Virus record (IMG/VR): IMGVR_UViG_3300023174_004575
Coordinates: 1 to 29,819 of that record
Reading direction: 5' to 3' (one strand)
DNA from: a virus
DNA: 29,819 nt
Shown: piece after piece, positions 1 to 29,819 of the stretch
Position numbering within the stretch: the stretch's first letter is position 1
Layout: every line of letters starts with the position of its first letter
Made by a program: the position numbers and the translations under genes
Notes under the pieces: generated by a model
What the model was told of the DNA's origin: nothing
Seen by the model: only the letters and a program-made list of their open reading frames with translations
Databases searched by the model: none

Positions 1-528
1 GATCATTACCACTATTGGGCTGATGATGCAATCAAAGCTGATCTCAATACTAAAAGACATAACTTCAGTGTTGTGTGCTGCAATATTGGCAATGACTTTA
101 ATATCGCCACGGTCATTCGAAATGCTAATGCGTTTCTTGCAAAAGAAGTAGTAATCTATGGGCATAAAAAATATGATCGTCGTGGTACTGTTGGTACTCA
201 CCATTATACCAATTTTCATCATGTACGAACTATTGATAATCTTGGATCTTATTTTGAATCCAAGCAAGAATCAGGACCAATCAGACTAATTGGAATAGAT
301 AATATTCCTGAAGCCAAGGATGTAAATGCATTTGACTTTGATCCAAATGTACATTATATTATGATCTTTGGTCAGGAACAGATTGGCGTTCCTATGGATG
401 TGCTAAGTATGTGTGATGATGTCTTGTATATCCCTCAGTACGGATCTGTAAGAAGCATCAATGTTGGTTGCGCAAGTTCAATTATCATGAATAATTATTG
501 CGCTAAAATTCACTCCTCGGTAGTGTAA
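1..528 (+). CDS. SpoU/TrmH-family RNA 2'-O-methyltransferase (5' truncated)
   Basis: The reading frame is open from the first base of the window, so the start lies upstream; an internal GTG at 73 is only the first start-like codon. The protein carries the SpoU (SPOUT class) motifs in order: motif 1 around NIATVIRNA with the conserved Asn and Arg, motif 2 IFGQEQIGVP, and motif 3 IPQYGSVRSINVGCASS, which together form the knotted SAM-binding site. This family methylates ribose 2'-OH groups in tRNA or rRNA. The last 15 bases lie inside the tRNA-Gln gene. A tRNA target would fit the neighbourhood but is inference. The family is secure; the substrate is not. Confidence 0.88.
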   Translation, partial: DHYHYWADDAIKADLNTKRHNFSVVCCNIGNDFNIATVIRNANAFLAKEVVIYGHKKYDRRGTVGTHHYTNFHHVRTIDNLGSYFESKQESGPIRLIGIDNIPEAKDVNAFDFDPNVHYIMIFGQEQIGVPMDVLSMCDDVLYIPQYGSVRSINVGCASSIIMNNYCAKIHSSVV

Positions 529-583
529 TGGTAGCACCAGAGACTTTGGATCTCTTTGTATAGGTTCGAATCCTATCTGAGGA
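514..583 (+). tRNA. tRNA-Gln (anticodon TTG)
   Basis: A complete 70-nt cloverleaf. The acceptor TCCTCGG pairs with CTGAGGA (one G-T pair), the D arm is GTGT/GCAC, the anticodon stem AGAGA/TCTCT encloses loop CTTTGGA with anticodon TTG, and the T arm is ATAGG/CCTAT around TTCGAAT. CCA is not encoded. The 5' end overlaps the 3' end of the methyltransferase gene by 15 bases. Confidence 0.95.
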
Positions 584-586
584 ATT

Positions 587-703
587 ATGACTGAGAAAAT
601 TATAGTATTATTAATATGTACTGTTGCGGCCATTCCTGGATTTTGGTTAATCGGCTATGGCATCTGGTGCATGATTCGTGATTCAAGAAAGAATAAAATA
701 TGA
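587..703 (+). CDS. Small single-span membrane protein, unknown function
   Basis: This 38-codon gene starts with ATG three bases after the tRNA-Gln and ends in TGA at 701-703, overlapping the ATG of the next gene (ATGA at 700-703), which indicates translational coupling. After a short MTEK start, residues 5-30 are almost wholly hydrophobic (IIVLLICTVAAIPGF and onward), followed by a basic tail RDSRKNK. That pattern fits one transmembrane helix with a cytoplasmic C-terminus. There is no recognisable family. Compact spacing and coupling argue that it is real. A holin or spanin role is possible but nothing in the sequence shows it. Confidence 0.6.
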   Translation: MTEKIIVLLICTVAAIPGFWLIGYGIWCMIRDSRKNKI

Positions 704-960
704 GTAATATGAAACCTATCGGTAAATGGATTGTCGCAAAGTCTATGATTGGTGGAGAAAAGAAAACCGAAGCCGGCATTATCTTTCAAGAAAAATCCAA
801 ATCAAAGATTATTCCTGCAAAAGTTGTTTCTGTTGGAAATAAGATAACTGAAGATATTCAAGTGGATGATATCATCTGGTGGGATGTAAGCAAGATCAAA
901 GATGGATATGGTGGAAACCATTTGGTGCATCAAGACTGGATTGAAATGGTTGAAAGATAA
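700..960 (+). CDS. GroES-like co-chaperonin
   Basis: This 86-residue protein has the GroES fold pattern: MKPIGKWIVAK at the N-terminus, a glycine- and lysine-rich segment (residues 17-25) where the GroEL-binding mobile loop lies, then GIIF, AKVVSVGNK, VDDIIWWD and a final strand ending WIEMVER. Bacterial GroES is about 95 residues, so this is a slightly short version. In T4 the analogous gp31 replaces host GroES so that GroEL can fold the major capsid protein, and the same role is inferred here. The start overlaps the stop of the membrane-protein gene, and a strong terminator follows immediately. Confidence 0.78.
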   Translation: MSNMKPIGKWIVAKSMIGGEKKTEAGIIFQEKSKSKIIPAKVVSVGNKITEDIQVDDIIWWDVSKIKDGYGGNHLVHQDWIEMVER

Positions 961-963
961 AAA

Positions 964-995
964 AAAAACAATCTCCTGTAAAGGAGATTGTTTTT
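964..995. terminator. Bidirectional rho-independent terminator
   Basis: The perfect 10-bp stem ACAATCTCCT/AGGAGATTGT has a GTAA loop, flanked by an A run on the left and a T run on the right. It can terminate the GroES operon on + and the converging 435-residue protein gene on -. Confidence 0.9.
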
Positions 996-1017
996 AGAAT
1001 TAACTATAAAGTAATTT

Positions 1018-2325
1018 TTATTTATTAACAAATACTCTGCGGTTCAATGCTTGATTGACACTTTGTGGCATATTAAATAAAGCATTGGCTGCATTACCAA
1101 ATGCATTGCCAAGATCTCCAAGTAGACCACGTTTTTCTGAAGCAGGTACTGTAGAATCAGAGGGTGATCCAATCATTAATTCATTTGGAGATGGGATTTT
1201 AGTGCCCGATTTTCCTTCTTTAGTTAAGTTTTCAGATGATTTTTTAATAGAAGGAACATCTTTACCATAAAAAAGTTTATGACCTTCTCTTCCCATTGCT
1301 TCTCCAGAATTATTTTGTTGACTTAATTGTTCCAGACTTTCACTTCCTGGCATTCCTCTTCCAAACAAACCATTATTTTGTTGTTGAGAACCTGATTGTG
1401 GTTGATCAGTTTGTTGAGTTCTATCACCTGCAAAAGATCCAGGAAGATTTAATGGTGATGTTGCATTCTTCAACCAACTGTCGTCTCCCATATAAAGTTT
1501 TGAAGTATCAACTTTTGTATCTCCTTGAGGTGCTGGAGCAGATTGTTGTTGCTCCTTGGCCCAATCTGGTTTTGGTGAATATTCGCCACCATTTTTGGGA
1601 TTAACTTTGGTTTGTGGTAAACCTTCTTTAACCCAATCTGGCATTGGTGAATATTGTCGTCCTTGAGCATCAATTCTGGCTGGAGGCGCACCTTCATCAG
1701 ATCCGTCAAGTCTACGATCTGGTTGTGCTGGTTTTATATTCTTACGCAAATCAGATAATCTTCTCATAAAATCTAACTGATTTTGATTACTTGAAGCTGA
1801 TGATTGTGCAACTTCCGCTGGTGTAGTTGGAGCAGCTGCTTGTTTAGGTGTTGCTTTTGGTGAGGATGGCTTTCCATATCCCAAATCCATTGGATGTGGA
1901 GGTTGATTTGGAGGCATTGGAGTTGTGCGGGGATTATTCCAACCTCTATCTGGTTGTCCAGGAACTCTTTGTAAAAGAGTTGGAGGATTATTTACGGCAG
2001 TTTGTTGAGCTGGAGCTGTTTGTTTTGGTGCTGTTTGTTGAGCAGGAACAGCTTCTGGCTTTGGTTGATTAACACCAGTACGACGATTTAATTCTGCTTC
2101 CATTTCCAAATATTCTTTTGATTGAGGACGATTGCCACTTTGCTTAATTTGTCTCATACGATCTCTTAATTCATTATTTCCAGCATCTGATTCTGGAATG
2201 GCTGGTCCACCACTTGAAGGAGACCATGCACCCGCTTCCATCAATTGTAATTGATGTCGCAAATTTTGAATTTGTTCGCTTAGAGCTTCAGATTTGTTAC
2301 GATAATAGTTTGTTAGATAATCCAT
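1018..2325 (-). CDS. Putative virion protein with N-terminal YYRN coiled-coil tag, Pro/Gln-rich
   Basis: A 435-residue protein of unknown function. Residues 1-30 (MDYLTNYYRNKSEAL onward) form a predicted amphipathic helix nearly identical in layout to the starts of the genes at 3274-4011 and 25199-26044. It ends in LME|AG (residues 28-32), an [L/I]-x-E site of the type cut by T4-like prohead proteases. The rest is low complexity, rich in Pro, Gln, Ser and Asn. Near residues 201-235 a motif DRRLDGSDEGAP...YSPMPDWVK appears, shared with the gene at 26049-27599, and a second EYSPKPDWAK copy follows. ATG 2325 lies 5 nt from a perfect TATAAATA late promoter. A head internal or scaffold protein is inferred. 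Confidence 0.7.
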   Translation of the reverse strand: MDYLTNYYRNKSEALSEQIQNLRHQLQLMEAGAWSPSSGGPAIPESDAGNNELRDRMRQIKQSGNRPQSKEYLEMEAELNRRTGVNQPKPEAVPAQQTAPKQTAPAQQTAVNNPPTLLQRVPGQPDRGWNNPRTTPMPPNQPPHPMDLGYGKPSSPKATPKQAAAPTTPAEVAQSSASSNQNQLDFMRRLSDLRKNIKPAQPDRRLDGSDEGAPPARIDAQGRQYSPMPDWVKEGLPQTKVNPKNGGEYSPKPDWAKEQQQSAPAPQGDTKVDTSKLYMGDDSWLKNATSPLNLPGSFAGDRTQQTDQPQSGSQQQNNGLFGRGMPGSESLEQLSQQNNSGEAMGREGHKLFYGKDVPSIKKSSENLTKEGKSGTKIPSPNELMIGSPSDSTVPASEKRGLLGDLGNAFGNAANALFNMPQSVNQALNRRVFVNK

Positions 2326-2330
2326 AATAA

Positions 2331-2338
2331 TATTTATA
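2331..2338 (-). promoter_or_regulatory. T4-type late promoter TATAAATA
   Basis: A perfect T4 late -10 consensus on the minus strand, 5 nt before ATG 2325. With T4 spacing the +1 would be the A of the ATG, giving a leaderless mRNA. Confidence 0.75.
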
Positions 2339-3194
2339 AACTCAATTTCTCGTCTTGTTTTGATTTAATGTAATTATTAATTTTGTCAAAGTATCCCATA
2401 TTTCGAAGTTCTTTGAAAATTAAATTTCCATGTGAAAATTCACCATACTTCTTAATTCCCCCAGTACGCATGCTTTTAAATTTATCTTTTAATTTTTGAA
2501 ATGCCTCTTCTTCGGCATTTGATGCAATCAAAGAATCAATTATTTCCATATATTCAATTACTTTCTTTTGAACATTTGGATTGCTTAAATTTACTTCCTG
2601 ATGAACTGGTTCTGCCAACCATTCTCCATCAGTCAGACTATAGACTCCCTGATCTTTTGGGAAGCCGTCATTCATATCCTGTGCGTATATTTCAACATCA
2701 TTATCATAAATTTTTATATCATGTGTCAATGACCAAAGTTGCTTTTTGTCTTTGAGATAATCATCTATAAAGTCTGGGCAGTTTGGAATCGCATCAACAT
2801 CTACAAGAATATGAAGATCTATATCTGAATGCTCAGTGTAATTGTAATTTGCATTACCACCAACGAGAATCATATCCTTGACCGCTTCAATTGGAATATT
2901 TGCCCAAGAGATCCAGGTTTGACCAATTTCAATGAGTTTATTTCTTACATCATCTTTAAGTTCAAACCCATCCCACAGATCTGGATTCAAAACATCATGA
3001 TATTTCAAAGTTGATTTTAATTCTTCTTTGATAAAATCTGCAAACCCAAATATTCTGGATTCATTTCTTTCATGCTTTGATATTTCAATAGCCTGTAGTT
3101 GAGCAACGGCTTTTTTCTTTGAAGAATGTTTTCCAAGAACTTTCTTGCCTGTTGAGTCCAGAACATAAAATTTGTCACCTACTGCTTTAATCAT
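2334..3194 (-). CDS. Nucleotidyltransferase-domain protein (Pol beta-like)
   Basis: A 286-residue protein. Residues 1-45 (KFYVLDSTGKKVLGKHSSK, then KKAVAQLQAIEISKH) resemble a short module seen at the start of many phage head proteins. Residues 51-58 (FADFIKEE) resemble a T4 capsid-targeting peptide. The central part has the minimal nucleotidyltransferase signature: VGGNANYNYTEHSDIDLHIL, with the GG at 112-113 and metal-binding acids D124 and D126; VEIY near residue 168 is a plausible third-acid strand. Such enzymes transfer a nucleotide to RNA, small molecules or protein, but the substrate is unknown. It has its own late promoter 5 nt upstream of the ATG, downstream of a terminator. Confidence 0.72.
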   Translation of the reverse strand: MIKAVGDKFYVLDSTGKKVLGKHSSKKKAVAQLQAIEISKHERNESRIFGFADFIKEELKSTLKYHDVLNPDLWDGFELKDDVRNKLIEIGQTWISWANIPIEAVKDMILVGGNANYNYTEHSDIDLHILVDVDAIPNCPDFIDDYLKDKKQLWSLTHDIKIYDNDVEIYAQDMNDGFPKDQGVYSLTDGEWLAEPVHQEVNLSNPNVQKKVIEYMEIIDSLIASNAEEEAFQKLKDKFKSMRTGGIKKYGEFSHGNLIFKELRNMGYFDKINNYIKSKQDEKLSL

Positions 3195-3199
3195 ACAAT

Positions 3200-3206
3200 T
3201 ATTTAT
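3200..3206 (-). promoter_or_regulatory. T4-type late promoter ATAAATA
   Basis: ATAAATA on the minus strand, 5 nt before ATG 3194. It lies just beyond the terminator at 3213-3244, so the downstream gene needs its own promoter. The geometry predicts a leaderless mRNA. Confidence 0.72.
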
Positions 3207-3212
3207 GGAAAG

Positions 3213-3265
3213 AAAAACCCCTTCTGCGCAGAGATTAGAAGGGGTCGAAAGATCGTAAGATCTTT
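3213..3265 (-). terminator. Terminator with a preceding hairpin (minus strand)
   Basis: Reading on minus after the stop at 3274, there is a 7-bp hairpin AAAGATC/GATCTTT (3248-3265, 4-nt loop). It is followed by an 8-bp stem CCCCTTCT/AGAAGGGG (3218-3244) and a T5 run (3217-3213). The second hairpin with T run is a standard intrinsic terminator for the 3274-4011 transcript. Confidence 0.82.
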
Positions 3266-3273
3266 ACAGGGGA

Positions 3274-4011
3274 TTAGTCACCAGTCCATCTGGAACCGGA
3301 ACCGGGCAGTCCGTAACCACGAAGTTCAGTTTGTTCGTCAGCAGTCAACGGACCTCTACGAGTTGATGGATGACCTTTTTGGGCTTCTTCATAATGTGGA
3401 TGTGCTCTCATTGCTGCTTCAGCTTTTAATTGTTGTTCACGTGCAGCTAAAAATGTTGGATCTTGTAAAAAGCCTCTTTGTTGATAATTTGGACCCATTG
3501 CAGTTCTGGCAGTATCATGAAGTTTTCCTACTGCATCACCAGCAGCTATGGCAGCTGAAGCAGCATCGGCAAACGATTCTGATGGATATGGTGTGCCATA
3601 TGCTTTGGCATTCCATGTAATTTCTTCATCATTTGTCAAAGTAGCAACATCCTTCTGACCTTGTGAAGGAGAATCTTCAAAATCTTTTGTTACTCCGTTT
3701 TCATTAATAACTCTTGGAAAGCCACCATAGTTCATGATACCACCATGAATTTCACGGCCTTCTTTAATTACCTTCTTCTTTTCAGCCATCTTTTTCTTGA
3801 TAGCCTTGTCTTTGGAGCCAAAATATTCATCCTTTGATGATTCGACTTCACCATCTCCATCATAATCCTTGTCGGCCATCTTTTCTTTCTTAGAATCTTT
3901 CTTGCTTTTATTCTTGGCCTTTTTCTTTTCATTAATTTTGGCTTCAAGAATATTAAGTTGTTGCTGAAGTTGCTCGCAAAGGTTACGGTAGTAATTTTCT
4001 AAGTGTTTCAT
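3274..4011 (-). CDS. Putative virion protein with YYRN tag and EF-hand-like loop
   Basis: A 245-residue protein. Residues 1-28 (MKHLENYYRNLCEQLQQQLN onward) match the helical tag of the genes at 1018-2325 and 25199-26044, with possible [L/I]-x-E cleavage sites ILE|A (residue 23) and INE|K (residue 28). A Lys-rich linker follows, then an acidic DKDYDGDGEVES loop near residue 48 that matches the calcium-binding DxDxDG pattern of EF-hands and dockerins, then GSKDKAIKKKMAEKK. The rest is Ala/Gly-rich without a recognised domain. This arrangement recalls small virion proteins of marine T4-like phages, but function is unknown. A late promoter lies 5 nt upstream and a terminator follows. Confidence 0.7.
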   Translation of the reverse strand: MKHLENYYRNLCEQLQQQLNILEAKINEKKKAKNKSKKDSKKEKMADKDYDGDGEVESSKDEYFGSKDKAIKKKMAEKKKVIKEGREIHGGIMNYGGFPRVINENGVTKDFEDSPSQGQKDVATLTNDEEITWNAKAYGTPYPSESFADAASAAIAAGDAVGKLHDTARTAMGPNYQQRGFLQDPTFLAAREQQLKAEAAMRAHPHYEEAQKGHPSTRRGPLTADEQTELRGYGLPGSGSRWTGD

Positions 4012-4016
4012 AATAT

Positions 4017-4023
4017 TATTTAT
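4017..4023 (-). promoter_or_regulatory. T4-type late promoter ATAAATA
   Basis: Minus-strand ATAAATA, 5 nt before ATG 4011 with no room for a ribosome-binding site. It predicts a leaderless transcript. Confidence 0.72.
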
Positions 4024-4029
4024 TGTTTA

Positions 4030-4356
4030 TTATTTGTGTAGTTTACGTAAAGTTAGTGCAAGACGAGCACGCTTACCAAGTTTGCCACCCTTTTTAGCGG
4101 CCTTTTCTAGCTTGCCAACTGGAATATTTTTATCTGACTTAACTTTCAAAGACTTATGAAGTGCACCGGGCTTCTTGATTGCATCTTGAATCCACTTTTT
4201 TTTCTTTTCTTTTTCTTCAGAAAGAACTTCTTCTGAAAGATATTCATCGGTTTCTTCAAAAATAGTGTCAATGATTTCGTCAGAAATTTCAAGTTGTTCT
4301 GTTAAAGCTTCAATATGTCTAACTAGTTCATTAATTTTATTAAATAGTGGATCCAT
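4030..4356 (-). CDS. Small basic phage protein with WIQDAIKKPGALH C-terminal motif
   Basis: A 108-residue protein starting MDPLFNKINELVRHIEALTEQ, a helical N-terminus with INEL, then an acidic stretch (EETDEYLSEEVLSEEKEK). The strongly basic C-terminal half holds WIQDAIKKPGALHKSL, IPVGKLEKAAKKGGKLGKRA and RLALTLRKLHK. A similar C-terminal module (W-I-x-x-A-I-K-K-P-G-x-L, then K-R-A-x-L-A-x-T-L-K) recurs in proteins of unrelated tailed phages; its function is not established, and nucleic-acid binding in the head is inferred from charge. The ATG at 4356 was chosen over 4440 because a CTAAATA late promoter and an AAAGGAA ribosome-binding site precede it, and the longer form would overlap the next gene. 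Confidence 0.78.
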   Translation of the reverse strand: MDPLFNKINELVRHIEALTEQLEISDEIIDTIFEETDEYLSEEVLSEEKEKKKKWIQDAIKKPGALHKSLKVKSDKNIPVGKLEKAAKKGGKLGKRARLALTLRKLHK

Positions 4357-4372
4357 AAAAGTTCCTTTAAAA

Positions 4373-4379
4373 TATTTAG
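4373..4379 (-). promoter_or_regulatory. T4-type late promoter CTAAATA with downstream SD
   Basis: Minus-strand CTAAATA, 16 nt before ATG 4356, followed by AAAGGAA at SD distance. This is one of the conventional leadered late promoters in the window and fixes the start of the 108-residue gene. Confidence 0.72.
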
Positions 4380-4381
4380 TA

Positions 4382-5773
4382 TTAAAGAATTGTAATTCCT
4401 GTAAGAGTATTGCCGACTGTTTCCACCCACATACCAACATTACCAGATGGACCTGGCAATGTTATTCCCTGTACTGACAAAGTATTTCCTGATTTTACTG
4501 TAACTCTCCACCAATAGGTTGAACCATAATATGCTGGCGCACCACTTACAAGATATTTGCTCAACCAATCTACTCTATTGGTATTTGTAGATGCAACTCC
4601 TAAAGTAAATCCACCAATTCTAGAATTTACTTCGGTTAATGTATCATTAAGAAGTAATGCCATCGCAGTAATGCCACTTGCATTTGTGCCATAATCATTA
4701 AAATAACCAAATGCTTTTACTCCATGTAAAGCAGCATGTCTTACTAATTCATAATAATATGCTGAATTTCCTGCTGCACTATAAGTTTGTCCTACATTTG
4801 CATTCCATCCAGCCTTTACATCAGCAAATCCTACTGGTGGTGGTTTAAATGTTACTCCACCACCCGTATATAAAGGAGATGCAAACCAAGGAGTTAAAGG
4901 AATATTTGGAGCATTTCTTTTTGCTGAACGCAATTTTTGCATAGTAATTAAAAAACTACTCCAAGGACTTCTAGAAACTGTATATACAGGATTTGTAGTT
5001 GCTCCCGGTAATAATCTGGTTGAATCGGTTGTACTAATTTGCCAACCTGTTTGAATAGTATCAATTTCTCCATATAAAACTGGAGAGGTAGCATTACCAA
5101 CCATATTGGAACGATATTCTGGGTGACCATTTAGATCCGGTGGAGCATCAGAAGTGCTTCCACTATAAAATGCATCATAATTACTTCCTTGTGCAGATGG
5201 ATATCTTGCTACTGTTGGTTCCCATAAAACTTTATCAATTAATTTATTTCTAAAAGTTTCAACAGATTTATTCCAAACAACATAATCATATGATTGTGCT
5301 GCTGGTAAATTTATTTTACCAATTGTAGCACCTTCTGCTGCCATTTGTGCGCTTAAAGAAGTAACTCCATTCCATGACTGCGTATAATTTGAATTTCTTG
5401 CAAATGCTGCGGTTAAACCAGTAATACCTGTTATTGTAAAACTAGTAAAGGCGCCATTTCCAGTAGTATCTACTTCAACATCAGCAAATAACCAATCAAT
5501 AACACCACCAGAATTACCAATAGCATCTAAAACTTTATTCCAAGCAGCTTTACCTAATGAAAGGCCATTATCTGCCCATGGTGTAGACCAAACTCCAGCA
5601 CAAAATCCTGCTACTCCAAGATCAGTATAAAAAGTCTGTCCACCGGATGATCCAGTTATTCCTTTATCCGAATTAAAAGTCCAATAACCAAAAGCAAAAG
5701 AATATGGTTCTATTGCTCTTTTATTTTTTGGCAATGCTAACAATCTTGTAATGGCTGCAGTTAATCCACCCAT
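4382..5773 (-). CDS. Third, diverged unit of the giant repeat protein
   Basis: A 463-residue protein from ATG 5773, starting MGGLTAAITRLLALPKNKRA. Its ATG overlaps the stop of the 2007-residue gene (TAATG), so it is probably translated by reinitiation. The protein aligns by eye with the two units of that giant protein. Its FADVEVD segment corresponds to ESDDEY and ECDDEY there; YYYELVRHAALHGVKAFGYF corresponds to YYENIRHQYLNKAGRYTHW; and YLVSGAPAYYGSTYWWRVTV corresponds to YLMSGAQKVDGQYLWRITF. It is about half as long as the other units. The acidic strands and aromatic motifs suggest an alpha/beta-barrel carbohydrate-active fold, which is inference. A TTG start at 5794 was rejected in favour of the coupled ATG. 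Confidence 0.72.
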   Translation of the reverse strand: MGGLTAAITRLLALPKNKRAIEPYSFAFGYWTFNSDKGITGSSGGQTFYTDLGVAGFCAGVWSTPWADNGLSLGKAAWNKVLDAIGNSGGVIDWLFADVEVDTTGNGAFTSFTITGITGLTAAFARNSNYTQSWNGVTSLSAQMAAEGATIGKINLPAAQSYDYVVWNKSVETFRNKLIDKVLWEPTVARYPSAQGSNYDAFYSGSTSDAPPDLNGHPEYRSNMVGNATSPVLYGEIDTIQTGWQISTTDSTRLLPGATTNPVYTVSRSPWSSFLITMQKLRSAKRNAPNIPLTPWFASPLYTGGGVTFKPPPVGFADVKAGWNANVGQTYSAAGNSAYYYELVRHAALHGVKAFGYFNDYGTNASGITAMALLLNDTLTEVNSRIGGFTLGVASTNTNRVDWLSKYLVSGAPAYYGSTYWWRVTVKSGNTLSVQGITLPGPSGNVGMWVETVGNTLTGITIL

Positions 5774-8700
5774 TATCCTATACCATCCTTCCAATCATCA
5801 TTTAGTGTTCGTTGAGTAAAGAATGCAAGCGGACTAACGTAATCAAATAGATTTACATTTGCTGCCCAATTATTTAGGGTTGTAGTGTCGGAACCAGTAT
5901 CAAATGGCCAATTAAAAGCAAACGCATTAATTGCAGGTCTAGTATTTGCTTCTGTCATTGTAAATGGATTATATTGAAATGGAGGATTATCTGGTAGATT
6001 CAATACTCCTAATCTTTCAGCTTCAGAGACTGGGGGATTTTCAACAATAGGAACTTCATAACGATCAGAAGTCCACCAAATACCAAACTTGCTATTTGGA
6101 TTATTAATGTAATCCGTTACAGTATTAATATTGTAAGCAGTTGTAATACCACTTACCGATCCACGAACAATTATTGGAGACTGTGTAGCAGGATGTGCAA
6201 ATGTGATTCTCCAAAGATAATCTCCATCAACTTTTTGAGCTCCAGATATTAAGTATGACCGTTCATCCATGTTTACAGGAGCCAAATATATGGTTTCCCA
6301 TACAATACCATTTCCCTTGGTCTGCAATTCTCCCAATACTGTGTTTATTGGTCTGGCAAGATTCATTGCCATAGCACCACATACTCCAAAATACGTCAAA
6401 CCACCTGTTCTAACAGGATTGGAAGTTGTAGCTTGCGGAAAATATCGTGGGAAATTTCCAGCACCAACACCACTCATGTATGATGTTGATATTGAAGTTG
6501 TGCAAGTATATTGTGGTGGATTCCAATATGAAAATCTTCCAGTTTTGTTTAAATACTGGTGTCTCATATTTTCATAATACATCGGGCTAGTTTCACCATA
6601 AACAAATGTTACCCCAGTAGCAGAAGTAGTTAATAGTTCATAATTAAAAGTGATTCCTTTTGGTACAAAGTAAAAATTTAATATTGAACTATTGGGCTTG
6701 CTGGGTTCCAGATTACTCCAATATGGATGTGCAATCCAAGAATTAATTGGTTTTTGAATTTTGTTCCAGTTTGATCCAGATATTCCTGGATAATTTACTG
6801 GATCATTCATTTGTAATTTGGCAGTTGCAACATTTACACTGGCCATATGTCTTCCAGTTTTTACATCTCCGAGCAGAGCCATGAATGCCATTGGATACCA
6901 GTGAGTCCAATATTGATTATAAAGAGTTCCAGCTGGAAGAGTATTTCCAGGGAATGGATTTCCGCAATTATCCAATCTTCCGGTATTTGAGTATGTTGTA
7001 GTTGAGGTAGAACCACCAATAAGTTCTCTACTAATACATCCATAAGTCAATCCCATAGAACTAATAATTTGTTTTTGTAAAATAGGAGCATAGTTAGCTG
7101 GACCTATGGTTGCACCACCATTAAATGTTTTTACATTTATTCCCCATACAGGATTTAAATGCCATCCCAAATAATGTGGTGCTCTATCAAATCCAACTTT
7201 AAGTTGGTTGGCTGCACTTGATCCAAATGCTCCAGTTGGATCAAATTTAAAGAATCCACAATTACCAAGTGTTTCTGCACATGCACGACAAATTACTATT
7301 TGAGCAGGAGCACATGATCCCAAATAAAATTCAGGTAGCCATTTTCTAGCATCGGTGTCATTGTAAAGTGGACCAGTTGAATTATTATTTCTATAAAATA
7401 ACATAACTGAATAATCATACCATCCAAGTGTTCCTTTTCCAAAAGTAACACCACTGCTTGACAATTTATATGAATTTCCTTTTACATCCAAATTTCTATC
7501 AATTAATTGATATGCATTACTTTGTTGATCAATTTGCGCAACTCCATAAAAATTCATATTATCAATATCACCAACTTTACTCATTGGTGAATTGTACATT
7601 GCTGTCAATGTTAGATTAAAATTATTATATCCATAATAATTTGTAACATTAATATCTGCATCAATTGGATCACGTGATGGATTTGGATATGGTACATAAT
7701 CATTTCCAGATCTTGTTAAACTATTAGTTAGATATAAATCTGGTGCTGGATTATTATAAGAAGGTGGCATATATTCTTTTGTTGCCACGTTTGTTCTAGC
7801 ATAATAGTAATTACCACTTAAAGAATTGTCAGCACAAATACCATTGTATTGCTTAAAATCATTAACACAATCAGTCCACATGTAGGCTATCCAATCCTGC
7901 AATGCAGCTTGATATTCTGGCTGCAAGTATTGGAATGGACTACCACCTGCGGCAATATTTCCCTGTGTATTTACATTACCAAGAGCTGTCAATCCTCTTA
8001 CATATCTAAATCCAGATGGATTGCTGGTAAATCCTCTTGTCAAAAGGAAAGCTTCCATAGAAGTAATACCTTCTGCAATCAAAGAATCTGGTGCAGCAGA
8101 AGAACCATAAAAATTAGCATACCAAGTAGATCCTGATGGGCTAAAATTTGGATAAAGCATTACTTTATAAAATTCTGGATCACCGGCATTATTGCCGCCT
8201 TGTCCTATTGATCTGAAATCCCAGTTCGCAGTAGATGAGTATTCATCATCACATTCCCAGTGTGCCATAGTAAAACCAAGAGATGCTGCTCTTAAATAAA
8301 ATGCTTTAAATTCAGCACGAGCAAAATTTATTTTACGTTTTATCCAAGGTGTCCAAACTCTGCTCAAATATGTTGCGCCTTGACTGGCATCATATTTGGT
8401 TGCTAAAAATTGTTCGGAACCAGTAATTCCAACGCCATAGACACCTCCAAGTTGATCTACCCATCTCCAAATTCTTGATGGATAAAAAACTCTATATTTA
8501 TTTGGAATCCATGAATAATCTGAAACTATTCTATCTACTAGACTTGTAGTTATAAATCCAGTTGAACCAAATGTAAATCCAATATATCCGGTGGCAGAAT
8601 TCCATGGTGCAGTTGCTCCTAAAATATCTCCGTTATCAGTATTGGTTTCGCCGCCAACACCAGCCCATTCTGCTGTTTGTGTTATATCTGAACCACCTGC

Positions 8701-11700
8701 TACAGGAAATATTCCAGCATTTAATAATGCTTTAGAAGGTCCTGTTCGTCCCGGCGAACTATAGCTAACAGAAGGCCACATATAAGTTAAGCCGTTGTTA
8801 CTTCCCCAGTTTTCCGTTTGTCTCCAATATCCATAAGGAGGGTCCTGCATCATACAGAACAAATTTGGATTTTCGTATCCATACGGAACTGCATTTCTAG
8901 ATTCTGGATTTCTAGTAGCATTGTACATTATCTTCGGATTCTCTGGAAGATTTACAATGCCTCTACGCAGTGCTTCTGGAATTGGAGGATTTTCAACAAT
9001 TGGAACTTCATAGTTTCCAGTTGTCCACCATACACCAAATTTATTATTTGGAATGTTAATATAATCAGTAATACCACTGATATTATAAGCAGTTGTAACA
9101 CCAGAGCACGCACCACGAATTATAATTGGAGATGGATCTGTTGCTGGATTTGCAAATGTAATTCTCCAAAGATACTGGCCATCTACCTTTTGTGCACCAG
9201 ACATCAAATAGGATCTTTCGGAATCATTTCCGGGTGCAAGATATACAGTCTGGTATACCATACCGTTTCCACGAGTATTACAATCACCAATAACTGTATT
9301 AAGTTTTCTACCAAGACGCATTGTGATTGCGCCACATACACCATACATGGTAAGGCCAGCAATCAATACTGGTAATCCTTTATTATCAAGCATAACTTGA
9401 CCACCAGTAGCACTGGTTACACAGCTGTAGGTATAAGGATTCCAGTGAGTATACCTACCTGCTTTATTCAAATATTGATGACGTATATTTTCATAATACA
9501 TTACACCAGCTTCGGCAACATACTGTGTAACTAAAGTTTTAGTAGAACCTGTAACATAAAACCCTTGAACTAATCCAGTTGGTTCAAAATAAGCTCCACC
9601 TAAATTGAGATTTTGAGCTAGATCATTATCTGCAACAATATTATATTTACCTTCCAGATACAATTTTTCATCTTGAATCCATACATTGATTGGGCGTTGA
9701 ATACCGTTCCAATTTGATCCAGAAATACCGGGATATGTGCCTTCTTTTTGTTTTACTGCTCTATAAACATTTCCAACAGCAACTTGTCTTCCCCAGTTAA
9801 CATCATAATTCAATGCCATGAATGCCATTGGATACCAGTGGCTCCAATAGTGTTTGTAAAGAGTTCCAGCAGGCAAAGTATTTCCGGGATATGGGAATCC
9901 AGAAGAATCTAACATACTGGGTGTCCATACTGTCTCATTTCCTATTAATTGTCTGCTAACAGATCCCATGGTCAAACCATTTAATCCATATGGACCTTTA
10001 GTTGGAATATAGTTTGCTGGACCATAATTTGAAGCTGCATTTATAGCTGTGATTCCCCATACGGGATTTAAATGCCAAGAATTCCATTGTGGTGCTTTAT
10101 TATCGCCACAACGAGCAACAGAACCCAATCTGGAACCATTTATTCCAGTCGGATCAAATTTTTGAGCCGCCGACAACCCAAATACTTCATAGCAAAGACT
10201 AGCATTAAATGTTTGTGCAGGGGCGTTTGAATTTAAATAATTTGCTGGCAACCACCAAATTGGTGATCCTGACGCTAAACCAATTACTTGTCCAATTTGC
10301 CAATTGAAATTTGAATAAATTCCAAATGAAGATCCATAGGAATAAGAATTACCATAAAATAATTTTTGTCTATCTATTGATCTAGTACCAGCACCCTCAA
10401 CCTTTAATTGGTTCATTATACCACCATAGGTATAGATAGAATCAAAATTATTAGAAACTTCTCTTTGTACATAACCAGGTGATTGATTTGTTGTTAAATA
10501 ATTATAACTGTAATAATTTGTTTTATTACGGTTCACTGATGAAGATGCTGGAGTTGTGTCTGGATATGGAACAAAATCATTTGAATTTTGATTCAATAAT
10601 CCTGTGAAAAAATTGTCAAGAGAAGAATTTGTATATCCTTGTATGCCTACGTTATTTCTATAATAACCATAATTGCCTATAAAACTATTGTCCGCACATA
10701 ATCCATTGTGTCTTTTAAAATCTTCAACATAATCTGTCCAATGCATTGAAGTCCAATCAGTCAATGCTGCAGCATATTCTGCGGCAATAGATTGATCTCT
10801 ACTTCCACTTGCAGCAATGTTGTCTGCTCTACTTATAGATCCAAGTGCAGTCAAACCATTAACAAATTTTGATGAATTTGAATTTGTTGTGAATCCATGT
10901 GTCAAAAGATATGAACGAAATGATGTTATTCCTTGTGTTATCAAATAATCTGGTGCTGCACAAATTCCTGTATATGATGCATACCAACAATTTCCAGTTG
11001 CAGAATTGTTTGGATATAAAAAACCACTACCAAACAATGTACTTCCAAAAAATGTATTTCCTCCTCTTCCTCCTCTATTAAATGTTGCACCAATATTTCT
11101 AAAATCCCAGAATATATAATATTCGTCATCACTTTCCATACCGTTTAAAACAAATCCGGTATTTCCCATGACCTGCATTATATTTTGTAGCTCTTTGCGA
11201 ATAAAATTAAATTTACGTTTTAACCAAGGAGTTCTTAATGGATCTTCTGTGGAACTATTTCCCCATGCACTACTACTCGGAACATCGTATATAAGTTCGT
11301 AACCAATACCTCTATTGAATCCACAAAGACCACTGCATATTGCTCTATAATGTCTGCTATTGTCATATATTCTATTTGCAGAAGGAATCCATCTACTCAT
11401 TGAAACAATTTCATTTATACTGGTCAAACCAATATGACCAGTATTACCAAATGTAAATCCAAAATATCCTGTTGCGCTATTTAATGGAGCTACATTCCAA
11501 TCTATATCAAATGGACTAGTCCATTTATCACTGCCTACTCCCGGCCAGCTTGCTTCAGTTACACCTTGAGCATATGTAGTTGGAAACCGTCCAGCTGCAA
11601 GTTCAGATCTGCTTGGCCCCCATACACCACTTTGATCACGAATTATTGGAAACAAATATGTTAATCCATTTTGGCTACCATAAGTCTCACCTTGCCCATA

Positions 11701-11796
11701 CCATCCATAATATGGAACCCATGCATAAGAATATACAGTTGGATTATTGTTGCCAATCGATTGAGAAATATTAGTGTTCAGTAATAATGGATGCAT
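5773..11796 (-). CDS. Giant virion protein, two tandem units of about 960-985 residues
   Basis: A 2007-residue protein with no signal peptide, no transmembrane segment and no family I recognise. It is an internal duplication. Each unit contains, in order: a GLTYLFP or GLTYMWP start; an acidic WDF motif (ESDDEYYIFWDF at 221-232; ECDDEY from 1181); HWYPMAFMAL; PGISGSNWN; YYENIRHQYLNK or YYENMRHQYLNK; ERSYL.SGAQKVDG.YLWRITF; and VPIVENPP. The conserved acids on predicted strands resemble glycoside-hydrolase barrels. The size, composition (Asn, Tyr, Trp, Gly) and late promoter suggest a tail-fibre, baseplate or other host-contact protein. The ATG at 11796 follows a CTAAATA promoter by 30 nt. A separate gene with a third unit follows. 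Confidence 0.8.
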   Translation of the reverse strand: MHPLLLNTNISQSIGNNNPTVYSYAWVPYYGWYGQGETYGSQNGLTYLFPIIRDQSGVWGPSRSELAAGRFPTTYAQGVTEASWPGVGSDKWTSPFDIDWNVAPLNSATGYFGFTFGNTGHIGLTSINEIVSMSRWIPSANRIYDNSRHYRAICSGLCGFNRGIGYELIYDVPSSSAWGNSSTEDPLRTPWLKRKFNFIRKELQNIMQVMGNTGFVLNGMESDDEYYIFWDFRNIGATFNRGGRGGNTFFGSTLFGSGFLYPNNSATGNCWYASYTGICAAPDYLITQGITSFRSYLLTHGFTTNSNSSKFVNGLTALGSISRADNIAASGSRDQSIAAEYAAALTDWTSMHWTDYVEDFKRHNGLCADNSFIGNYGYYRNNVGIQGYTNSSLDNFFTGLLNQNSNDFVPYPDTTPASSSVNRNKTNYYSYNYLTTNQSPGYVQREVSNNFDSIYTYGGIMNQLKVEGAGTRSIDRQKLFYGNSYSYGSSFGIYSNFNWQIGQVIGLASGSPIWWLPANYLNSNAPAQTFNASLCYEVFGLSAAQKFDPTGINGSRLGSVARCGDNKAPQWNSWHLNPVWGITAINAASNYGPANYIPTKGPYGLNGLTMGSVSRQLIGNETVWTPSMLDSSGFPYPGNTLPAGTLYKHYWSHWYPMAFMALNYDVNWGRQVAVGNVYRAVKQKEGTYPGISGSNWNGIQRPINVWIQDEKLYLEGKYNIVADNDLAQNLNLGGAYFEPTGLVQGFYVTGSTKTLVTQYVAEAGVMYYENIRHQYLNKAGRYTHWNPYTYSCVTSATGGQVMLDNKGLPVLIAGLTMYGVCGAITMRLGRKLNTVIGDCNTRGNGMVYQTVYLAPGNDSERSYLMSGAQKVDGQYLWRITFANPATDPSPIIIRGACSGVTTAYNISGITDYINIPNNKFGVWWTTGNYEVPIVENPPIPEALRRGIVNLPENPKIMYNATRNPESRNAVPYGYENPNLFCMMQDPPYGYWRQTENWGSNNGLTYMWPSVSYSSPGRTGPSKALLNAGIFPVAGGSDITQTAEWAGVGGETNTDNGDILGATAPWNSATGYIGFTFGSTGFITTSLVDRIVSDYSWIPNKYRVFYPSRIWRWVDQLGGVYGVGITGSEQFLATKYDASQGATYLSRVWTPWIKRKINFARAEFKAFYLRAASLGFTMAHWECDDEYSSTANWDFRSIGQGGNNAGDPEFYKVMLYPNFSPSGSTWYANFYGSSAAPDSLIAEGITSMEAFLLTRGFTSNPSGFRYVRGLTALGNVNTQGNIAAGGSPFQYLQPEYQAALQDWIAYMWTDCVNDFKQYNGICADNSLSGNYYYARTNVATKEYMPPSYNNPAPDLYLTNSLTRSGNDYVPYPNPSRDPIDADINVTNYYGYNNFNLTLTAMYNSPMSKVGDIDNMNFYGVAQIDQQSNAYQLIDRNLDVKGNSYKLSSSGVTFGKGTLGWYDYSVMLFYRNNNSTGPLYNDTDARKWLPEFYLGSCAPAQIVICRACAETLGNCGFFKFDPTGAFGSSAANQLKVGFDRAPHYLGWHLNPVWGINVKTFNGGATIGPANYAPILQKQIISSMGLTYGCISRELIGGSTSTTTYSNTGRLDNCGNPFPGNTLPAGTLYNQYWTHWYPMAFMALLGDVKTGRHMASVNVATAKLQMNDPVNYPGISGSNWNKIQKPINSWIAHPYWSNLEPSKPNSSILNFYFVPKGITFNYELLTTSATGVTFVYGETSPMYYENMRHQYLNKTGRFSYWNPPQYTCTTSISTSYMSGVGAGNFPRYFPQATTSNPVRTGGLTYFGVCGAMAMNLARPINTVLGELQTKGNGIVWETIYLAPVNMDERSYLISGAQKVDGDYLWRITFAHPATQSPIIVRGSVSGITTAYNINTVTDYINNPNSKFGIWWTSDRYEVPIVENPPVSEAERLGVLNLPDNPPFQYNPFTMTEANTRPAINAFAFNWPFDTGSDTTTLNNWAANVNLFDYVSPLAFFTQRTLNDDWKDGIG
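5995..8959 (-). repeat. Giant protein repeat unit 2 (approximate)
   Basis: The second coding unit, about residues 946-1933, ending after VPIVENPPVSEAERLG. A tail of about 70 residues follows (INAFAFNWPFDTGSD onward) that resembles the start of the separate third-unit gene (IEPYSFAFGYWTFNSD). Confidence 0.8.
8960..11796 (-). repeat. Giant protein repeat unit 1 (approximate)
   Basis: The first coding unit, residues 1 to about 945, ending just after VPIVENPPIPEALRRG. Matching landmarks in unit 2 lie about 960 (DDEY motif) to 985 (VENPP motif) residues further on. Confidence 0.8.
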
Positions 11797-11799
11797 TAT

Positions 11800-11827
11800 T
11801 TGACTTTCAAACGGTTCCGTGTATAAT
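11800..11827 (+). promoter_or_regulatory. Sigma70-like promoter TTGACT-N16-TATAAT
   Basis: -35 TTGACT (11800-11805), 16-bp spacer, perfect -10 TATAAT (11822-11827). It reads into the gene at 11837, whose ATG lies 9 nt past the -10. Its last base is shared with the minus-strand late promoter CTAAATA. Confidence 0.72.
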
Positions 11828-11833
11828 ATTTAG
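11827..11833 (-). promoter_or_regulatory. T4-type late promoter CTAAATA for the giant gene
   Basis: Minus-strand CTAAATA, 30 nt before ATG 11796. It is back to back with the sigma70-like promoter on +, so the two divergent promoters may interfere. Confidence 0.65.
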
Positions 11834-11836
11834 ACT

Positions 11837-12037
11837 ATGAGCAATAAAGATTTGGAAGAATTTATTTATGAGTATGGCCAAGTTCTTTACAGGCTTGGAA
11901 GGCTAGAAACTGACGGTAAGGAAACCCAAAAGGATTACAATAAAATGTCAAAACGAAAAGAAGAATTAATGAATCTTTTTGATGGTCATTTTAAATCTTC
12001 AACCAAAAAATTGGCAGAAACTTTAGGGGTTCTGTGA
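11837..12037 (+). CDS. Hypothetical small helical protein
   Basis: A 66-residue, charged, probably all-helical protein (MSNKDLEEFIYEYGQVLYRL onward) with no recognised family. It has a good sigma70-like promoter directly upstream but no Shine-Dalgarno sequence, so its transcript would have a leader of only a few bases. Its 3' end overlaps that of the converging gene at 12023-12220 by 15 bases. An early or middle gene is inferred from the promoter type. Confidence 0.62.
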   Translation: MSNKDLEEFIYEYGQVLYRLGRLETDGKETQKDYNKMSKRKEELMNLFDGHFKSSTKKLAETLGVL

Positions 12038-12220
12038 TCTATTTCCAAAAGTTGTTTTGATTATTTCTTTGGCTTTTTCTGAAGTCACACCTTGGCGACT
12101 CATAGAATCCCAAAATTGATCCATCATAAATTTATTGACATCATCTAATTCAGAACTTCTATTTTCAGATGGTTTAGAAGTTTCAACGTTATAGACATTT
12201 CCTTCGTTTATATCTTTCAT
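12023..12220 (-). CDS. Hypothetical small protein
   Basis: A 65-residue protein starting MKDINEGNVYNVETSKPSEN, with INE|G at residues 4-7 (again an [L/I]-x-E pattern). The C-terminal helix-rich part (FWDSMSRQGVTSEKAKEIIK) has no recognised family. ATAAATA lies 5 nt upstream of the ATG, giving a predicted leaderless late transcript. Confidence 0.58.
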   Translation of the reverse strand: MKDINEGNVYNVETSKPSENRSSELDDVNKFMMDQFWDSMSRQGVTSEKAKEIIKTTFGNRSQNP

Positions 12221-12225
12221 ATTAA

Positions 12226-12232
12226 TATTTAT
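12226..12232 (-). promoter_or_regulatory. T4-type late promoter ATAAATA
   Basis: Minus-strand ATAAATA, 5 nt before ATG 12220. It overlaps the ATG (12231) of the divergent + gene. Confidence 0.65.
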
Positions 12233-12530
12233 GCCCAGACATCGAAAAACATCGACTCAACCCAAGCGCAAATACAATAAAAAGACTGTGGTGGTTCCCA
12301 AAAAGATATACCCAGAATATGTTCAAAATTTTATAGATGAAGTAGAGTCCAAAACTCTTTATAAAGTTACTGTTGCACAGTATAATGAGGGATCTGGCTA
12401 TCACGTGGGTGTGTGCAAGGCTATACCACATGGAAGATACCATTGTATCTGGATGGTCAGTTATGCCAAAACCAAAGAAGAATTAGATCAATTTTGGACC
12501 GTAAATGATAGTCTAAATAGTGTAGAATGA
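12231..12530 (+). CDS. Hypothetical basic protein
   Basis: A 99-residue protein with a strongly basic N-terminus (PRHRKTSTQPKRKYNKK), then a mixed alpha/beta region with YNEGSGYHVGVCKAIPHGRY and an acidic C-terminal helix. No family was recognised. The stop overlaps the ATG of the next gene (ATGA at 12527-12530), supporting a real operon on + and arguing against the 73-codon ORF on the other strand. No SD is visible before the ATG. Confidence 0.62.
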   Translation: MPRHRKTSTQPKRKYNKKTVVVPKKIYPEYVQNFIDEVESKTLYKVTVAQYNEGSGYHVGVCKAIPHGRYHCIWMVSYAKTKEELDQFWTVNDSLNSVE

Positions 12531-12985
12531 TTGATGGAACCTACAAAAAAGTAATTTATTACGATCTTCCTGCATTATGGGCTGCGGCTGGAGGTGGATC
12601 AACTGTATTGACTGTAGATGTTTCAAACTATAGATGGATGAAAGGATTTGCAGTAAAAATTGGTACTGATGTAGATATTGGTACAAACACACCAGTAATT
12701 TCTGCAACTTATTACACTATTAATTCTGAAATAACACTTACTCAACAAATCGCTAATGGTGGCTTTACAATACCAAACTCGGCAAAATCAATTTGTGGTA
12801 ATGCAACTACTTCTGGATTTTCAACATTAGCAATACCAAATAATTCTACATGGGGACACACTTTATGTAAAGCTGCAAGTGGTCAGCTTTCGTGGTTATG
12901 GTATCCATATAGATTAAAAAAATTAACATACAGCGCACCCAATAATGGAAATGCCGCTGATTCGGGATTACTACTTCTTTTTTGA
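12527..12985 (+). CDS. Hypothetical beta-rich, possibly structural protein
   Basis: A 152-residue protein rich in Thr, Ser, Gly, Asn and aromatics with alternating hydrophobic residues (VIYYDLPALWAAAGGGSTVL, VDVSNYRWMKGFAVKIG), as in beta-sandwich virion appendage or decoration proteins. There is no specific family match. It is coupled to the preceding gene by ATGA. The following gene has its own late promoter one base after this stop. Confidence 0.6.
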   Translation: MIDGTYKKVIYYDLPALWAAAGGGSTVLTVDVSNYRWMKGFAVKIGTDVDIGTNTPVISATYYTINSEITLTQQIANGGFTIPNSAKSICGNATTSGFSTLAIPNNSTWGHTLCKAASGQLSWLWYPYRLKKLTYSAPNNGNAADSGLLLLF

Positions 12986-12992
12986 ATAAATA
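12986..12992 (+). promoter_or_regulatory. T4-type late promoter ATAAATA (plus strand)
   Basis: ATAAATA directly after the stop of the preceding gene and 5 nt before ATG 12998. This is the same spacing as in several minus-strand genes, so a leaderless mRNA is predicted. Confidence 0.72.
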
Positions 12993-12997
12993 ATATT

Positions 12998-13261
12998 ATG
13001 AGAACCTATAGAAAAATAAATCAACTTCCCATCCGTACTCACGGTAGCACTTGGATAAACAATGAAGGCGCTTTGGTTGTAAACCAAACTGCATCAGCAG
13101 TAAACTTTACTTATACCGCATTAACACCAGCAGGTATCACCGCAGATATTATAATGCAACTTGCTGCTAATAGCAGCACTTTAATCCCAATTTTTCTATA
13201 TTCTTGGGATACTTCTCCAAAGGGAAGCGCTGCAGGTATTACATTCTATACTGTGACTTAA
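12998..13261 (+). CDS. Hypothetical beta-rich, possibly structural protein
   Basis: An 87-residue protein: a basic start (MRTYRKINQLPIRTHG), then strands such as ALVVNQTASAVNFTYTAL and a C-terminal GSAAGITFYTVT. The composition resembles the neighbour at 12527 and small decoration or fibre-associated proteins, but no family is recognised. The predicted late promoter puts +1 at the A of the ATG. Confidence 0.6.
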   Translation: MRTYRKINQLPIRTHGSTWINNEGALVVNQTASAVNFTYTALTPAGITADIIMQLAANSSTLIPIFLYSWDTSPKGSAAGITFYTVT

Positions 13262-13262
13262 T

Positions 13263-13469
13263 ATGTCCAAAGAAACCCGTTGTCTGGTAACCAATCAAAT
13301 CCTTAAAAAAGGTGAATGGTTCTGGTTATCATGGGAAATGGATGCGGCCATCTCAGCACAAGGTCTAGCAGAAATAGAAATTCGTCGTCATGATCCTGAC
13401 GACGAATTTGCTAAAATGATCTGGCAAGAATGGGAATGGTCCCGAGAGATCGGGTATCCCGATCTTTAA
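13263..13469 (+). CDS. Hypothetical acidic protein
   Basis: A 68-residue protein (MSKETRCLVTNQILKKGEWF onward) with a Trp-rich acidic C-terminus (MIWQEWEWSREIGYPDL). It starts two bases after the preceding stop, so the two genes are probably co-transcribed. The last codons form the stem of an intrinsic terminator, and the stop overlaps that of the converging gene by four bases. No family was recognised. Confidence 0.6.
   Translation: MSKETRCLVTNQILKKGEWFWLSWEMDAAISAQGLAEIEIRRHDPDDEFAKMIWQEWEWSREIGYPDL
13447..13467. terminator. Terminator hairpin embedded in coding sequence
   Basis: A perfect 8-bp stem AGATCGGG/CCCGATCT (13447-13465) with a 3-nt loop is followed by TTTAATCTTT. It lies in the final codons of the + gene and next to the stop of the converging minus gene, so it may serve both strands. 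Confidence 0.6.
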
Positions 13470-14320
13470 TCTTTACGTAATTGTTTTTGCATTACTTCTA
13501 AAGCATTAGAAGCCCAACTATGTTTTTCTTCACCATGCTTCTCTGGACCATCACGAACAATTTCTAAAATCTTTCCAAGTTTTTCAGATGCTGATTCGGT
13601 TCCTTTGAACATGCCTTTAGGTGCATTTTCCATGTTTGGAGTTTTTGAAGGAATTTCAGAATCAGCTCCAGTGACTATACGTCCACGAACAGCTTTTTTA
13701 GCCTCATTCATCATTCTTGAAATCTTAGAATTAATTGATTCTCTTACTGTCTGCCAATTGGCAGTAGGAGCCGTATAACGATAATCATCTTCAGGTTCTT
13801 CAGGATAATTTTCTTGTTCGCGTCTTGCTATATTTTCAAGTGCAGCTGCACGGATGGCTGCGGCTTGAGCTATTTCATCTTCGAAATCTGAATCTTCTGG
13901 ATCAGCCATAACACCATCTTTTCCGTCTGCAGCAACATCATTGGCATTTCCAGCTGGTTTGGCGTCAACTGGACCGGTATTTTGAGCTAGTTGAGCCAAT
14001 CTCTCAGCATTTTTCATTCTTCTAAGATTTACATATTCCCCAACGATACCATCGGCAAGTTTAATTGTTCCAGGAGAAGAAGGACCAAGACGGCTAATTG
14101 CATCCATAACATCGGCAGGATGAGCGCTTGGTGATTCTGGATTAATTACAGTTGGTTGAGGCATTTGACCCATTAATTGGGCTATTTTAGCAGGATCTGT
14201 AATTTTTTTGGCTTTAGCTTCATTTGCTTCATTAATCATACGAAAGCCATTTTGTTGAGCTTGTAGCCCGGCGCGATTTAAAGAATGAATCCAACCGTAA
14301 TAACCTTTATTGTTCTTCAT
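13466..14320 (-). CDS. Putative head-internal protein with N-terminal targeting segment
   Basis: A 284-residue protein starting MKNNKGYYGWIHSLNRAGLQ. The first 31 residues form a helical segment ending in MINE|ANEAK (INE at 29-31), an [L/I]-x-E|A site of the T4 prohead-protease type. The rest is acidic and Ala/Pro-rich, with a DPEDSDFEDEIAQAAAIRAA helix and a C-terminal HSWASNALEVMQKQLRKD. No enzymatic domain was seen. CTAAATA lies 5 nt before the ATG. A core or internal head protein is inferred from the start segment and promoter. Confidence 0.68.
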   Translation of the reverse strand: MKNNKGYYGWIHSLNRAGLQAQQNGFRMINEANEAKAKKITDPAKIAQLMGQMPQPTVINPESPSAHPADVMDAISRLGPSSPGTIKLADGIVGEYVNLRRMKNAERLAQLAQNTGPVDAKPAGNANDVAADGKDGVMADPEDSDFEDEIAQAAAIRAAALENIARREQENYPEEPEDDYRYTAPTANWQTVRESINSKISRMMNEAKKAVRGRIVTGADSEIPSKTPNMENAPKGMFKGTESASEKLGKILEIVRDGPEKHGEEKHSWASNALEVMQKQLRKD

Positions 14321-14325
14321 ATCAA

Positions 14326-14332
14326 TATTTAG
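14326..14332 (-). promoter_or_regulatory. T4-type late promoter CTAAATA
   Basis: Minus-strand CTAAATA, 5 nt before ATG 14320. It sits 3 bp from the -35 box of the divergent sigma70-like promoter at 14335. Confidence 0.7.
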
Positions 14333-14334
14333 AT

Positions 14335-14362
14335 TTGACTTCTGTTATATACGATATATACT
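14335..14362 (+). promoter_or_regulatory. Sigma70-like promoter TTGACT-N16-TATACT
   Basis: -35 TTGACT (14335-14340), 16-bp spacer, -10 TATACT (14357-14362). The ATG at 14369 is 7 bases past the -10, the usual +1 position, so the mRNA would be leaderless. It likely drives the RNA island. Confidence 0.72.
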
Positions 14363-14368
14363 AGTGGT

Positions 14369-14494
14369 ATGGATTACGGATCACATGGTGCTGGAAAAGG
14401 AAGTTCTCCGAGACCTGTAAATTTAGAACAGTATGGTAAGAATTTTGAAGCAATCTTCAAGAAAAAGAAGAAGTCAAAAAAGATTAAGAAGTAA
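14369..14494 (+). CDS. Small conserved phage protein of the GS..RP...Y..NF..IF type
   Basis: A 41-residue protein: MDYGSHGAGKGSSPRPVNLE, then QYGKNFEAIF and a poly-lysine tail ending in TAA at 14492-14494. The order GS-xx-RP-x(5)-Y-xx-NF-xx-IF is shared by short proteins of unknown function in many phages and bacteria; I recognise this pattern from general knowledge, not from a search. It has a well-formed promoter directly upstream. The basic tail suggests RNA or DNA contact. It is the first gene of the island that continues with tRNA-Gly six bases later. Confidence 0.75.
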   Translation: MDYGSHGAGKGSSPRPVNLEQYGKNFEAIFKKKKKSKKIKK

Positions 14495-14500
14495 ATTTTT

Positions 14501-14571
14501 GCGAATGTAACTCAGTGGTAGAGTCTCGGTTTTCCAAACCGATGGTCGTGGGTTCGAATCCCATCGTTCGC
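14501..14571 (+). tRNA. tRNA-Gly (anticodon TCC)
   Basis: A complete 71-nt cloverleaf. The acceptor GCGAATG pairs with CGTTCGC, the D arm is ACTC/GAGT, the anticodon stem TCGGT/ACCGA encloses loop TTTCCAA (anticodon TCC), and the T arm is GTGGG/CCCAT around TTCGAAT. CCA is not encoded. Confidence 0.96.
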
Positions 14572-14597
14572 TTTTGACAATTAAAGACTATAAAACT

Positions 14598-14707
14598 GTA
14601 TAGGGATAACTGATACCCTAGCAGTAATCAGAGGTGGGGCGCGGGATACCTCAGAAGAACGCGCAGGGCTAGTACTATACTTCCCAGACCTTGATCAGGG
14701 CTGGAAA
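14598..14707 (+). ncRNA. Unidentified structured RNA with an H-type pseudoknot
   Basis: This noncoding spacer between two tRNA genes folds well by eye. An outer stem GTATAG/CTATAC (14598-14603 with 14675-14680) encloses CTAGC/GCTAG (14618-14622 with 14668-14672). Inside is an H-type pseudoknot: stem 1 GAGGT/ACCTC (14631-14635 with 14648-14652) and stem 2 GCGCG/CGCGC (14639-14643 with 14660-14664), with an A-rich third loop. A further hairpin CCAG/CTGG lies at 14684-14704. A TTGACA at 14574 with TGTATA 17 bp downstream could be its promoter, although co-transcription with the tRNAs is equally likely. It does not match RNase P, 6S or any riboswitch class I know. T4 also has two stable RNAs of unknown role in its tRNA cluster. 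Confidence 0.6.
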
Positions 14708-14729
14708 AAGGATTCAATGCCCGACTTTA

Positions 14730-14811
14730 GCGAGTTTACTCAAGCGGTCAACGAGGGCAGATTGTAAATCTGCTGGCTTATGTCTACGAAGGTTCGAATC
14801 CTTCAGCTCGC
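14730..14811 (+). tRNA. tRNA-Tyr (anticodon GTA)
   Basis: An 82-nt class II tRNA with a long variable arm. The acceptor GCGAGTT pairs with AGCTCGC (one T-G pair), the anticodon stem GCAGA/TCTGC encloses TTGTAAA (anticodon GTA), and the T arm is GAAGG/CCTTC around TTCGAAT. CCA is not encoded. Confidence 0.96.
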
Positions 14812-14824
14812 ATTTAGATATACA

Positions 14825-14831
14825 ATAAATA
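14825..14831 (+). promoter_or_regulatory. Possible late promoter ATAAATA overlapping a start codon
   Basis: ATAAATA whose last A is the A of ATG 14831. If used, transcription would begin after that ATG and favour the internal ATG at 14855. It could be a chance match in AT-rich DNA. Confidence 0.35.
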
Positions 14832-15313
14832 TGAAAAATAATTTATACATCACAATGTCATGGGAACTTCAGGCAATAGACAAAATTTGTGAAGAAATAC
14901 GAACAAAACAATTTATAAATGAAAAAACTGCAATATTGCAGTTAAGTTATGAATATTCTGGATTATTAGCACAATTATTGTCACACAAATTGTCTACAAA
15001 AAATGAACCTATTGATATTGAACCAGTAAATATTCCTTATAAATCAGAATTTGAAGCCATTATTCATCCCAATCAAATTGATTCATATGAAAGATTAATT
15101 GTAGTAGATAGTGGATGTTTGTCTGGTAACAATTTTAAAAAAATTAAAACTAAACTGCTTGACTATGGATTTTCTGAAGATAATTTATTATTTTGTTGTG
15201 TAGCATGCAGTACCATTTCTGTTTTTAAACCTGATATTTGTCCAATTTATTTTGATGGTAAAAATGATATGGTTCATTTTTGGTGGGAAACAAAAACTAA
15301 TAGATTTGACTAA
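14831..15313 (+). CDS. Possible phosphoribosyltransferase-fold protein
   Basis: A 160-residue protein from ATG 14831 (upstream codons lie in tRNA-Tyr, so earlier starts are excluded; ATG 14855 is an alternative). The helical N-terminal half (QAIDKICEEIRTKQ) is followed by RLIVVDSGCLSGNNFKKIKT, which resembles the PRPP-binding loop of type I phosphoribosyltransferases (hydrophobic strand, acidic residue, then a Ser/Gly loop). The C-terminal MVHFWWETK recalls the FPW/WE ending of that family. The usual second loop acid is replaced by Ser (VVDSG rather than VVDD), so activity is uncertain. It sits between tRNA-Tyr and the tmRNA. Confidence 0.55.
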   Translation: MKNNLYITMSWELQAIDKICEEIRTKQFINEKTAILQLSYEYSGLLAQLLSHKLSTKNEPIDIEPVNIPYKSEFEAIIHPNQIDSYERLIVVDSGCLSGNNFKKIKTKLLDYGFSEDNLLFCCVACSTISVFKPDICPIYFDGKNDMVHFWWETKTNRFD

Positions 15314-15316
15314 ATA
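15306..15316 (+). promoter_or_regulatory. Overlapping TTGACT and CTAAATA elements before the tmRNA
   Basis: TTGACTAAATA combines a -35-like hexamer (15306-15311) with a late element CTAAATA (15310-15316), overlapping the stop codon of the preceding gene. Late initiation would fall near 15322, just before the tmRNA acceptor piece. No good sigma70 -10 follows at 16-17 bp. Confidence 0.5.
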
Positions 15317-15638
15317 ATATTGGTATTGTTGATATTGGATTGAAATGCGTACAAGACGGGGGTTCGAATCCCCCCGGCTCCATTAGCCTAACCAAGAGAT
15401 TCTGCAATTCTTTAGGGATGGCGATCCAAGTCCTCGTAGCAGCGGGGCATTTCCCGAAGTCCTAGGCTTCGGGTCACGGGGCCGAAAGGAATAGATTGGC
15501 GCAAAGTAATGAAAAAGGAGATACCCGACACGGGTAACAAGTGTCGTAAATAAACAGTTGCAAAAAATAATTGCTAACCAATTAGCAATGGCTGCTTGAA
15601 GCAGTGGGGTTTGGTCTCCCGCATCTGAATCGACCCTT
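15317..15638 (+). ncRNA. ssrA: Circularly permuted (two-piece) tmRNA
   Basis: The 3' tRNA-like half is encoded first. The acceptor piece (about 15322-15382) has T arm GGGGG/CCCCC around TTCGAAT, then CGGCTCC and discriminator A15382, with CCA not encoded. A 95-nt intervening sequence (15383-15477) follows. The coding piece starts at 15478 with GGGGCCG, which pairs with CGGCTCC and creates the G3-U70 pair that AlaRS requires. An H-type pseudoknot (ACCC/GGGT at 15523-15535; GACAC/GTGTC at 15527-15545) lies just before the tag frame, as PK1 does in tmRNA, and the tag frame ends AMAA-stop. GCGCA in the coding piece can pair with TGCGT in the acceptor piece as part of P2. The product charges with Ala and rescues stalled ribosomes together with SmpB. 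Permuted genes are known in alphaproteobacteria, cyanobacteria and some betaproteobacteria. Confidence 0.92.
15546..15599 (+). other. tmRNA tag-peptide reading frame
   Basis: The frame ending in TGA at 15597-15599 reads ...QKIIANQLAMAA. LAMAA is a typical degradation-tag ending recognised by ClpXP-type proteases. The expected GCA resume codon after CAGTT (15560-15562) is one base out of this frame and would give only AKNNC before a stop. If the A6 run at 15562-15567 were A5, the tag would read AKIIANQLAMAA in one frame. Confidence 0.7.
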
Positions 15639-15664
15639 AACCCCCCTCAAAAGGGGTTTTGTTA
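15639..15664 (+). terminator. Intrinsic terminator of the tmRNA
   Basis: Stem AACCCC/GGGGTT (15639-15644 with 15653-15658), loop CCTCAAAA, then TTTTGTTATTT. It closes the coding piece and directly precedes the next promoter. Confidence 0.82.
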
Positions 15665-15665
15665 T

Positions 15666-15693
15666 TTGACAGACCATAAATAAGGAGTATACT
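15666..15693 (+). promoter_or_regulatory. Sigma70-like promoter TTGACA-N16-TATACT with embedded ATAAATA
   Basis: -35 TTGACA (15666-15671), 16-bp spacer, -10 TATACT (15688-15693). A late element ATAAATA (15676-15682) lies inside the spacer, followed by AAGGAG. The ATG at 15700 is 7 bases past the -10, so the sigma70 transcript would be leaderless. Confidence 0.72.
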
Positions 15694-15699
15694 ATTCAT

Positions 15700-15873
15700 A
15701 TGCCTAATTCTAAACAACGTATAACTGCTCGGGCGCACAGAAAGCGCAAAACCCGTCTTCGTAATAACCGTAACAAGAGCCTCATGGAGGCTAAAGTTGG
15801 TACTCTTCGTGCGCTTGACGCGAGTGGCCAATTACCTATTTCAATCAAGCAAGTGAGATTGCCTAATGGCTAA
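15700..15873 (+). CDS. Small basic protein, weakly like ribosomal protein bS20
   Basis: A 57-residue protein: MPNSKQRITARAHRKRKTRL, then RNNRNKSLMEAKVGTLRALD and a short tail ending RLPNG. The N-terminal 40 residues are very basic and helical and resemble the first helix of bS20 (M-x-N-x-K followed by repeated Arg/Lys and RN..KS.M). bS20 is about 87 residues, so this would be truncated, and the similarity could simply reflect basic composition. Its ends are set by its own promoter and by overlap with the next gene's ATG (15866). Codon use is less AT-rich than in the late genes. RNA binding is inferred. Confidence 0.65.
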   Translation: MPNSKQRITARAHRKRKTRLRNNRNKSLMEAKVGTLRALDASGQLPISIKQVRLPNG

Positions 15874-16165
15874 AACCGCTACAGAAATGACTCTTGCGGA
15901 TGTTCGCAAGAAGTATGATTCTATTGATTGCTTTTTCACCTATTATGATGGTGAGAAGGCTGCATTTGATTTTTATGGTACTGATGCAACTGGTGCCGAA
16001 GTTCGTATTTCCCTTGGTGGTTGCCCTGCTTGGATCAAGCACATGGCATTTGGTCCTAAGGATCCACTAAATATCAGTGATGCAATGAGCCGTCACGTTC
16101 GATATGTCTCTGTTACAGACAATCGGGGCAAGTTGGTTTACGAACAAATTTTTGACACTAACTGA
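15866..16165 (+). CDS. Hypothetical protein
   Basis: A 99-residue protein starting MAKTATEMTLADVRKKYDSI, overlapping the preceding gene by 8 bases (ATGGCTAA), so the pair is translationally coupled. It contains a DCFFTYYDGEKAAFDFYG beta region, GGCPAWIKHMAFGPKD and a C-terminal RYVSVTDNRGKLVYEQI strand pair. I recognise no family. As in the basic gene before it, codon use is less AT-rich than in the late minus-strand genes, suggesting a conserved early or middle operon. Confidence 0.65.
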   Translation: MAKTATEMTLADVRKKYDSIDCFFTYYDGEKAAFDFYGTDATGAEVRISLGGCPAWIKHMAFGPKDPLNISDAMSRHVRYVSVTDNRGKLVYEQIFDTN

Positions 16166-16173
16166 GGAAAGAT

Positions 16174-16605
16174 ATGAATAATTCAGATTTTAATGATTTC
16201 AAGAACTGGCAGAACGGCGACGATGATGACGCCAACAACCCAAACAATAATCCTAATGGATTCTTCTTCTATGGCAATATGGGTCCAGAGTTCCGCAAGA
16301 TGTGGAACGACATCAACAGTGGGCAAGACTTCACTGAGAGCATGAAAGAGTACCTGAACATTGATGACATCATGAAGGAATGGGGCAAGAACAATCGCCA
16401 CAAGAATCCCATGAACAATCGTCGTCCTATGAAGAAGCAACAGCCTGCAAAGACCACTACCACTTTCTCTCGTGAAGATTACGAGAAGCTTATTGAGATT
16501 CGTGGGTATCTAAACATTACTGAACAACGTGCCCATGTTAAGGCTCTTGACAAGCTTCTTAGTCAAATTGTAATAGTTCCAATTGACCCAAAGGATAAGC
16601 CATGA
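16174..16605 (+). CDS. Hypothetical Asn/Asp-rich protein
   Basis: A 143-residue protein with a strong SD (AGGAAAG) before ATG 16174. The N-terminal third is dominated by Asn and Asp (NGDDDDANNPNNNPNG), the middle is a charged helix region (MKEYLNIDDIMKEWGKNNRH), and the C-terminal part after a basic linker is helical (REDYEKLIEIRGYLNITEQR). No family was recognised. It is coupled to the next gene by ATGA. Confidence 0.68.
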   Translation: MNNSDFNDFKNWQNGDDDDANNPNNNPNGFFFYGNMGPEFRKMWNDINSGQDFTESMKEYLNIDDIMKEWGKNNRHKNPMNNRRPMKKQQPAKTTTTFSREDYEKLIEIRGYLNITEQRAHVKALDKLLSQIVIVPIDPKDKP

Positions 16606-16817
16606 CAGATTATATTCCCGGTTCAGCATATAAAAAGGGCTACGATACTAGAATGGGAGGCGGGGATAAAGCTTCTAATATTTTTGAATCAAGTTCCGTA
16701 TACTGGCAAGAGTGGCTTGCTGGTTGGGAAGATGCCCACAACAAAATCATTAATGAAGCCAGAGAAAATTCTGGTTGCACTAAACCAAAGTGTTGTAAGA
16801 ACTTTATTCAGGATTGA
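16602..16817 (+). CDS. RMF-like (ribosome modulation factor pattern) small protein
   Basis: A 71-residue protein starting at the ATGA overlap with the preceding gene. Residues 6-47 show the arrangement of ribosome modulation factor and its phage relatives: GSAYKKGYDTRMGGGDK, then a linker and YWQEWLAGWEDAHNK (A-Y-x-x-G-Y ... W-x-x-G-W-x-x-A). RMF of about 55 residues drives 100S ribosome dimer formation during stress. The C-terminal tail GCTKPKCCKNF has three Cys and could bind metal. Ribosome binding is inferred from pattern only. It is the last gene before a strong terminator. Confidence 0.6.
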   Translation: MTDYIPGSAYKKGYDTRMGGGDKASNIFESSSVYWQEWLAGWEDAHNKIINEARENSGCTKPKCCKNFIQD

Positions 16818-16818
16818 A

Positions 16819-16847
16819 AAAACCCCCAAAAGGGGGTTTTATTTTTT
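16819..16847. terminator. Bidirectional rho-independent terminator
   Basis: Stem AAAACCCCC/GGGGGTTTT (16819-16827 with 16832-16840), AAAA loop, then ATTTTTT. It ends the + island and overlaps the stop of the converging minus gene. Confidence 0.9.
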
Positions 16848-18410
16848 AAATCTAGCCAATTGTTGTCTTACTATATTACCAATTGCTGGATCTATATTTT
16901 GTAAAACTGTGTTCAATTGATTATCATTTATCTGAGCACTTTCCATTTTTCCTGTTGTTAAATCTTTCGCCACAGATGCAAAAACTCCTTGCGCTTTTTG
17001 TGATGAAATATCTGGTACTCTTACACCAACTTCAATTCTAGACCCAGAAGGACGCAAATGATAACCAACACGAGGAACTTGCTCCACATATCCTTTCATC
17101 AATCCGGCTGGTGTTAATGTTGGGCTATAAGGAAATCTAAATGGTTTATTGCTTTCTGATGGCAATATTGACATCGGTACATCATTATTAAGTCCCGACA
17201 TAACAATATCTTTTAATTGAGATTGTCTGCCGGATTCTAAATTTTTTAAAACAGATCTGGCTTTGGTCTTCGCAGCCTGTATTACTTTTGGAGGAGCTTC
17301 CACATCACGCATAGTTGCGCTAAGAGGTTCAATTACATCTTCTAAACCTGGATGATTTCCATATTCTCCAACATCAATTCTTTGACCTATTGTGGTTGTA
17401 TAGCCTTTAACATCTAAGTCATGAATTTTATTTGTTTTTGGATCAACATCTATTGCATCTTTTTTATTATTAGAAATGGGTTTGCCACTCAAATCTATTA
17501 ATTGATCTTTGACATCTTTTAGTAAACCTGAATCATTGTTGAGAAGGGCTGTTCCCAAAGCTCTTGTTCCATGTAATAATTTTCCCAATCTTTCAGTTGC
17601 TGCTCCAGCAATCGCAGCATCTTCTTTTGGAGGATTTATAACTGGATCTAATAATTTGGCTATTGGTTCAGTTAAATCTTTTTCTTCATTTAAAATATTT
17701 AAACTTTCTATTCTATATTCTTCAACAAAACTTTGAGGCTTCAATGAAAGAAAATAAATTTCCCCGGTATCTGCATTTCTAACGGCCATCTTTCTTGCAC
17801 CGTTTCTTCTTTGATATCTTTGGAGATAAGTTTTGCTTTCACTGTCTGGAACATGTCTCCATGCTTTGGCAGATTTCATTCCTTCATAATCTTCAGGACA
17901 TACATCAAACATCTCACAGGAATTTTCAAAACCCAAAACAGATTTTCTTTTGGCTACACCGGTTTGCATAGGTGCATCCATACCAGAAACAGATCCAGTA
18001 TTATAAGCAGGAGATGAAGCTGGTCCACCCATATTGGCTGAACCCATATCTTCTAATAATTCAAAATAACTATGTGTGCCGTTTGTTTCTCTGGCAAACA
18101 TTCCTTCTACGAAGAAATGAAATTGAGTTTTTGTAATTCCAAATTTTTCTACTTTTTCGGAAAACATCTGAAGAGCTGGAATGTAGGAAGACAAGCTTGC
18201 CTTGGTTGTACCATATGGTAATTGTTCAAAGATCTTCTTTAATTTAATTACAAAATACTCAAAGGAGTCAATGCTGCTTTCTGGCTTAATTATATTTCCT
18301 TGAGAATCAATCGCTCCAGCAGTATATGCGCTCAAAGATGTATAAGGCGCACTGATAGCCTCAGCAAATTTGTAATAGTAAAAAGCTGGTACTAGAGGAT
18401 TGTTTCTCAT
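16839..18410 (-). CDS. Putative virion structural protein (T4-like phage type)
   Basis: A 523-residue protein. The N-terminal 100 residues (YYYKFAEAISAPYTSLSAYT, AGAIDSQGNIIKP, FEYFVIKLKKIFEQLPYGTT) follow a layout I know from uncharacterised structural proteins of T4-like marine phages: a helix with SPY..L.AY, GIID..G.I, then a long helix ending in LP.G.SK. The middle holds a Cys-containing segment (ENSCEMFDVCPEDYEGMKSA) and basic stretches. The C-terminal third is beta-rich (PRVGYHLRPSGSRIEVGVRV). There is no enzymatic motif. An ATAAATA promoter lies 6 nt before the ATG, inside the stop region of the upstream gene. Confidence 0.68.
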   Translation of the reverse strand: MRNNPLVPAFYYYKFAEAISAPYTSLSAYTAGAIDSQGNIIKPESSIDSFEYFVIKLKKIFEQLPYGTTKASLSSYIPALQMFSEKVEKFGITKTQFHFFVEGMFARETNGTHSYFELLEDMGSANMGGPASSPAYNTGSVSGMDAPMQTGVAKRKSVLGFENSCEMFDVCPEDYEGMKSAKAWRHVPDSESKTYLQRYQRRNGARKMAVRNADTGEIYFLSLKPQSFVEEYRIESLNILNEEKDLTEPIAKLLDPVINPPKEDAAIAGAATERLGKLLHGTRALGTALLNNDSGLLKDVKDQLIDLSGKPISNNKKDAIDVDPKTNKIHDLDVKGYTTTIGQRIDVGEYGNHPGLEDVIEPLSATMRDVEAPPKVIQAAKTKARSVLKNLESGRQSQLKDIVMSGLNNDVPMSILPSESNKPFRFPYSPTLTPAGLMKGYVEQVPRVGYHLRPSGSRIEVGVRVPDISSQKAQGVFASVAKDLTTGKMESAQINDNQLNTVLQNIDPAIGNIVRQQLARFKK

Positions 18411-18416
18411 TTTAAA

Positions 18417-18423
18417 TATTTAT
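18417..18423 (-). promoter_or_regulatory. T4-type late promoter ATAAATA
   Basis: Minus-strand ATAAATA, 6 nt before ATG 18410, overlapping the stop codon of the upstream gene. A near-leaderless transcript is predicted. Confidence 0.68.
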
Positions 18424-18815
18424 GATTCTGTGGTAGATAATTTTCTATCTATTCTGGGATCAGTATTCAGCTTTGAATATTCAACTTCAGGTATGTCCAA
18501 TACTTTATAATCAAGGAAAACTAAAAAAGACTTCAAATAAGAATGAAGTCTTGGTTCAAAATTGAAGAATAAAATTCTGGCACTATTTTCTTCCCCAAAC
18601 ACATTTCTCAAAATTATTAAATGATTGATTATTAAACGTTCCCTGATAGACTTCAATGTTTTGTGTTTATGAACTTTTTGAAGTAATCGCTTGACATATT
18701 TTATGCGCTTTAAATCATCTATGTACTCATTCTTCCCAGAACATTCGGAGTTAAAATAACAATTTTGACAGAAACAATTAAAATTATCTTCTGTCAAAGG
18801 TTGTTTATTTGTCAT
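18420..18815 (-). CDS. Conserved T4-like phage protein with Cys cluster
   Basis: A 131-residue protein from ATG 18815, preferred over 18854 because the longer form runs into the preceding gene. Residues 13-25 carry a CFCQNCYFNSEC cluster that could bind Zn or Fe. The rest is helical: DDLKRIKYVKRLLQKVHKHK, RERLIINHLIILRNVFGEEN and LKSFLVFLDYKVLDIPE. The pattern LKR.KY.KRL...ERLI.NH.I.L.NVFG...A..LF..... is shared by a family of unknown function in T4-like and jumbo phages (I believe a DUF, not checked). It lies directly downstream of the gene at 18823 and is probably co-transcribed with it. Confidence 0.7.
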   Translation of the reverse strand: MTNKQPLTEDNFNCFCQNCYFNSECSGKNEYIDDLKRIKYVKRLLQKVHKHKTLKSIRERLIINHLIILRNVFGEENSARILFFNFEPRLHSYLKSFLVFLDYKVLDIPEVEYSKLNTDPRIDRKLSTTES

Positions 18816-18822
18816 AAATGTA

Positions 18823-19380
18823 TTAGTGCATGCAACCACAGTCGGAACTACCACCTACGTCAGGATTTGGACCACTTGGAGTGATTAGAAGATTTACTTT
18901 TCTGAGGCCATTTGGATTCTTGACTACGGAAACATTCAATTGTAATCCGTGACCAAGCTTTTCAGTGATTCCATCGCCTTGGTTGAAACCCTTCTTGGTG
19001 ACATCATCATATGGGTTTTGACCATAGACTCCAAGTTGTGGGCTTCCGTATTGAACCAATGGGAAAAATGAAACTCCGTCTTGACCTTCAGCATTTTGGC
19101 ATTGCTTATAATCAAAATCCAAACCAAAGTGGTTTATTTTTTGTTTGACTACGGCAAGAACGCCTGCAGGATCAATGTAGTCCTTCATGGAGAATGCGCC
19201 CAACATAGCATTGATCGAATCAATTGAGAATGGTAGTTTGAGGTTAAAGGTACCCCTATCGCTCAGTGAGCTTACCTTACCACGACCGGGTTCTCCAATA
19301 AAGAGACCACCGCCCTGTGTATGTTCGGGGGCATTTTCTTGTAATGATTCAATTTTTGATAATAGATTTTTAAATTTCAT
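18823..19380 (-). CDS. Putative virion protein with N-terminal FKxLLSK segment
   Basis: A 185-residue protein starting MKFKNLLSKIESLQENAPEH. The start matches that of the 790-residue protein at 20140-22512 (MNFKTLLSKLFEAR) and resembles T4 capsid-targeting peptides; LQE|N at residues 13-16 could be the cleavage site. The rest is mixed alpha/beta (FNLKLPFSIDSINAMLGAFS, KINHFGLDFDYKQ) and ends in a Cys-containing GGSSDCGCMH. No domain was recognised. A CTAAATA promoter and AAGGAAG ribosome-binding site precede ATG 19380, making this start secure. Confidence 0.72.
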   Translation of the reverse strand: MKFKNLLSKIESLQENAPEHTQGGGLFIGEPGRGKVSSLSDRGTFNLKLPFSIDSINAMLGAFSMKDYIDPAGVLAVVKQKINHFGLDFDYKQCQNAEGQDGVSFFPLVQYGSPQLGVYGQNPYDDVTKKGFNQGDGITEKLGHGLQLNVSVVKNPNGLRKVNLLITPSGPNPDVGGSSDCGCMH

Positions 19381-19390
19381 GGCTTCCTTT

Positions 19391-20143
19391 TTATTTAGAA
19401 TCGTTTAAATGGCCCCAAAGGTTTGGGTTATAATCTAAATTTTGAAGAGAATTTACTGTATTGTTTATGATCTCTTCGTATACAATGCCAAGTTTATTGT
19501 CGTTTGTTACATCTTCTTTTAACATAGAAGTAACGGATTGGGTGCTCCAAGTTTTGCAAGCCCAATATCTGGCTTTCCAGCGAGGTCCTGGGCTTTCACA
19601 ATGATGTCTGGCTCTGAAGTTTTTACGGCGACCTGGATCATCTCTTTTGATTTCCATATTGGGATCACCAAAATTTACTTTAACAACATTTCCTTTGTCA
19701 TTCTTTACGAATACTTTATACTTCTTTACATCACCCTTCATGATTTTATTTAATTTGACTTTTTTCTTTGAATCTTCATAAATTTCAATCGAATCACCAA
19801 ATTGATTTTTATCAAGAGTATTAATGCTGTCTACAAATCCAAAGGTTGTATTGGCAGAATAACTTTCAGTCAACTCATTGTCATTCTTATCTGTTAAAGT
19901 GATGATATATGATTCTTCATTAAGTTCAACACAGTCAATATTAAAAATCTCTCCGCTTTCATTTATTACCAAATCATATGGGCGTAGATTTTGAACTTCT
20001 ATAGAATCAAACTTCATCTTGACAACACCTCCGGTGCCTTCAACAATGAACTTTTTATCTGTCCCACGACCAATAATGGGATTGATAGATTTTGATTTCT
20101 CAAATACTTTTTCAACAAGAAGTTTTACTTTTTTAGAAATCAT
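19391..20143 (-). CDS. Putative virion protein with FRARHxC / ARYWxCKTW domain
   Basis: A 250-residue protein starting at ATG 20143 within ATGA, overlapping the stop of the 790-residue gene, so translation is coupled (a TTG at 20149 is possible but less likely). The first 130 residues are beta-rich without a recognised domain. Residues about 140-200 hold KKYKVFVKNDKGNVVKVNFG, then IKRDDPGRRKNFRARHHC and ARYWACKTWS. This module recurs in many T4-like and marine phage proteins; its function is unknown, and its conserved Arg, His and two Cys suggest nucleic-acid or metal binding. Pairing with an HNH-tailed protein is noteworthy. Confidence 0.7.
   Translation of the reverse strand: MISKKVKLLVEKVFEKSKSINPIIGRGTDKKFIVEGTGGVVKMKFDSIEVQNLRPYDLVINESGEIFNIDCVELNEESYIITLTDKNDNELTESYSANTTFGFVDSINTLDKNQFGDSIEIYEDSKKKVKLNKIMKGDVKKYKVFVKNDKGNVVKVNFGDPNMEIKRDDPGRRKNFRARHHCESPGPRWKARYWACKTWSTQSVTSMLKEDVTNDNKLGIVYEEIINNTVNSLQNLDYNPNLWGHLNDSK
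19392..19398 (-). promoter_or_regulatory. T4-type late promoter CTAAATA with SD
   Basis: Minus-strand CTAAATA, 11 nt before ATG 19380, followed by AAGGAAG. It overlaps the stop region of the upstream gene. Confidence 0.68.
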
Positions 20144-22512
20144 TTCCAATCCTTATTTTGCTTCTCACCTTTTCGATGACCATTGTCAGATCTATTCTCT
20201 GATTTATTTCGTTTACGTAGATTATTTATACCATTTGAACCACCAGAACGGAGAGGCTTTTTGTGGTCGATATCTTTCCCGTCACCCTTCTTTGCCAGTC
20301 CCTTTTTCTTCATTAGTTCTCTGGCTCGTGTGCGGGCAGCTCTTTGCTTTTTTTGTTTGGCTTTACCGTGATAATTACGGTATTCCATCTTATAATCTCT
20401 TTTGTATTCTTCATTGATAAGATCAAAAAGATTATACAATTTTTGAGGTTCATCATCAATTCTTTGATTGATGTTATTGTAAATGGTTTTGAGATTTACA
20501 TTAGCTGCTTCGGAGGATTCAAGAAGAGACACAACACCATCATATAAAACATCTGATTCCAGTTCGGTTATTAAGTTCGCCTTCAATAGATTTGAAAGAA
20601 CAAAGTTATTTGTGAGAGCTTCAATTAAAAGGTCATTTATAACAAAATATCCTTCACCAATTAGCTTGGTAGCTAACTTTTCATGTTGCATAACTGGAAT
20701 TTTAGTTGTCTTTCCATTGATTGTAACATAAGTGAATTCAACGGTATTCAAATCTTTGGGGCTAAAACCAGGAAGCAAACTGGCATTAAAATCAAAGTCA
20801 AAAGAGTTAGCCACTGCGTTGGCCAAAAGACTGCTGACATCAATTTGATTTCTTGAAATCATAAGTTCTTTGAGGCTCGGAGCTTTATTGGATATCTCTT
20901 TTGCCTCAATAATAGCTTTGAATTTGCTCATTTTTTCAGCAGAAGAAGGTTTATACTTGCTGATGTTTGAAACAGTGGTAGTATCTTTGGCTGGTTTACC
21001 CTCAAGTGACGCAGTAGATGCAACTTGATTAAAGTATTCATCGCTCATTGGAAATATACCATTGACCGTGATTACGTGTGTTGGAGCTGTCTCGGGCGGA
21101 ACAATTCCATCACCACGAACTACCATTTTTAATAAGTTATCTGATATAAGTTTAGAAAACTCATTTTGCTTGGTTGCTTTAAAAGTTTTTAAAATTTCTT
21201 CTTTGAAAGAACCAACTTTATCTTGATATGCTTCTAGACTTGAAAGAGGATTCAAGTTTCCGTTTTCATCAAGAACGGTTCCTTGTTGATTTCCTTCTCT
21301 ATCAAATACAGGAGTCTTTTGAAGTTCTGCAATATATTTTGGATTCTGAAGAATTTGTTGCAATGATTCTTGAGAAATCAATGTTTCATTATAATCTTTT
21401 GTTGTTTCTTCAATTTCATTAAAGATTTTTGCAACCTTTTGATCAGTAGGTTTGATGATTTGTTGTTGTAATGCTTTTGTAAGAGATGCTGCCAAGAATC
21501 CCTTGAAATTCTTATTTCCTTGGTCATATGAAGTAGTGGAGATCGACATTTCGCCTCCAGCATATACCTTAAACTTATAGTTACCACATTGCATATCACT
21601 GGTGCCTTCATTGTTGACAGACTTGACACCTTGTTCGATATTAGCAACCAATGAGTTTATGCACTGATCTCCAATTTGCGATAGAATCTTCTTGGCCTGA
21701 GCAAACGCACCTCTACCGAATTCCATGGCAGCAGGAGCCATTATAGCATAGGTTGACATTTCTTGATCGCTTGCCCCTACCTTTGTCTTGGCTAGGAATA
21801 CCAGAGCATTGAGAACTTGTTGGTTATATGGTAAATCGGATGAAGGATTGATACCATACTTTACGCTGAGTTCTTCATATGAATAACGATCAAAATCTGA
21901 AACATTTGGAGGATTACGAATTGATTGAAAGTATTCTTCTCTTGTTTCAAATGGCATCCCAGCAAGTTGCTCAGGTGGCATTTGTGTCATAGCCTGCATC
22001 ATCTCTTGAGGAGAAAGCTTCTTGGCTTTTGGTTTTTCTTTCTTTTCTTCTTCCGGCTTTCCTTCTTTGGTCTTTTCTTTTTTCTCTTCCTCTGGCTTCT
22101 TTTCTTTTTTCTCGGTTGGTTCTTTTGTCTTTACATCACCCAACAAAAGAACTGAGGCTCTTGTTTGTTCAAATTTTGGATCGCCAGCAATTTGCTTGGC
22201 TTCGGGAAGAGTCAATTCTTGCTCATTGATTTTTGTGTGAGTTTGATTATTAAATGAGTCTTTAAAAATTAACTGAACTCTACCACTCTTGGTTCTTACA
22301 GCAATAACTTCTCTTACTAGTTCAGTTTTAGGCTTTTTATCTCTTGGAATCTCACGAGCACGTTCTGCTCGTTTACGGGCTGCATCCTTAGATTTAATAT
22401 CTGGGGCAGCTCCTTTTGCCTTATCTTTGGCAATAGCTTCTCCCGTAGTGGTAAAAGCCTCAGAATCGGATCTTGCTTCGAATAATTTAGATAAAAGGGT
22501 TTTGAAGTTCAT
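20140..22512 (-). CDS. Large putative virion protein with C-terminal HNH-like domain
   Basis: A 790-residue protein. ATG 22512 was chosen because ATAAATA and a GGAG ribosome-binding site precede it and because it yields MNFKTLLSKLFEARSD, a capsid-targeting-like start with LFE|A at residues 10-13. Residues about 25-150 are basic, then Lys/Glu-rich (repeats of PEEEKKEK). The central 500 residues are alpha/beta without a recognised fold. The last 90 residues, KMEYRNYHGKAKQKKQRAAR, GDGKDIDHKKPLRSGGSNGI and NNLRKRNKSENRS, match an HNH-nuclease-like core (DH...P...GG.N...NL....K.NR). It could be a DNA-binding or DNA-cutting protein carried in the head. Confidence 0.72.
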   Translation of the reverse strand: MNFKTLLSKLFEARSDSEAFTTTGEAIAKDKAKGAAPDIKSKDAARKRAERAREIPRDKKPKTELVREVIAVRTKSGRVQLIFKDSFNNQTHTKINEQELTLPEAKQIAGDPKFEQTRASVLLLGDVKTKEPTEKKEKKPEEEKKEKTKEGKPEEEKKEKPKAKKLSPQEMMQAMTQMPPEQLAGMPFETREEYFQSIRNPPNVSDFDRYSYEELSVKYGINPSSDLPYNQQVLNALVFLAKTKVGASDQEMSTYAIMAPAAMEFGRGAFAQAKKILSQIGDQCINSLVANIEQGVKSVNNEGTSDMQCGNYKFKVYAGGEMSISTTSYDQGNKNFKGFLAASLTKALQQQIIKPTDQKVAKIFNEIEETTKDYNETLISQESLQQILQNPKYIAELQKTPVFDREGNQQGTVLDENGNLNPLSSLEAYQDKVGSFKEEILKTFKATKQNEFSKLISDNLLKMVVRGDGIVPPETAPTHVITVNGIFPMSDEYFNQVASTASLEGKPAKDTTTVSNISKYKPSSAEKMSKFKAIIEAKEISNKAPSLKELMISRNQIDVSSLLANAVANSFDFDFNASLLPGFSPKDLNTVEFTYVTINGKTTKIPVMQHEKLATKLIGEGYFVINDLLIEALTNNFVLSNLLKANLITELESDVLYDGVVSLLESSEAANVNLKTIYNNINQRIDDEPQKLYNLFDLINEEYKRDYKMEYRNYHGKAKQKKQRAARTRARELMKKKGLAKKGDGKDIDHKKPLRSGGSNGINNLRKRNKSENRSDNGHRKGEKQNKDWK

Positions 22513-22519
22513 CTCCAAA

Positions 22520-22526
22520 TATTTAT
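22520..22526 (-). promoter_or_regulatory. T4-type late promoter ATAAATA with SD
   Basis: Minus-strand ATAAATA followed by TTTGGAGATG, so the GGAG lies directly before ATG 22512. It sits inside the 3' end of the upstream gene. Confidence 0.68.
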
Positions 22527-23122
22527 GTATCTGGAGAAGGGCGATATTGCTCAAGAGGATTGAAAAGTCTTAAATTTTTATAACTTTTGGCCTTTCCTCT
22601 GGCTACTTTGTATAAATTTCTGTGATCCCATCCTCGTTCTTTAGCATACTGAGCCATGTTGTCAATAACAATAATTTCGTTTGTTTCCATATGAATGAAA
22701 ACTGCAGTCTTGGTTATTGCTTCTTTTTTTCTTGGCTCTTCTTTAATTTTTACATTTGGACTTACACTATCTTTTACAGGGCGCAGTTCTACGGCAGTCC
22801 AACCTTTATAAGTCTTTCTTTTGCCATTTAAAAGTTCACAAATTTTGACAGGAGTCAGCCCATTTTGCATACTAAATTCAGTCATGCTAGAAAAGAATAC
22901 CTTTTCTTCGGTATCAACTCTTTTGAGCCAATAGCCATTTTGGATTTTGACTTCATTCTTCCATACCCAATAACGACCTTCACGGAAAAAACAACCACCA
23001 TGTTCTTCTACAAACCTGTGTCTGTTTTTTTCAGATTTGGAATTGTCATTCATTTGAGTCCAAAGTTTGGTTCCTCTTTTGTTGACAGCATCTTCTATAG
23101 TTTTGATTTCACGATATTCCAT
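22523..23122 (-). CDS. NUMOD/IENR1-type DNA-binding repeat protein
   Basis: A 199-residue protein. Two similar helix-turn-helix segments are seen: FSMQNGLTPVKICELLNGKR followed by KTYKGW (residues about 85-110), and YAKERGWDHRNLYKVARGKA followed by KSYKNLRL (residues about 155-188). This is the pattern of NUMOD/IENR1 modules that direct phage homing endonucleases to DNA. The N-terminal WTQMNDNSKSEKNRHRFVEE and GGCFFREGRYWVWKN contain no clear HNH or GIY-YIG catalytic motif, so it may be a nuclease remnant or a specificity factor. Its ATG overlaps the end of the exonuclease gene by 14 bases, with AGGA upstream. Confidence 0.68.
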   Translation of the reverse strand: MEYREIKTIEDAVNKRGTKLWTQMNDNSKSEKNRHRFVEEHGGCFFREGRYWVWKNEVKIQNGYWLKRVDTEEKVFFSSMTEFSMQNGLTPVKICELLNGKRKTYKGWTAVELRPVKDSVSPNVKIKEEPRKKEAITKTAVFIHMETNEIIVIDNMAQYAKERGWDHRNLYKVARGKAKSYKNLRLFNPLEQYRPSPDT

Positions 23123-23768
23123 GGGCGGTCCTATATTTTGTAATTAAAGTTTTTAATTGCTTAACATACTGCAAAGGATTTCCTTGAAACACTTGTTTAA
23201 TTCCATCTTCACAAGCAATTAAAATAGCAAAATTGTCAATAATTTTACCAGTTCTTTCTTGGTACATCAAAGCATAAGCCGTAGCCTGTGCAAAATAATT
23301 ATCAATATCTTGAGGTCGTTTTTCTTTGGTGCTTGCCTTAAAATCAATGATAGAAAGTTTGCCATCATATTCGGCAATACAATCTGTTCTACCGGCCAAT
23401 CCTAGAGTTTTGGACCACAAAGGACTTTCCAAAGCAACAATATTATCAATCTTGTCTAATTCAGGTTTCAACAATGAGAATAATGCCTTATTGTTAGACA
23501 TCAATTCATCATATTTGATTTCTTGATTATTCAAATAAGTTTCTATTAAACTGTGGAATTTTGTTCCTCTAGCTGTAACTCTTCTGCTTTCTTCTGGATT
23601 ATTTGCACGCCATTTAGCAAAAAATGCTTGCTTTTCCCAGCCAACAACAGTAGTAACGCTTGGAAACTCTCCATCAGGAGTAGCATAAAAACGCTTACCT
23701 TCTTTAGATACTTCAGACAATGATTCCGTTAAAGACGATGGCAAATGTACAAATTTTTTATAAATCAT
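23109..23768 (-). CDS. PD-(D/E)XK exonuclease, RecB/MGME1-like
   Basis: A 219-residue protein from ATG 23768, preceded by AAGG at SD distance (a GTG at 23771 is the alternative). The RecB-type nuclease core is complete: RGTKFHSLIETYL with H72, LAGRTDCIAEY with D129, SIIDFKAS with D142 and K144, and QATAYALMYQERTG (the Q-xxx-Y motif at 161-165). Cas4, lambda-exonuclease-like and mitochondrial MGME1 enzymes share this core, and T4-like cyanophages carry similar stand-alone genes. It probably degrades or trims single-stranded DNA ends in replication or recombination. It is a DNA-metabolism gene embedded in virion genes. Confidence 0.85.
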   Translation of the reverse strand: MIYKKFVHLPSSLTESLSEVSKEGKRFYATPDGEFPSVTTVVGWEKQAFFAKWRANNPEESRRVTARGTKFHSLIETYLNNQEIKYDELMSNNKALFSLLKPELDKIDNIVALESPLWSKTLGLAGRTDCIAEYDGKLSIIDFKASTKEKRPQDIDNYFAQATAYALMYQERTGKIIDNFAILIACEDGIKQVFQGNPLQYVKQLKTLITKYRTAHGIS

Positions 23769-23791
23769 CACACACCTTAATAAGTATTATA

Positions 23792-25195
23792 TCATCTCTG
23801 GCGGAAAAGGGTAGAATATCTTCCCAATTGTTCTGCCCCAAGACCAATATCAGCATTGGTTGCAGCTCCACCAAATCCTACTCCACTATAGGAAGTTTGT
23901 TTAGCAGGTCCACCTAATAGCATTCCTGCTAATTTTGCACCAATTCCAGCTTTTTCACCTTTAGCTTCTTCGGTCTTCTTATCTTCTTCGGTCTTCTTAC
24001 CTTCTTCACCTTCAGCTTCTTCAGACTTTTTACCTTCTTCACCTTCAGCTTCTTCAGACTTTTTACCTTCTTCACCTTTAGCTTCTTCAGCCTTCTTACT
24101 TTCTTCAGCCTTCTTACCTTCTTCAGCCTTCTTACTTTCTTCAGCCTTCTTACCTTCTTCAGCCTTCTTACTTTCTTCAGCCTTCTTACCTTCTTCAGCC
24201 TTCTTACCTTCTTCAGCCTTCTTACCTTCTTCAGGCTTCTTACCTTCTTCAGGCTTCTTACCTTCTTCAGGCTTCTTACCTTCTTCAGGCTTCTTACCTT
24301 CTGCTGGTTTAGGAGCTTCTGCTGGTTTAGGAGCTTCTGCTGGTTTAGGAGCTTCTGCTGGTTTAGGAGCTTCTGCTGGTTTAGGAGCTTCTGCTGGTTT
24401 AGGAGCTTCTGCTGGTTTAGGAGCTTCTGGTTTTCCGGTTGCAGCATCTTCTAATGCTCGTTGTTCTGGAGTCAAATTAGATCTTTTTGATGCTTCTCTG
24501 GCTGCGCGTTCAGCAAGTTTTTCAGCAGTTTGTTGACCGGATTCAATAGCATATTTTGACCATGTATCAAAATCTTTACCAAATGTTTCGGAATAATTTT
24601 TATATTTTGGATCTGTAAATATTTCGTGTGATTTTTTAATTTGATCTTGAACAGCTTTAGTTAATTCTTCGCCTTTTAAACCTTTTTGACTTAATTCCAT
24701 TGCTGTTTTTGCAATGTCATCATTTAATTGGTTAAATGCTTTTGATTGTGCTTGAAAAGCTGCTTCTGCGGCTGCTTCTGCACCTTTACTTACAGTTTCA
24801 CCAGCTTTGGCTGCACCTTCTGCTGTTTTGCCTGCAGTTTCTGCTGCTTTTACTCCGGTTTCTATACCTTTACCAGCAGCTTCAGCACCTTTAGCAGCAG
24901 CTTCACCGCCAGTCAATAATGCTTTTAATGCTTCCAATCCTTCAACACCAAGTTTTAATCCTATTTCTGCTACTTTTTCTTTTCCTTCATTTAATTTTCT
25001 TTTTCTTTTTAAATTATATGGGAGGAATTTTTTTCCAGCAGAAATATCTTCAGTTAATTTAATTACTTCTTTTAGAATACGGTCTTTTGATTTATCATTA
25101 TTATGAGGAGAAAAATACCCACTTTCAAAAAGAAGAGTGGAATAATTTTGTAAATTATATCTATTTTCTAAAAGAATATTAACTAAATTGTTCAT
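23792..25195 (-). CDS. Repeat-rich Lys/Glu/Ala virion-type protein
   Basis: A 467-residue protein. The N-terminus MNNLVNILLENRYNLQNYST reaches LFE|SG at residues 22-26, a possible prohead-protease site, and KLNEGK follows near residue 70. Residues about 80-150 are an Ala/Gly-rich helix (AAAKGAEAAGKGIETGVKAA) and 150-255 a charged helical region. Residues about 256-405 are seven APKPAE hexapeptides followed by some twenty GKKPEE/GKKAEE-type hexapeptides. The tail is GIGAKLAGMLLGGPA plus a Gly-rich segment. The extended Pro stalk and helical rod recall TolA-like spacers. A CTAAATA promoter lies 13 nt before ATG 25195. Confidence 0.7.
   Translation of the reverse strand: MNNLVNILLENRYNLQNYSTLLFESGYFSPHNNDKSKDRILKEVIKLTEDISAGKKFLPYNLKRKRKLNEGKEKVAEIGLKLGVEGLEALKALLTGGEAAAKGAEAAGKGIETGVKAAETAGKTAEGAAKAGETVSKGAEAAAEAAFQAQSKAFNQLNDDIAKTAMELSQKGLKGEELTKAVQDQIKKSHEIFTDPKYKNYSETFGKDFDTWSKYAIESGQQTAEKLAERAAREASKRSNLTPEQRALEDAATGKPEAPKPAEAPKPAEAPKPAEAPKPAEAPKPAEAPKPAEAPKPAEGKKPEEGKKPEEGKKPEEGKKPEEGKKAEEGKKAEEGKKAEESKKAEEGKKAEESKKAEEGKKAEESKKAEEAKGEEGKKSEEAEGEEGKKSEEAEGEEGKKTEEDKKTEEAKGEKAGIGAKLAGMLLGGPAKQTSYSGVGFGGAATNADIGLGAEQLGRYSTLFRQR
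23965..24428 (-). repeat. Tandem 18-bp coding repeats (APKPAE and GKKxEE)
   Basis: Seven near-identical 18-bp copies of the APKPAE unit (about 24303-24428) adjoin a longer run of 18-bp GKKPEE/GKKAEE/SKKAEE/GKKSEE units. Near identity at DNA level, including synonymous sites, points to recent expansion by slippage or recombination. Confidence 0.9.
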
Positions 25196-25198
25196 ATT

Positions 25199-26044
25199 TT
25201 ATCCAGAATATTTAGCTCCGGCCATCTGCTCCCAGCTACTTGGTTTTCTTTTTGCTGCTTCTTGTTGTCTTGCACGTTCTTCACGTTCTTCGCGCTCTTT
25301 TTGTGTATTAGCTTGTATATCTTTAAGAGTTGGTCTTTCTTTTGGAGCAGAAAAATCAACACCCATTTCTTCGGCTTTCTTTCTTATATCTTTTCCAGTT
25401 ATTGATCCAACACCATATAATGGATCACCTATAGCCTGTCCTGCTTTAACTGCACCATAAGCTGTAAGTGGCACAAGAGCCCCAGCAACAGCACCTGTAG
25501 CAGCTGCACCACCCATACCTGCTGCTATGGGAGCTCCTACTCCATAATTTATTATACCTTGACCAACTGCACCCATTGCTCCCCATCCTGCGGCACTAGA
25601 AAGCATTTCTCTGGATGATGGAGTTTCTATTTCAGCATCAGGATTATTAATTGCACCACCTATACTTGAAATGGTACCTTCTTTATCTTTATCTAAACCT
25701 GCATATTTTAATAATTCATCTACTCCATATTCTACACCTGCACCAGCGGCTAAAGGTATCCCTAGACCTAGTGCACCTAATCCTGTTGCTTTTATAGCTG
25801 ATCCTGGATTTTTAGCTGCAAATTTAACTCCTTTACTAACAAGGTCGGCACCAGCTTTTGCTGTATCTATTGGATGAGCTATGCCGGACCCCACTGCTTT
25901 AGTTAAAGGAAAAGTAGTAAATTCTCTTTTGAAATCTTGTACAACACCTTCATTAATGATATTATTAATCTTTTGTTCAAGTAAATTTACTTGACGTTGA
26001 AGATCTTCTGCTTTATTACGATAAAAATTTGTTAATTGATTCAT
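25199..26044 (-). CDS. Putative virion protein with YYRN-type tag and Gly/Ala hydrophobic core
   Basis: A 281-residue protein. Residues 1-32 (MNQLTNFYRNKAEDLQRQVN onward to NIINE|G) are the third clear copy of the helical tag found at 1018-2325 and 3274-4011, with INE|G at 30-33 as likely cleavage site. Residues about 80-215 alternate Gly/Ala-rich hydrophobic stretches (ATGLGALGLGIPLAAGAGVE, GAPIAAGMGGAAATGAVAGA) long enough to span or perturb a membrane. The C-terminus is a charged helix (DIQANTQKEREEREERARQQ). Once released, such a protein could act at the host membrane during DNA entry, which is inference. It starts 4 nt after the preceding stop, so it is co-transcribed. Confidence 0.7.
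   Translation of the reverse strand: MNQLTNFYRNKAEDLQRQVNLLEQKINNIINEGVVQDFKREFTTFPLTKAVGSGIAHPIDTAKAGADLVSKGVKFAAKNPGSAIKATGLGALGLGIPLAAGAGVEYGVDELLKYAGLDKDKEGTISSIGGAINNPDAEIETPSSREMLSSAAGWGAMGAVGQGIINYGVGAPIAAGMGGAAATGAVAGALVPLTAYGAVKAGQAIGDPLYGVGSITGKDIRKKAEEMGVDFSAPKERPTLKDIQANTQKEREEREERARQQEAAKRKPSSWEQMAGAKYSG
25209..25215 (-). promoter_or_regulatory. T4-type late promoter CTAAATA
   Basis: Minus-strand CTAAATA, 13 nt before ATG 25195, inside the last codons of the upstream gene. Confidence 0.62.
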
Positions 26045-26048
26045 AATA

Positions 26049-27599
26049 TTATCTCATCAACGTTTGTCTAGCACGTTTGGTAGCTTCACTATCAGCTTCC
26101 TGAGGTGGTGGGGTTGTTCCCATACCTAATGTGTTAGCCGCACCAGCTTGTCCGGGAGAACGCTGAGGCGCAGCAGGAGGAGTGGTTCCCATTCCTAGAG
26201 TATTTGCTGCACCAGCTTGTCCGGGAGAACGTTGTGCGGCTGGAGTAGCGGATTGTGCTGAACCAATTCCAATTGTACTAGATGTATTACTTTGAGCTGT
26301 TGGTACTGATGCTGGTGCTGGAATACCAGATTGTTGACGATTTTTGACAAAATCTGGCATTGGTGAATATGCATTACCATTTGGAGCAATTCTTACAGAT
26401 GGTGCACCTTCATCATTTCCATCAACTCTACGATCACCTTGAGATTGTGGTTTTTGTGGTGGAGTAGAAGCTGGAGCTGGTTTTGGTGATGTTCCGGGAG
26501 TTGCCGCAGATGGTGTGCTTGGTGTTGTTCCTGAAACTTTAGCAGCAACTTGACCACCTGTTAAGGTTGAATTTGGTGCTCCGAATATTCCGCTTTGACC
26601 ACCCTTTGCTGGGTTGTTAGCAGCAGCAATTTGCTCTGGTGTCATGGCATTAATTGTTTTTCCTGGGCTCGGTGTCTGTGAAGCAGCGGAAGTAGATGTA
26701 TTAGAAACAACTGATCCGGGAGGAGCCTTATATTGCGCAACTTGTCTTTGGCTAGGAGTCATTCCTTGGCCTTGATTACCAGCAACAAATTCTGGTCTAG
26801 TCAATGATTTATTAATATCTTGTAATCTTGCCGCATCTTCTGCAGATAGTGTACCACCAGTACGTTTAACGCGATTCAATCTATCTTGTTCAGCACGCAA
26901 ATTCAAATTAGAATCTCGTATTGCAGCACTTCTTGCTTCTCTATCGGCCGTTCTTGCAGCAGCACCAGCTGCTCCACCACCCTCACCATATCCTGCTCGC
27001 ATACCATATGCAGCACGCTGTGATTTTATCAAGGCATCTACATCAGGACCAGTGCTTGGTTTTTGCATTGCTGCAGGTTGATTTGCAGCACGTTGAGCTA
27101 CAGTTGAATTAAGATCTTTATCTTGGATATCTTCACGAGTGGGAGTACCATCATCGCCATAATCTGGTTGCCCTTCATCTTCTTCTGGTGAATTTGGATC
27201 AACCGAAGGACCAACTGGATTTCCTTCATCATCTTCCCATGTACCATCTTCACGTTGATGGCTTCGTGGTTGTCCATATACATTAGTTGCAACTGTTTGA
27301 TTATTTACAGCTATTTCATTTATTAATTGAAATGGATTAGCCAAACTATTTTTGGCATAAGCTATATTCTTGGGTATATATTTTTTTTCTTCACCAGTCA
27401 ATGCTCGCAGATATCTGCTGACATCTTCTGTCAAATGAGTTTCTTCATTAAACGAAGATTGGCGGAACATTTTATTTTCATTTAATATTCCAGAAATACT
27501 TTCTTTTAAAGAATGCTTCTTTGGTACAAAAGTTTCAGACTTTTTGTTTAAAAAATCCTTGACTTCCCAATAAAATGATCTATTATTTTTATTATCCAT
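26049..27599 (-). CDS. Putative virion protein, Pro/Ala/Gln-rich, with shared YSPMPD motif
   Basis: A 516-residue protein. ATG 27599 was chosen over 27695 because a CTAAATA promoter lies 10 nt upstream and the longer form would overlap the divergent gene. The N-terminal 45 residues (MDNKNNRSFYWEVKDFLNKK onward) contain LKE|S (31-34) and LNE|N (39-42). The rest is mainly low complexity. It carries DRRVDGNDEGAPSVRI and YSPMPDFVKNRQQ, matching the motif of the gene at 1018-2325. Near the C-terminus RSPGQAGAANTLGMGTTPP occurs twice. No enzymatic domain was seen. A head core or internal role is inferred. Confidence 0.68.
   Translation of the reverse strand: MDNKNNRSFYWEVKDFLNKKSETFVPKKHSLKESISGILNENKMFRQSSFNEETHLTEDVSRYLRALTGEEKKYIPKNIAYAKNSLANPFQLINEIAVNNQTVATNVYGQPRSHQREDGTWEDDEGNPVGPSVDPNSPEEDEGQPDYGDDGTPTREDIQDKDLNSTVAQRAANQPAAMQKPSTGPDVDALIKSQRAAYGMRAGYGEGGGAAGAAARTADREARSAAIRDSNLNLRAEQDRLNRVKRTGGTLSAEDAARLQDINKSLTRPEFVAGNQGQGMTPSQRQVAQYKAPPGSVVSNTSTSAASQTPSPGKTINAMTPEQIAAANNPAKGGQSGIFGAPNSTLTGGQVAAKVSGTTPSTPSAATPGTSPKPAPASTPPQKPQSQGDRRVDGNDEGAPSVRIAPNGNAYSPMPDFVKNRQQSGIPAPASVPTAQSNTSSTIGIGSAQSATPAAQRSPGQAGAANTLGMGTTPPAAPQRSPGQAGAANTLGMGTTPPPQEADSEATKRARQTLMR
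26104..26236 (-). repeat. Two-copy coding repeat (RSPGQAGAANTLGMGTTPP)
   Basis: Two copies of about 60 bp (about 26104-26168 and 26177-26236) encode the same 19 residues. They differ at several third positions, so this duplication is older than the hexapeptide array at 23965-24428. Confidence 0.85.
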
Positions 27600-27609
27600 G
27601 GCTATCAAA

Positions 27610-27616
27610 TATTTAG
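27610..27616 (-). promoter_or_regulatory. T4-type late promoter CTAAATA (minus)
   Basis: Minus-strand CTAAATA, 10 nt before ATG 27599. It forms a divergent pair with the + element at 27623-27629. Confidence 0.68.
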
Positions 27617-27622
27617 ATAATC

Positions 27623-27629
27623 CTAAATA
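27623..27629 (+). promoter_or_regulatory. T4-type late promoter CTAAATA (plus)
   Basis: Plus-strand CTAAATA, 10 nt before ATG 27640. Only 6 bp separate it from the minus-strand element, giving a compact divergent late control point. Confidence 0.65.
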
Positions 27630-27639
27630 CTTAAAACGT

Positions 27640-28137
27640 ATGTCGAAACAGGTCCTCCTGCTCAACTTCGACCAGTCTCCGATAAATGTTATCAATCTAA
27701 ATAAAGCTTATAAACTTATTTTAAAAAATAAGGTTTATGTGGACTATGATTCTGAAGAGTTTCATGAAGTAAAATTGGTTGCAAATACCATAAAAATACC
27801 TAAAATTTTAATTTTAAAGTATTATATCAAACTTCCAAATAAAAAGGTAGCTCCGTCCAGAAGAAACATCTTTAAAAGAGATGCTTATTGCTGTCAATAT
27901 TGTGGTATTGATCTTTGTGATGGGACTGCTACCATTGACCATGTTACACCAAAAAGTAAGGGCGGGTCAGCATCTTGGACCAATTTAGTAACTTCCTGTA
28001 AAAAATGTAACCTACATAAGAGTAACAGGACTCCAAAAGAGGCCAATATGGTTCTTAAAAATAAACCAAAAGAACCACAATATGGATTTTTTATTGAATC
28101 TATGATGATTGCTTTTAAAAGGACAAAAAATGCCTAA
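27640..28137 (+). CDS. HNH endonuclease
   Basis: A 165-residue protein from ATG 27640, preferred over 27598 because a CTAAATA promoter lies between them. Residues 75-135 hold a complete HNH/McrA-type domain: NIFKRDAYCCQYCG (first zinc pair, C85 and C88), TIDHVTPKSKGG (D100, H101), SASWTNLVTSC (N115) and CKKCNLHKSNRTP (C120, C123). The N-terminal half (VLLLNFDQSPINVINLNKAY) is a conserved lead-in seen in phage HNH proteins. It could be a free-standing homing endonuclease or take part in packaging or DNA processing. Its 3' end overlaps the next gene by 8 bases. Confidence 0.88.
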   Translation: MSKQVLLLNFDQSPINVINLNKAYKLILKNKVYVDYDSEEFHEVKLVANTIKIPKILILKYYIKLPNKKVAPSRRNIFKRDAYCCQYCGIDLCDGTATIDHVTPKSKGGSASWTNLVTSCKKCNLHKSNRTPKEANMVLKNKPKEPQYGFFIESMMIAFKRTKNA

Positions 28138-28438
28138 TTATGTTTTTAAATGTGAAAAATGTGACCATAAATTTGAATTAACTCTTTTAATTAAAGATAG
28201 AGAAATTCCTTTAAAGAAACCATGTCCCAAATGCAAAAAGAAAAAAATTATACGTGATTGGGGAGACTATGCTTCTGGTAATGGTGGTATCATGATAGAC
28301 ACCACATTATCTCCTGCAAAAATTTGTGGTAGCGCATGGAAAGAAGTGTGTGATCGTATTAAGAATAGCGGTCAAGTACCAAAGAGATATCATGAAAAAT
28401 TGGACAGATCTTCTGATTTTAGAAACAGCCAAGACTAA
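28130..28438 (+). CDS. FmdB-like zinc-ribbon protein
   Basis: A 102-residue protein from ATG 28130 (MPNYVFKCEKCDHKFELTLL), which gives the canonical FmdB start, in preference to the 28109 start. Two CxxC pairs, CEKC and CPKC, flank a short hairpin and should form a zinc ribbon. The C-terminal part (DTTLSPAKICGSAWKEVCDR, then VPKRYHEKLDRSS) is extra and of unknown role. FmdB-type ribbons are common small proteins of phages and bacteria without a settled function. It overlaps the end of the HNH gene by 8 bases, suggesting coupling. Confidence 0.75.
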   Translation: MPNYVFKCEKCDHKFELTLLIKDREIPLKKPCPKCKKKKIIRDWGDYASGNGGIMIDTTLSPAKICGSAWKEVCDRIKNSGQVPKRYHEKLDRSSDFRNSQD

Positions 28439-28440
28439 AA

Positions 28441-28989
28441 TTAATTTTTAGCCTGAATCATTGCCTTCAGAATATAATAACTGTCAATAACGTCCGTAAC
28501 AGGATTACTCAAAGTTTTCTGATCAAAGACCGACAAAAGATCGGTCTTTGTTTCTTTGGTGAAGGCTTCGTACATTGCCTGTTTATCAGCGTTACCTTTG
28601 CCCGTAGCGCATTTCTTGACTCTAGATGGCTCAATGATGGTCACAGGAATGGCGAGCTTATAAAGCTTGTGCTTAAGGATTCCCATATTCTCAGCTAGAT
28701 TAAAAACTCGGCCCTTGGAACCAAATGAATATCCTTCTACGGCTATATCTGCAGCCCCAATGCAAAGATTGGATGCCCATTGAGATATGGTATCAAATCT
28801 ATCGACATCCAGAACATATTCCTGAAAAGATTCTCCAGTAATATTTGGAGCAATCTTATCAGCATATTTTTTTGTATTGGTCAAATAATAGAAAAAACAA
28901 TTATTAAATTTAAATTCTTTGCGCTCATCATAAAGACAGAGGCAGGGGCAGGTTATAGAGTAATCGATCCCTATTAGCATATGAAACAT
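28441..28989 (-). CDS. RuvC-like Holliday junction resolvase
   Basis: A 182-residue protein with an RNase H-fold nuclease core: LIGIDYSITCPCLCLY (first acid D9), DIAVEGYSFGSKGRVFNLAE (E85), IIEPSRVKKCATGKGNADKQ, and NPVTDVIDSYYILKA (D166, D169). Spacing and order match RuvC-type resolvases, and the EGYSFGSKG variant is the form I associate with T4-like phages that lack endonuclease VII. It would resolve recombination branches before packaging. ATG 28989 has ATAAATA 12 nt upstream; ATG 28980 is an alternative start closer to the first strand. Confidence 0.85.
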   Translation of the reverse strand: MFHMLIGIDYSITCPCLCLYDERKEFKFNNCFFYYLTNTKKYADKIAPNITGESFQEYVLDVDRFDTISQWASNLCIGAADIAVEGYSFGSKGRVFNLAENMGILKHKLYKLAIPVTIIEPSRVKKCATGKGNADKQAMYEAFTKETKTDLLSVFDQKTLSNPVTDVIDSYYILKAMIQAKN

Positions 28990-29001
28990 GGCTTTCTATT
29001 A

Positions 29002-29008
29002 TATTTAT
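29002..29008 (-). promoter_or_regulatory. T4-type late promoter ATAAATA
   Basis: Minus-strand ATAAATA, 12 nt before ATG 28989, overlapping the end of the protease gene. It gives the resolvase late expression. Confidence 0.65.
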
Positions 29009-29802
29009 TCAGAAAACCAGGGCCAGTCGCAGACTTCTTCTTTCATTGAAGAATCTATCCAGTCGTAGAAATAATCAATTCTTGCAGCACCATTGTCTAT
29101 AATTTGGTTTGTTTCGTGGTCCATGCTCATGAAATCAATAATGCCTGCCAACTTTCCCCCATCTTCAAATACTGCACCGCCAGAATCCCCAAAATAAATT
29201 GACCCTTTAGTTGCAAGCATTCTCATTACTTGCCCACCGTCTTCGACAAGACTTCCATAGTAATGCATTACACCGGGTCTGCTTATTTTTTTATATCCCA
29301 GACTCCAGCCAACAGTAATTAAAGGTTCACCCCTTGCAAGTTCAAATGGATATCTTATTAGATTAGTTGGGGGCTCAAAGCAATCTTCTTCCAAAATGCA
29401 CAAAGCAATATCATTGACTGGAGCAGTTATAGAATATGGTTCTGCTAGAATTACTTTTTTAATTTTTATCAGTTGACCATTCTTTGTCCAAAAATAATTT
29501 GGATAATAAGTTGGATCATCAAAGCAATGGTGTGCAGTCAATATTGCTCTTGGGTGGATCAATACAGCAGAGCCTATTACATTTGCTCCCGGACCTATTA
29601 GAGCCCCTACACAGGAGTAGCGGTCATCCTCGTCAGCTTCGATGGAATCGTACTTCGATGAATCCAAAAGGAATGAGGGGACTCCCGCTACTTCCTGTGT
29701 TTTGTTCTGTTCAGGTTCTTCGGATTTTGGGGGGCAGGATATGCTATTGCATGCACTGCATGTCGCCAGTATCAGAACGAGGATTGAAGCCCTCATACTC
29801 AT
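29005..29802 (-). CDS. Exported trypsin-like (S1/chymotrypsin-fold) serine protease
   Basis: A 265-residue protein. Residues 1-18 form a signal peptide (RASILVLILATCSAC) with Cys at 15 and 18, so it may be a lipoprotein, although neither Cys has a textbook lipobox. The catalytic triad is complete: LTAHHC (H92), VNDIALC (D131) and GDSGGAV (S207), with the oxyanion-hole Gly in place. Cys-containing LTAHHCF and ALCILEEDC segments allow disulfides, consistent with action outside the cytoplasm. A TATAAATA promoter lies 8 nt before ATG 29802. Trypsin-fold proteases are rare in phages. Possible roles are envelope disruption at lysis or surface-protein cleavage; neither is shown. Confidence 0.85.
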   Translation of the reverse strand: MSMRASILVLILATCSACNSISCPPKSEEPEQNKTQEVAGVPSFLLDSSKYDSIEADEDDRYSCVGALIGPGANVIGSAVLIHPRAILTAHHCFDDPTYYPNYFWTKNGQLIKIKKVILAEPYSITAPVNDIALCILEEDCFEPPTNLIRYPFELARGEPLITVGWSLGYKKISRPGVMHYYGSLVEDGGQVMRMLATKGSIYFGDSGGAVFEDGGKLAGIIDFMSMDHETNQIIDNGAARIDYFYDWIDSSMKEEVCDWPWFSE

Positions 29803-29810
29803 GGCATTAA

Positions 29811-29818
29811 TATTTATA
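29811..29818 (-). promoter_or_regulatory. T4-type late promoter TATAAATA
   Basis: A perfect consensus on the minus strand, 8 nt before ATG 29802, at the window edge. It puts the protease in the late regulon. Confidence 0.72.
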
Positions 29819-29819
29819 A

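Follow-up and report, generated by a model that had tools for sequence, protein, structure and literature searches.

A circularly permuted tmRNA of uncultured viruses, outside the bacterial lineage models and with a modular spacer between its halves

A stretch of viral DNA 29,819 nt in length (IMG/VR record IMGVR_UViG_3300023174_004575, a linear fragment with 36.9% G+C, hereafter the window) encodes a circularly permuted, two-piece tmRNA. Judging from comparison with related contigs, this RNA is very probably functional and represents a viral type that is widespread, had not been catalogued and lies outside the three lineage models of permuted tmRNA.

The open-access literature already knows permuted phage tmRNAs; what appears to be new is a type outside the lineage models, a modular structured spacer and placement behind a late promoter. 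An earlier note, made from the letters of the window, took phage tmRNAs to be one-piece and a permuted copy to be unusual. This does not hold: in a 2022 survey of 133 distinct phage tmRNAs, 53 were two-piece, and a gene of this kind is described there for Methylophilales phage Melnitz (PMC9004378). Another cultured phage, Synechococcus phage S-CRM01, has a permuted tmRNA too.

Identity of the gene and covariation of the core RNA

ARAGORN, proposed as a check by the earlier note, called a permuted tmRNA at 15292-15690 with the tag ANQLAMAA*. The Rfam covariance model RF04321 (tmRNA_permuted), built in a study whose list comprises 79 tmRNA sequences from bacteriophages, all forms taken together (PMC11915505), matched positions 15322-15599 with 77.6 bits (E 1.8e-13; cut-off 47 bits). 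Pattern scan of genome contigs retrieved mainly one-piece tmRNAs, which served as controls; genomes with one-piece tmRNAs did not exceed 36 bits when scored by RF04321. As in the RF04321 layout, the 3' tRNA-like half is followed by a spacer and then by the mRNA-like half. One-piece tmRNA and tRNA overlap are ruled out, half order and scores being incompatible with them, and chance resemblance is ruled out by the Rfam score together with covariation (see below). Better bounds of the feature are 15322, its probable first base, and about 15660, at the terminator.

All structural details of the earlier note that could be tested proved correct. Ends of the two halves and the 95 nt between them are exactly where it had placed them. 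The 7-bp acceptor stem is perfect (CGGCTCC/GGGGCCG) and includes G15480-U15379, the G3-U70 pair. PK1 stands, as claimed, ahead of a tag frame ending AMAA. Its placement of the gene among tRNAs and late genes is likewise borne out by tRNA-Gly and tRNA-Tyr just upstream and by a late-promoter core. Detected parts are listed in Table 1. The 157 nt between the two tRNA genes (14573-14729), without annotated gene, have a predicted folding energy of -41.9 kcal/mol.

Table 1. Parts of the permuted tmRNA gene and neighbouring features (positions in the window)
Feature	Position	Strand	Basis or remark
tRNA-Gly (TCC), neighbour	14501..14572	+	ARAGORN
tRNA-Tyr (GTA), neighbour	14730..14812	+	ARAGORN
T4-type late-promoter core TAAATA	15311..15316	+	11 nt before first base of acceptor piece
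Acceptor piece: P2 5' strand, T arm, acceptor-stem 3' strand, discriminator A15382	15322..15382	+	ARAGORN, RF04321; GGTATTG start and cross-helices conserved, CCA not encoded
T arm: 5-bp stem GGGGG/CCCCC, loop TTCGAAT	15358..15374	+	Double-sided changes
Acceptor-stem 3' strand, with U15379 (G3-U70 partner)	15375..15381	+	Pairs with 15478-15484
Intervening sequence, 95 nt, structured element I	15383..15477	+	Covariation in 19 distinct versions
Element I, hairpin A	15386..15422	+	
Element I, hairpin B	15432..15447	+	
Element I, hairpin C	15453..15473	+	
Element I, loop-loop pairing CTGC/GCAG	15402..15405 / 15439..15442	+	Hairpins A and B
Coding piece (mRNA-like half)	15478..15640	+	RF04321, ARAGORN
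Acceptor-stem 5' strand GGGGCCG	15478..15484	+	RF04321, pairing; cleavage by RNase P expected at G15478
Upper P2 3' strand, joining the halves	15496..15503	+	Pairs with 15346-15354 of acceptor piece
Lower P2 3' strand ATACC	15521..15525	+	Pairs with 15322-15326; RF04321, covariation
Pseudoknot PK1: stem 1 CGACAC/GTGTCG, stem 2 GTAAC/GTTGC	15526..15561	+	
Tag reading frame ANQLAMAA-stop	15573..15599	+	ARAGORN; within hairpin 15570-15589
P5 hairpin CTGC-TTGAA-GCAG, overlapping the tag end	15592..15604	+	Covariation
3' pseudoknot (H-type): GGG/CCC with GGTC/GACC	15607..15635	+	Second stem covaries
Intrinsic terminator	15639..15658	+	Terminator scan

Full permuted tmRNA was found in 14 related contigs, which had been retrieved through two genes, the nucleotidyltransferase-like one and that upstream of tmRNA. 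The PK1 signature was detected in 78 IMG/VR contigs. Searches with the spacer elements (see below) added 8 further ones with the elements at the same place, two of which (L343, L349) are cut before the RNA end; in total, at least 86 IMG/VR contigs besides the window carry the tmRNA or a spacer motif. A single pattern spanning both halves had no match because stem letters vary. No similar coding half was present among 50,697 deposited phage records, and when the tmRNA was searched by BLAST in deposited phages, only T-arm or chance matches appeared.

When 73 proposed pairs were inspected in 15 related viral sequences, 97.5% of cells were found paired. Double-sided changes affect 16 of the 73 pairs, compared with a shuffled mean of 3.7 and none of 500 shuffles as high. 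In 61 distinct spliced sequences, such changes affect 18 of 51 pairs (shuffled mean 10.9, largest 16). Compensatory changes support the predicted acceptor stem, T stem, P2 joining the halves, PK1 and P5. Nine variants of the acceptor stem occur. G3-U70 is present in all family members compared (73 of 73), and CCA is encoded in none. Double-sided changes concern three of five T-stem pairs (61 distinct sequences) and five of eight upper P2 pairs (15 viral sequences). In a variant class of PK1, stem 1 is CGTTAC/GGAACG; here pairing is retained at two comparable changed positions and one pair is lost. P5 covaries to GGC/GCC and CGC/GCG forms, and the 3' pseudoknot reads CCCGGTT/AACCGGG in other members.

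The tag keeps to the pattern A-x-x-(L/M)-(A/R)-(M/I/V)-A-A across the family despite DNA changes. Its frame has an alanine resume codon and a hydrophobic end in AA, as in RF04321. The D-loop region reads AATAGATTGG in the subgroup of the window, and TTCGA in bacterial permuted tmRNAs and other members. Unconstrained folding of 15322-15660 yields acceptor stem, T stem and upper P2 (z -2.47).

Two unrelated folds in the spacer

The spacers of 77 members with both halves fall into several length classes: 5-6 nt (14 members), 31 nt (3), 71-73 nt (9), 95-99 nt (43) and 122-173 nt (8). Spacers of 71-99 nt represent one element (element I), composed of two hairpins with pairing loops and an optional third hairpin. 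Across its 19 distinct versions, 92.8% of cells are paired and 13 of 25 pairs show double-sided changes, a number equalled in 0 of 500 shuffles. One pair of the loop-loop contact CTGC/GCAG switches from CG to UA. Spacers of 122-173 nt correspond to element II, an unrelated fold closed by GGTTAG/CTAACC, with double-sided changes at 5 of 25 pairs among n = 5 sequences only.

Neither element is matched by any Rfam family, and the idea that the spacer contains a glutamine riboswitch or some other Rfam RNA was rejected for this reason. In IMG/VR, element I lies within the tmRNA spacer in 35 of 35 contigs and element II in 9 of 9, and neither turned up elsewhere in that database. Some spacers measure only 5 nt, so that the core RNA can do without this part.

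The folds might aid processing or stability: the stacked hairpins would compact the long loop and position the cleavage sites, and the excised piece would have no further role. We consider this possible, if tentative; it concerns the spacer alone and is compatible with the main explanation, that of a functional tmRNA. It agrees with the predicted precursor, in which the spacer closes the acceptor stem, and with replacement of the spacer sequence by a different fold or its loss. However, members with 5-nt spacers evidently manage without any spacer fold, and the loop-loop contact is strictly conserved, which demands more than compactness. Rather unlikely, in our opinion, is that the spacer is a cargo slot, holding at least two unrelated uncatalogued RNA families that would be excised by tRNA-processing enzymes during tmRNA maturation and then act as separate small RNAs in late infection.

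Relationship to known permuted tmRNAs

With RF04321, the viral type shares the swapped order, acceptor stem with G3-U70, T arm, P2 between the halves, PK1 and a tag frame ending in AA. Its members reach 50-85 bits with this model, whereas bacterial members reach 123-176. On the window, all three lineage models of Rfam stayed under their cut-offs: RF01850 (beta_tmRNA) gave 43.4 bits (cut-off 84), RF01851 (cyano_tmRNA) 31.9 (cut-off 70) and RF01849 (alpha_tmRNA) 27.6 (cut-off 50). Positive controls scored 106.7 (Melnitz, alpha), 74.3 (S-CRM01, cyano) and 104-331 bits (betaproteobacteria, beta). These scores speak against capture of an alpha, beta or cyano gene from a host.

The best lineage model is beta for most members and cyano for several element II members. 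By eye, the layout after the tag is also that of beta_tmRNA, namely P5 hairpin, H-type pseudoknot and terminator. On the other hand, phage members score 25-56 bits with this model, compared with 104-331 for true betaproteobacterial genes, they have no encoded CC(A), and their PK1 and tag differ. Spacers differ as well, being 5-173 nt long with structured modules in the phage type and 25-43 nt in most betaproteobacterial genes found.

Melnitz, a Kyanoviridae phage, likewise carries a permuted tmRNA (PMC9004378). This one is of alpha type, with a 142-nt spacer and a glutamine riboswitch downstream, and is located near an early promoter (PMC9004378), in contrast to the late-promoter core in the window. 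Most of a 54-codon open frame running into the coding half is contained in the Melnitz spacer (MZ577097.1, 46096-46260). In S-CRM01, which has a marker gene in common with the window, permuted tmRNA lies next to tRNA genes, as it does in the window, but it is of cyano type, with a 5-nt spacer and a long tag. It is situated at 88361-88533 of HQ615693.1 on the minus strand (L122), encodes the tag ANNVVKFRRTAVTSLVAAL and is unannotated in the GenBank record.

Proteins of the window match T4-like phages. Its exonuclease shares 44-47% identity with homologues in cyanophages, and a nucleotidyltransferase-like protein shares about 50% with proteins of freshwater and marine Synechococcus phages; GroES-like and RuvC-like proteins are encoded as well. 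All family contigs lack psbA, which is present in S-CRM01. This is a weak sign of a non-cyanobacterial host and disfavours a cyanophage host, though it is only suggestive because the contigs are fragments. Further genes of the window, all on the minus strand, encode a trypsin-like serine protease, here in a phage (29005-29802; PF00089, E 7e-16), a protein in which KPAEAP and GKKPEE/GKKAEE are repeated over long stretches (23792-25195) and a 2007-residue product with two similar halves by eye (5773-11796), which is probably a large structural protein.

According to the earlier note, the gene might reveal the host lineage. This expectation was not confirmed, as no alpha, beta or cyano model reached its cut-off and the deeper position of the phage sequences in the trees depends on the tag columns. 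All phage members form one clade (support 100/99). Betaproteobacterial grouping has p-AU 0.35 when constrained and is absent from the best tree without tag columns. Permutation could also have arisen anew within phages, from a one-piece phage tmRNA instead of a bacterium with permuted ssrA; this bears on origin only and seems to us improbable. In its favour, the one-piece tmRNAs of viruses sharing a marker gene (L099-L102) have a tag, ANTRAFAMAA, that ends similarly, and a tree including the tag unites both types with support 98/92. However, the grouping vanishes without tag columns, its p-AU of 0.31 compares with 0.35 for betaproteobacterial affinity, neither being rejected, and neighbourhoods of permuted and one-piece tmRNAs are not shared. 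The link, seen in one tree only, was therefore not retained. One-piece tmRNAs were observed in the marker-sharing viruses L099, L100, L101, L102 and L112, with tags ANTRAFAMAA and GEVNLALAA; the form of tmRNA thus differs among related viruses.

Predicted expression and role

TAAATA corresponds to the core of the late promoter of T4, given as TATAAAT in PMC3037559. Half of the distinct upstream sequences in the family (25 of 50) have it at -10 to -12, 19 of them at exactly -11, counted from the first base conserved in the acceptor piece; about 0.02 would be expected per sequence. In T4, transcription starts about 6 nt past the late-promoter box, which would put +1 at or next to G15322. With the core 11 nt upstream, the acceptor piece is thus probably transcribed from its first base.

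Where a member lacks the box, a tRNA gene or a T-arm-like sequence usually lies directly upstream. In several such members (L264, L267, L269, L274, L297 and others) a conserved T-arm-like GTGCAAGTCC...CTACGCTTT stands just upstream of GGTATTG; it could be an unrecognised tRNA or a signal for processing. TAAATA also occurs at -11 of ATG in 36 of 251 ORF starts of the window and related contigs, in the window for example at 2336, 3205, 4022, 12231 and 14331 on the minus strand and at 12987 on the plus strand. Late transcripts in these viruses may be leaderless.

No SmpB gene was found in 17 family or near-family contigs, all of them fragments, while 10 of 14 control genomes were positive. Phage-encoded SmpB was thus not detected in the fragment contigs searched, and host SmpB would be needed.

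The most likely explanation is a late-expressed two-piece tmRNA partnered with host SmpB. We infer its expression, processing, charging, partnership with SmpB and benefit to the phage from the features described above. Against this explanation stand the scores under the cut-off in all three lineage models and the changed D-loop sequence in the subgroup of the window. A T4-type late promoter would drive a transcript starting from or next to G15322 and ending at the terminator. In this precursor, the spacer would form the loop that closes the acceptor stem. Host RNase P would cleave before G15478, RNase Z or exonucleases would make the 3' end at A15382, and CCA would be added by host enzymes. 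The RNA could then be charged by alanyl-tRNA synthetase via G3-U70, the two pieces being held together by P2. Together with host SmpB, the complex would rescue ribosomes stalled late in infection and append the degradation tag ANQLAMAA.

It is very unlikely that the gene is a passenger captured from host ssrA, neither selected nor used by the phage. Such origin could account for divergence from all lineage models and for loss of TTCGA in the subgroup of the window, but compensatory changes in nearly every helix and the preserved tag in 61 distinct sequences, presence of a terminator and a phage-type promoter, and a single clade across dozens of viral contigs speak against it. Least credible is that the halves are kept mainly to carry the spacer, the selected product being a small RNA freed by RNase P and RNase Z: strong covariation of element I, a second, unrelated fold in the same place in other members and confinement of both folds to this spacer in IMG/VR would fit, yet 16 of 73 members have a 5-6-nt spacer with tmRNA parts intact, which indicates that tmRNA itself is selected.

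The tmRNA of the window extends permuted phage tmRNA beyond near-copies of bacterial alpha and cyano types, as represented by Melnitz and S-CRM01. It constitutes a separate type across dozens of uncultured virus contigs, with covariation showing selection. Fixed spacing of the late promoter provides a precise prediction of the 5' end of the acceptor piece. Finally, the modular spacer poses a testable question, that of a discardable piece which has a conserved fold in some relatives and is nearly absent in others.
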